Source: Arctopsyche grandis (taxonomy: Eukaryota > Arthropoda > Insecta > Trichoptera > Hydropsychidae). Taken from it: a stretch of DNA of 64,000 bases. This document shows, one piece after another, positions 1-64,000 of the stretch. Every line of letters begins with the position of its first letter. Position 1 is the stretch's first letter. Location of the stretch: contig NC_135365.1 of the NCBI RefSeq assembly GCF_051622035.1, forward strand, positions 15,480,001 through 15,544,000, written 5' to 3'. The notes below the pieces were generated by a model. It saw only the letters and a list, made by a program, of their open reading frames with translations. It had not been told where the DNA came from and did no database searches. A program made the position numbers and the translations under genes.

Positions 1-632
1 GTCCGTAAGGAACCATTCTCCTAGCTGGTAACCAGACACGTCTTTTGTCAGTAAAATCCGAGTTATTTATAAGCATATCAAATTCACGTTGGTCGAGATC
101 GAGGATTGTTTTTGAAAACCCGTATTTTAGACAAGGATAGTGCCAGTTTTGCGCTTCAATCAATCGATAACAGAACATAATTTGACCTGTACTATTGACG
201 ACTCTGTTGAAATCAGGTGGACATGGTGATGCTGTTGGACGGGTTTGGATATGAGAACAGTCTGGGACTTCGTCGTGTTTAGGATTCCAACTACAAGAGT
301 CGCAAGATCTAGTTATCAATTCTTGATCTTTGTTCAAGCAGAGTGGATCCGATGCCACCTTTCTTTCAGAGCCTGGTACATTGGACCATGTGACAGGGCT
401 TCCATCGTTGTTAGTTGACTCTTCGTTACAGCATGGAAAATTAATATTCTTTTCAATAAAAAAAAATAAAATAAAAGTTATGATTAAATCTTGATATTTT
501 CTATATTGTTATACTATATACTAGGAAATAAGGAAATACGCATAAAATAGTAAATACCTTTCTATTACCAGCAACAAATCCAAAGCTATTTGTTAGCGCA
601 AATAAAGCGTATAGCCAAATTAGTATGTACAT
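1..632 (-). CDS. 5' part of a secreted/ectodomain cysteine-rich protein (partial)
   Basis: Two coding exons read on the minus strand: 632-558 and 448-1. The gene continues past the left edge. The first exon starts with ATG at 632 and encodes 25 residues that look like a signal peptide (hydrophobic run IWLYALFAL, then small residues). Its donor is AAG|GTATTT, and exon 2 begins after AG at 449-450 in phase 0. An acceptor (TTTTCAG) lies 7 bases before the ATG, so there is an upstream 5'UTR exon. Exon 2 is about 149 codons, open throughout and rich in Cys and Trp (motifs CDSCSW, SPCPPDF, MFCYRL, WHYPCLKYG), with an NST sequon. This fits an extracellular disulfide-bonded domain, for example of a cell-surface receptor. 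I do not recognise the family. Confidence 0.7.
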
Positions 633-1762
633 ATTATATCTGAAAATAAGATTACAAATGTCAACAAGTGCAGTATTTGTATATGAATTAGTTATACAGT
701 TAGAAGGCGAACATTTTTGTTTATTTCAGTTGCACTCAAAATATTTTAAAAATATTATATGAAATTCTGAACAATCTTAAAACGGCTTTCTTTATGTAAA
801 TTTAGTAATCAGTTAGTGATAAAGTTTTGTTAATATTTTTTTTGTTCAAATTTAATTTTTAAAAAGCTTAAAAATATGAAGCTATCTAAATTGCAAAACA
901 CAAAATTATAATAAATTTGGTGATCCCGTCTGTATATAACTACTTAATTGATAAATTACATATATTGCAAGATAAATAGCTAAAAACCTGTTGGAGTTTA
1001 TATACCTATGTATTTTGCTCAAAGCTTCGGTAGGGTGTAATCCATAGTCTGTGACCAACTTGATGCAAATGATCCACTAGTATATCAGCTCACGATCTAT
1101 CTACGCCATCTAGAAGCTAACACTCAATAGAGATAAGAGGTTGAAAAAAAAATTTGTTTGTATTACGCTATTGCGTTACCCAGTACCAGCATATCATTAT
1201 GTTTTTCGACAATTAACGAAAGTAATAAAGTACGAGATATTTTTTAATACATTGTATTGCTTAGAACGTGGGCATAAAATAAAAAAAAAAACGAAATAAC
1301 TGATTGTGAATCAATTGCCTCTTTGATTGAATTGATCTTTCTGACCCGAACACTATGTATGTAGATGCTATGTTGACTTTGATGTTATGAGCTTGTTATT
1401 TTAATTTATTAAAGCAGAGGGCTTTCAGCTCTCCACTTGTGCGATATATTTGCACAGTGTGCCAAAAACAGTAGCTTTTAACAAGGAGTTGAGTGCTTTT
1501 TTGTCTCCGGCGAATCAAGTGCTCTACCGAATCACAGCGCTTTTCATCGTTATTAACTATACCGCACAAGAAGATAAGGATTTTATCGACAGGCGATAAA
1601 AAATAATAATAGTGTATAAAATATGTATATATATGTATATACATATACATATTTTGAGTTCTCGACAAATTCACTCATCGGTATCCGTGACCTATTTCTA
1701 AAAAGCACAATCTTGAAAATAATATTAAGCCATACTTATTTATTTGTTAATTTTTGTATATA
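633..1762. other. non-coding upstream region
   Basis: AT-rich sequence upstream of the secreted-protein gene on the minus strand. A 92-codon minus-strand frame at 1396-1674 is dominated by a TATATG-type simple repeat and has no recognisable domain. I see no supported gene here. The missing 5'UTR exon and promoter of the left-edge gene should lie in this interval or further right. Confidence 0.5.
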
Positions 1763-1947
1763 TCATATATAAAAAGACGGAAATCTCTCTGTGTGTGTGT
1801 GTGTGTGTCCTAACACTCACCGAACATAATGAAAGAATCGATAAAAATCGATAAATTCATTTTTCGACGAGACGCTTTGTCGCGACTCGAACCGATCACC
1901 CATCACTCAAATACCCTCTTATAGGTGTATTCAAGGTTGGGAGTTAA

Positions 1948-2189
1948 CCATTGATGTATAATACACTAGATCTGCCCTCACGTCTTATACTGGTCTCCCT
2001 TTTGGCGCATGCAAAATACATGGCGCATGCACAGTTTCTCTTAGTAGGTAGGTAGGTACCGCTGCGTTGTAGGGAAAAAAAACCCAACTTCCCCGGTAGT
2101 TAAATCCCCCGCACCCCTCAGTTAGTGAAGACAAGATCTCCGACCAAAATCACACGTCAGGACCCATCTTGTGTATTATACATCAATGG
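1948..2189. mobile_element. 242-bp TIR MITE with 6-bp target duplication
   Basis: A perfect 19-bp terminal inverted repeat, CCATTGATGTATAATACAC at 1948-1966 and its complement at 2171-2189, is flanked by AGTTAA on both sides (1942-1947 and 2190-2195). The uninterrupted target is visible in the sister copy near 10480-10490, where a single GTTAACTCC sequence is found. The insertion therefore split the second tRNA-like block of the surrounding Helitron-like element. The target contains TTAA, so a piggyBac origin was considered, but the inverted repeats are perfect only with the 6-bp reading. Superfamily unresolved. Confidence 0.8.
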
Positions 2190-2433
2190 AGTTAACCAAT
2201 TACGCCACCGTCCAATTTGAAATTCTCCTTTTTTTTTTAAACATTAATTGAAAATTTTCGCTATCGCCATATAAAAATACGTAATTATAATAATTTTATT
2301 TAGCGAGGTTTTGAACCATTTTTTTTCTTTTCATATAAAATAATTAAATATATATTTTTAATTGAAATTATTGAATTGAAATTGAAATTAATTTATATTT
2401 TAGCGATATTTTAAAAATAAAATTAATTCCGAA

Positions 2434-2500
2434 TCACGGAATCGAACCAAGGTCCCTCTCCACCAGAACAGGCACGCTAGCCATTAGACTACGGCCTCGA
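2434..2500 (-). repeat. tRNA-like block inside Helitron family A
   Basis: On the minus strand a box-A-like TAGTCTAATGGCTAGCG (2473-2490) is followed by a box-B-like GGTTCGATTCC (2438-2448), with spacing typical of a tRNA gene. A diverged copy lies at 10197-10262 (+) in the same relative place. I treat it as a transposon-borne tRNA-derived module, not a functional tRNA gene, because the arms do not pair cleanly. Confidence 0.55.
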
Positions 2501-2601
2501 TAGAAAAAACGTTCTAAAATTACTTAAGAGGGCTGTACATCCGAAACCTTAATTTTGTTACCGTTCCTTTCTTCGATATATATATTGAGTGTATGTACAT
2601 A

Positions 2602-3272
2602 TAGTGGCGGACTGGCCATACAAGCGAACATGCCCGATGGCATGTGGGCCCCACTATCTGTTAGAAAATATGGGCCCTCAGTAAAATTAAATAACTTTTT
2701 AACTATTTCAGTGTAAAAATGTACTCAGTTTGATGGTCGATTTTTGGGAAAAAAATTTTCGCCTGTGGCGCTTTTTTCGCTTTTTACATTATATTTTTTC
2801 AAAAATAAGCTTATTTTTTTCATATTTTAAAACGCAATAAGGTGTATGCAAAGAATATTTTCCATTTTTATTCCGATATAAACAAGATTTATTGAAAATT
2901 TTTCAATTTGACCAATCTTTGCCTGCCCCTCCCAAGAAAAAGCTGAAATGACGTCCCCGATTGTTTTCTACCGAAAGTAAAAGCCGCTTTTATGCCGCAT
3001 TCTTTTATGATGCATTCTATTTACCTAGGACAAGGATTAAAACGAAATATACAATGTAATTTATGGATTTATTTTGCTTTTGCCATTTTTCTTGTACCTA
3101 AATTTGTTAATTCCCATTTTTTAAAATTTTATTTATTTTTTGCCCTTGATTTTTAGCGTGATGGAAATAAGAAAATGTTGTTATATGGGGGGGGGGGGAC
3201 AAATTTTTTTAACCCTGGTTGGGCCCTCTTTGACTCCTGACATGTACTGATTTCAGTCCCAGTCCGCCACTG
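2602..3272. mobile_element. hAT-type non-autonomous element, copy 1
   Basis: Ends TAGTGGCGGACTGG / CCAGTCCGCCACTG form a terminal inverted repeat of the CAGTGGCG type common in hAT elements. It is flanked by an exact 8-bp duplication TGTACATA at 2594-2601 and 3273-3280. No transposase frame is present. A longer relative lies at 60175-61622 with its own 8-bp duplication. The interior includes a G run near 3187-3198 shared with that copy. Confidence 0.88.
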
Positions 3273-3301
3273 TGTACATATGTATATATTGAGTGAATGC
3301 G

Positions 3302-6380
<3,079 letters not shown>

Positions 6381-6736
6381 TTTGAATGTGATGAATGAGT
6401 GGAATCTTAATCTACTCTCTTCCATTTGGGCCTCGCTGTGATTTTATTTTTTATTCATATTTTGTTTTATTTTATTTTATTTTTTCTTTCTCTTTTGTAC
6501 ATTTTTATATACTATTTTAATTTTGATCAGTGTAAACAAAGAATGGGATTTATGGATTTTATTTTTAATTTTTACACTTTTGTTATTTTTTTTTTTTTTT
6601 TCTCTCTGAATGATGTATTATTTTCCTTTTGTTACTTTTTTTGTAATTTTATTTTACCATGTTTTCTGCTTTTGCTTTTTTCCTTTATTTACAGTTTACT
6701 TGTTTTTATATCATGTTTTTATATATTTTTCAAATG

Positions 6737-6783
6737 TAGGCCATTGTGGCGCATTAGGTTCTTCCTGTAATGCCACAATGGTC
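6737..6783 (+). repeat. 3'-terminal stem-loop of the retroposon
   Basis: GGCCATTGTGGC and GCCACAATGGTCC form an inverted repeat of about 12 bp around an 18-22-nt loop, immediately before the TAAA-repeat tail. A diverged copy sits on the minus strand at 27436-27485. In non-LTR elements such 3' structures are commonly the recognition site for the reverse transcriptase; that role is inferred here. Confidence 0.7.
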
Positions 6784-6807
6784 CAAAACTATTAAATAAA
6801 TAAATAA

Positions 6808-6913
<106 letters not shown>

Positions 6914-6926
6914 AGTGAATGCGACA

Positions 6927-7984
6927 GTTGCGCTTCGACCAGATAAAACGTATTTTAAATTGACAAAATCGAGGTTTCGTATTCTCCTATTTTCTCCTCC
7001 AAAACTGGACCAATTTTTAAAAAAATTTCATCATCGGTATGAGAAAGATACTTTCTGTGCATCTATTGGCGTATTTTTTTTCAATCGACAGTTAAATAAG
7101 CACGCTGGACTCGTTTCGTGGGTGTAAAAAAGAGGCGATTTTATAGATGTTTGGCGGCTCCTAGCTCTTATAAAAAAAAATTCGGGTGTGACCAACCCAT
7201 GACTTTATCTATGTATTTGAGGAATATAAGAAGGTTAAAAAACAAAATTAGATATTGAACTAATAACTATGATAGCGATACAAATTGAGCGCAAATATAT
7301 GCAAATCCTTGCACAAGACAAAAGTTCTACTTCCGGTTGTCGGATTTTGTTCAAATTTTTTTTATTATTTAAAACCAGTATAATTATTATACACATTAAA
7401 TATCAAGAGGATAAAAATAATTTAAAAGGTCAAAATAAAATAATGAAATATTGTTTAAAAAAAAAATACTACTTCCGGTTTACAAATTCTGACCAAAACG
7501 TCACCAAATCTAAGTTAGTACATAAAGAATACAAATATAATTTTTCAGCTTAATACGTCCAGGGGTGTGGACAGGATCCAGGCGACAACATTTTTGACCT
7601 TTATAATAGGAGAAAATCCCACTTCCGGTTCATTAAATTTGCTAATTTTATTTTTTATTTTTACTTAAAATCACTATCTTTATTATACAAAATAAATATC
7701 AAGACGCTTAAAATAATTTAAAAGGTCAATCAATAGATCAATAAAACGTGATCAGTAATCGATTCTGAGTTCGAATCAGTCAAAATCTCGAGTTCGAATT
7801 TTCACATTATCACAAAACTTCATCTATTGTTACTACGTACATAGATAAAGTAATAATTAATCAAAAAAAATAAAACGATAGATGCACCCCAATGGTGGAT
7901 ATCCATAGCATATTATATATATAAATAATTTCTCTAGTGCCATAATTGAGGAAGGGAGAAGTATAGTACGTTTGTATGGACAAG
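6927..7984. repeat. AT-rich unclassified repeat region with recurring TACTTCCGGT motif
   Basis: The motif ACTTCCGGTT recurs at about 7329, 7473 and 7621. Two stretches ending in AATAATTTAAAAGGTCAA are about 290 bp apart, so part of the region is an old tandem duplication. Frames of 70-94 codons here lack recognisable domains. No gene is supported. Confidence 0.45.
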
Positions 7985-8057
7985 GCGCTGCATTTTTTTT
8001 TTCATTTTTTAATTTTTTTCATATTTTTCATTACTTTCATAGTTTTCATTTTTTTGT

Positions 8058-8546
8058 GCCGAAGGCATCGAGGGCGCTGGGGGCGAAGGCCCCGGGGTGC
8101 CGGAGGCAGCGAGGATGCTGGGGGCACCGGAGGCGTCGGTGGCGCTGGGGGCGAAGGCCCCGGGGTGCCGGAGGCACCGGGGACGCTGGGGACGCTGGGG
8201 GCGCTGGGGGCGAAGGCCCCGGGGTGTCGGAGGCAGCGAGGATGCTGGGGGCACCGGAGGCGTCGGTGGCGCTGGGGGCGAAGGCCCCGGGGTGCCGGAG
8301 GCACCGGGGACGCTGGGGGCGCTGGGGGCGAAGGCCCCGGGGCGTCGGAGGCGCCGGGGGCGCAGGGGGCGCCAGGAGCGAAGGCCCCGGGGTGCCGAAG
8401 GCATCAGGGGCGCTGGGGGCGCCGGAGGCGTCGGCGGCGCTGGGGGCGAAAGCCCCGGAGCGTCGGAGGCGCCGGGGGCGAAGGCCCCGGGTTGCCGGAG
8501 GCATCGGAGGCGTTGGAGGCGAAGGCGGCGGGGCATCGGCGATGCA
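8058..8546. repeat. GC-rich minisatellite block 1
   Basis: Degenerate tandem repeat of about 41 bp built on GGGGGCGAAGGCCCCGGGGT plus GCCGGAGGCACCGGGG variants. Composition is extremely GC-rich against an AT-rich background. It opens long frames on both strands whose products are only Gly/Arg/Ala or Pro/Ala repeats. Confidence 0.9.
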
Positions 8547-8619
8547 GAAAACGTAATTCGTAATTTTTATTTTTTTAATTTTTTTCATATTTATTATTTT
8601 CATAATTTTCATTTTTTTG

Positions 8620-8952
8620 TGCCGAAGACATCGAGGGCGCTGGGGGCGAAGGCCCCGGGGTGCCGGAGGCAGCGGGGACGCTGGGGGCGCCGGAGGCGTC
8701 GGCGACACTGGGGGCGAAGACCCCGGGGTGCCGGAGGCACCGGAGAGGCTGGGGGGCGCCGGGGGCGCAGGGGGCGCCGGGGGCGAAGGCCCCGGGGTGC
8801 CAAAGGCCTCGGAGGCGCTGGGGGCGCCGGAGGCGTCGGCGGTGCTGGGGGCGGAAGCCCCGGAGCGTCGGAGGCGCCGGGGGCGAAGGCCCCGGGTTGC
8901 CGAAGGCATCGGAGGCGTTGGAGGCGAAGGCGTCGAGGCATCGGTGATGCAC
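8620..8952. repeat. GC-rich minisatellite block 2
   Basis: Second array of the same degenerate unit as block 1. It is preceded by the same T-rich leader ending in TTTTTTTGTGCCGAAG, so leader and array were duplicated together. Confidence 0.9.
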
Positions 8953-9108
8953 AAAACGTAATTCGTAATTCGTAATCACTTCGTAATTTGTAATTCGTGC
9001 ATGAATTTCTTTCCGAAACCAGTCGATTCGATATCTTTAACTTTATTTTGATTCGAGTTTCAATTCCTTTTCGAAACCACCCGTTGAAATCAACGGGCCT
9101 TACACTAG

Positions 9109-9279
9109 TCATATATATAAAGACGCTAATCTGTGTGTGTGTATGTGTGTGTGTTTGTGTGTGTGTTTGTGTGTGTGTGTCCTAATGAATCGATAAAAAT
9201 CGATAAATTCATTTTGCGACAAGACGACTTTGTCGCGACTCGAACCAATCATCTCAAAATAGCCTCAATATATGTCTAT
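9109..9279 (+). mobile_element. Helitron family A, 5' fragment (tandem to the preceding element)
   Basis: Starts TCATATATATAAAGACGC directly after the CTAG of the previous element, then a GT microsatellite (about 9132-9180) and the antisense box-B region GACTCGAACC. It is cut short at about 9279, where an inverted copy of the family's 3' end begins. Confidence 0.6.
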
Positions 9280-9452
9280 AAGTGTCAGGCCTGTTGATTT
9301 CAACGGGTGGTTTCGAAAAGGAATTGAAACTCGAATAAAAATAAAGTTGAATCTTGAAAAAATAAAGATATTGAATCGACTGGTTTCGGAAAGAAATTCA
9401 TGCACGAATTAGAAATTACGTATTACAAATTACGAATTACGAATTACGTTTT

Positions 9453-9943
9453 GTGCATCGCCGATGCCCCGATATCTTCGCCTCCAACGCCTCTGATGCC
9501 TCCGGCAACCCGGGGCCTTCGCCCCCGGCGCCTCCGACGCTCCGGGGCTTTCGCCCCCAGCGCCGCCGACGCCTCCGGCACCCTCAGCGCCCCCGATGCC
9601 TTTGGCACCCCGGGGCCTTCGCCCCCTGCGCCCCTTGCGCCCCCGGCGCCTCCGACGCCCCGGGTCCTTCGCCCCCAGCGCCCCCGGCGCCTCCGACGCC
9701 CCGGGCCCTTCGCCCCCAGCGCCACCGACGCCTCCGGCGCCCCTGGCATCCCCGGTGCCTCTGGCATCCCGGGGCCTTCGCCCCCGGCGCCCCCTGCGCC
9801 CCCGGCACCCCCAGCGTCCCCGGTGTCTCCGGCACCCCGGGACCTTCGCCCCCAGCGCCACCGACGCCTCCGGCGCCCCCAGCGTCCCCGCTGCCTCCAG
9901 CACCCCGGGGCCTTCGCCCCCAGCGCCCTCGATGTCTTCAGCA
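9453..9943. repeat. GC-rich minisatellite block 3 (inverted relative to blocks 1 and 2)
   Basis: Same degenerate GC-rich unit, in reverse complement. With blocks 1 and 2 it makes the two arms of a large imperfect palindrome centred near 9.2 kb. Confidence 0.9.
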
Positions 9944-10196
9944 CAAAAAAATGAAAATTATGAAAATAATAAAAAATATGAAAAAAATTGAAAAAATAAA
10001 AATTACGAATTACGTTTTCTGCATCGCCGATGCCCATTTTTTCCCCATACTGGTTGATGGTTGATCATAAGAAATCGGAAATCGATTCGAACGAAAGTCG
10101 ATTGTCGACGAAAGCCGAAGATACGCGAATGATTGGTTCCTCATACTTCTAAAGAATAATCGAATATTAAGTAATTTTAGAACATTTTTTCTATCG

Positions 10197-10262
10197 AGGC
10201 CGTAGTCTAATGGCTAGCGTACCTGTTCTGGGCGAGAGGGACCTTAGTTCGGTTCCGTGATT
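10197..10262 (+). repeat. tRNA-like block in Helitron family A
   Basis: Box-A-like TAGTCTAATGGCTAGCG at 10203-10219 and box-B-like AGTTCGGTTCC at 10246-10256. Homologous to the block at 2434-2500 on the minus strand. Runs antisense to the carrier element. Confidence 0.5.
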
Positions 10263-10466
10263 TGGAATTAATTTTATTTTTCAAATATCGCTAAAATATA
10301 AATTAATTTCAATTTCAATTAAAAATATATATTTAATTGTTTTATATGAAAAGAAAAAAAATGGTTCAAAACCTCGCTAAATAAAATTATTATAATTACG
10401 TATTTTTATACGGCGATAGCGAAAATTTTCAATTAATGTTTAAAGAAAAAGGAGAATTTCAAATTG

Positions 10467-10558
10467 GACGGTGGCGTAATTGGTTAACTCCCAACCTTGA
10501 ATACACCTATAAGAGGGTATTTGAGTGAAGGGTTGATCGGTTCGAGTCGCGACAAAGT
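10467..10558 (+). repeat. second tRNA-like block with long variable region
   Basis: Box-A-like TGGCGTAATTGGTTAAC (10472-10488) and box-B-like GGTTCGAGTC (10539-10548) are about 50 bp apart, longer than in a typical tRNA and reminiscent of a long variable arm or an intron. The family-A copy at 1.9-2.2 kb has the same block split by a MITE. Confidence 0.5.
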
Positions 10559-10689
10559 CGTCTCGTCGAAAAATGAATTTATCGATTTTTATCGATTCGT
10601 TCATTGTGTTCGGCGAGCGTTAGTACACACACCCACAGATTACCGTCTTTATATTTATGATACTGGACTAATGGTCACGAACATGACGC

Positions 10690-11319
10690 CAAATCCAATT
10701 CTTCATTTTGCCTTTTTTTTTAACAATAATTGAAATTTTCCTTCTTGCCATATAAAAATACGTAGTTATAATAATTTTATTTAGCGACCATTTTTTTTTT
10801 GTTTTCATATAAAACAATTAAATATATATTTTTAATTGAAATTAATTTATATTTTAACGATATTTGAAAAATAAAATCAATTCCAGGACGCCGAGTCGAA
10901 CCTACCCCCTCGCGCTCAGATCAATATACGCCGACCACTACACCATGATACGGATACAAAGAGTGCTCTAAATAACGTTAATATTCAATAATCGTACAGA
11001 ACGTATGGGCAACCAATCAAAACGGAGTAAAGTCATATCTTCGGTAATTGTCGGGAGTGGTCGGGTGTCATGGATCGAGTGAATCGATTTCGATTTGCAG
11101 TATCGCTCGGGGCGATAGCTAATAATAATAGAAAAAAATAGGAAGTCTTTAAATAAAGAATTGAAAACTCTCTATGGGAGTCTGCGTGTTTTTAATAATT
11201 GAAAATTATTACAAATAAAGAATTGAAAACTATCTATGAGAGTCTACGAAAATAACGATTCCGGTTCCGGATTTTTTTTTTAGTTTTATGCGATGATGTT
11301 TCATCGGGGTATTCACTAT
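10690..11319 (+). mobile_element. Helitron-like element sharing the family-A backbone, with another tRNA-like block and 3' hairpin
   Basis: The AT-rich backbone from 10720 to 10885 matches the family-A backbone. It is followed on the minus strand by a different tRNA-like block (box-B GGTTCGACTCGG at 10890-10902, box-A region 10929-10948). The right end has hairpin CGATGATGTTTCATCGG (11291-11307) and then CACTAT in place of CACTAG, directly abutting the next element's TC. The hairpin belongs to the type seen in the elements at 25.3 and 37.0 kb. Confidence 0.5.
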
Positions 11320-11534
11320 TCTAATATATAATTTCGAAAGAGACTTTGTATGTATGTATGCATGTTTGTTTGAGTCGCAGATTCCTTGACGTTCAATGTA
11401 ATAAAAAAATGCAAAGGAGGTATGTAAAAACAAATGAATATTCAAATAAATTTAATAAAATGTTTACTATTAGATTGGCCATATTTAAGCGGTTTATATT
11501 AAAAATACCGAGTGAAGCCGGGTAAAAACACTAG
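11320..11534 (+). mobile_element. small Helitron family B, 215 bp
   Basis: Begins TCTAATATATAATTTCGAAA and ends with ACCGAGTGAAGCCGGGTA followed by AAAACACTAG at 11534, then T. The same two ends bound the 1447-bp element at 18977-20423 and, inverted, the element at 47923-48234. It lies 65 bp upstream of the M1-peptidase start codon, so it may sit in that gene's promoter or 5'UTR. Confidence 0.75.
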
Positions 11535-11599
11535 TATGTAATAAATCACTAATTTGTGTGTATTTTATATTTATCAGACATTGAAGGAAAAACAAGAAA

Positions 11600-14500
11600 A
11601 TGGCGGCGCTCAGGGCCGCAATACTCTTTTTGGTATTTGCCTATGCCACAGCTAGCGTCTTGAAAGCAAAAGTAATACAAAATTATATTTTCATCAATCT
11701 TAATAATACTTAATTATTAACTAAATTGAATTTTGCTTTAAATTTTAAGCCAAATATTTTAACAAATCTGATGAGGGAACGCCATCCGAGAAGTATCGAT
11801 GTAAGTGCTGCCCATAGTCTCATCAATGAACCCAAACTCAGAGTAGATTTGTCACCAAAAAGTTACAAATTGGAATTGGAGCCCATTATGGAGAACAATA
11901 CCTTCAGGGGTAGAGTAATAATAAATGTTGAATGGGAGTCCGAGAGCAAAGAGATATCTTTGCACACGCACCAAGATCTTAAAATATTGCAGGTGGAAGT
12001 TAGAACCAAAGATCAAATGTAAATTTTATTTTAATGAAAAAAAATAGAATATAAACAATTTAAATGATGTTTTTCATAAGATTCATTTACTTTGTTGTTT
12101 TAGTAACTTGAATGATGCACCTACAATATTGGATGCAAAAACAAGGGAGAGGCACGAGAAAAAACCAATATTAACCATTTTCTTATCTTCGTCGGTTCCA
12201 AAAGGTACTGTAGGAGAGATTGAAATAACGTTTGAAGGATGCTTAGAGGTAGATATTACTGAAGCGTTCTTTGTTACAACTTTTGATGATATAACTGGAA
12301 AATCAACGTAAATAAATTTAAAAAACCTTGATAGTAAATATTGAAAATTATGTTCATTAAAATCTTTATTAAAAAATATGTATGTTTTTAGGAAATTAGT
12401 AGCTACACACTTAAGACCAAACAATGCACGAAAAGTATTCCCTTGCTTTGATGAACCAGCATATAAAACACCATTTGAAATCAGTATCCGAAGACCTAAA
12501 AATATGATTGCGTTATCTAATACCCCATTAAAGAAAACTGAAGATATGTAAGTGTTTTAACTTATGTATTTAAGATATTTTAACTTATATTTGGTTTCAT
12601 ATATGAAGTTGCTGAATCTGTAAATAAATGAACATTTTTTATTGCATGCTAGACCTTCAGATCCTGATTCAGTATGGGATCATTTCGAAACAACACTACC
12701 GATGTCAACATATTCTGTGGGAGTAGTAGTTGCCAATTTGACAAAGACTGATTCCATGGTGGTTGATACATTTGGAAATAAAATTGGTAAGATACGAGTA
12801 TACTATTTTGTTCAGATTCGATTTTTTTATTTATAATATTATAATAAATGTTTAATCGTTATAGAAATTAGCATTTGGTGTCGTGCCGAATATATGGAAG
12901 CATTAAACGAAACACTTTCAAAAGTAGAAAGTACCTTCAAAGAGATATCCCAATTTTGGGATCTGTCTCTACCTCTTAAAAAACTTGATTTAGTCGCACT
13001 GCCATATTACACCGGTGTAAAATCAGCTGATAACTGGGGTCTTATTATTTTCAAGTAAGTTGCTTTGGTAATTTGCATTAATAAAAATAGCTAAATAATA
13101 ATTTTGATTTAAAACATCACAGAGAAAGCGAGCTTTCATCTAGAGGATATTTTAAATTGTCTCAAGAATTAATGTACCAATGGCTCGGTGGTCTTGTATC
13201 CCCAGCATGGTGGAGTGAAGCCCATATAAACAAAGCGTTAGTTGGTTATTTATCTGCATCAACAGCGATAAAGGTAGTTTTCATAATTTACAATACTATT
13301 TTGATGTTAAAGTGATTGTTTTGATGAATATTTTATTGTTGAAGATGGATAATGGTTCCGAGTTGGATGGAAAGTGGCCAATGACTATTTTGTATTCTTT
13401 GTATTACGAATTCAGTAAGCGCTATCCTCATTCACGAATCACTGGAATGAAACAAGAAACGACGTGTAGTAAAATAGAGCTTCTTTTCCGTATGCTCAAC
13501 TACACAATTGGCGAAAAAGCTTTCAAAGTTGGTTTACAGACATTCATCAACCAAAAGTAAGCATTGCACTCAATGGAATGTGGCTTTTATGTACAAAAGG
13601 TATAAAATAAACATAATGCTTTTAGGAAATATGGCGTGTTTACTAGTGACGATATTTGGAAAGCACTTCACGTGGCCGCCGTTGAAGAAAATACTATTTC
13701 TCAAAGTATGTGTGTCAAAGAAATTGCTACATCATGGGTGACGAAAGATCGACTACCCGTTGTATCAATTAACAGAAATTATCAAACTAAATCTGCTGTA
13801 GTTAATCAAGTAATTATTTCATTTAAACTTTACATGTTCAAGAGTTCAAATCAGCATTCAGGAATTCAAACTTTTTAAAACCACTGTGTGATTTGTTCAA
13901 ATGTGAGAATAATATCTCAAATGATATGATATGACCTACATATATATGTAAGCTTGTAGCAATATCTAAACCAAGTGTACTCAGACGATTATAGTCATTT
14001 TCACTTATGTATTAATTAAATTTAAGGTTCTAATACGTTAGTGTTCGATATATATAGTAGACTAGTGACTGGTTCAATCATACAATTGGACGGTTTGAAA
14101 ATATGGATAGATTTTAACTCATACGTATAAGATTAAAACTATTAAGACAATTAATTTTTAGAGAGTATATTTACGCGAGAGACCTCATGATGTACCCGGA
14201 CAAGATAAATTGTTGTGGTGGATTCCACTTGTAATTATGCAACAAAATAATCTGAATTTCTCTAATACGACACCAACTACGTGGATACCAAAAACGAAAG
14301 ATTTGACAATCGAAAATATGCCAAGAAGTGATCAATTTATTATTGTAAACCCGGAAGAAATAGGTAGAGAATAAAATATTATTATATTTATTTAATACTT
14401 CATTTGACTATCAATAATAATAATATATACATATAGGTCCATTCCCGGTGAATTATGATGAAAAGAATTGGAACATGTTGGCCAAATATTTAATGTCATC

Positions 14501-15764
14501 ATCACGACTAAGTATTCCGGTCAACACTCGAGCAAAATTGTTGCATGATGCATGGAATTTGGCGTATGCTGGAGATTTAAGTTTTGCAACTGCGCTTGAT
14601 ATGACCGCATTTTTGAATAAAGAGAGGGATCATCTCGTTTGGGATCCAGTGTTTACAATGATTGATCACATTGGAAGACACATAGATAGCTCTATTGTAC
14701 ATAAGAAGTTTGAGGTGCGTTTCCATACCCTACATTATAAAATTTTGACTTTAAACTGTTTGCAATTAATTTTTTACTTAAAATGTCTGTGATTCGTTTT
14801 TAAGACTTACGTTCGTAATCTGCTGACACCGTTATATGAAGAGTTGGGTGACGAAAAGAAAGATGATGAAAGTTGGAAAATAAATTTACGTAGTTTAGCT
14901 AAAACGTTCTTATGTAGAGCTGGATATAAGCCATGTATTGAAGAGGCACAAGCAATGTTCAAAGTTTGGATGGATGCATCAAACCCTGATGAGGGAAATC
15001 CGTAAGTTTAATATCGAAAGATTTACCCACAACTGTAATATATCTCAACATAAATACATCAAACTTGTTTGTATTTTCAGGATATCAAATCAATACATAT
15101 GCCCAGTGTTTAAATGGGGATCTAAAGAAGAATGGGAGTTTGGTCTCCAGAGAGTAATTAACTTCCCTTCTAGTAGGAGACTAAACGAAAGAACATACCT
15201 TTTGAAAACATTGGCTGGTTGTCCAATCACGTCTTGGAAAATTCAAAAGTTGCTAAACATAACTATTTTAGAAGAAAATGGTAATTTCACTGACAATGAC
15301 ATATTCCTCATCTTTAGTATGTTAACTGGAGGCTCAAGGGGCTATACTACATTGTTTGATTTCCTAAAAAATAATTGGGATACTATTAAAATAAGGTAAT
15401 TTGTAAATGGAACTATAAAAGTGGTGATATTTATTTTCAAAATTACGTGAATTTGTGTTTCAGATTTGAAAACAAGACAAACCTATGGGATAATCTTATA
15501 TCATCAGCCACAAGCGTATTTACAACTCAAGAAGGATTAGACTTGGTTACTAAATTGTATGTTTCCAGACAAGGCGAGTTTGGTAGTGCTGAACATATTA
15601 TAGAGAAGTCCCTTAAAAATATCAGAGAAGAAACTAAATGGAGTGTTGATAACCTTCCAATTATTGAAGACTGGTTAAATGTGTATTTGAAAAAAGCCGC
15701 AGCAGAAGGAAAAGACGACGGAAAATTCATTGGTTACGATCAAGAAGGAAAAGAAATGAATTAG
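11600..15764 (+). CDS. M1-family aminopeptidase-like protein, predicted catalytically inactive (954 aa)
   Basis: Fourteen coding exons: 11600-11671, 11750-12018, 12104-12307, 12392-12547, 12653-12786, 12865-13054, 13123-13273, 13345-13556, 13626-13809, 14162-14363, 14437-14714, 14805-15001, 15081-15395 and 15464-15764. All have GT-AG borders and the phases agree, giving 954 residues. Residues 1-18 look like a signal peptide. The N-terminal domain ends with the family hallmark RKVFPCFDEP (195-204). Where active M1 enzymes have GxMEN, this has KSADN (331-335). Where they have HExxH it has QELMY (356-360), with Lys379 at the exact place of the third zinc ligand Glu. The catalytic Tyr region reads TTCSKIELL, so Tyr is absent. 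WW(371-372), the ERAP-C-like C-terminal domain (about 570-930) and overall length are normal. There is no hydrophobic C-terminus, so no GPI anchor is evident; it is likely secreted or lumenal. The fold is kept but zinc binding should be lost. Binding or scaffold roles are inference. Confidence 0.93.
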
Positions 15765-16425
15765 GACCGAAAAATGTGATTTTTTATATGAAAATGTAAT
15801 AAAAATCAGTTTTAATTGATTACTGAATTGTACAAAGAATTTTAAAAATGAATAAATATTTGTAATGTATTTGTAAAATAAAAAATATTATATTTAAAAT
15901 CATCTATTGAAACCAAATACATATTAATCAAATTTATTATACATGTACATACATATTATTGTATATTTATAAATATTATAGCTTGTGGAAACTAATCTGT
16001 GAGGAAAATTTTTGTTTAACTTGAATTTCACAGTGAAACAAAATCTTAAATATGTGTATTTAATTCATTTTATTTTCTCATTTTAAGACCTGTCTTTCGT
16101 AAATTCCTATAATGATCTGTTCATGTATATTTTATTCCCTCTTTGTTCGGGCAGCAATATTTTTTCATTAAATTATTTTGTTTATTTCCAATTTGAAACA
16201 TAACTAAGGAATGTGTAATATTTTTTTGAAAACAGCAAAACAATTTAAAAATATATTTATTTGGGAATTTGTATAAAATTAAATATATTTCATATAAAAA
16301 TAATAAAACAAGATGTACCTATTTTACATCAAAACGTATTTGGTAACGAGGTTATACATATTATATATCAACATATACTCGTAGGTAAGTGTATAATTAT
16401 AAAATTTAAATTAAATGACAATATA
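15765..16425. other. convergent 3' intergenic region
   Basis: AT-rich region between the stop codons of the M1-like gene (+) and the minus-strand TPK gene. AATAAA-type signals occur at about 15797 and 15850 for the M1-like transcript. No other gene is seen. Confidence 0.6.
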
Positions 16426-17560
16426 TCATTGCTCTACATCTGGTATACTGAAAACATCATTGAATAATGGTAGCAGACCCATACACCAAAGAAGTTGAAC
16501 TTCATTTTCAATAGTAACAAAGTTAGATCCATCATATGTATTAGAAGTACTTACTAGAGATCCAAAAGCAAGTGATCCACGGTCTGAAATAAACACAGGA
16601 AATATACTGAGATATATTCAGATCACTGACAAAGTTCTTAAGCAATTGAAAGAAATTAAAATAAACCTAAATTCCATTTAAGTCCCGTTGTTGATAAATT
16701 ATCGCATTTTTCTCCAATTGGAACAAGTCCACACCAAGCATTTTTAGATGTTTTAAGAGCGTCAGGAACATTGATTACATGTTTGCCAGGTTGTAATAAC
16801 CATGTAAAGGAATCGTTGGAAAATAAACATGTTGTAATTGACTCATTACATAACTTTAACTTCACAATTTCATAAAGTGTGTTAATATTTGCCATAATCT
16901 GATCGATTCGACCAGACGATTGACATATCACAAAAATTGTATCAATCTGTAAAGCACAAAATCAAATAAATAAAATGAAATAAGTTTAAATTATAATAAA
17001 ACAAGTTTAAAATAATAAACACTTCAATATTTCTCTGCAAGCACTGTTCTGATAGAGCTCTTATAGCTTTAGTGAAATCTGTCTCATCCTGGTTCTCGGT
17101 GCTAATTATCTGAAAATAATTGATATGTTTTCCCAAAATACATGCATTCTTTATTAAAATAAATAGCAATTTATATTTACTTTTGCTCCAATATCTTGCG
17201 CTTTCTTCAAATTAACATTGTTTATTGAATCGAAATCACCAGTGACAATATCAATGGGAAGTATTTTTTCATCAGTATTGTGTCCATCAATGAAATTAAA
17301 CCATCGATTTGTTCCACCATCTACAGTCATTCTTATGTTCGCTGTAATTTAGTATTAATCAATTAAATAAATACATCACTTTAACTTTAATACTTGGGGA
17401 AACATATATGATTGCAACAACCTCCATTCCAAAATGGAATCAAAAATTGACTGGGATGGATAATAGGTTGATTCAATATCATAACAGCATAGTTTTTCAA
17501 TTTGAGCTTGATACATTCCTCTGAATTAAAATATTGAACACTATTTTTCGATTGCTCCAT
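16426..17560 (-). CDS. TPK1: thiamine pyrophosphokinase, copy 1 (274 aa)
   Basis: Five coding exons on the minus strand: 17560-17422, 17341-17181, 17109-17023, 16946-16667 and 16583-16426. GT-AG borders and phases agree. The enzyme transfers pyrophosphate from ATP to thiamine to make the cofactor thiamine diphosphate in the cytosol. Family motifs are intact: VDGGTNRW (53-60), GDFDS (81-85), the acidic [16 protein letters not shown], and STTGLKWNL followed by STSNTYDGS, which lines the thiamine site. Length fits the animal enzyme (about 240-280 aa), with a C-terminal extension ending in DVEQ. A TTTTAG acceptor directly precedes the ATG, so a 5'UTR exon lies upstream. It is paired head-to-head with a paralogue at 20500. 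Confidence 0.93.
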
Positions 17561-18976
17561 CTAAAAGTATTTATTTTCAGATGAAATTAATATAAAAAAA
17601 GCTTGTGAAAATATCACAATTATAAAAGGTACTATATTGGAAACGTCACTTTGAGACTGACATCACTGATACTATTATATTAGCCCTAGCAATTGTTTAC
17701 TCAGCCATGATCAAATAATTTTTAATTCAAAATTAAAATCGTTATACATACAGTGATGTCACCCTAATGGTTTCCATGGGTTTCCGGAAACCCGTTATTT
17801 AATCTAAAAATTCATATAATTTTTGTCAAAAATTATACAAATCTTGAAAATTTAATGAACTCTCATGTAATAGTGCCTTGGACGAAAAAAAAGGTATATA
17901 CATATTATATATATTTTCAAAATAATTGTATTGAAAAAAAAAATGGAAACCCATTCTATCAAAAAGGGTTTGGTGATTATTAATAACAAAGCGCTCGCCC
18001 AAAAGTAACTGAAATCTGTATAACGAAACATCTGGCAGCCGAAAAGTGGACATTTCGGACTAACAAGAACAATATTTCTTGTGGATACAATATTTCGCGT
18101 GGATAGTTTTCGATTGATGCTGTTTTTGGGTGCCAGATGTTCCATGGTCGAGATTTTAGTAACTTACATACATACACGAGATCGCTTTTTGCTGAATAAT
18201 CACCGACCCATTTTTTTACCATCCGTTTTTTAAAACCGAATTTGATTTATGTATATTTTTCTTCAAGAGAATTTGAATATAGAAATTTTATGAAAGCAAA
18301 CAAAAATACCCATATCCCAATTGTAAACTTTGAACAAGACAACATCCATAAAATGTGTATAAGTTTATGCAACATAAAAATAAAATAAACATAATATGAT
18401 ATGAAATTATAAAATGATTCAGATGGAATATAAAAAAATTAGGACTATGCACTAGAATCATTCAGTAAACGTCCATTTGTACACATATATATATATGTAT
18501 GAATTTTCCATTTGTACATACATATGTATATGTATGCATATACTTGTATAATTTCATTTTTTAACAAATATGTTTAGTTTTTAAAATAAATTATAATTTA
18601 TTGCACATAGATGGATGCAATTTTATAATTTCATTATAAATTGTAATTTAGAAAAACTGAAATTTGAAAATATTTTGTATGTATTTTTGGTACTTTATCA
18701 TTACGTTGAAATTACTTGAAGCCTAATGATAACATAAGATTATCAATTTAAATTTTACATTTTAACTTCTTCAGTGATATTTTTTATATTATTAATATCT
18801 CATTAATCTTATCTGTTTATAAAGTGCCAATCCTGACATTATTTTATTTGTTACGAATATACTCTTACATTATCTCTCGCTAGACGGTTCAACAGAGTTG
18901 TACAATTTGACCACTTAGTTGATTCAAATTTGAAGTGTTATTTTTGTCTTTATTGAGGTTTGTTCATTTCTATATA
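17561..18976. other. spacer between the divergent TPK genes (left part)
   Basis: Apart from the foldback repeat at 17945-18225, this is AT-rich DNA without a supported gene. The 5'UTR exons and promoters of both TPK genes must lie within 17561-20499, because both start codons sit directly behind splice acceptors. Confidence 0.5.
17945..18225. mobile_element. foldback MITE with about 100-bp inverted arms
   Basis: The left arm (GGTGATTATTAATAACAAAG ... ACATCTGGCAGCCGAAAA) reappears, inverted and diverged, at 18120-18222. Related single sequences occur near 42700-42830 and 44695-44830. The arms are long relative to the element, as in foldback-type MITEs. The exact termini and target duplication are not resolved. 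Confidence 0.6.
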
Positions 18977-19189
18977 TCTAATCTATAATTTGGAAAGAGA
19001 CTTTGTATGTATGTATGTATCCTTGGTCGTCGTCGTCGTCTTCGTCGTCCGTAGATCGGTGACGTCATCGAACACGTGATTCGATTTTTTTTTTTTTTCG
19101 ATCCATGGGCGCCGATTTTTTTTTTCGTTTCAATGGATTCACCCCCGCGGGGGCGCAAGGCGAGTAGCTTCATGGGGCCCCGCCAGGGG

Positions 19190-19785
19190 CGCCACAAGGG
19201 GCGCAGCCCCGAAGGGGGCCCGGGGGGCGCAGCCCCGTGGGGCCCCAGCCTCATGGGGCGCAGCCCCATGGGGCTCAAAAGGGGGCGCCACAAGGGGCGC
19301 AGCCCCGTGGGGCCCCGAAGGGGGCCCGGGAGGCCCAGCCTCATGGGGCGCAGCCCCATGGGGCTCAAAAGGGGGCGCCACAAGGGGCACAGCCCCGTGG
19401 GGCCCCAGCCTCATGGGGCGCAGCCCCATGGGGCTCAAAAGGGGGCGCCAACAGGGGCACAGCCCCGTGGGGCCCCGAAGGGGGCCCGGGGGGCCCAGCC
19501 TCATGGGGCGCAGCCCCATGGGGCTCAAAAGGGGGCGCCACAAGGGGCGCAGCCCCGTGGGGCCCCGAAGGGGGCCCGGGGGGCCCAGCCTCATGGGGCG
19601 CAGCCCCATGAGGCTCAAAAGGGGGCGCCACAAGGGGCGCAGCCCCGTGGGGCCCCGAAGGGGGCCCGGGGGGCCCAGCCTCATGGGGCGCAGCCCCATG
19701 GGGCTCAAAAGGGGGCGCCACAAGGGGCGCAGCCCCGTGGGGCCCCGAAGGGGGCCCGGGGGGCCCAGCCTCATGGGGCGCAAGC
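19190..19785. repeat. 90-bp GC-rich minisatellite
   Basis: Units beginning TCATGGGGCGCAGCCCCATG recur every 90 bp (19501, 19591, 19681 and earlier degenerate units). Each unit contains several short palindromes such as GGCGCAGCCCC and GGGGCCCC. As 90 is a multiple of 3, several long frames stay open on both strands; they are not genes. Confidence 0.95.
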
Positions 19786-20190
19786 CCTAATAGGCATTAA
19801 CTAAGGGGGGCGAAGCCCTAGACGGCAATTAATCATGGGGGCGCGGAGGGGCGAAGCCCTAAAAGGCAACTGATCATGGGGGCGAAGCCTTAGACGGCAT
19901 TTAATCATGGGGGCGCGGAGGGGCGAAGCCCTAAAAGTTATTAACTAAGGGGGGCGAAGCCCTAAACGGCAATTAATCTTGGGGGCGCGGGGGTGAAGCC
20001 CTAAAAGGCATTAACTTAGGGGGGCGAAGCCCTAGACGGCTTTTAATCATGGGGGCGCGGAGGGGCGAAGCCCTAAAAGGCAACTGATCATGGGGGCGAA
20101 GCCCTAAACGGCAATTGCTCATGGGGCGTGGAGGGGCGAAGCCCTAGAAGGCAAAGGCTCAGGGGGGCGCCGAGGGCGAAGCCCTAGAAG
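19786..20190. repeat. GGGGCGAAGCCCTA-based degenerate satellite
   Basis: A second array follows the 90-bp satellite. Its core GGGGCGAAGCCCTA alternates with GGCAATTAATCATGGGGGCG at irregular spacing. The core resembles the element's own 3' end (GAGCGAAGCCGGGTA), which may be its source. Confidence 0.85.
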
Positions 20191-20352
20191 GCAAAAAAAA
20201 ATTTTGATTTTTTTTTTTTGATTTTTTTTAATTTTTTTTTTGATTTTTTTTTTGATTTTTTTTTTGATTTTTTTTTATTTTTTTTTTATTTTTTTTTAAA
20301 TTTTTTTTTTAAATTTTTTTTTTTAATTTTTAATTTTTTTTTTTTTTTTTTA
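20191..20352. repeat. long poly(T)-rich tract
   Basis: About 160 bp of T runs broken by GA or AA, starting directly after the satellite and ending near the Helitron 3' terminus. Confidence 0.9.
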
Positions 20353-20499
20353 ATTAAATTAGCTTAGTCATGTTTAAGCGGTTTATATTATAAACACTGA
20401 GCGAAGCCGGGTAATACAGCTAGTGTAATATAATATTAGATATTTAATTATAATTATATTTTAGATATACTCATAATACATGTATTTATATATCTTTAG

Positions 20500-21837
20500 A
20501 TGGTTTCAATTCAAAATTCAAACAGTGACAAAGTATTGCCAATTAATATTTCAAATCCAGAAAACTGCATAAAATTAAATATTCAAAATTATGGTATAAT
20601 AGTGCTGAACCAAAAGATTTTACATCCTAAAAACTTTTTTGTATCGTTTTGGAATAAAGGTGGAATAAGGAAAATTAAATACCGTATCATATTAGGTTTT
20701 TAGATATTTTATTTAAACATGTCTTTTCTACAGCTACATTGAGGATAACAGTAGACGGTGGAACTAATAGATGGTATAATTTCATCAAAGAACATAACGC
20801 AGAGCATTGTGTAGTGCCAATGGATATTGTTTCTGGTGATTTTGATTCAATCACAGATCGTAGTATGCAAAAAGCCAAAGAACAAGGAGCAAGTGTAATA
20901 TATGACACACAAAGGTTCAATTTATTTATTCCATATCGTTTGTTACCAGATTGTGGTCGATTAAATTTCAGATTATAAATACCCATGACCAAGATGAGAC
21001 TGATTTCACAAAATCTGTAAGAGTTCTATCTAAATATTGCGCTTCAAAAAAAATTAAGGTAACATATTTTCAATAGTAGCATATTTTTAATATATTTCAT
21101 ATGATATAATAAGTAACATACTTTTAATGTTAAAAATAGCTCAAGTCTATATTTGTGATATGCCAGTCATCCGGTAGAATCGATCAGATTATGGCGAACG
21201 TGGATACATTGTTCAAGTGTTTTAAACTTGAGATAGTCGATCCCCAAATAGCCGTGCATTTATTTTCTCACGATTCTTTCACATGGCTTCTGCAATCTGG
21301 TAGACATAAGATATGCATCCCAGATTCACTGAAAATGTCCAAAAATGCATGGTGCGGACTGATTCCTGTAGGTGAAACATGTAGCTGCATAACAACGACA
21401 GGTTTAAAATGGAATTTAAGTAAGAAAATATTTATAATTTGAAATTATGTATGTATTTATGTATGAGCCTTCTAGAAACATAATCTACTGTATACAAAAT
21501 ATAGAAATAGCAATCGAAAGAAGCTATGATTCACTCGGAGCTATGATTCACATTCATATATTTCACAAATCATTTATTTTTTGTTTACTTTATTTTTATT
21601 AGAGTTATCGCTTTGTTTCAAAACAACTTTTTATATGTATAATATTTTTCAAAATATATAATGCGAATGTGCATTTCAGATAAAAATGCAATGGCGTTTG
21701 GATCTTTGATAAGCACTTCTAATACTTTCGATGGATCTGATTTTGTCACTATAGATAATGAATCGCCATTATTGTGGTGTATGGGTATTTTGCCCATATT
21801 TCATGACATATGTGGTACATTAGATGAAGAACAATGA
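20500..21837 (+). CDS. TPK1: thiamine pyrophosphokinase, copy 2 (281 aa)
   Basis: Five coding exons: 20500-20659, 20734-20894, 20972-21058, 21140-21419 and 21680-21837. Exons 2 to 5 have exactly the same lengths as in copy 1 (161, 87, 280 and 158 nt); only exon 1 differs. The exon 2 donor is AGT|GTAATA. A downstream GTTC donor would put a stop in the next exon. Motifs are intact: VDGGTNRW (60-67), GDFDS (88-92), [10 protein letters not shown] (112-121), GRIDQIM (148-154), TTTGLKWNL (221-229) and STSNTFDGS. Across exon 4 the two copies are, by eye, a little under two thirds identical, so the duplication is old. Start chosen at the ATG directly behind a TTTAG acceptor, as in copy 1. It should make thiamine diphosphate; a divided expression pattern between the copies is inference. 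Confidence 0.93.
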
Positions 21838-23060
21838 TATGTATTCAATTTATTATATTATTTTATATTTTAAATATACGTAATTGATGAAAATTTACTA
21901 TTATTTCATTTTTATATTGATTTACTTATGTATGTTGCATATAATTATATATTGCCACATATCATCGTCACTAATTCAGTATTATTACAAATTACTTTAC
22001 AATCCCAACTCTAAATTTCATTTTCAAATCTAACTTTTCTAGTTGACTTTATTTCGTATATTATACATATTTTTATGTTAATTATTAAAAGGATAATCAA
22101 AATAGTTTAAACTTTGAAATTATTTCATATTTCGAAATTGAGTGAATCCCAATGAATGAAAAACAATTAGTGGAGAATACTTTGTATTTGATTTAGATGC
22201 CCGAGATGAATTTATTCTATTTTATTATCAAAAATAAACGTTAAGTTAAAGAAAATGGTAATATGTTTAAAAAATACACAATTAAAATAATGAATGAAAA
22301 AAATTCAAATCTACCACAATTAACCAATCGAATTTCTCAACTACTCAATGCAAATATTAATTATATTCCTTAAAAAAGCTTCTTAAAAAATCACTCTTAA
22401 ACGTTGCCTAGATTTTGACGTTGCTTAAATATAACACATAAAACAAGCTACTGATTAATAAAAAATAGCATCATTATAATTCCATATGTGTACTAAATAT
22501 TTTCATAAATATCTATTAGAACACTCTTACTAGAAACAAAGTCCCTTAATAAATTCATTATGCAATGATATAATATAAAATATCTTCTTTTGCTTTCAAT
22601 TTCATGGTAATGGCTAAAAAAAAAATACGAATAAATCAAATTACTTCAAATCTTAGATGACATTGTTAATTCTTTGGAAATTTTTAAGTGCAATGTCAGC
22701 TAAATTGTGTGAGTATGAAAAGTTTTTTCAACAATCTAAAAGAGCTGTGTACTAAAACTAATAGTATTTGAATCTACTATCGTTTTATTTCTTGTTTGTT
22801 GGGATTTCTTGAATTATAAAATCATTCAAACGCTCCACCACAAATTACCTAAACACAATCTTTTTTAGATCGTCGACTTTAGAGAGTCTTTAGTTAATAT
22901 TATGAGCATTTATAAGAATTGTACATGTATGCAGGTACTTTTTCCTTTTATGGTGTACATTTACATTAGAATAATGTAGTACTAGTATTACTAACAAAAA
23001 TAAAATAAAACCCTAAAATAGAATACCCGAAAGTAGATCAGTAGCTATCAAAAAAAAAAA
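21838..23060. other. non-coding AT-rich region
   Basis: 3' flank of TPK copy 2 and intergenic DNA. I see no coding region, hairpin or mobile element with clear borders. Confidence 0.5.
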
Positions 23061-23064
23061 AAAA

Positions 23065-23225
<161 letters not shown>

Positions 23226-23414
23226 ATGCATTGTGAACATAATTTAGTAATAATAAATAATAATAATAATAATAATAATAATAGCTTTTATTCCAAACTA
23301 TGGGGAGAATAGTGCAATCCCAACGCCCATATAAATAATATATAGATAATAAAAGTATTGAAAAATAGTAAACAAAAAATAAATAAATAAATACATAAGT
23401 AAATATATAAATAT

Positions 23415-23681
23415 TGTTGCGTGGACGTGAAGTGGGTGCTTCCTGAATCGGAGTGAAAGACGCAGGAGGGTTTTGTTGAAGTCGTTTATTCGTGTGGTCT
23501 CGTCGGCGCTCCAGGTCGGGAATGGTTTCCAGACCGAGAGCGCCCCATATTTATACCCGTTGGGCACAACATACATACATATGTACATACACATGTAAAC
23601 TATTGGTCGATGAGTGGGGCGATCCCATTGGCCGTTACTTTATCGGTCCACGAGCGCCACCCACCTAATCTCTACGTTACA
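23415..23681 (-). mobile_element. solo LTR (267 bp)
   Basis: Bounded by TG...CA and flanked by ATAT on both sides (23411-23414 and 23682-23685), a 4-bp duplication typical of Gypsy-type LTR elements. On the minus strand it contains a TATAAATA box followed downstream by AATAAA, and it ends CACGCAACA. No internal region or second LTR is adjacent, so it is a solo LTR left by recombination. Confidence 0.75.
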
Positions 23682-23750
23682 ATATTACTAATAATAAATA
23701 ATAATAATAATAAGTCTACTAATAATAAATAATAATAATTTAATGTCTAT

Positions 23751-24215
23751 TCAAGGCGGTCGGTGGAGTAGTTCCATCCATCGAACACACAATGAAGAAT
23801 GCAAATGAGAAGATGCAGCAGCAAGAAGACAATTAGGCGATAAAAATATACGAATACGTAGAGAGGCCGCTCTCATCCTGAGAATGGCTTCAAAGTGAGG
23901 CACATGCCCTTCCACAAACATTTGCGACGCGCTGCAGCTCGTAGGTAGCCCGAAAAGAGCACGGTAGCAGTTGTTGTATTGTACCTTTATCTTTCTCATC
24001 GTCTCCCGCTTGTATTTGGTCCATAACTCACCAGTATAGAGACTAGTACAAAAGGACATAAATAATTGTCTTTTAACCTCTACACCGGTGTGGAAAAAGC
24101 ATTTAAAAATCAAAATCAAAATTGAACGCTCCACAGACACTCTCGTTATGTGGTCTAACAACGCTCTAACCAACAATATACATTTGTACAAGTATTGTAA
24201 TGTCACACTATTCAT
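23751..24215 (-). pseudogene. fragment of a non-LTR retroposon ORF2 C-terminus
   Basis: A minus-strand frame of about 154 codons contains KRQLFMSFCTSLYTGELW, YNNCYRALFGLPTSCSASQM and SLRIRI, the thumb/C-terminal pattern that follows the reverse transcriptase domain in CR1/L2/RTE-X-like elements. No catalytic RT motif is included. Flanked on the left by AATAAT repeats. Confidence 0.65.
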
Positions 24216-24229
24216 TAATTAAACGAATG

Positions 24230-24989
24230 ATATTTTATATGCTATTCTGAAAACATTCTTATAATCTGTCAACGTCTGCTCAAGAGAACATTCTAGCTGT
24301 ATTTCGATGTATGTACATTATTATTAGTTAATGTGTAGTACATATTATTAGTTTTGTGTGTTTACTAAACAAAACCGTCGATTTGAACGTTTGCCCACGA
24401 GTAGAAAAATTTAGTTTGGTAGTGGCCATTGGTCGGTTTGGTCGCGTTTGATCGTGCTCGTTGCCATCAACGTGTTTGCCATCGATGTGAAGAGTTCTGT
24501 GGACATCTGTGAAAATACATATACATATATATATATGTATATATGTATTTTAAATTTTGCAGTGCATATGTCATAAGTTTTTAACGATTCGGTGAGTTCA
24601 GTTCGTTCATCTATTGTCGATTTGTTTACACGCTCTGATACTATGTCATGGTTATTTTATAACAATAAAAAAAATGTATATATGAGTGAATTCGAATTAA
24701 AATGCCTTCACGCATTTATTGATAAAATTTCATTGGATCAATAAAAAGAGCATCGGATTTTGTCATCACTCTGTCTCACATATTGGCCGTGACCTTTTAT
24801 TTTAAATCTATATTTGTTCTTATTGTAAATTGCACTACATTAATTCGACTGGGCTATGTTTCTCAAACTGTGCTATTTTTTCAATTTTTTTTATATACAA
24901 TTTTTATCACTTTTTAGCTTAACATTAAAAGCACATAATATGTTATGGCAATACTTTCCTGGTGGATTTATGTACATATTTTTTTATCA
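24230..24989. other. non-coding, with a GC-balanced stretch at 24360-24600
   Basis: The stretch around 24400-24520 is less AT-rich than its surroundings (GTTTGGTCGCGTTTGATCG and similar) but has no convincing reading frame. It could be an untranslated exon or promoter. Low evidence. Confidence 0.3.
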
Positions 24990-25282
24990 TCTATATATAT
25001 AAAAATGAATGTCTGTGTGTGTCTCGAATAGGCTGCTAAACCACTGAACCGACTACGGTGAAACTTTTAGGATTTGTTGTGTGCATATCCGGGAAGATTA
25101 CTGTGAAAAAAACGGGATCGGAAACGGGAAAAACGGGAATGAGTGTCATTGCAACGCAATAATTTCAAATGTGTTCGCTACCTGCGTTTTTCCGACAAAT
25201 GAGAACGGGAACGAGAGCGGGAACGGGAACGGGAATTGCATGCGTTATTATGGCATTGCAACGCATGCCGGGGTTCACCTAG
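24990..25282 (+). mobile_element. small Helitron family D, 293 bp
   Basis: Begins TCTATATATATAAAAATGAA at 24990 after an A and ends ATGCCGGGGTTCACCTAG at 25282 before a T. This is an A|T insertion with canonical TC and CTAG ends. The start resembles widely seen insect Helitron 5' ends. Internal GGAACGGGAACGGGAAC-type repeats. Non-autonomous. Confidence 0.8.
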
Positions 25283-25344
25283 TTTACAATAAAATTACAG
25301 CAATCTTACAAATACTGTAGGTAAATACAATATTCACATTAATA

Positions 25345-25784
25345 TCATATATATGTATATAATAGTGCTATTCTGTGTGACTGTGTGTCTGTGTAAGATA
25401 ACGCTCGCCGTACTATAATAGTAGTTTCGATTCGACATATGTACGTCACAGTTAAAATACTGCCAAAAAAAACGTACGAATATAATACGAACATAATAAT
25501 AACAGATAAAAAAAAATGTTTCCTCTAGGGGAATAAGTCTTTGAGCATTTAGTACCATCTATTGAAAATTTATTTAATTCATTCATTAATTTTTCTATTG
25601 TTTATATGTAGGTAGGTAGGTAGTTTTTACCTTTTTTTATTTTAAACAATTAAATATAAATATATTTGAAAAAATACGACCACATGCGAATCAAACACAG
25701 CACCGATACATTCCTTTAATTTTTTTATTTAATAACTTAATATGCCATAACCCATGCGATGATATTTCATCGGCACAACACTAG
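25345..25784 (+). mobile_element. Helitron family C, 440-bp copy
   Basis: 5' TCATATATATGTATATAATA, 3' hairpin CGATGA-TATT-TCATCG (25757-25772) and CACAACACTAG ending at 25784 before T. The copy at 37011-37391 shares both ends and the internal segment GATAACRCTCGCCGTACTAT. Confidence 0.8.
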
Positions 25785-27435
25785 TTTTTTTTTATATCGT
25801 TGATATATTATATAAAATAACTAATTAATAATCATAATAGTTCATACAAATTTCTGCTGTTGATATACATATGTACAATCTATAAGAATTTTAAGTTTTA
25901 TTACAATTTGTCTTATCATATGTGTGTCTTCGGTATATTAAATTTTATGCGATTTATTACTATTAATATTTGGCACGAGCGCTTTCAGCTTGTAGGCAAA
26001 GTGTTATTTTCATAGAACCTGGCATTTTTCGTGGAATCTATTCTCATAAAATTTTCAAACACTTTCATAGGCATAACTTATATACGTACATATGTACATA
26101 TACGCACACGTCAATGTGTATTTAATAATGCATATATGTAAATAAATGGTCATTGAATCGGAGGTAATTGATTGAGCGTGAAAAATCGATCGACATGAGG
26201 GTTTCGCGATAAAAAATGTTGAGGAAAGCGTGATTGAACGACAACGAAATGTGTGTCAAAGTTAACGTGTTTTGCTAAGTGTGCACCGCATACACGAGCC
26301 AATTCGTATGCATTTATTTAATATTAATTTATTGTTTCGAATACATAGTGGAACACACACACACATACGCTCGAATACGTCTAATTTGGTTCAATTAATT
26401 TTTGTCCACGTTTTCAATTATGTATTTATCGTTGCGGCCATCATATTGTCATAAAATGTATGTAGAGAAATGCTTTCATTGAAAATAATAAAATTGTGTG
26501 ATGTTCAACAACATTGTCCCTGGTGATTGGGCAACAAAAATAACCGGTTTATTTTTGTTAGCTATAGTGTGGTGTGTATGTTGACTTTGCCGCAGTTATC
26601 TTCCACTTATAATATATTTATTATTGTGAAAGCAAGCGTTTCAAACTGTTTTAAACCTACATATCTTGCATTCTAGTCTCTTGATATTCACAATCTCAAG
26701 TTCAACGATGAACTCGCAAAGCTTTGCAAATTATGTATTTATTCAAAACTTCATTTTTGTTGGGTTTTTGGAATCCACATCAACTGACTTTTTTGTGAAT
26801 TTTATGATTTCTTTCTTGATGAATGCTTAGCTTACGTGTTTTTAATCAAATAATACGTTACTTATTATTAGAGGTAGGATAGTCACAGTGCTATCCATTG
26901 TTCGGCAAACCTTTAACAATGCATTTACAACCTTTGAACAATACACGGCCCCCTCAGGTTCCGGTGACTACTTATTATATACATAATTAAATAAATACTC
27001 GATTTTCTTAATTTCGTTTCTTAAAAGTTTGTATATTGATATATTAGTGTAGAATTCAATTCATGGAGGGACACATTCAGCGATTTAAACCATATTTATT
27101 ACTCGATGCGCCGTAACACACTGTTGTTTGGTCGCGGTTTTATGCAGCATACCAACTTAAACATATGTATGTACATACATTCGACCCAAGTACACCAACT
27201 TGACCATTTATTGATGCACTCTACTATGTTTGAAAACGAAATCTCCACACGAATTTATTTTGAGTAAAAATATGTATACAGGTACCTTTCAAATTAATCT
27301 TGCGGCTTTTTCAATTGTATTGTGAATGGTGAAAGATTATTTCTTTATTATTTATTATTTTAATTTGTTGAGTAAATACTTTTTATTATATAATGACAAC
27401 CTAGTAAAAATATGGAATAATTTTTTTTATTTAGT
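25785..27435. other. non-coding region with one MITE fragment
   Basis: AT-rich. 26868-26962 matches, inverted, the left part of the TIR element at 59566-60059 (GTTCGGCAAACCTTTAACAA). A GC-balanced stretch lies at 26150-26290 without a supported frame. No gene is seen. Confidence 0.4.
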
Positions 27436-27485
27436 TTGGACCATTACGGTATTACAGGAACTATTTAATGCACCACAATAGTCTA
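27436..27485 (-). mobile_element. 3'-end fragment of a CR1/Jockey-type retroposon
   Basis: The minus strand carries a diverged copy of the 3' stem-loop seen at 6737-6783 (CTATTGTGGTGCATTAAATA ... GTAATACCGTAATGGTCC). Only the extreme 3' end is recognisable, as expected of strong 5' truncation. Confidence 0.6.
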
Positions 27486-27765
27486 AGTAGAATATAAGAA
27501 AACAAACACGAGTAAAAAAATCGCGAGAGTTCCCAATTTCAATAGTTCCTGATTTTAAAAATTACCAATTTCAAAAGCTCAAATGTGATGCAATTAGTTA
27601 AATAAAGAACACTTTTTTTTTTTTAGAAAGTAATTCAACTTTCATTATGTCACTTTGCATTGGTATCTAAAATGTATTCTTCAAAAGTGCTAGGGCCCCG
27701 TTGAGGCCCTTGTTCAGTTGGGGTAACTAAGCTTGCGCCCCCCTATATATATATACAATATATAT

Positions 27766-29961
27766 ATTAACCTAACAAATGCCCTGCACTCCGTTAAAGA
27801 CGTTAGTGTTTTAAGTAAAGTAGATATAGGTAGCGATCACAGATTAGTCCGTGCCAAGATGGCCATTAATATAAATTGCGAACGTAGGAAATTAATAAAA
27901 GGATGCAGTAACTCTCCAGATTTCGCTCAACTAAGGTCTAGGAAAAAGGAATTCGAACTCGAACTTGGAAATCGATACGGGAAATTAAACCCAGAAGCAG
28001 ACATCGAGGAATTGAACACTGTAATTAGTTCGGTTCTAACCTCAACAGGTAAGAAATTAGGTGGATTCAGGAAACAGATTAAATTAAGCAAAATTTCAGC
28101 GGAAACAAAAAACCTAATTAAGCATAAAAGGAATTTAGATAGGGATAATAATAAGCAAGAATACAATCTAGTAAATAAGGAAATTAAAAAGAGAATAGTC
28201 AGGGATGTCAGGGATTTTAACAGCAAGCTAATAGAAAATACCATTAAGAATAACCGTAGCCTGAAAAAGTGCAAACAGGATCTTTTCTTAGGCAAAAACC
28301 AAATGATCGCAATCAGATCAGAGAGCGGAGTAATAATTAGGAATAGAGAAGAAATCATAGACAGAGTTTACACGTTCTATGCAAAACTATACGAGAACGA
28401 CAACGGCCAATTCCCCGCTCTGGAATCGACACACGGCCAAAGGGTTCCTGCAGTATTGCCTAGCGAAGTAGAGGCCGCGCTAAAAACTGCAAAGAACGGT
28501 AAAACCCCAGGGGAAGATAATATTCCCATTGACTTACTAAAATGTGGCGGCCCCCCCCTAATTAATATCTTAGCTAGGCTTTTCAGCAAATGCATCCAGA
28601 ACCAAGCTATACCAGAAGGATGGAATAACGCAACTATCATTTTAATACACAAAAAAGGCGACAAAAGCGATATCAAGAACTACCGACCCATTAGTCTACT
28701 TTCAGCGGTCTACAAGCTCTTCACGAAGGTTATTACAGAAAGGCTGAAGAATATCCTCGACGAGAACCAACCTATAGAGCAGGCAGGGTTTAGGGCAAAT
28801 TTCAGCACAATGGACCACCTCCAAGTAGTTGGCGAACTAATCGAGCGCGCCAACGAATATCAACGGCCATTGTGCCTAGGTTTCGTCGATTATGAGAAAG
28901 CCTTCGATACAGTTAGTCATAATGCAGTACTTAACGCTCTAAAAACACAGGGAGTGCCGGAACCCTATGTGGGACTGTTAGCTGCAATATATAAGAATGC
29001 CACAGCTTCGGTTAAAATTTTTTCAGGTACAGATAGATTTAGCATAGGAAAAGGAGTAAGACAAGGAGATACAATCTCGCCCAAGTTATTCAATGCGGTG
29101 CTTGAGGGAGTTTTCAGGAAATTGGATTGGGATACAGCCGGAGTAAGCATCAATGGTCGCTTTTTGAGTCACCTTCGGTTCGCAGACGATATAGTTTTAG
29201 TAGCTCGTGATTCAGCTGACTTACTTATCAGACTAACACAGCTGGACGGGGAAAGTAGAAAAGTAGGATTAAAAATTAACGTAGATAAGACTAAACTAAT
29301 GTTCAATAGTTATTGCATGCCTGATAGCATCCCCTTAGATGATAAACCAGTAGAAGTAGTAAATAATTATTTATATTTAGGTCAAATAATTGACATGTCT
29401 GGTAGTAAAAATGAAGAGATAAAGAGACGTATGAAATTAGGGTGGAGTGCATTTGGACGGATGAATGCTGTTTTTAAATCAAAAATGCCACTCTGCCTGA
29501 AGAAAAGGATCTTTGATCAATGCGTTTTGCCAGTGATGACGTATGGATGTGAAACTTGGACACTGAACGCCAAGATGCAAAATAAAATCCAATGCACTCA
29601 AAGAAGTATGGAACGCTGTATGCTTGGCATAACGAGGAAAGACAGGAAGCGGAACACGTGGGTGAGAAATATGACAAGGGTAGTGGACATAGTGGATAGA
29701 GTGAAGAGATTGAAATGGCAATGGGCGGGTCACGTAGCTAGGAGGATGGACGAAAGGTGGACAAAAGAAGTGCTTGAATGGTACCCGAGAAAAGGCAAAA
29801 GAGTAAAAGGAAGACCGCAAGGAAGATGGGTGAACGAAATTAGGAAAATGTGCGGAATGAGATGGATGAGTGTTGCGCAAAACAGAGACGAGTGGAAGCG
29901 TGTTGGAGAGGCCTTCATCCAGCAGTGGATGGCGAATGGCTGTAAATGATGATGATGATGA

Positions 29962-29962
<1 letters not shown>
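27766..29962 (+). mobile_element. RTE-clade non-LTR retroposon, 5'-truncated
   Basis: A 5'-truncated insertion whose reading frame ends in AATGGCTGTAAATGA, with the stop codon forming the start of a TGATGATGATGA tail. A near-absent 3'UTR and a 3-bp repeat tail are typical of RTE elements. A short diverged copy of the same 3' end lies at 62336-62503. Confidence 0.85.
27775..29949 (+). CDS. RTE retroposon endonuclease (C-term)-reverse transcriptase, long intact frame
   Basis: About 724 codons without a stop. The frame opens at the end of the APE endonuclease (SDHRLVRAKM near 27833), then passes the linker and the RT domain: NYRPISLLSAV near 28680, GFVDYEKAFDTV near 28880, GVRQGDTISPKLFN near 29050 and RFADDIVLVARD near 29175. 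It ends with the RTE-type C-terminal domain (WQWAGHVARRMDERW near 29720; GRPQGRW near 29810; GEAFIQQW near 29905). The N-terminal two thirds of the endonuclease is missing, so this copy cannot mobilise itself. The unbroken frame suggests recent insertion. No initiator ATG of its own is evident; the ATG at 27733 lies in flanking (TA)-rich DNA. Confidence 0.88.
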   Translation, partial: TNALHSVKDVSVLSKVDIGSDHRLVRAKMAININCERRKLIKGCSNSPDFAQLRSRKKEFELELGNRYGKLNPEADIEELNTVISSVLTSTGKKLGGFRKQIKLSKISAETKNLIKHKRNLDRDNNKQEYNLVNKEIKKRIVRDVRDFNSKLIENTIKNNRSLKKCKQDLFLGKNQMIAIRSESGVIIRNREEIIDRVYTFYAKLYENDNGQFPALESTHGQRVPAVLPSEVEAALKTAKNGKTPGEDNIPIDLLKCGGPPLINILARLFSKCIQNQAIPEGWNNATIILIHKKGDKSDIKNYRPISLLSAVYKLFTKVITERLKNILDENQPIEQAGFRANFSTMDHLQVVGELIERANEYQRPLCLGFVDYEKAFDTVSHNAVLNALKTQGVPEPYVGLLAAIYKNATASVKIFSGTDRFSIGKGVRQGDTISPKLFNAVLEGVFRKLDWDTAGVSINGRFLSHLRFADDIVLVARDSADLLIRLTQLDGESRKVGLKINVDKTKLMFNSYCMPDSIPLDDKPVEVVNNYLYLGQIIDMSGSKNEEIKRRMKLGWSAFGRMNAVFKSKMPLCLKKRIFDQCVLPVMTYGCETWTLNAKMQNKIQCTQRSMERCMLGITRKDRKRNTWVRNMTRVVDIVDRVKRLKWQWAGHVARRMDERWTKEVLEWYPRKGKRVKGRPQGRWVNEIRKMCGMRWMSVAQNRDEWKRVGEAFIQQWMANGCK

Positions 29963-30010
<48 letters not shown>
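29962..30010. repeat. (TA)n after the RTE tail
   Basis: About 48 bp of TA dinucleotides directly follows the TGA-repeat tail of the retroposon. Confidence 0.9.
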
Positions 30011-30020
<10 letters not shown>

Positions 30021-30440
30021 TCTTTCGCTTATTTAAAGATATACCAATACATTTCAGCGCAATCCTTTTTTAGTAAATGTAAAATATTATAATGATATAT
30101 TACATTTTAAAAATGTCATGAGGTAAACCCCGCACTATATGGGCGCACATTTTCCAAGTCTGGATGTACCTAACTGGCATTCGCGATTCCAGGCAACAAG
30201 CATCAAGACCACCTTAACAGATTTGCTCAATACCAAAACATATCCATACTTTGTTTTTTGCTTCGTGAGCACTGTCGCAACTAGACCTGCGATCGTGATT
30301 GCAGATCAATTACGACTGAGATATCGAACTAATTTATTTGCGTGTGCGCGGGTGACTGATCCGTTATTTCTCGATTTCAATGAACTCTCGATTTCAAGGT
30401 GAAAGAAGTTCAGAAACAAAAGCACGCTTATTAATATTAT

Positions 30441-30885
30441 TGTTACGTACGCCGTGGATGAAACGAATAGAATCCCAGAGACTATGTGACCGTTCAAGGG
30501 TTATCTGTTAACGGATTAACTAAGTGCTTGCACTTAGACCAACGGATATCGGTTATCGGATTAACTAAGTGCTTGCACTTACCTCCAGGATTATATATGG
30601 ACTCTAAGTGCATTTAGGCTAAACAATGACCGTTATTAGTCCCATTCTCAGAATCGGTACGGGGAGACTTAATGTCGTGGAGATACATATCCGAATACGT
30701 GACTACACAACAGGTAAACAGATTAGACGTCCTGAGAGATCTACCCTTTATAAGGCGGTACGTAGGCGATATCATGTCATTCTGGACTGAGCACAGCCAG
30801 TGCGTGTATCTCCTTAATCATCAACAAATGCTGTGAAACGACTGTTGGCCTTTTACTTGGATCCTCCACCCACCCCTACGCAACA
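30441..30885 (+). mobile_element. solo LTR (445 bp)
   Basis: Starts TGTTACGTACGCC and ends CCCTACGCAACA, matching the TGTAACG ... ACGCAACA ends of the solo LTR at 23415-23681. A TATA-like TTTATAAG at about 30747 is followed by a possible initiator and a GC-richer segment. An 18-bp motif (GATTAACTAAGTGCTTGC) is repeated at about 30515 and 30560. The flanks ATTAT and ATATT are similar but not an exact duplication. No internal coding region adjoins. Confidence 0.65.
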
Positions 30886-32080
30886 ATATTAATATCTACT
30901 ACCTATATATACGCATTACTAGAAGATCGTTCAACGTAAATTTTGAGCTGTAATTTTGGTAAAATGCTCATTTTCACACTTTTAGCAATGTTTTTCGATA
31001 TTTTTTGGAGGCATTATTACGTTTTTATTTTGGTTTTTGGCGCCCCTCCCGAATTTGTACTCGGGCCTGTGCGTAAATCCTTCACTGACTAGTATGTAGG
31101 TATCGAATAAAGTTAGTATATATGTACATAATAATAAATGCTATTTTATAGTAAATTTAATGTAAATATATATGTATGTATAATATGTGTACGTACATAT
31201 ACGTTTATGTACGCATTTTGTGCATTTAATCCATGAATGTGTAGTGGAAATTTTTCGATTGATGTGTGTATGGCTTGCTTAAATGAACCTTTTTTTTCTT
31301 GTGTTATGTTGAGATGTGATTCAATCAATGCTATAATCATCACCTGTTCTGAAATAGCATCACTGTTTAGTATCGCCGTAGAGATGTCCAACAATTGGCA
31401 GGCGCCCTATTGTTTTTTTTCCGCACCAGCGGCTCTCAAACTAACTCAAGGTCAACACGTTTATATGCATAATTTAAAAATTTGCACTAGTATTATTAAT
31501 ATGTGACCATTGAGACGGCAACGATCTATTCTGCGTAAAAATCGAAAATTCATCCGGTTTTTCTTGTTATTCGGCATGTCGGACACACGAGAGATGCGTA
31601 TCTTTGTGCGTTGGCCTTCGTTGTGGTAGAATGTCCATTTTATACCCGATCAAACCGATTGCCTGGTTCTATTGAAATAAGTACCTATGTTTAATGGAAA
31701 CTCTAAAAATGACAATGAAAAAAAAGTATAAAATATCGTATTTTCGCTGAAATATATGTACGTATGTATATACATATTTACATTTAATAATGATTCAAGA
31801 CTTGATTAAAGTAGTTTTAAAAAATATAAATACATAATTCAGGATGAATTATCAGAAAACAGTACATAAATTTATGAATGCGAGAGAAGTTATGCAACTA
31901 GTTGAAAATATGATAATGATTATATCAATCCCAGTGTTCTTTTGTCTCCATGACTTTTTTTACGCGGTTTCTTGCAGATGTATGTATTTACGCTTTAAAT
32001 CGAGATATTATGTATTATGTGCGCAGTACTGCAATCAGGGATGTCAACACAATTCCAATCTTTACTTGTCATTTGATAAT
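30886..32080. other. non-coding region
   Basis: AT-rich. Frames of 80-90 codons at 31146-31506 overlap on both strands and lack recognisable domains. I see nothing else with clear borders. Confidence 0.4.
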
Positions 32081-32897
32081 ACTGTTCGACACGGAAAATG
32101 GTTCAGAGACCAGATATGACTTTTCTTATAGATCTATGCCCAGTAAACACGAATATGGTAATAAAAAATGTTGATTGGCTCGACATTCGGAGATATATGT
32201 GTTTTTTAAATCGCACGATTTTTCTATATCTTGGTGTTGTTCAATCGATGTCTCAAAATCTGTCAATTTTCTGTTCACAATAAATATTGGAATCTATAGT
32301 TGGGTATTTTATCTTTCATTTGTAGTACTTTTCAGCTTTCAAACTTCTCTAAGTAGGCGTTCAGTTCAAATCAAAAGTCAAAAGTACGTATTTTCACTTA
32401 GGATTTTTTCCCACTATTAATACTATTTTATATTGAGTATTTTCTATTGAAACATGTTTATCGGGATAATGTTCTGGCCACACTATTTTTTGTTTTCGTT
32501 TAAATGGGTTAATTGGAAGTGTGCTGAATTTTAAATCGGTAAAATTTCGAGCTAAAAACTCGCTACTATTATTTACTCGTATTTACACGAATTTGAATTG
32601 AATTAATAAGGATAATATATTAAATTGTCTTTATATGAGAATTAAATAAAATTCCACTTAAAAAAATCATATTTCGACTATTCTTGTGGATAAGTCGATA
32701 GAAAAAAGTAGAAAAATCGCGCGATATATCGCGAAATATCGCGAAATATCGAATAAAAATCGCGACATATACATATCTCCGAATCTCGAGCCAATCAACG
32801 TTTTTTATTACTAGATTCGTGCTCACTGGGCATAGATCTATAAGAAAAGTCATATCTCGTCTCTGAACCAAAAAGAAGTCGACATTTGTCGAACAGT
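32081..32897. mobile_element. TIR element with about 110-bp inverted arms (817 bp)
   Basis: ACTGTTCGACA at 32081 is mirrored by TGTCGAACAGT ending at 32897. The similarity continues inward for over 100 bp (GACTTTTCTTATAGATCTAT and TTGATTGGCTCGA in both arms). The middle has CGCGATATATCGCGAAATAT-type short repeats at 32715-32765. No transposase frame. A clear target duplication could not be set. Confidence 0.65.
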
Positions 32898-33313
32898 GTA
32901 ATTTGTAGTAATTACCACAACGTTATATAAAAAATATAAGCATAAATAATATCGTTATTGTATTTGTAAAATTGGATAAAATTTGTTGTGAGGATTTTAT
33001 TGAATCATAAATATCAATTGCAGAATGTTTAAATTGATACGAATAAAATTGAATATTGGTTATCCTCTTTGATTTTTTGTGGGCATCGTAAAAATGTCGT
33101 TTGGAACAAGTGACCTTATGTTGCGATTGACTCTTATTTGTCTTTTAATTTATAGTCACCGCAACGACTTATTGTACGAAGCCCTGACGTGACAAAAATT
33201 TATAACGCGAGTTTTTTTTCCTGAGGTCATTCATTCAATTCACTTTTCTTGTGACGTTTCTTAAATATTGATGTGTGTACATATTTATATATGTACATAC
33301 TTGTTGTGTTTAA

Positions 33314-33881
33314 CCCTTTGAGTGCTGATATCTTTTCAGTTGAAAGCCCACCACGCTGAAAATTTCGCCAACATTTCCAACTAGAATTATTTAGAAATCC
33401 TATAGAAAGCAGATATAAAAATTGTAGCTAATCCAAACAAACCCTAGATTACTACTCTATATAACTACCGCCGAGGATTACAGTTTTTGTAAAGTTGTGT
33501 TTAGACTAATATATCTTGCAAAAATATAAAATAATTAAAAGTTTAATTCAATTTAATTATTAATTAATGTATTTTTACAAAACTGGTTCCATCTTCTTCA
33601 TTGTTGTTAAAATTTAATGCTCACAATCTAAATGCCAAACCACAATCTAAAATACTCAGCAGTTAGTGATTTCAGAAATTCCGGTGTAAACCAGTCTTTA
33701 GAAACGTTGACAAATGAATGACACGAATTACACGACCCGTGTTCAAAGCTACCTGGAAAGGCCTAGCGGCTAGTATTCTTGTTTACTTTGTACATACTCA
33801 AAATACAGCGCCTATCTGCGTTTTTCAGGTTCGTGGACTTGTTGGCAAAACGCTGATCGGCGTTGGTCAGCATTCAATGGG
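33314..33881. mobile_element. piggyBac-type MITE with TTAA target duplication
   Basis: CCCTTTGAGTGCTGA at 33314 and its diverged complement TCAGCATTCAATGGG ending at 33881 are flanked by TTAA (33310-33313 and 33882-33885). TTAA plus CCCTTTGA-type ends is diagnostic of piggyBac. The interior is non-coding. Confidence 0.8.
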
Positions 33882-33934
33882 TTAACCGGCGTCACTCCGT
33901 TGTATTTTCTCTATATTGGTGTTTTGGGTTTGAT

Positions 33935-34175
33935 CAGTGACGGAGCTAGGAATTTTGGGCCCTCATGCAAAATTTATCCAAGGCCCCTTTAACTCCCCCC
34001 CCCCTAACATGATTTATAAAAATATGAGATAATAAAATTGAATAGTTGATACATATTTACATAGAATTATTAGTATAATAATTCGAAAAAAAAATTAACT
34101 TAGCAGATTTTAAAAACTTTGTGATTAGTAGAGGTAGGATAACCAAGGTGCTGTCTTGAAAAAAACGGACCCATA

Positions 34176-34236
<61 letters not shown>

Positions 34237-34293
34237 ATTTAGACCCCCCTGTCTAGCTTTGCATGACTCTGCTATGAGTTAGCTACGCCACTG
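33935..34293. mobile_element. hAT-type MITE with 8-bp target duplication (359 bp)
   Basis: CAGTGACGGAGCTAGG at the left and TAGCTACGCCACTG at the right are inverted repeats. GGTTTGAT flanks both sides (33927-33934 and 34294-34301). It contains a (TA)n tract at about 34179-34229. No coding region. Confidence 0.85.
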
Positions 34294-34301
34294 GGTTTGA
34301 T

Positions 34302-35335
34302 CATACGTTTGGAATTTATTATGATCGCGATCTTTCTAGAGGCCGATGTGAATAGAAAATTAAGTCAAAAAAGAGAGCGCATATACGAGATTGTATATAC
34401 TGTTTTCTTTCGAAGTTTAAACAAGTGCATATAATTGGCATGATGTGTACACAAGCTGAGCTTATAAAAACATTTACTGTCATTAAATTAAATATTTTCG
34501 TTTATTTGCCGCCTGCTTCTACTCCGGTACGCAACTATAAATCATGGCTCTGGTTAAATTCTTTCGTAACCATTTACATATAACATTCGAACTTTATTTC
34601 TATATTGGAACGCGTGTATATTTATCACTTCTGCATCGATGCAAGTACATTAAAATAGTTAAGTAACGCGATTCTTTTTATCAAAATAATACTATATGGA
34701 GTTTAAGCTAAATTAGTAAAAACGACATAATTGAAAATCTTGTATGTCCTCAATGATACTTTTGAACTGGACTTTTCTCTTAGCTTTAAAGTATAATGTT
34801 TTGTAGGTTAGACTGTGGTCTCTTTTCATCCTACAACGTACGTTGATTTAAGCAATCTTATATTAAGTAAAAGTCTATATGTATGTATATATTATTATGG
34901 ATTGTGGATTTTGTACACATGGTTTTTTTAGATACTTTTAAACGTGCGAAAAAAATGTGGCATGCCTTGCACATATGCATGGCACGCCTAGCACACACCG
35001 TCCCAAAATTACCCCATGGAGTGTTTTCGGTAAAATTGTATCCTTACATTTATCCTTGCTTGACAGTGATCGATAACGGTGTATACCATTTTTGAAGAAA
35101 TGTAGGAGAAACTCCACAGCGGGGAGCCAAGCACACGACGTGCCGTTCTTCCCTGTGTGATTTCGCCCTAACAGTTGAAATATATAAATCACAATAATCG
35201 AGAAAATTTAGTTACTTTAAATATATTTAAATAAACGCATGTATCTTTCATCAAGTATTTAATCTAACACTTTTAGGGGAAAAATAAGTTTCAAAAATGT
35301 AGGCTAATTGTAATTTTTCAAAACAACAACACGTT
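34302..35335. other. non-coding region
   Basis: AT-rich intergenic DNA. The 70-84 codon frames at 34883-35192 overlap on both strands and have no recognised domain. Confidence 0.4.
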
Positions 35336-35339
35336 TAGA

Positions 35340-35775
35340 GCAATTAAATGGTCAGTATTTTAATTAATTTCCGGTTTCGTTTAGTATTTTATTAAAAAAA
35401 TGGTCAGTATTATATTATTAAATGTCAGTATAAATAACACATGGACAGTATAAGAAAATCTGACGTACATTCAGCAGAACAAATAGGAATGCCTGGTAGC
35501 TGGAATTGTCTTGTGGTGATACTAACCAAATAGTAATGCTGGCCATTTGTCAAAATAAAACTTACAATTTAACATAAGTACTGACTATTATGTTTATTTT
35601 TAAACTTTTAATATTTATACTGACCACTTGAATACTGAATGATGGATACTGGCCGTTTAGTATAAATACTGTTCATTTAATATAAATATTTGCCATTTAA
35701 TAAAAATTCTAGCCATTTAATATAAATAATAGCCATTTTATATAAATACTGACCATTTGTATTTAAATACTGACA
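35340..35775. repeat. degenerate minisatellite in two inverted arrays
   Basis: The right part (35620-35770) repeats a 20-25-bp unit around AATACTGACCATTTAATATA. The left part (35346-35450) carries the same motif inverted (AAATGGTCAGTATTA). Related motifs occur near 48593-48630. Units are diverged, so the array is old. Confidence 0.6.
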
Positions 35776-37010
35776 ATAAGAAGAGGTTTGTAAAAATATA
35801 CCAAAAGACTTACCAAAATACAAGCCGTTTTAAATTGTTTGACAATGGACGTATAAAAAGCTCTTACGATAGCTGTCATCGAAATGTCAAGTTTGTTTTA
35901 AAATACTTCCCGTTTCAAGTAACGATAACCAGAAATGTACTGCCATGCCAATTTTTGAGATTTTTTATTGTAAATATTATTTTTACATGAAATATGTACT
36001 GTTATTTTCGTCAAATGTTTGCAATTTTTATTCTGCACTTTTTGTTCAAATATAAGTGAATTATCAAAAATATCCGTGATGTAATATCGTTATCTTGTTT
36101 GACGACATTGTGTGAAATATGTATATATTTGGGCTATTTTTGTCGAGTGGTCGTTTTACAAAGACAATTAGTGCAAAACACAGTATTGGTGGTCTTTGAA
36201 CAATTTGTACTCTCATTGTGTGATATTAGTACACATGTACTTTTGAATGTATGTATATGTACTTGTAAACAGGGACTATATTGAAGGACAAAAACAAAGA
36301 TTTCCTAATATCTCCCCATTTTATCTAAATAAAATATTTTGTGTATTTATGTATGCAGCTACCTGTAATCTTAAAAGTGTTTGCAATAAGTACACTTAGA
36401 ATATGAACATGCCTTTTATTTTATGAATATGGATGATTTTAATATAAATACATTAGAAAATACTTGTAATAGTTTAAATATTGAATAATAAACAAGAAAC
36501 ATTAGGTTGAGTATTATATTCTCACTCATTGTTGTGGTCAACTGTGGTGGTAACCTGATGCTTTAACAATGTACATATAATGTACTTCTCTTTGTGACTC
36601 TTCTCTTTTTTCAAGACTGTCTATCAATTTCTTAAATTAGATCATCCCAGTGGTTGATTTACTTTTATTTCCTAGTACACAGCCGATGACCATTATTTTT
36701 ATCAATGACCACCCTTTTTTATCGGTCTAATGAAATTTTTCATAATCACTCTGTAAAAGTACAACATCCATTACTTTAACAGTAACTTCCAGTAGAAAGG
36801 AAGTACGTATTAGTCTTTTTAGTCATCTGAGGAGTTTGAAGCATTCACGGGCAATAATTTCAACATTTATTATAATTAAATATAACATATTCTTTAATTT
36901 TATGCCAGAACTTGTTAGATGTAAATAAATAAATAAATGTCAAAAGCCGCAACTTATTGAAGAACACGTCTCTACTTTTTAATGGAAAGGATTTCAAAAT
37001 TAATCGTTAA
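35776..37010. other. non-coding region
   Basis: AT-rich. Frames of 60-77 codons have no recognisable features. No bounded element seen. Confidence 0.4.
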
Positions 37011-37391
37011 TCATATATATGTACATATATAATACCGATGTTCTGTGTGTCTGCATGTGTGTCTGTGTTAGATAACACTCGCCGTACTATAATGGTCGTT
37101 TCGATTCGACATATGTACGCCGCAGTTAAAACACTGCCAACAAAACTTACGAACATAATAACAGATCAATAAAAAACTATATTATATTGTTTATATGTAG
37201 GTAGATAGGTATTTTTACCATTTTTTTTTTCATATTAAACAATTAAATATAAATATATTTAAAAGGTATTTGAAAACAATTCGACCGTGTGTGGATCGAA
37301 CACAGGACTGCCACATTTCTTTTAATTTTTTTTAATTTAATAACTTAATATGCCAACACATGCGATGATATTTCATCGGTTATAATACTAG
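37011..37391 (+). mobile_element. Helitron family C, 381-bp copy
   Basis: 5' TCATATATATGTACATATAT after A. 3' hairpin CGATGATATTTCATCGG, then TTATAATACTAG ending at 37391 before T. Shares both ends and most of the interior with the copy at 25345-25784. Confidence 0.8.
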
Positions 37392-37402
37392 TAATATATA
37401 AT

Positions 37403-37595
37403 CATAGAAGTAGAATGCATAGAATCGCTCTCAGCCTCCAAAAATGTTGGTACAAAAACGCGGCAGAGTTTGTTCATTGCTTGCTAAACTTCGTCTCTCT
37501 TGTCTCTCTTCTGACTTTCCGTCTCTCTCTTCGATGGCTCGCTTTTAGACGATACTTTTGTTAACAATGACCATTCTATGCATTCTACTTCTATG
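37403..37595. mobile_element. 193-bp MITE with about 22-bp TIRs
   Basis: CATAGAAGTAGAATGCATAG at 37403 is mirrored by CTATGCATTCTACTTCTATG ending at 37595. It lies 11 bp downstream of a Helitron end. The interior is TCTCTC-rich and non-coding. The target duplication is not clear in the AT-rich flanks. Confidence 0.7.
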
Positions 37596-39414
37596 TACAT
37601 ATACATATAATAGTAAAATAAAAAAAAATCTTTAGACACATGAAAAGTGTAACAATTCTGTATTAATTCTAATTCTTAATTTTCAATTACAGAAGACCAA
37701 AAGAAAAGTTAATAGAAATATTTTTGCAAACATAATAATATTTCTATCAGGTATACTTATGTATAATACATGTTTTTTATTTTTTGAACCAAAAAGCATT
37801 AAAAATCACGTGTGTAATATTTTGTTTTGTTAGTTAATACAATAATTCGTTTTTTTATTTATCTTTTCTTTTATTATTCTTAATGGTTAATTTATTATTT
37901 CTCCAGATTGTTTTCTTATTTAGACATATGTACTTATTGCTTCAAACGACGATGATGAACTGAAGTTTTCTCCTACATAAATACATTTGTACACACTAGC
38001 ATTTGCAAAAAATCATAATTTCTCACCCCTATATTACGCACACACACACACCCATATGGATTGTGTTGGTCAATATGAAGTTCATCGATACCCGGCAGTC
38101 CACATTTCCCCGACCTTTTGCATCATCGATCGACTATGAGTTTACATTCGTCCATCATCGATTTCACTTACGAGCGCTCGCTTGTAATTGATTGAAGTGT
38201 CTTGTCCGTCACGCTATTTTTCCATTTCAAATTGTTCTTCGAGAGTCGACGTACGCCCACGCTCGTTAACCCAGTCTTTACCGCAGTTGCAACCATCAGA
38301 ACTCCCAAACGAGCCTATCTCGTCAAAGTTTAAATTAAAATTATGTGTCTAATTTTCCAACTGAATGTTGTTACAAGCTCGGCTTTGCAGCCAACAGCCA
38401 AACGACACTAATGAGTAATTATTAAAATGAAATGTGGTTTATAAATTTCAAGCACGGATTTGCGTTGGTAATTTTAGTGGTAAGTATTGTTGAAAACGTA
38501 AAATTATCTTTTAAAATAGAACTTATAAGTAGCTATAGGTAAATATGTACATATGTAAGAGTCGACGAGTTGGAATTCTTCCAGATACTGGTAGAGTTTC
38601 AATTATTCCAAGAAATATTGAAAAATGTAAACACATAGGCAATTAGTGTCATCATTACATTCTAAAAAAATCTGAAAAAGTTTGTTTCCGATTTTAATCT
38701 TTTAGCAATTCCAATCTTCAGTCTACTATATATAGTAACTTTGGATCGTAATCCATTTTAGGATAGCTGAAGTTAATACCATTAGCTATATATGAGCTAG
38801 TTTGCTATCTGATTGGTATATAGATTTGAAGATATGCAATCTTTTTTCCTCCATCAGTCCGTCTGTCCGTTTATAGTGTGTAGCAACTAGGGATTAATTT
38901 TTCTGTATTGATATTTGACACTAATGTATCTAGTTTAGGACTTAGTTTAATATTTATGTGTGTTACGATGAATTTATGAACATGGTAAGCATGTCTATAT
39001 CAAAATTGTGCAATACTTGATGCAACTAAAAAGTGTACAACTCCATTACGAATTAATTTGTCATGTTTGGTCACCTTGAAGATTAGAGCATAACTGATTT
39101 TTTTGTGTGTGTGTAAACTTTTTAAACTTGTGAAACAATGTAATACATAATATAATAATAAAAAAAACAAAACAACAATATATACAATGGACAGGATTGA
39201 GTTAGTCCTTTTTTGTAGTAATTAACAGCATTAGATGTGTAATATGATAGTTCGCGTGCGTCATGTACATGTTGAACGTACTTAAACGTGAAAAATACCA
39301 AAAAAATTATGTGAAGTACATTTAACAATACTGCTTGCATTTTCGGTCGATAACAATCTGACATTTTGTGGACTTTCAATACATGAATTTTATATGGCGT
39401 TCTTTTATACATAT
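37596..39414. other. non-coding region with a GC-balanced stretch at 38080-38300
   Basis: Mostly AT-rich. 38080-38300 is less AT-rich (CGATACCCGGCAGTCCACAT, CTCGTTAACCCAGTC) and could hold an untranslated exon or regulatory region. Its reading frames are short and unrecognised. Confidence 0.3.
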
Positions 39415-39876
39415 TTTAACTTAGTGGACTAGTGTTTAGCATATTATGCTTTCGAGCAGAGTGTCACGGGTTCGATTCCCACTATAGAGTCCCGCTGCTG
39501 GCCAGACCTTGGTTTGTGATTCCAGGTCGATCGTTTCTTATCGACTTTCATTGAAACGGTTTCAACAAATTGGCAACCTTGACCCATTTCTCGTAATTTT
39601 CGAGTTTTCAGCATCTCGAATTTCGCTGATTCGTATAAAAGTGCCGTAAATTTGTTTATAAATGTCTCAAAAATTATGAGTTTTTCAGCATCTTGAAATT
39701 TGACGAATTATATGAAAAAAAATGCTCCGAAAATGTAAGTTTATCACAAATTTATCCATACCGCTGCAGATGTCTCTATGATACATTATTAAAATTATAA
39801 TGCAAATTGTATATCGGTGTTTGTAACTGACCAGGAAGGCAATTGGGGTTTACCTGTTAGGCCTTTATGGTATATA
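39415..39876 (+). mobile_element. tRNA-derived SINE, full-length copy
   Basis: Head with box-A-like TAGTGGACTAGTGTTTAGC (39422-39440) and box-B GGTTCGATTCC (39469-39479). The body contains CTGGCCAGACCTTGGTTTGT and TTGAAACGGTTTCA. The 3' end is ACCAGGAAGG ... CCTTTATGGTATAT, a terminal inverted motif. Further copies lie at 45028, 50526 (-), 40640 (-), 58885 (-) and 59306. Confidence 0.75.
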
Positions 39877-40027
39877 TATATACATACATACATATATGTA
39901 TGTAAAATAGTTCTTTGGAATATTTTCAAGTGCAATGACAATGATTTTTTTACAAACCTCTTCTTACTTTCACTTACGATCACTAGTCAAAAAAAGTGTG
40001 GGCTCTTATTTTGCTTGTGTTTGTGTT

Positions 40028-40330
40028 AGGTCGATCGTTTCTTATCAAATTCTACCAATTTTTCTGATTTTCATTAAAACGGTTTTTGTAAAATCTCCTT
40101 TCTTATCACTCTTGCTAATCTTAAGTTATTCAGCATCTTGAGGTTCGCCAATTTAAATATAAAATGCTACGAAAAATTCTCCATAGATGTCACTGGATTT
40201 TTGTATGAATTCGCATTGTATAAAATGCTTATACATATACTGTAATGATTGATTGACTGTATTTATCTGTTTAAAGTGCACTTGGGGTTTTAGAGTGATC
40301 TGTAAAGGCGAGCGTTCATGTTCTATGAAA
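40028..40330 (+). mobile_element. SINE fragment without head
   Basis: Starts within the SINE body (GGTCGATCGTTTCTTATCA), continues through GATTTTCATTAAAACGGTTT and ends with a degraded tail (CTTGGGGTTTTAGAGTGA). The tRNA-like head is absent. Confidence 0.55.
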
Positions 40331-40639
40331 TAAAATATAATCTAATATATAGATAAAATTGAAAGACATTAGTAAGGTTTGGGTGGTAGAATCAAGGAAA
40401 ACGTGTATTTTTATTTTATTCAATCAATCTATGTACATATGTACACTCGTCATTACAGATCGCTCTAATGCAACGAGTGAACTATACATATCAATAAACA
40501 CACCAAATTTTATACATAATTATGACATTATTCGAAAATATACATGACATCTATGGTCAAATATTGCAAAGTGCATTGCAAACCGTATACAATACGATAA
40601 ACAAATATTTATACAACAATATGATTTTTTTGTACAATA

Positions 40640-40895
40640 ATCATCCACAGAGACATCTATGGAGAGAAACCCGGCGAACATTGAGATATAACATAATAGC
40701 TCGTGATTTTGCGAAAGAAATGGGGAGGGAGAGGCAATTTTGCAGGAATCGTTTCAATGAAATCAGAAAATTTGGCAAACTCTGATAAGAAACGACAGAC
40801 CTGGTCACATACCAGTGTTTGGCCAGCAGCAACCAGTGTGATTCGAACTCGTAACCACACTGACCATAACAAGATATGCTAACCACTAGTCCTTT
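40640..40895 (-). mobile_element. SINE copy, tail truncated
   Basis: Minus-strand copy. The tRNA-like head is at the right (box-B complement ATTCGAACTC near 40850; box-A complement GCTAACCACTAGTCC ending near 40894). The body includes GGCAAACTCTGATAAGAAAC. The left end stops before the palindromic tail. Confidence 0.6.
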
Positions 40896-40914
40896 GAAAA
40901 TACACAAGCATTTA

Positions 40915-41100
40915 GCGCCATCTATTGGAAATTAATTTAATTTATATGTATAAATAAACTTAATTTAATTTAAATAAATAAATTTAATTTAATTAAAATA
41001 AATTAATTTTTCTATTGCTGTTTTACATTGTTTATATGTAGGTAAAATGTTTAAGTGGTTTATATTACAAATACCGAGCGAAGCCGGGTAAAACCATTAG
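40915..41100 (+). mobile_element. chimeric Helitron fragment (family C interior, family B 3' end)
   Basis: The stretch TTTTTCTATTG ... GTTTATATGTAGGTA matches the family-C interior, whereas the end AATACCGAGCGAAGCCGGGT plus AAAACCATTAG (41100) is the family-B terminus. No 5' TC is found. Confidence 0.5.
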
Positions 41101-41919
41101 TAAAATGTATATGTAGATTGTAATTCCATTTAAAAATTCAAATAAAATGTAAGAAATTTAAAAAAAAAATTGAAAATAGATGTTCTTATATTTTTACACA
41201 ATAAAATAATTGAACTTTGGATACGCATAGTTCAATCGGCCTGCCATTAATAGTCAAATTGTACATCTTCTTCGAGTGGTAAATGATGATTTTAGATTAA
41301 ATTTGGTACATTGATTCTGTATTGAAATTAGTCCGTTAGTCACTAATTGATTGCCTTCATTTCGGAGCGAATTAGATCATTAACCCTTCACTTACGCACG
41401 GTGCGATTTTACATAGTTATTGATAGACTTTTTTCATCTAATTCAAAGGTCACATTATTTAGTTTTTATTATTTGAATTAACGGAATTAATGTCACTGTG
41501 TCTTGCACGCTCGAATGCCGTATTCGTTCAACTGTACTAATTGCAAGGTCTGCTCATTCGTATTATTTTATTCGACACACTTGTGACCTTTGATTTAAAA
41601 ATTAATTTTCTCGAAATGTCCACGTATTTCGGCTTGGGGTAAATCGATTTTGTACTATTCCAGTCTCGGATGACCTTTGGCTTTACAAAAGCGTGACGGA
41701 CATATTGATAATTGTATGATTTTTTCATTGAGCATGTTATAATTGGAAGCGGAAACATTGTCATGTTGTCGTACATCATATAATACATACTAATTCACGA
41801 GGTCACAAAATTGCACTGATGACGGTGGGAGAGTTATGAAATCCTGAATTTTTCAGTAGGAAAACTATGTAACGATTTGAAAAGATTTCACCTAAAATTT
41901 GTACATTTGTCATCATCAT
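41101..41919. other. non-coding region
   Basis: AT-rich. TTAACCCTTCACTTACGCAC at about 41380 resembles one piggyBac end, but no partner end was found. No gene. Confidence 0.4.
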
Positions 41920-41927
41920 CATCTAAT

Positions 41928-42194
41928 GGGGTCTACGTGACGAGACAGAATGTTAAATTACAGAAAACACAAATATCGGAAGGCAAAGATCGAAAATCGA
42001 TTTGATCTTAAGTCGATAGATCAAAAAAAAAAAAAATGGTGCATGGTAAACGGTACATACTCACGTACATACCCACTTAATTTGCGCGAGCAGGATACAA
42101 CAGGAACAAGAGGAACATGCTTTTCCTCCCGTATTCTGCGCGCGCACATTAATACATTTCTGTAATTTAACATTCTGTCTCGTCACGGAGACCG
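41928..42194. mobile_element. 267-bp MITE with about 36-bp TIRs and 8-bp target duplication
   Basis: GTCTACGTGACGAGACAGAA is mirrored at 42157-42193 and both arms extend to AATGTTAAATTACAGAAA. CATCTAAT flanks both sides (41920-41927 and 42195-42202). The interior contains GGAAGGCAAAGATCGAAAAT and TGCGCGAGCAGGATACAACA, shared with copies at 46197-46575 and 62087-62306. Superfamily not assigned; 8-bp duplications occur in hAT, P and Merlin. Confidence 0.8.
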
Positions 42195-42202
42195 CATCTA
42201 AT

Positions 42203-42995
42203 AGTGCGTACAAACCAAACCAACAAACGGTCTCTGGGCCAACTTTTTAAACCAGTAGCGTACAAAATATCGAAATAAAAATTAAATTTAAAAATTGAAA
42301 TTAAATATCAAAATTAAAACTATTATTATTATATTAAAATTAAATTCAAATATCAAAATAAAATTATAATCATTATATTAAAATTAAAATAAAATATTGA
42401 AAGTTAAAACAGAACATGCACAATTTAAATAAATTTTCGAGATTGACCTAAAATTAGATCATCAACAATCACATACAAGTAATCATCGACTTAAGATGTT
42501 TTGACTTACGAAGATACGCACTAAGATCGAAAAAAATTGAACTTATTTTCAAAGTTAATTAAAAATTTTCACACAGTGGTAGATTTGAAATAATTATATT
42601 TAATTTATATAATGATGACTGTAATTGAATTAGCTCTGTATACATAAATATGTTCTCTCGGTTTGTTCTCGACTATCCCGCACGAAGCTATTTTGCACAC
42701 GTCACTAAAATCTCGATCACGGAACATCTGACACCCGAAAATTCCATCCATCAAGATTCATGCATGCGAACTATCATACTAACGATAACTTGATTGCCAG
42801 ATATCCCGTATTTGATATTTTTGTGGTAATGTGCGAAATAATTCGTTTTCCGTCCCATCGACAAACATATCTTTTATCTTATTTATTTTCGTTTTATTAA
42901 AAAAAAATTCATATAGTTTTTCACATAAATATAATATACACATTTTTCTCTATATATGTATGTATATATACATATAGAGTATATTTGGGAAAATA
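42203..42995. other. non-coding region with a repeat fragment
   Basis: 42690-42830 matches the arms of the foldback element at 17945-18225 (CACTAAAATCTCGATCACGG, ACATCTGACACCCGAAAA). The remainder is AT-rich without a gene. Confidence 0.45.
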
Positions 42996-42999
42996 TTTT

Positions 43000-43430
43000 C
43001 ACAAGTTACTGTTTTGGTTTGGTGAGCAATTCTCAAATTCTTCCAGAATTGAGCTTTAATGTTCCCAGCCAACTATGGTACATTAGATGCTGCAGTTTGT
43101 TCTCTTCTCCTGTGGCGCGTACCAATTTGATGGCTTCTTCATCTGTCGCAAAGGGCATCAAGTCCCTCAACCAGATTTCTATTTGCTTTGATTTGTTTAA
43201 TCTAAAATATGCTGATCTGATTTAGGGATTGCTAAATTTGAGATCGTAAATGTGTATTGTATTTGTTTTTATATATTTATTTATTTGTTTCATATTTTAT
43301 TTTTATCTTTTTTTGTTTTTGCATCCATATTTATTCTTGCAACCTTTTTTTTGATTAGCGAAGCCGTAGTGAAGACTTCGAGCAATTATCTAATGTCACT
43401 ATAGCAAAATTGTAAATAAAATAAAATATC
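43000..43430 (+). mobile_element. 5'-truncated CR1/Jockey-type retroposon 3' end
   Basis: A frame at about 43000-43225 encodes the C-terminal pattern ELSFNVPSQLWYIRCC ... GIKSLNQISI seen at the end of CR1-like ORF2. It is followed by a T-rich 3'UTR and an AAATAAAATAAAATA tail. No RT motif remains. Confidence 0.6.
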
Positions 43431-45020
43431 TTTATGTTTTCTACTCGATTTATGTACATACATATGTATATTCACACATTATGTACATATGTATATATAC
43501 ATACGTATAATGTGTGAATACGGTTTTTTTTAAGTATCTTCAATCAATTCGTACCTCTTTTGGAATATGTTATTTTTCTCACATTTTCCACCCAAGCACA
43601 CACTCCTACTAGTTTTTCAGTATTTGAACGTCGTGTTGAATTTGTCAACGTCGTCGTTTTTTTTTCATCAAATGGAACGCGAAAAACTCTTCAAAAATTT
43701 ACATGTCTTGTTTGTTGTGCAATTAGACACGAACGCGAAGTGAACGTATGCTAATCACGTAAAATTGACGGACAAAGATTAAGAGAGAGAGAGAGACCCG
43801 AAATGTTTATGTATTTGATTTTTATGTTTTACAATGCGATTTATTTGGGCCATGGCGTATTATAGCGTATATATTACATATAATATATTAGATCTGTCGC
43901 TATCTTTGTATTTTATGTATTATATTATACAATTTAATCTAATATTTATACTTTCATTTTAGTCTCTATCGCAGCTATAATAACACGAATAGGTCAATCG
44001 GTGTCGATTGTGTATTGCTAAATATATTATGAAATGTATTGTTATTTACAGTAGGTATAATATTAAAATAAAATAAATGAAGCTAAAAATATGTACATAT
44101 ATAATTTAAATCAAAAATATTATAATATGTATTTTTAATTTTTTTTTATCATTTTTGGGTTGTGATTTTAGAGAGTATAGAAGTATGTAAAGTTGAAAAT
44201 TTAAATAATGCATATGTAGTTCTAAAGCGGATTGTACAATTATGGATGAGTCGAATTTTTGGTTTTTTTTTAATTGAATTTTTTTTACATTGATAAAAAA
44301 TGGTGTGACATATTGCTTCTCGTTACAAAGAAATTTTATAGCAATTTCTCTCTTCTCTACTGATAATAACTACTGTTATGATTCTGTTTTCTTTGAATAC
44401 TTGTTGCATGCTGTCTACTAGTTGTATACAATTCAAACTTACATATGTATATCACATATTGTAAGCAAGGCTATCGAGAGCGAACTTGAGCCCTGGAAAA
44501 ATAATAACTTCGGGCCCCATGGCAAAAAAAATAAGGTTCCTTGTAAATTTTTTTTTAAATTACGAAAATATCTTTCAAATTCTGATTTTTTCAATATAAT
44601 TTTTAAAGCAAATATTAAAACTTAAACCTACCTACGATTTAACAGAGAAATAACATTGAAATTTAGGGATTTTCAACTATTCAATCCTGTCTGAAAGACG
44701 GTTCGGTGATTATTGGTCACAAAGCGTCCGCCCAAGTCACTAAAATCTCTATAACGGTACATCTGGTAGCCGAAAAGTCCATCATACTAACGATAACTAT
44801 CATACTAATGAGAACTCGAATGCCAAATATTCCGTATTCGTGATTTTCACGGCAAAAATTTTCTTCTGGACGATCGCAATGCGACTAATAATCCAATTAC
44901 CCTGAAAAACGACTGAACAGTAATTTTCACCCAAATAATGTTTTTAAAAAGTGTCTAGCCGTATTCCATAGAGTCATTAAAATACTTTTGTATCATTATT
45001 TATTTTGGCGCATAAGCTTG
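43431..45020. other. non-coding region
   Basis: AT-rich with TATG/TACA simple repeats. 44695-44830 again matches the foldback MITE arms, and 44465-44560 resembles transposon sequence (GGGCCCCATGGC). No supported gene. Confidence 0.4.
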
Positions 45021-45027
45021 TATTAAC

Positions 45028-45474
45028 CAGCAGCGTGGTCTAGTGGTGAATGTTGAATTATTTCGTACTTGATGTTACGAGTTCGATTCCCGCTAAGTCT
45101 CGCTGTTGGCCAGACCTTGGTTTGTCGAGGTTGATCGTTTCTTATCAGAATTTGCCAATTTTTCTGATTTTCATTGAAACGATTCATGTAAAATTGGCGT
45201 TTCCTTCCCAATTTTCTGTTGCGAACCTTTAGTTATTTTTATATCTTAGGTTTCGCCATATTGCTCACCATAGATGTCTCTGTGGTTGTTTATCGAATAT
45301 AAAATTCGTATTGTTACATGCAAGTTATTCATCGTTATTTATCGTATTAATACCATGTTTGTAATATCAGACCATAGATGTCAGATATTGTTTAGATTTA
45401 CATGCATCTATGTAATAATTATGTGGACCAGGAAGGCGCATTTGGGGTATACCTGTTAACCCTTCCTGGTATAT
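45028..45474 (+). mobile_element. tRNA-derived SINE, full-length copy
   Basis: Box-A-like GTGGTCTAGTGGTGAATG (from 45031) and box-B GAGTTCGATTCC (45079-45090). The body includes TGGCCAGACCTTGGTTTGTC. The end is ACCAGGAAGGCGC ... CCCTTCCTGGTAT, with clear inverted symmetry of the tail. Confidence 0.78.
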
Positions 45475-45604
45475 TTGTATATATGTATTTATTTAAAAAC
45501 ATCACTGGTGAATAATTTTTTTAAGCCCTTTCAGGAATTTTTCGTTTAAAAATAGCTTTGGAACCTCTTCTTAGCACAAACTACCCCCTGGCCGTATTTA
45601 TATA

Positions 45605-45677
<73 letters not shown>
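45605..45677. repeat. (TA)n microsatellite
   Basis: About 70 bp of TA dinucleotides immediately upstream of a retroposon fragment, as at the 3.3-6.9 kb element. Confidence 0.95.
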
Positions 45678-45678
<1 letters not shown>

Positions 45679-46165
45679 GTCGGCTACACTTCTCTTGAAC
45701 ACAGGTGGATTGTGTTCAAGAGAACTCATCAAGTTCTTGTTTTCCATATTTAGAGGTTTTATCTCCTGTCTATCCTGGCTGAGTTGGGCCTTCATGCTCC
45801 GCAGAGTTTAATATGGACCCTCCATCGTCCCCCTTTTCACACTCCTCTGGCTAGAACTGTGGTTTATAGCAATTATCCCATTCCTCGTGGCCTCCATTTC
45901 TTAAATTCATTGGATGGTGCCATTGACATTTGTCACATCTCTCGTCATTTTCTGCACCACTTTCTAGGTTACGGAGGTCGCGACCAATTAGAACTGTTGA
46001 GTTAGTTTGATCAGTTAAGAATTATTATGTCATGTTTATTTATTTTTCTTTTCTTCTATTTATGTATTTTTACTTGTATTTCATGTACTTTTTTCCTTTC
46101 TTAATATTTTTAGCACAATCGTCGCTTGTGACGAGTGTGCTTGATGAATTGATGTGTAATAAAAT
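45678..46165 (+). mobile_element. 5'-truncated CR1/Jockey-type retroposon 3' end
   Basis: A frame at 45784-46005 includes TPLARTVVYSNYPIPRGLHFLNSL, which parallels the C-terminus of the ORF2 at 6.2-6.4 kb (VPAARTVLFRMAPIPRAIRL). It is followed by a T-rich 3'UTR, an inverted motif (CACAATCGTCGCTTGTGACG region) and an AATAAAATAAAATAAA tail. Confidence 0.65.
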
Positions 46166-46196
46166 AAAATAAAATGTATGTATATTTTTGGGGTGA

Positions 46197-46575
46197 CCAT
46201 GAAAAAGTCGAAGTGAAAATGTCGAAAATATTCGTTTATCATGCATACATAGGAAAAACGGTTAGTATAAACATACATATATCAAAATTCTCTCTTCCCC
46301 GTCGTACATCCTCATTTAATTTGCGCGAGCAGGATACAACAGGAACAAGAGGAACAGGATTTTCCTCCCGTATCCTGCGCGCGCACATTAAACAAGGCTG
46401 TATGACAAAAAGAGAGATAATTTCACCGCATGCCACTCATATATATTATATATACATAATACCGTTTACCATGTACCCTTTTTTTAATATTTCGACTTAA
46501 GATCTTTCGATTTTCGATCATTGCCTTCCGATATTTGCTTTTTTGACCTTTTCACTTTCGGTCCCGTGAGGTAGA
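46197..46575. mobile_element. rearranged copy of the 41.9-kb MITE family
   Basis: Contains the shared core TGCGCGAGCAGGATACAACA (46321 onward), while the GATCTTTCGATTTTCGATCA / GCCTTCCGATATTTGC segment at 46500-46535 is inverted relative to the core. Outer ends GTGACCATGAAAAAGTCGAA and TTTCACTTTCGGTCCCGTG look like long TIRs. Confidence 0.55.
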
Positions 46576-47920
46576 CTTATATTTTTGCAATGAATAATGA
46601 ACATCATTTTCTGTCAGCCCTGATTGTGCATATGTATATGCAATATAATAGTACTAATAATAATTTAATTTATTTCTTATGGATCATTCATATTGCATTA
46701 ATTGTCTTGTGCATATATAATTGTGCAGTTCCAGTTTTACAATGAATAATTGGATGTACATATGCTCATGAATGGTACCCGGTTTATAATATTTTTTATT
46801 TTATTTCTTATACACTGTTGGGTGGCGATTAAATGTATTAAATTAAAATAAAAAATGAAAACATTTAGTTATGTAAATTTTGATAAAATAACGATAGGGT
46901 TTTGGTATCACGAGACACGGGCGTTTCTTGGTCAGATGATCGCGGCGCTAGTGTCGCTCACGTTACTACAATATAATTCGAACCGTGAACAACTCGACGC
47001 GAACGCACTCTACACTCGAGCGCACGCCGTGTAAAATTTACCCCACTACAAAAGAAGCGTTTCAATTTGCGTAAGAGCAGATAATATACGCGTTTTACGT
47101 TCCACTACGGTCGTTAAAATTGCACTCGGCGTGTTCCCGTTTTCGTTCGATGCTTCAATTGTCTCCGTACGTAAATAGAAAGCCAATAATTTTGTTTATG
47201 ATCAATCGGTAATGGACTCCATACTGTATTTTACGACTGACGTTAGCGCTCTGTCATATATTCAATCAGGACAGGGAGCGAAACATGCATATACAAATGT
47301 ATGTAGGCCTTGAAATCGTTAGAACATTTTTTTAATTCTTTTAGTAAAAAAAAAATTCGGTGTACTTTTTTTGGTTCCGCGACAAATCACTCACGGATTT
47401 TACACTCAACGGTTTATAGTGTTTGATCGATGCAATGACACATGTATCAAATCATATATAGTTCAAACTAACGTGTAAATTATGATCACTGCAGTCGTTT
47501 GTAAAAGTCAGATCAATTATTTTGATAAATCTGCGGATTTATTTCAAAAACTTTTATTTAGTTTATAGTACCGGTAGTACCAAAAACTTGTTTTCGGTGA
47601 AGTACCGATACCACCGGTATCGGTACTTTCGGTATTGTAATCCCTAGTGACGACAACAGAGTGTATTGCCCATATTGGTTTTTTTGACAATGCTTTATAT
47701 TGAATATTTATTTGCTGTATTTTATCGATTTAAGTTTAGTGTATAATCCGTGACTGATTGATTTGTCGTGACACCACTTTTTTATGCCCCTTCATGTTTC
47801 TAATTTGACAGATATGTAAACTTTTCTTAATCGTTTTGTTTAAAATATAATCAGCTGGTAGAACGAGCCCGATTTACTATACGTTTGATATCTATCACTA
47901 GACCTTTTCGATTGATTAAA
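46576..47920. other. non-coding, with a GC-balanced stretch at 46900-47240
   Basis: The stretch includes GCGGCGCTAGTGTCGCTCAC and several CpG-containing motifs in an otherwise AT-rich region, which is promoter- or exon-like. No convincing reading frame. May belong to a distant first exon of the V-ATPase gene or an unannotated gene. Confidence 0.3.
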
Positions 47921-47922
47921 TA

Positions 47923-48234
47923 CTAGTGGTTTTACTCGGCTTCGCTCGGTATTTGTAATATAAACCGGTTAAACATGACTAATCTAATAGTAAACATTTT
48001 TATTTGAATAGTTTTATTTTATATAAATTTATTTGAATACTCATTTGTTTTTTTTATTAAATTGTCTGTCATGAACAAACAAACATATATACTAAGTCTC
48101 GGAAATTCGCCGATTTGAAAAATCGAATCGGTGCTTATGAATCGAAAAAAATAAAAAAAAATCGAATGTGTTGTCTACGAACCAACCAACCAAGGTACAT
48201 ATATGCAAAGTCTCTTTCGAAATTATATTTATTA
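47923..48234 (-). mobile_element. Helitron family B, about 312 bp, inverted
   Basis: CTAG at 47923-47926 followed by TGGTTTTACTCGGCTTCGCT is the reverse complement of the family-B 3' end. The 5' end, CTCTTTCGAAATTATATTTA near 48213-48234, is a slightly diverged complement of TCTAATATATAATTTCGAAA. Confidence 0.65.
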
Positions 48235-48648
48235 AATATTTTGGTAAATACATTCATACATATATTTGGTAATTATGAATTATATTATATTCATACTGGT
48301 GGCCTGCGTGCACTCGGTAAAATATCTACTTGCACACTCGGTAAAATATCGTAATTCGGATCAACGGAATTAATAATTTAAAATTTAATAAATTTTTTTG
48401 AAGTCAGCCGATCGTGTGAACGAAGTGACATGACTGTTTTTATTAAAATTTCTGCTGTTTCGTCTTCTAGTTATAGTTTTACTATTTTTTTTATTACTGA
48501 CATTTTTAATTTTTTGTAAATAATGTCAAACCACTTATGTATATTCATTGGCTTTGTTGCCTTTCTTAGATAAATTAAAGGCACTAAATTAAATGGTCAG
48601 TTTTTTTTAAACAAATGGCCAGTAAATTTTATGAAAATTTAGTTATGG

Positions 48649-48797
48649 TTAAAGATAGGCGGTCCGTTTCTATTTGGACAAAAACATGGATTCACTATTG
48701 TCCCACAAAGCTAGAGAGCAAAAAAAAAGGTTGACAATAGAAATTGACAATGGTGAACCCATTTTTTTGTCCAAATAGAAACTGACCGCCTATCTCT
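48649..48797. mobile_element. 149-bp palindromic MITE
   Basis: Arms of about 50 bp (AGATAGGCGGTCCGTTTCTA and complement) enclose a short spacer. Flanks AGTTATGG (48641-48648) and AGTTATGA (48798-48805) look like an 8-bp target duplication with one change. Non-coding; the RNA could fold into a long hairpin. Confidence 0.75.
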
Positions 48798-48805
48798 AGT
48801 TATGA

Positions 48806-49440
48806 TAGTGTACTATGTACATATGTATGTAGATAAATATGGACGGTCAGTTATCCGCTTATTGTTTTAAGTATTTTTGACAGACAGACAATGGTCAAGC
48901 AGTCTGTTACCGACAATACAACTCACTGATCATCTATTTGCTGACGAAATCAAACGAATTTACTGACCGAATAAATACACTAATTAATATGTTGGTCCAA
49001 TTGAATCCAATTTGAATTATTTCATTGTTAGTACATATTTAGAACGAGTTTAAGATTATTATTTTGCGTTATTTAGTTAAAAAGTTTCCAAAAAAAAAAA
49101 ATCACAGATCGACATAAGGCATACAGAAATTTTATATCGGATTAGAATATTAAAATATATATAATAAATACAAACTATGTCAGCATGGTCGGCAATCAAG
49201 GACACGTATGTATTATAGATATACAAATATTGACTTTGATAGTTGGAAGGCTGAATGGTGTCGAATTCCAATGTCACGCATTTCACGTTGTAGGGGTAGA
49301 AATAGAAGTTTTAACCATACATACATATGTAGGTCGATCAATTTTATGGGTGACGGTCACTTTTGATCGCCGTCGAATGCGTTTGAATTATTCAAAAGTG
49401 TCGGGTATTTTTAGGCCGTGTTTGGTCGTTCGACTGTTAA
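48806..49440. other. non-coding region
   Basis: AT-rich, with unrelated short frames on both strands. Nothing supported. Confidence 0.4.
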
Positions 49441-49610
49441 GAGTCACGAGACCCAATTGATAAGAGAACCGAGGACGGTAGTTGCACGAAGTAAATAGTC
49501 TTTCCTGAGAGCGCGACTCGTCGCCTTCTTCACGTGGAGATTTTCCACATCACCAGCCAGACTATCACAACCATCGTCGATCCTCGAATAAGGTGAGCAA
49601 TAAATATCCT
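49441..49610 (+). promoter_or_regulatory. candidate promoter / 5'UTR exon of the V-ATPase subunit a gene
   Basis: A GC-balanced stretch in AT-rich DNA contains an E-box CACGTG (49531-49536) and ends in a strong donor-like AATAAG|GTGAGC at 49592/49593. The V-ATPase ATG exon begins behind an acceptor at 52457-52458, so an upstream untranslated exon is required; this is the nearest plausible candidate I see. Further CACGTG sites lie at 49893 and 51750. Inference only. Confidence 0.25.
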
Positions 49611-50525
49611 TGCGGACCCGTTCCGACGGGAAAGTTGGGTCTTTTCGCGATGCTTTCGCGTATGGAAATCGGTTGGTTGCGAAACGAGTTCCCAAGTTTG
49701 CGGCCTCGCTTACCGATCATTTTCCGAGAAGGTGATTCGAGTTTTCGTGCAATTTGTGCAATTCTTTTTTTTTAATTTTTTTTTGAGGTCATTTTGGCGA
49801 GAGTTAACGCATCTATGCATGTAGCATATGCTCACGAATGTATGTATATGTATATATAATAATAATTCGAATTAGGCCTCACCATGTGTAGTCACGTGCA
49901 AACTTGCGGTTTTGTGGAAGTAGATTTTATGCATATGTATGTACATGTATGTATAGCCAATTAAACCGCGTGAAAATTTTGCTGACATTTGTGGTTTATA
50001 ATATGGGAAATTTTTTGTAAAAACGCAAATATTTAAAATATAATATGTGTGCATAGATGAAATTACATCAGTGAAGAATAATAAAAATTAAAAACTGTTG
50101 CATAATTATGCGAAGAATTTTCTGCACTTTTTTTTGTTTTGAATAATTTAAATTTCATTTATTGCTAAAATAACAAATTGAAATAAAAAATATCATTCAT
50201 TCTTTAATTACCATAATTATTAACTAGCTGGCGTAGTCCAAGTAATGAACACCGGGTGTATCTAATGTATCTGAACGGGAGTTTATATATATGTACATAC
50301 ATATGCATTTAATACTTTTAATTAATATACGAAAAATATTTTTATCATTCATAGATTTTTTTACTAATAACACACCTAAAAATATTTAAAAAACGTTTGA
50401 AAATCAATTCATATATTTTTTTTAATAGCTAATGTTGACCTCGTAAAATAAGTATTTCATGGTGTTATAAACATTTTTTTTATATTTATTTATTTTACGT
50501 ACATATGTACATATGTATATTTATA
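49611..50525. other. non-coding region
   Basis: Probably within the first intron of the V-ATPase gene. AT-rich, with GTCACGTGCA at 49891-49900. No gene. Confidence 0.35.
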
Positions 50526-50935
50526 TACCAGGAAAGTCTAACAGGTAGACCTCAATGCGCTTTCCTGACCGATTAAAAACATCGATATACAATTTTTCGA
50601 ATAATTTTAACGAAGCATCATACAGACATCTATGGATAATTTTTGATAAACTTACATTTTCGGTGCATTTTTTCCATATAAATCGTCAAATTTCGAGATG
50701 TTGAAAAATTCAAAATTTGTGAGACATTTATGGATAAATTTGCAGCATTTTTATACGAATCAGTGAAATTCCGTGAAAGGTTGCCAATTTGTTGGAACCG
50801 TTTCAATGTAAATTAGATCAATTGGCAAACTCTGATAGGAAACGATCGGCCTGGAGTCACAAACGAAGGTCTGGCCAGCAGCAACCAGTGGTACTCGAAC
50901 CCGTGACCACTATGTTCGCTGCTGCTTATATGTTT
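50526..50935 (-). mobile_element. tRNA-derived SINE, full-length copy
   Basis: Minus strand. The tail complement ACCAGGAAAGTCTAACAGGT is at 50527, the body complement GGCAAACTCTGATAGGAAAC is near 50823, and the head is at the right with box-B complement CTCGAACCCGTGACC near 50894. Same family as 39415 and 45028. Confidence 0.72.
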
Positions 50936-51450
50936 TTTATCCCCAATACCAAAAAGACAAGGAATTTATAAATTCGGGGAGTCGGTCAAACGCGAATCGA
51001 TCGAACCGGGCGCACCGCTGATGAACGCTAAGGCCAAATATATAGTTTTAAATATGAACGAGTATATAAAATATTCATATGAACACATATGTATGTAGTA
51101 TATAAGACGAGACATTGAAAAAAAACCACAACATTGGACATGTATACTACTACTCTTAACTTTGGCTCATTATCACGCTTTTCATATTTCGTATTATCTT
51201 TTAGGTGTCATATTCGATTGGTATGCGTGTATACTTTATTGTATGTGGCCAAGAAAATGTGCATTTAACAAGGCGTAGATTAGATAAAGAATTTGTGAGC
51301 ACGTTCAAATTTTACTTAGATTAAATTAAATCAAGTGAAAGTTAGATATTTTTTTTATTTACTGTACATTATTTTCTACCATAGGTGCCATGAAAGGTTG
51401 TCCTAAGGCGACACCTATAGTCAAACTATTGTGACGAAAATACTTGATTT

Positions 51451-51494
51451 AGTCAGATTTAGAAACTAATATGAATTAGTTTCTAAATCTGACT
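51451..51494. repeat. perfect 20-bp hairpin with 4-nt loop
   Basis: AGTCAGATTTAGAAACTAAT, loop ATGA, then the exact complement. A second, shorter inverted pair (ATAGGTG ... CACCTAT) lies just upstream at about 51382-51419. This may be the remnant of a palindromic MITE. The loop is too short for a typical pre-miRNA. Confidence 0.8.
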
Positions 51495-52458
51495 GAAAAT
51501 ATGTAAATGTATGTATATAGTTGAGAACTCTGCTTTGATAATAAATATGCATAGTTGTAGATAATAAACCTCATTGTTCAATAAACAGAACTGTATTTGT
51601 GAAACCATCAACATTGACAGCTGCTCTAATCAAATGTGTGCATCGTATGTATTTGCTTTCGCATTCGGTTGATCTGATAAAATAAGATAATCTATTTTGC
51701 AGTGACGCACATGATATTGTTAAATAAATTCTATGAAAATGTTCATTGTCACGTGAATTCCTGAATTGTTTCAACGTTACATGTAAAGTAACGTGACCAT
51801 TCGTATTGATTTTACCAGGATAGTACTGGTTTTTTGGGTATCTGTCCTGGTATGTCGTGAGATAAAACCAGAACACTTTTTTATGTAATAGAATTTTTTC
51901 ATCTAATACATAGATGGATAAATATACAAATTCTTCGGTGAAAATGATGTCTTCTACAAAAATATTGGCAAATTGGTCAAATGTTGTTTCCATTTATTGG
52001 GAACGAATGCACCAGGCGAAGGATTTCTTACATTTACAGTCGAGTGATAAAACGAAATTGAATGTTTAAACCTTAAAATGTTTGCTAATAACTTAGTATA
52101 ATATTAACCAGTGTTGTGTATAATTTTATAAGACAATTCATGAAAATGAATTCATTTTTTCATAAATGTGCGTCTATGATTCTTTAATTTTCGTTTTAAA
52201 TAATTAAAGTTTATAGAAATATGTTTTTGGAAAAAAATGTCCTGGTTTTGAATTTGTAAAAAATGGTCACCTTAACGTAAAGAGACTTTGCGTCTCGGGT
52301 GCTCGTGGATCAATTTAAGATGAAGTAATGACTCAAGCTGCTTGTCTTGTAAATATCTAGTCATCAAATTGGCTAGATTGATAATAAGCAACTTATGCAT
52401 GTCCATTCGCCGAGCACACTAAGTCGACCGATGTTTGAATTTATTTTTTTTATTTCAG
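51495..52458. other. non-coding region upstream of the V-ATPase ATG exon
   Basis: Probably intronic. Contains GTCACGTGA at 51748-51756. A 140-codon minus-strand frame at 51571-51993 has no recognised domain and no splice or composition support. Confidence 0.4.
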
Positions 52459-52496
52459 ATTTCGTTTCTCAAATCGCAGACGATTGACCCTTAATC

Positions 52497-53151
52497 ATGG
52501 GGTCGATGTTCAGAAGCGAGGAGATGGCCCTGTGCCAGCTCTTCATACAGCCTGAAGCGGCGTATACGTCCGTTTCGGAGCTCGGAGAGAACGGCACCGT
52601 TCAATTTAGAGACGTATGGATCTAAGTGTTCTTTATTTTTAAATATATAGGTTTGTGCATAGATTTTAGTTTCGGTTTTTGTATTTTACAGTTGAACCCT
52701 GAAGTGAATGCATTTCAAAGGAAGTTTGTGAATGAAGTTCGTCGGTGCGATGAAATGGAACGTAAGCTGCGTTACATCGAAGCTGAGGTGAACAAAGATA
52801 GTGTCACTATACCCGACGTTAGGGAAGCCCCACGAGCTCCGAATCCAAGGGAAATCATTGATTTGGAAGTAAATATTGTTTTTTGTTACGTTTGAGTGGA
52901 AGGTTTCATTATACATATGTAGAACTAATGTCTGAGTATTTAAGCATGTGTCTACTAATTTTTAGGCTCATTTAGAAAAGACAGAAAATGAAATTCTTGA
53001 GCTGTCACATAATGCTGTTAACTTGAAATCTAATTTCTTAGAATTAACAGAGTTGAAGCATGTGTTAGAGAAAACCCAAGTGTTTTTTACTGAACAAGAA
53101 GAAGCCAACGGAATGGATTCACTTACAAGGTAATATTTTTGATGAGTTGTA

Positions 53152-53211
<60 letters not shown>

Positions 53212-56200
53212 AATAGATAAGACGTAAATTATTTATGGATTTGATATGTTTTCATTGAAATTTTAGAGCGTTGATACCTGAAGATGCTCAGCAGACCGGT
53301 GCGATCAGGGGAAGGTTGGGTTTTGTCGCCGGAGTTATACAACGAGAGAGGGTTCCGGCATTCGAGAGAATGTTGTGGCGTATATCACGAGGAAATGTCT
53401 TCTTGAGACAGACCGAGCTTGAGAAGCCACTCGAAGATCCGACAACTGTAATAACAAAGTTTGATTAATATGAAAAAATTATATTTTTATTTTACATATA
53501 TACATATGTATATTAACCTTTTGGTTTTAGGGCAATCAAATTAACAAAACAGTTTTTGTTGCATTCTTCCAAGGAGAACAGTTGAAATCACGCATAAAGA
53601 AGGTGTGCACAGGCTTCCATGCCTCCTTGTATCCGTGCCCGAATTCGCACAATGAACGTCAAGAAATGGTGAAAGGAGTGCGCACTAGATTGGAAGATCT
53701 CAATTTGGTAAAAAAATAAACATATGTTATACTTATATATAAATATAGTCAACTCACTACGGGCCGTAAACTCATATGCTGTGTTTTAATAAAATTTAAT
53801 TCAAAGGCCGTCAACACAGCGTGTGTGTTTATAAATCCTCCAAACTTCATACAAAAAAGTATTATTTATAAAATTTTATTTTTAACTTCCCTTCATAGAT
53901 ATCATATCAGCGTATCTTTATCCAAAATATCGATAAGTCAATTTATAAAACATATATTTCAATGGTTTAAAGGTTGACATTTTTTCTAATATCGATAATA
54001 TTCCAAAATAATAATATTCAGAAAAGATTTAAAATCCCCAGGTATTGAAATTCACTGGTTTTTTCTCGTGTAGTATATATATATATTTCCAAAATTAAAG
54101 CTTTCATTCGAATGAATAACATGATGATCTATAAACTTAAAAAACTTTTGTCAGGCGACGACTCACTGATGCTACATTCCTTTAAGCTCCTAAATGGTTT
54201 CCTTGATTGTCCCAATTTACTGAATAAGGTTGGTTTCAGGATCCCAGTTAGGTATTCTAGACACGTTGCACTCTTTTCACTTAATCCTTTCAAAACCAAT
54301 TCCCTAAAATAATCCTATCTACAGCGTGTTTATCGTATATTTAACGGGCAGCTGAATGACGTTGATCTATTCTGTATTTCCTTGCACTGTTCTATTTAGT
54401 CTTGTTTTAGTTTTTATTATTTTTTTTTTCATTTGTTTGTCTCTATGTACCATTGTATGTAATTTGTAGAAATCTATAATTGGACTCAGATGTTATTTTG
54501 TTACATTTATAATTTATTTTTATGCATTTCTACATCTTTAATAGATCTATCTACACATAAATAAATAAGATAGATATCGTATATTACATGAAAATATGTA
54601 TATTAAAATGTATATAAATTTTGTACAAAATTGAATACAACAATCACCGCCGTTTGAGATATACTGATCTAATAATTCAACTGAAGATAACTGCAAAGAA
54701 GCTGTATCCCAGTTTTTAATTTAATTGATGAAAAGGTTTAGGGAATACGTTTAATTTACAAAACCTATTATTTTTACCGTTACTTTGCGAAAAATACGCA
54801 GACTCTCATAGAAAGTTTTCGGAAAATCGGTCCGTAATGAGTTAAATAAAAAATTTTATCTTTATTTTAATTTTTGTATGGGAACACTACTATGTAAGGT
54901 TACACATTGTGTTCTAATCATATATATTCTTTTAAGGTTTTGAATCAAACTCAAGATCATCGCCAACGTGTTTTAGTTAGTGTTGCTAAGGAGCTCACCA
55001 GTTGGACTATAATGGTTCGCAAAATGAAGGCAATCTATCACACTCTTAATCTTTTTAACATGGATGTTACTAAAAAGTGCCTCATCGGAGAATGCTGGGT
55101 TCCGGTCGCCGATTTGACTTCTGTGCAAAAGGCTCTCGCTGATGGATCAGTAAAAAAATATTAATGCTAATCTGAATAACGACAGATTCTATTAAAAATT
55201 CTTTTGATTTAGTAAATTTTTGAATTTTTAGAATGCTTGTGGAAGTTCCATTCCATCATTTTTGAATCGCATTGAAACAGGCGAAAATCCACCAACGTTT
55301 AATCGAACCAATAAATTTACTCAAGGATTCCAAAACTTGATTGATGCCTATGGTGTGGCCAGTTACCGCGAAGCAAATCCAGGTATGTAGTGACTTTGTA
55401 TATATGGTTTTAAGAATATTTGAGGTTTTTTTAATTGTATTATTAACCCCTAGATGTTCTAAAACTGTGTTTTATTTTTGTATTATATGTACATATATTT
55501 TTTTTATGTTTCAGCTCTGTACACAATAATCACATTCCCGTTCTTATTCAGTATTATGTTCGGCGATTTCGGTCACGGTTTGATCATGTTATCTTTTGCT
55601 GCTTACATGTGCATTTTTGAGAAGAAACTTTCCGCATTGAAGAGTAACAACGAAATATGGAACATCTTTTTCTCTGGACGATACATAATCTTGCTTATGG
55701 GAATTTTCTCTTTGTATACTGGTCTCATTTATAATGATGTTTTTTCGAAATCTGTAAATATATTCGGTTCGAGTTGGAGGGCAAATTACGACAATGATAC
55801 TATGATGCACCACAAAGATTTACAACTCGGTCCAAACACAACATATTTGAATTATCCGTACCCACTCGGTATGGATCCTGTTTGGCAGGTAAAGTATCTT
55901 CTACTTTATGTACATATATATAGTGTGTGTATATACATATATATTTATTTTGATTGTTTATATATAAAATGAATTGTTTTGAATTTTAATGTTGTAGCTT
56001 GCTGAAAACAAAATTATATTTTTAAATTCATATAAAATGAAATTGTCCATCATTATCGGTGTTATTCACATGATATTTGGTGTCTGTATGAGTACAGTAA
56101 ATTACAAGTAAGCTATATCAATTGTATAAATATTGTTTCATGTATACTTTTACATATGCGGCTAATTTAGCAATAAGTATAATTTTTTTTTAATCATAAC

Positions 56201-57403
56201 TATGTTTTATTTATAGTTTCTTCAAACACCGATCATCAATATTAGTTGAATTTTTGCCACAAGTATTGTTCTTGGTGTTGCTTTTCTTTTATATGGTCGT
56301 CATGATATTTATCAAATGGTTTATGTACAGTGATTTCGCCGACGAAAAAGGTAAACAGTGAAACTATCATATTGATAAAAAAAATAGCACAAGTTATACT
56401 AAATGTATTCGAATTATTTTTTCAGACATTTACTTAAAACCTGGTTGTGCACCTTCTGTACTTATTTTGTTCATTAATATGATGCTTCTGGGAAAGACTA
56501 CAGTAAAAGATCCAAACTGTAAACCTTACATGTTTGATGGTCAATATGATATGCAATTTTATTTTGTTATATTTGCGGTGATATGCATTCCCGTTATGTT
56601 GTTTGGTAAACCGCTCATCATCAAGTTTTCAAGTAAAAACAAGAAGCACGAGGTAATTTTTGAATCATAATGAATAAGTATTATAATATAAATACATATG
56701 TTCAAAGATCGCTTTGAATATCGCAAAATTATTTTATAATTAAGCAGACTTCAAATGGAGATGTGAATCAAGGCTTGGAGATGACCCCAGAGGCAATTGA
56801 AGCAGCGAAACCTTCAGCCTCGGATGGTGAACATCATGAAGAAGAAGAAGCGTTTTCTGAAATTATGATTCATCAGGCAATTCATACTATAGAATACGTG
56901 TTGAGTACTATATCACACACAGCTTCATATTTACGATTGTGGGCTTTGTCACTGGCTCATGCCCGTGAGTATACGTTGTTTAGAATGTTATGAATTAATT
57001 CATACGTAAGTCATTTAGAATCGTTTTAAAGTTTTATTGTTGTTTTTTTTTAGAACTTTCTGAAGTACTGTGGAACATGGTACTGAAATTTGGTTTGACT
57101 AGTAAGGGATATGAAGGAGGATTCTTCCTGTTCCTGGCATTCGGTGGTTGGGCTGTCGGAACTTTGGCCATTTTGGTGATGATGGAAGGACTTTCAGCGT
57201 TTTTACACACACTTCGTTTGCATTGGTAATGTTTTTTTAAATTTGTCTTGTTGTGTTATTTTAAAATTCAACGTTTTACTAAATGTGGTGAATTTTTCAG
57301 GGTGGAGTTTATGAGTAAATTTTACTCAGGTCTTGGCTATCCATTCCAGCCATTCTGTTTTAAAACTATCTTGGAAAGCGAAGATGCACCGTCAGAAGAT
57401 TAA
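52497..57403 (+). CDS. Vha100: V-type proton ATPase subunit a (Vo, 100-116 kDa), 838 aa
   Basis: Fourteen coding exons: 52497-52613, 52692-52868, 52966-53129, 53267-53447, 53531-53707, 54937-55149, 55232-55382, 55515-55888, 55998-56107, 56217-56350, 56426-56652, 56748-56964, 57054-57225 and 57301-57403. All have GT-AG borders and phases agree. Subunit a of the membrane Vo sector forms the proton half-channels beside the c-ring and holds the stator. The N-terminal cytosolic half (1 to about 390) opens with [13 protein letters not shown] and includes [20 protein letters not shown]. The membrane half starts at [22 protein letters not shown] (exon 8). The essential channel arginine is Arg738 in [20 protein letters not shown], and the second conserved arginine is Arg802 in HTLRLHW. 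Length matches the family (about 830-860). An acceptor at 52457-52458, 38 bp before the ATG, implies an upstream UTR exon. Insects have several paralogues; which one this is cannot be told here. AATAAA-type signal near 57509. Confidence 0.96.
53152..53207. repeat. (TA)n in a V-ATPase intron
   Basis: About 55 bp of TA dinucleotides 22 bp after the exon 3 donor. Confidence 0.95.
54099..54570 (+). mobile_element. 5'-truncated CR1-like retroposon in V-ATPase intron 5
   Basis: A frame at 54112-54312 encodes [20 protein letters not shown] and [20 protein letters not shown], typical of a CR1-type ORF2 C-terminus. A T-rich 3'UTR and an ACATAAATAAATAAG tail follow. It lies in the sense orientation and accounts for much of the unusually long 1.2-kb intron. 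Confidence 0.7.
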
Positions 57404-58884
57404 ATTTTTCATGTTTTATAATATACAATTACTGTTTTGTTTAATTTTAATTTATTAACAACGATGTCGTCAGAATCGTAAAGTATATTGTTTCAGTATT
57501 ATATTGTTAATAAAAAATAATATAGTTTATAGTCTTTTGAATGAACGATCAAAAACAATTCTGTTTTCAATTTTCGATAATATTTTTTGTGTCATTGTTT
57601 TAACAACATACAAGTCGATTGAAATAAATGTTATTTCTTTTTCATCCAAAACTTGTTTTATATTATAGAAAAATGCTAATTAACTCATTAAAAAATATAG
57701 CTTGTTAATAAATTATTTCATTTTATATACATTTGTATATGTGAAGTTTTAGTAAAATAAAATCATAAATATTAACACATTTTGTTCAAATTCTAAATAA
57801 AACACGCGTTTGTTAATTGAAAACTACGCTTTATTTATTTTATGATTATTAATTAGAAAATAAAAGTTCGCATTATTATTTATGTTTTTCATTTTACAAT
57901 AAAAATATTTTTGTAAAATTTAAATTTACTCCAGTCTGCAGTTTATTATTGATTAATACAAAGGTTTGATAAGTAATATAAAATATTACAAACCTACTAC
58001 ATAATAAATTATTGTTTTATAAATAATCGCACCAATATATTTCTTACTAAATTTTTTTTATGAAATCTACAAATTGCTAAGATTTACCTCGTTTCTATTC
58101 CCTAATGCAAGTGAACGCTGCAGTTTTTAAATGTTTTCATTCCATTCCAACATTTCTCCTTTCTAAATATTTTGGATGGTTCCCAAAAAAAAACACACAC
58201 ACATTAAATTACAGTTTCATGAAAGATACAGAGCTGTAGCTAGGGTAGTTTTACGCCCGGCGGCAAACATGCTACTAGCGCCCCTAACCCCCTATTCTTT
58301 ATTTATCTATTTTTTTTATTCATAATTTTCAAAGTTTCGAAGTTTAAGTAAAATATCAATATTAACGTTTTCTTATATAATACGAGCCACAAATACATTC
58401 AAATTCAAAACAATAAATTCAATTTTAAGGAGAATATTTTCATTTTCATTAATACAAGGTAAAGCGAATGACGCCCCTTTTAGTTGCGCTCGTTTGCAAC
58501 AATGCTTATTTAAAAAATAAGCATTGTTTAATGAATTAATTATTATTATCATTACTATATTTACTTTATTTTTTTAATATTATCTACCTATATATACATA
58601 TGTATATGTATTTATTTGACGATAGAGATTGCACTATTCTTCCTATCATTTGGAATAACATTTATTATTATTGATAGTAAAATTTCGAATAATGATCATT
58701 TTAAAAATCCCTGATATTACCAATTTTTGCGCCCCCGTCAATCTTATTCCCCTGAGCTATCTGCCCCCCCCCCCACGCTTTGTCCTTGCATAGATACAAA
58801 ATGCACATGTACATATATATTATGTATTAGGATTAGGGGATCCGAATATTCGAATATTTTATTTATTTTATTTACATAAATATA
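57404..58884. other. 3' flank of the V-ATPase gene, non-coding
   Basis: AT-rich. 57962-58050 is the source-like copy of an 89-bp sequence found again at 59217-59305. 58235-58790 has transposon-like features (GAGCTGTAGCTAGGGTAG, GGCGCC runs and a C run near 58765) but no clear borders. Confidence 0.45.
57962..58050. repeat. 89-bp duplicated segment, copy 1
   Basis: Identical over 89 bp to 59217-59305, starting AGGTTTGATAAGTAATATAA and ending TTTCTTACTAA. The flanks differ on both sides. Confidence 0.92.
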
Positions 58885-59216
58885 TACCAGGAAAGCCTAA
58901 CAGGTAAACCCCAATGTGCCTTCCTAGTCAATTACAAAACATTGCAACATTTTTTATTACATAAATCGCTGAATTTCGAGTTGCCGAAGAACACGAAATT
59001 AAGTATTAATTAATTTATGAATTAATCCATAGAGACATCTATGGATTTAGACTTGTAGATAATTTTTTACATATGTACATAAATCAAATTCAGATATTGG
59101 TGACATAGTGGGTAGGAAGGTTTTTGCCAATTTGATGGAGGAACCGTTTCAACAATGAAATCAGATAAATTGGCAAACTATGATAGGAAACGATCGACTT
59201 GGAGGCACAAATATCC
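58885..59216 (-). mobile_element. SINE copy, left arm of an inverted pair
   Basis: Minus-strand SINE beginning at the tail complement ACCAGGAAAGCCTAACAGGT and running to GATAGGAAACGATCGACTTGG, where the tRNA-like head is cut off by the 89-bp filler. Confidence 0.65.
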
Positions 59217-59305
59217 AGGTTTGATAAGTAATATAAAATATTACAAACCTACTACATAATAAATTATTGTTTTATAAATAATCGCACCAATATATTTCTT
59301 ACTAA
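59217..59305. repeat. 89-bp duplicated segment, copy 2 (filler between SINEs)
   Basis: Exact copy of 57962-58050 placed at the junction between two inverted SINE fragments. Confidence 0.92.
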
Positions 59306-60090
59306 TGCTTACGATCGTTTCCTATCAGAGTTTGCCAATTTTCTCTGATTTCATTGTTGAAACGGTTCCCGATTAAAAATTGGCTGAAATCCTTCCTACC
59401 TACTATGTCACCACTATTTGAGTATGATTAATGTACAATAAAATGTATGTACAATTCATAGATGTCTCGTTAATTTGCGAGTTTTCAGTGTCTCGTAATT
59501 CAACGACATGTATAATAAAAATGCTGTATTGTTTGTAATTGGCCAGGAAGGCGCATTGGGGATTACCCAGAGAGATGTAATAAGTAAAGCCCGGACCCAG
59601 AGGGTGCCGCGTATTGTTCAAATGTTGTCAATGCATTGTTAAAGGTTTGCCGAACCTTTTTTACAAAGGATTTCCAACAATGAGCGGCACCTTGGCTATC
59701 CTAACTCTAGTAATAAGAATAGAGGAGCCCTTACGCATAAATAATTGTTGTCAATTTTACGCAGCACGTCTCTATAAATACGCTACATCGCAAGGAATAC
59801 AATCGGATCAATTTACTTATAAAAATGTATCCCATGTTGTTTATTGTTTGTTTTTGAATGTATTGTGCAATCTTTACCGATGCTTGCCCTTTTTGCGAGT
59901 AATATTAACAAACAGAGAAGTTTTTATCGGACATACGTCGAGCACCAAGCGTCAGATACGACTGATGCTAAAATTATTTAGGTTTGTCTATGGACAGAAT
60001 GTCACTTGACAACAATATAACACCTAAAGCCACTTCTATTAATATTACATTTCTCTGGGTTTACCTGTAAGGCTTTCCTGGTATAAAATG
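59306..60090 (+). mobile_element. SINE copy, right arm of the inverted pair, with nested TIR element
   Basis: Starts at ACGATCGTTTCCTATCAGAG (head missing). It runs to GGCCAGGAAGGCGCATTGGG, is interrupted by the element at 59566-60059 and resumes with TTTACCTGTAAGGCTTTCCT near 60060-60082. Confidence 0.65.
59566..60059. mobile_element. 494-bp TIR element nested in the SINE
   Basis: CCCAGAGAGATGTAATA at 59566 and the complement of CCCAGAGAAATGTAATA ending at 60059 form 17-bp TIRs with one mismatch. Flanks ATTA and TTTA may be an altered short duplication. The 131-codon frame inside is not recognisable as a transposase. A diverged inverted fragment lies at 26868-26962. Confidence 0.65.
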
Positions 60091-60174
60091 TTATATAAAA
60101 AAATGTATGCAGGTAATTAAGTTTTCAATGAAACAAATGGTGATATTGAATTAATATGATCATATACATATATA

Positions 60175-61622
60175 CAGTGGCGGACTGGCCATACAAGCGA
60201 ACATGCCCGATGGCATGTGGGCCCCACTATCTGTTGGAAAATATGGGCCCTCAGTAAAATTAAATAACTTTTTAACTATTTCACGTGTGTAAAAATTTAT
60301 AGGATATTGCACTTTGGGACCTAAAGTTTGGGTATTTCAACAAAACAAATTTCTTACGATATACAAAAACAACTAATACCGGCTTTAACAGACCAAGGAT
60401 CGGTTAACATTTTTTAATAGGCTCGAAATCCTTTTGCTGGGCCCATTTCCAACCTCAAGATTATGTATATACCAATACCTATGTAACAACTACCTACTGA
60501 AATAAAAATGGGAATAAACAAATTTCCGTGAATAATATAAACTGAATTGCTTAAAACAATTTTGATAGGACGATTCATCATCAACCTTCGATTTAAATTA
60601 ACTTCATACTTTCAAAATAACATTTGATTATACTTCGACGATATAGTAAGATTTAAATACACAATTTTAAACAGTTTCCGAATATAAAATCTATTCCTAA
60701 TCCATGTATAAAGAAATATACGATAGGGGCCCCCTCCCCAAAATCCAGATTTTCGATTAATTTAAAATATTATGCATTGTTTTCAGGGACGTAATTTGGG
60801 GAGGGGGGGGGGCATAGGGAGGCACTCACCCCCCTAAATTAATATTGAAAACATGCAAATTGAACTTTTTTTCTTATACATTTGAAATCCCGGTGATAGC
60901 ACCGGAATCACGGGATCGGAAATTCCCAGCACCGCAATCCCGGTGCTGAAGTAACCTTCCGGGATTGGTAGCACTAATATACATGATCCCAAAACTTTAT
61001 TTATTGTTATAACGTACATTATGTACATAGATAAAGTATGTACATAGATAGTCGGTAGAAATTAAGTTAATTGATAGTTTTTTAGTGACACAGTTTGATG
61101 GTCGATTTTTTTTGACCATGTGAAGATTTTTGGAAAAAAATTTTCGCCTGTGGCGGTTTAAAATTTTTTTAAATAAAATTTTTAAATTTCGCCTGCGGCG
61201 CTATTTTTTTCATATTTTATAACTCAATAAGGTGTACAAAGAATATTTTCCATTTCCATAAAAAAGATCTTTTGAAAAAAAATTTGACCAATCTTTGCCT
61301 GCCCCCCCAAGAAAAAGCTGAAATGACGTCTCTGATTGTTTTCTACCGAAAGTAAAAGCCGCTTTTATGCCGCATTCTTTTATGATGCATTCTATTTACC
61401 TATACAATGTAATTTATGGATCTATTTTGCTTTTGCCATTTTTCTTGTACCTAAATTTGTTTATTCCCATTTTTGAAAAATTTTATTTATTTTTTACCCT
61501 TGATTTTTAGCGTGATGGAAAGAAGAAAATTTTGTTATATGGGGGGGGGGGGACAAATTTTTTTAACCCTGGGCCCCCTTTGACTCCTGGCATGCACTAA
61601 TTTAAATCTCAGTCCACTACTG
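60175..61622. mobile_element. hAT-type element, copy 2 (1448 bp)
   Basis: Starts CAGTGGCGGACTGGCCATAC, as in copy 1 at 2602, and ends AGTCCACTACTG. Exact 8-bp duplication CATATATA at 60167-60174 and 61623-61630. It is nearly identical to copy 1 at both ends but has about 780 bp more in the middle (about 60290-61085) with no transposase frame. That extra DNA is either ancestral or a nested insert. Confidence 0.85.
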
Positions 61623-61630
61623 CATATATA

Positions 61631-62086
61631 ATGTAAGAATATACTAATACAATTTATGGGTAATGAAATTGTGTGCGTATTTTCTTAAACAATTTTGAAG
61701 GGGAAATTTTTGCGTTTTCAAGGTGAAACGAAGCAGAGGTAATCTCCGGAAGAAAATTAATTAATCAACGGGAGTCGAGCAGGTACGTACGCTAATTTAA
61801 ATTTGTATTTTCTGGGGAACTAATTGAATCAGACGTCGGCGACAGCCTCGGGCTTTTCAACGGCATAATTTAGCCCTACTCGGACGACTAGATAATAAAA
61901 AATAATAAAAAATTATACACACGATATATTATACTTATAATAAATTTATATTTTCATTTACTCGGTAATTTGAAACCGGCTTATCTTCGGAGCTTAGTCA
62001 CTGACTTTTACGTTTCACCCTTATTATTTTTCAGTACATATATAAGATTAGATTGCTCATCTTTACATATTATATGCATGTAGAAT
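61631..62086. other. non-coding region
   Basis: A GC-balanced stretch at 61720-61870 ends in a donor-like GAGCAG|GTACGT near 61791, which could be an untranslated exon. No reading frame supports a coding gene. Confidence 0.3.
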
Positions 62087-62306
62087 AGCGGTCTCCGTGA
62101 CGGGCCGGAATGTGAAATGCCGGAAAACGCAAATATCGGAAGGCAAAGATCAAAAATCGAAAGATCTTAAGTCGAAAGATCAAAAAAAAAGGGTGCATGA
62201 TAAACGGTAAATACTCACGTACATACTCACTTAATTTGCGCGAGCAGGATACAACAGGAACAAGAGGAACGGGCTTTTCCTCCCGTATTCTGCGCGCGCA
62301 CATTAA
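62087..62306. mobile_element. MITE copy, related to 41928-42194
   Basis: Left end GGTCTCCGTGACGGGCCGGA, then GGAAGGCAAAGATCAAAAAT and TGCGCGAGCAGGATACAACA as in the other copies. The right TIR is missing, so it is truncated. Confidence 0.65.
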
Positions 62307-62335
62307 TAGACAATAGACAAAATAAGTTATATAAT

Positions 62336-62503
62336 GGTATCCGAGAGAATGTAAAAGGGAGAAAGGAAGGCCGCAAGGAAGATGGGTAGACGAAATTAGA
62401 AAAAAATGTGTGGGGTGAGATTTGTAGATGAGAGTTGAGATAAAACAGAAACGTGTTGGAGAGGCCTACATTTAACAGTAGATGGTGAATGGCTGTAAAT
62501 GAC
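62336..62503 (+). mobile_element. RTE retroposon 3'-end fragment
   Basis: Clear nucleotide similarity to the last 170 bp of the RTE element at 27.8-29.9 kb (AAGGCCGCAAGGAAGATGGG, GTGTTGGAGAGGCCT, ATGGCTGTAAATGA). Several indels break the frame. Confidence 0.8.
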
Positions 62504-63646
62504 TATACATTTTAAAGGCAACGTACTTACGAGCCGCGGCTACTGTTGGTGTGTACTCTGTCGAGTACAGGTCGTTCTGCGTCCAAATTAGAAATTAATT
62601 TTGGCAGGGGTATGTTCATAGTTCCGGGGAGAGATTCGAAAATTACTATATTACGCACGTCGTATGATACGCCTCGACAGTGAAGCCGAAACGCGGCTTA
62701 GTTCTGTGCGGACTTTGGGCGGGTGAGGACGCGCCATAATATTGCATTGGATACTTGAACGACAAAATCACTATAGCGGATGTAATTATTATACATAGTA
62801 ATTGCCGCAAATGATAACAACCATACTGCTCGTCGACCCCCCTCGTTGACATTTTTTATTTATTATTTATCGTTCAATTTGAAGCGGATCACTTACCCCC
62901 TGTACGGCGATAAATAATTAAACAGCAATTAACCGTGGAGAATTACTGGAACCGGAAGGACGCATTCTACTCAAACTTGGTACGTACCCTAAATTGTGTT
63001 TTATTTATGCATTTTCTTCAAAGACGAAAATTTATGCCTCGAAGTATGTAGGTAAAATTCACGTATGTAGTAGTTGAATATAATTAAATTTTTTACATTT
63101 CAAATAAATTTTTAAATATGTTACTATTTTTTTTTGTTTTTTTTTTTATTTGTTTTGTATATATGTAGGTTTATAATTCATCACAATAAAATCTTATTCG
63201 TTTGTACTGATTATACGTTTATATTATAAATATAAAATATAATACATAGTACATAACAGTAGATATGAATTATGAAGATTTGTTAAAATCATTAATTTCA
63301 TCATTTTAAGTATATTTTATGTCGTGGATAACACATTCTTATAATATCGTTGTTGTCAAGGAAAACGCTATTATGTATGTAAGTACAACTTTCAAAAAAA
63401 AATTTTTTTTGCATAATTAATAAAAGTTTTATATTATAAAGATTTTTTTACAATATATGTGTGTATGTATGTACATAGTATTTAATGTTAAAAATTTCAA
63501 TGTATATTTAACAACATTGAAAATCAACTTAACAAGTTTTTTTGTCTACAAAATATAATTTTTTTTTATATTATTTGTTATTTATATGCATTTTTAAATG
63601 TGAGTTACCAACTGGGAAGAACAAAAAAAGAGAATTTATATTAATA
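62504..63646. other. non-coding, with two GC-balanced stretches
   Basis: 62520-62860 and 62930-62995 are less AT-rich; the second ends in a donor-like CTTG|GTACGTACC. These could be untranslated exons or promoters of a gene to the right. The remainder is AT-rich. Confidence 0.3.
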
Positions 63647-64000
63647 CTAGTGTAGTACCCGATGATACATCATTGCATGGGTGTTGGCATATTAAGTTAT
63701 TAAATAAAAAAAATTAAAAGAAATGTGTCGTCGGTCATGTTTTCGATCCCCACTCGGTCGAATTTTTTAAAAATACCTTTTATATATATTTAATTTAATA
63801 TTTATATTTAATTATTTAATATGAAAAAAAAATCTATGTAACTACCTATGTACATATAAACAATATAAAACACCGATAGAAAAATTAATTATTTAATTGA
63901 TTAATTAAATATTAATTAAATTATCAATAGATCGCGGTAAATTCTCTGCCAAGCGGAAACATTAGGAGCGATCAGTATATATAGAAGCTTTTTCTTTTTT
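63647..64000 (-). mobile_element. Helitron family C, inverted copy reaching the window edge
   Basis: CTAG at 63647-63650 followed by the complement of the hairpin (CGATGATACATCATTGCATG) and the interior seen in the other family-C copies (complements of TTTTTCTATTG and GTTTATATGTAGGTA). The 5' end is beyond, or lost near, about 63930. Confidence 0.6.

Follow-up and report, generated by a model that had tools for sequence, protein, structure and literature searches.

The 64-kb stretch of DNA analysed here (the window, C11:15480001-15544000 in a 475.7 Mb genome of 189 contigs) carries on its plus strand a gene of the M1 aminopeptidase family, the features of which are collected in Table 1. A sequence-only reading had proposed that 14 exons splice cleanly into 954 residues, and this proved exact at all 13 introns. 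Our own spliced aligner, fed with the 954-residue protein and the DNA, returned the same exon bounds, a result which serves as a consistency check and not as independent proof, the run having been guided by the protein itself. The spliced sequence contains no internal stop in the coding frame vs. 67 and 92 in the other two frames, and its G+C content is 42, 36 and 32% at the three codon positions, with the introns lower at 22.5%. The usual marks of a pseudogene (stops, frameshifts, lost splice sites) were absent from the gene. No second M1 gene was found in the window by tblastn with either the 954-residue protein or pig aminopeptidase N (APN), Rfam and tRNA scans found nothing, and an NCBIfam search gave only three weak matches, far below their cut-offs. 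The make-up of the genes points to an insect host, in agreement with the sequence-only reading.

Table 1 Features of the M1-family gene and its downstream hexamer, numbered from the first base of the window
Feature	Position	Strand	Details
Candidate M1 pseudopeptidase gene	11600..15764	+	14 exons, 954 residues plus TAG stop, all introns GT-AG
Exons 1-5	11600-11671, 11750-12018, 12104-12307, 12392-12547, 12653-12786	+	
Exons 6-10	12865-13054, 13123-13273, 13345-13556, 13626-13809, 14162-14363	+	
Exons 11-14	14437-14714, 14805-15001, 15081-15395, 15464-15764	+	Stop included
Exon 1	11600..11671	+	Signal-peptide-like N-terminus, judged from hydropathy
Exons 11-14 (span)	14437..15764	+	Most of the ERAP1_C domain (residues 583-909), strongest Pfam match (3.7e-67)
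His188	12408..12410	+	Replaces the amine-binding Gln; alignment to pig APN and 80 prokaryotic M1 rows
KSADN (331-335)	13020..13034	+	Replaces GAMEN; Asp334 at the Glu column, Asn335 kept
QELMY (356-360)	13163..13177	+	Replaces HExxH; His to Gln356, Glu357 kept, His to Tyr360
Lys379	13232..13234	+	Replaces the third zinc ligand, Glu; exactly 18 residues past Tyr360
Cys433	13465..13467	+	Replaces the catalytic Tyr; HMMER alignment and multiple alignments
AATAAA hexamer	15798..15803	+	Polyadenylation-signal-like, 34 bases past the stop codon

All three Pfam M1 domains score over their cut-offs in the protein: Peptidase_M1_N (residues 60-254, 138.5 bits vs. a cut-off of 25.8, 3.6e-40), the catalytic domain Peptidase_M1 (residues 296-485, 57.1 bits vs. 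27.7, only 2.4e-15) and ERAP1_C (227.5 bits vs. 38.2). Among the best 60 of 85 matches to solved structures, pig APN came first (E 1.3e-72), followed by ERAP2, glutamyl aminopeptidase, ERAP1, the mosquito protein AGAP004809 and leucyl-cystinyl aminopeptidase. By hydropathy, no 19-residue stretch is more hydrophobic than residues 3-21, and the C-terminus is charged, without a hydrophobic tail; the C-terminal hydrophobic GPI signal typical of insect midgut APNs is therefore absent as far as hydropathy can tell. Since the N-terminus is signal-like and the C-terminus lacks such a tail, secretion as a soluble protein is probable. The protein carries ten N-glycosylation sequons. Four cysteines that form pairs in pig APN have counterparts here, at 721, 728, 757 and, by eye, at 797, the last of which the alignment places off the pig column. 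TAF2, a nuclear subunit of TFIID which the sequence-only reading had cited as a non-catalytic M1 member, is at best a distant analogue, and identity with it is unlikely given the signal-like N-terminus found by hydropathy.

The seven canonical M1 active-site columns have established roles, including that of a Gln which binds the amino group of the substrate. As a reference set we used pig APN and the best 80 of at least 575 confirmed prokaryotic M1 stretches, which are biased towards conservation by the patterns used to fetch them (GAMENWG and R[KM][SA]FPCFD). All 80 prokaryotic rows have the standard active-site residues, except for a gap at the Gln column in one, the remaining 79 sharing Gln with pig APN where our protein has His188. 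The 954-residue protein has lost all three zinc ligands. The two replaced motifs lie where the sequence-only reading had placed them, Lys379 falls at exactly x18 in the alignment columns, and the catalytic Tyr is gone, its column being occupied by Cys433 in the HMMER and multiple alignments and by a gap in a two-sequence MAFFT alignment. That reading had, however, described the entire active site as replaced, which is true of most positions but not of the catalytic Glu357 or of Asn335 in GxMEN, and it had missed both His188 and a shortening of the GxMEN-to-HExxH spacing, which is 11 residues less than in pig APN. As far as the DNA shows, no other splicing could restore HExxH and GxMEN: a six-frame search of the whole window found neither motif within the gene region. 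It gave a single stray HExxH, at minus-strand position 3977, which runs antisense to a reverse-transcriptase frame. Judged from the aligned residues, the loss of the M1 active site is confirmed.

A remodelled site, with other chemistry or another metal, would leave the protein an enzyme of a changed kind, and His188, Lys331, Glu357, Lys379 and Cys433 all stand on old active-site columns. Invariant neighbours of the site have been lost too, however (LWL and FA near the third ligand, and the Gly three residues past the Tyr), which suggests loss of the site over its re-use, and the parts of the literature covered by our search held no precedent; we regard a changed enzyme as most unlikely.

The gene lies in a cluster of its relatives. 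A search of the genome with the M1 profile gave 56 matches, 34 of them within a cluster on C11 between 15.46 and 15.86 Mb which comprises no fewer than 14 M1 genes or parts of such genes, this gene included. The gene itself was not among the 56 matches, its M1 domain therefore falling below what an exon-by-exon search detects. We modelled 17 paralogues, one in each of 13 cluster stretches and four elsewhere (L083, L085, L088 and L102), with our own aligner; the models are uncurated, several cover their genes only in part, and those of L093, L096, L097, L099 and L100 hold one to four stops. M1 places outside the 17 lie at C3:13.70 Mb, C4:31.70 Mb, C8:19.56 Mb and C8:1.30 Mb, along with two long frames on C119 and C173. 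Both His and the Glu of HExxH, the Glu of GxMEN and the catalytic Tyr are kept in all 17 modelled paralogues and the third zinc ligand in 16, the exception being L096, where a wrong splice in the model is probably to blame. The Gln column is less uniform (Gln in 12, His in L089, Thr in L100, Leu in L102 and a gap in two), and GxMEN appears as VAMEN in L094, GAIEN in L098, GGMEN in L099, NAMEN in L101 and EAMEN in L102. Hence, of the 18 genes compared, the gene at 11,600 alone has lost its zinc site. The protein shares 18-29% identity with the paralogues, and a genome search with it gave at least 34 matches, 13 of which are its own exons; the other 21 of the 34 listed show 26-60% identity and map to M1 places or next to them, with no closer copy of the gene among the matches listed. 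The termini of the paralogues vary: L091 ends in a hydrophobic tail, in contrast to the 954-residue protein, and in L090 the open frame preceding the model encodes a hydrophobic, transmembrane-like N-terminal segment.

To locate the change along the protein, we took the 101 columns in which conservation among the prokaryotic rows reaches 95% or more and pig APN has the same residue, and defined a catalytic strip that begins shortly before GxMEN and ends shortly after the catalytic Tyr. The protein keeps 58 of the 101 columns, 15 of 45 in the strip vs. 43 of 56 elsewhere (Fisher p 1.6e-5), so that loss is concentrated in the catalytic strip more than chance would give; when prokaryotic proteins were left out one at a time, the left-out one kept at least 86.4% of columns in the strip and at least 84.7% elsewhere. 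A second alignment that included the paralogues gave 14 of 45 in the strip and 43 of 56 elsewhere for our protein, and from 24 to 43 strip columns for the 16 paralogues counted, the lowest being L096 with 24 (a mis-spliced model) and L099 and L101 with 29 each, and the highest L083 and L085 with 43, L090 with 42 and L089 with 40. Some active-looking paralogues, L099 and L101, have therefore drifted in the strip as well.

Pairwise identities gave the same picture, with the proviso that L085 is a partial model. In the strip, the protein shares 20-22% identity with L089, L090 and L085, which share 57-58% among themselves, whereas in domains III-IV the corresponding values are 26-27% and 27-31%. 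The C-terminal half therefore resembles these three relatives about as much as they resemble each other. Domain I is less like them than they are mutually (31-36% vs. 39-42.5% among the three), as are the parts of domain II before the strip (22-35% vs. 40-62%) and after it (24-35% vs. 38-49%). Change is concentrated in the strip, which is no longer under its special constraint, but is not confined to it: outside the strip, domains I and II have also evolved somewhat faster.

Intron positions tie the gene to its neighbours. It shares place and phase with nine of the 12 introns of L090 (C11 15.561-15.567 Mb) and with seven of 13 for L089, and so descends from M1 genes of this sort. L089 lies ca. 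25 kb away on the opposite strand (C11 15.462-15.466 Mb), is the nearest relative in domain I (36%) and likewise has His at the Gln188 column. Both L089 and L090 align to the protein over nearly its whole length, yet differ from it in having GAMEN, HExxH, the Glu and the Tyr all present. A first tree, from which two of 22 rows were left out (L098 and L083), grouped the gene with L089 and L085 (support 47/78), and a second, built on 11 of the 19 rows from this genome and from pig (L083, L093, L094 and L096-L100 being set aside as short or redundant) and without the four prokaryotic rows, joined it weakly to L089 (60/65). Alternative sister relationships with L085, L090 and L102 are compatible with the data (p-AU 0.32, 0.28 and 0.28). 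The gene has a long branch, 1.85 in the first tree vs. 0.91 for L089, 0.78 for L085 and 0.62 for L090; in the second tree L102 is long as well, at 1.49 vs. 2.3-2.5 for the gene.

A gene model that rests on DNA alone might be an artefact of assembly or modelling, but we find this barely credible: all 13 introns are GT-AG, nine of the 12 introns of L090 recur at the same place and phase, and the differences from active enzymes are spread over many separate codons in three exons, with no frameshift. The lost active site and the long branch could also mark a recently silenced aminopeptidase copy whose frame has been kept by luck. Against this, 954 codons and 13 introns are intact, and the change is centred on domain II, with domains III-IV matching the relatives as closely as the relatives match one another. 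We also simulated neutral evolution from the present coding sequence with intron-like base composition (100 copies per divergence), and none of the 100 copies was stop-free at any of eight divergences between 0.05 and 0.7 changes per base, the lowest of which had already altered 11% of residues. The conservation of domains III-IV, the simulation and the intact splice sites together argue strongly against decay, and a silenced copy is very unlikely. The gene is thus very probably a real, maintained pseudopeptidase. The earlier description of a maintained, non-catalytic and, judging by the hydropathy of both termini, probably secreted M1 protein is supported by the open frame, the intact splicing and a conservation of domains III-IV like that of the nearest active-looking relatives. 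The decoy or structural role, for example in gut or reproductive tissue, that was suggested along with it is conjecture. The evidence against decay may fit a new function or the relaxed keeping of an old non-catalytic one, and the long branch would also fit relaxed selection.

On balance, we think it probable that the gene encodes an old, maintained, secreted M1 pseudopeptidase, derived from a duplicate in the local cluster, which binds rather than cuts. An APN/ERAP-type M1 enzyme gene would have been duplicated long ago within the local M1 cluster, the duplicate would have lost catalysis yet been retained, and its product would be secreted as a soluble, glycosylated M1 fold for which the usual zinc holding and peptide cutting should be impossible. 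Inside the M1 fold is a cavity suited to peptides, and a peptide or protein partner may be bound in or near it. With the zinc ligands lost and His188, Lys331 and Lys379 in place of Gln, Gly and Glu, the old metal pocket would have become basic, and Lys379 may occupy the zinc position, paired with Glu357, keeping the domain folded. A more specific version, in which the strip was rebuilt under selection so that a basic pocket, with Lys379 for zinc beside Glu357, captures one particular acidic ligand, a peptide or a protein, outside the cell, the rest of the fold staying under enzyme-like constraint, is one we put forward tentatively and regard as doubtful.

The main rival to binding alone is a role alongside an active M1 neighbour, with the pseudopeptidase either forming a heterodimer as its inactive half or regulating another member of the cluster. 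The gene does sit among active-looking M1 genes, and its C-terminal half, the half in which the dimer contacts of mammalian APN lie, is the least changed relative to its relatives; we consider such a pairing unlikely all the same. The proposal of binding has parallels among metallopeptidase folds. According to the parts of a metallo-pseudopeptidase review that were available (PMC11266112), the M13 protein Gone early, in which all key active-site positions are substituted, may trap ligands extracellularly, and the M1 protein Tma108 binds nascent chains via its substrate pocket. Both are metallopeptidase folds that serve binding; Gone early differs in belonging to another family and being membrane-bound, while Tma108 has its place at the ribosome and departs from the standard active site at a single residue. 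Those parts of the review name Tma108 for M1 and give no insect M1 case.

Insect examples come closer by description. In the sections of PMC11554492 available, AgAPN10 from a transcriptome of the moth Anticarsia gemmatalis (lepidopteran APN class 10) has neither GAMENWG nor HEXXHX18E entire, with a predicted signal peptide and no predicted GPI site. It resembles our protein as an APN-family member with both motifs not intact, a likeness by description and not by residue comparison; the moth motifs are possibly incomplete and not absent. The hydropathy of our protein would agree with a signal peptide and no GPI site. The excerpted transcriptome of the blowfly Lucilia sericata (PMC4826915) includes three clusters of MEROPS M01.UNW, family M1 nonpeptidase homologues, insect M1 homologues classed as non-peptidases; M01.UNW is a heading rather than a family, and the likeness extends to the class label. 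FlyBase lists a Drosophila pseudopeptidase group of 180 genes (PMC12869072). Both motifs were intact in all five mosquito APNs examined in the available part of PMC13127027. The accessible parts of PMC9114714, PMC11335235 and PMC8394580 mention no insect M1 pseudopeptidase, and in the literature covered, the Drosophila genes CG31198 and CG11951 appear in gene lists with nothing on catalysis. A functional study of an insect M1 pseudopeptidase was likewise not found, which, with literature coverage partial, is weak evidence of absence. Insect M1 proteins with broken motifs are a kind already reported, to which this gene adds another whose loss of catalysis is well supported by its residues; its role in binding is a proposal.

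The gene is a clear example of an M1 fold that has long outlasted its zinc site, with the active-looking members of its cluster as built-in controls, and it shows how much of the fold survives without catalysis: domains III-IV are the best conserved, followed by domain I. Insect APNs have been studied as Bt toxin receptors and as a malaria transmission-blocking vaccine candidate, according to the literature as far as covered, and binding-only members therefore merit annotation separate from the enzymes. Orthologues could be recognised by H188, K331, E357, K379 and C433.

The window lies within a large M1 aminopeptidase cluster, which spans 15.46–15.86 Mb of contig C11 (stretches L089–L101) and carries genes on both strands. 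HExxHMWFGxEV-type sites are found in most of L092–L101, one subgroup of this cluster, and as five of our own gene models in the subgroup still retain stops, it may contain pseudogenes. Two further M1 matches, L081 and L082 on contigs C119 and C173, each lie in a single long frame, and are perhaps bacterial sequence within the assembly, from a symbiont or contaminant.

Within the window, the two thiamin pyrophosphokinase-like genes lie ~3.3 kb apart in opposite orientations and are a diverged duplicate pair. Both reverse-transcriptase frames are probably non-LTR retrotransposons. Frames that resemble those of the V-type ATPase 116 kDa subunit gene, noted by eye from 52626 to 57226, probably form part of that gene. 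The surroundings of both repeat-like stretches are A+T-rich.

Features of the window and M1 matches on other contigs
Feature	Position	Strand	Basis
Long open frame A	3241-6195	+	Pfam reverse transcriptase, endonuclease
Repeat-like stretch 1	7900-10064	both, several frames open	Pro/Ala/Gly-rich repeats on translation
Thiamin pyrophosphokinase-like gene 1	16659-17348	-	Pfam TPK_catalytic, TPK_B1_binding (for the pair)
Repeat-like stretch 2	18970-19804	both, several frames open	Pro/Ala/Gly-rich repeats on translation
Thiamin pyrophosphokinase-like gene 2	20679-21439	+	as gene 1
Long open frame B	27727-29949	+	Pfam reverse transcriptase
V-type ATPase 116 kDa subunit gene	55463-56990	+	Pfam V_ATPase_I, matches in two frames
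L081	C119:27025-28641		M1 match, 710 aa frame
L082	C173:18445-19962		M1 match, 843 aa frame
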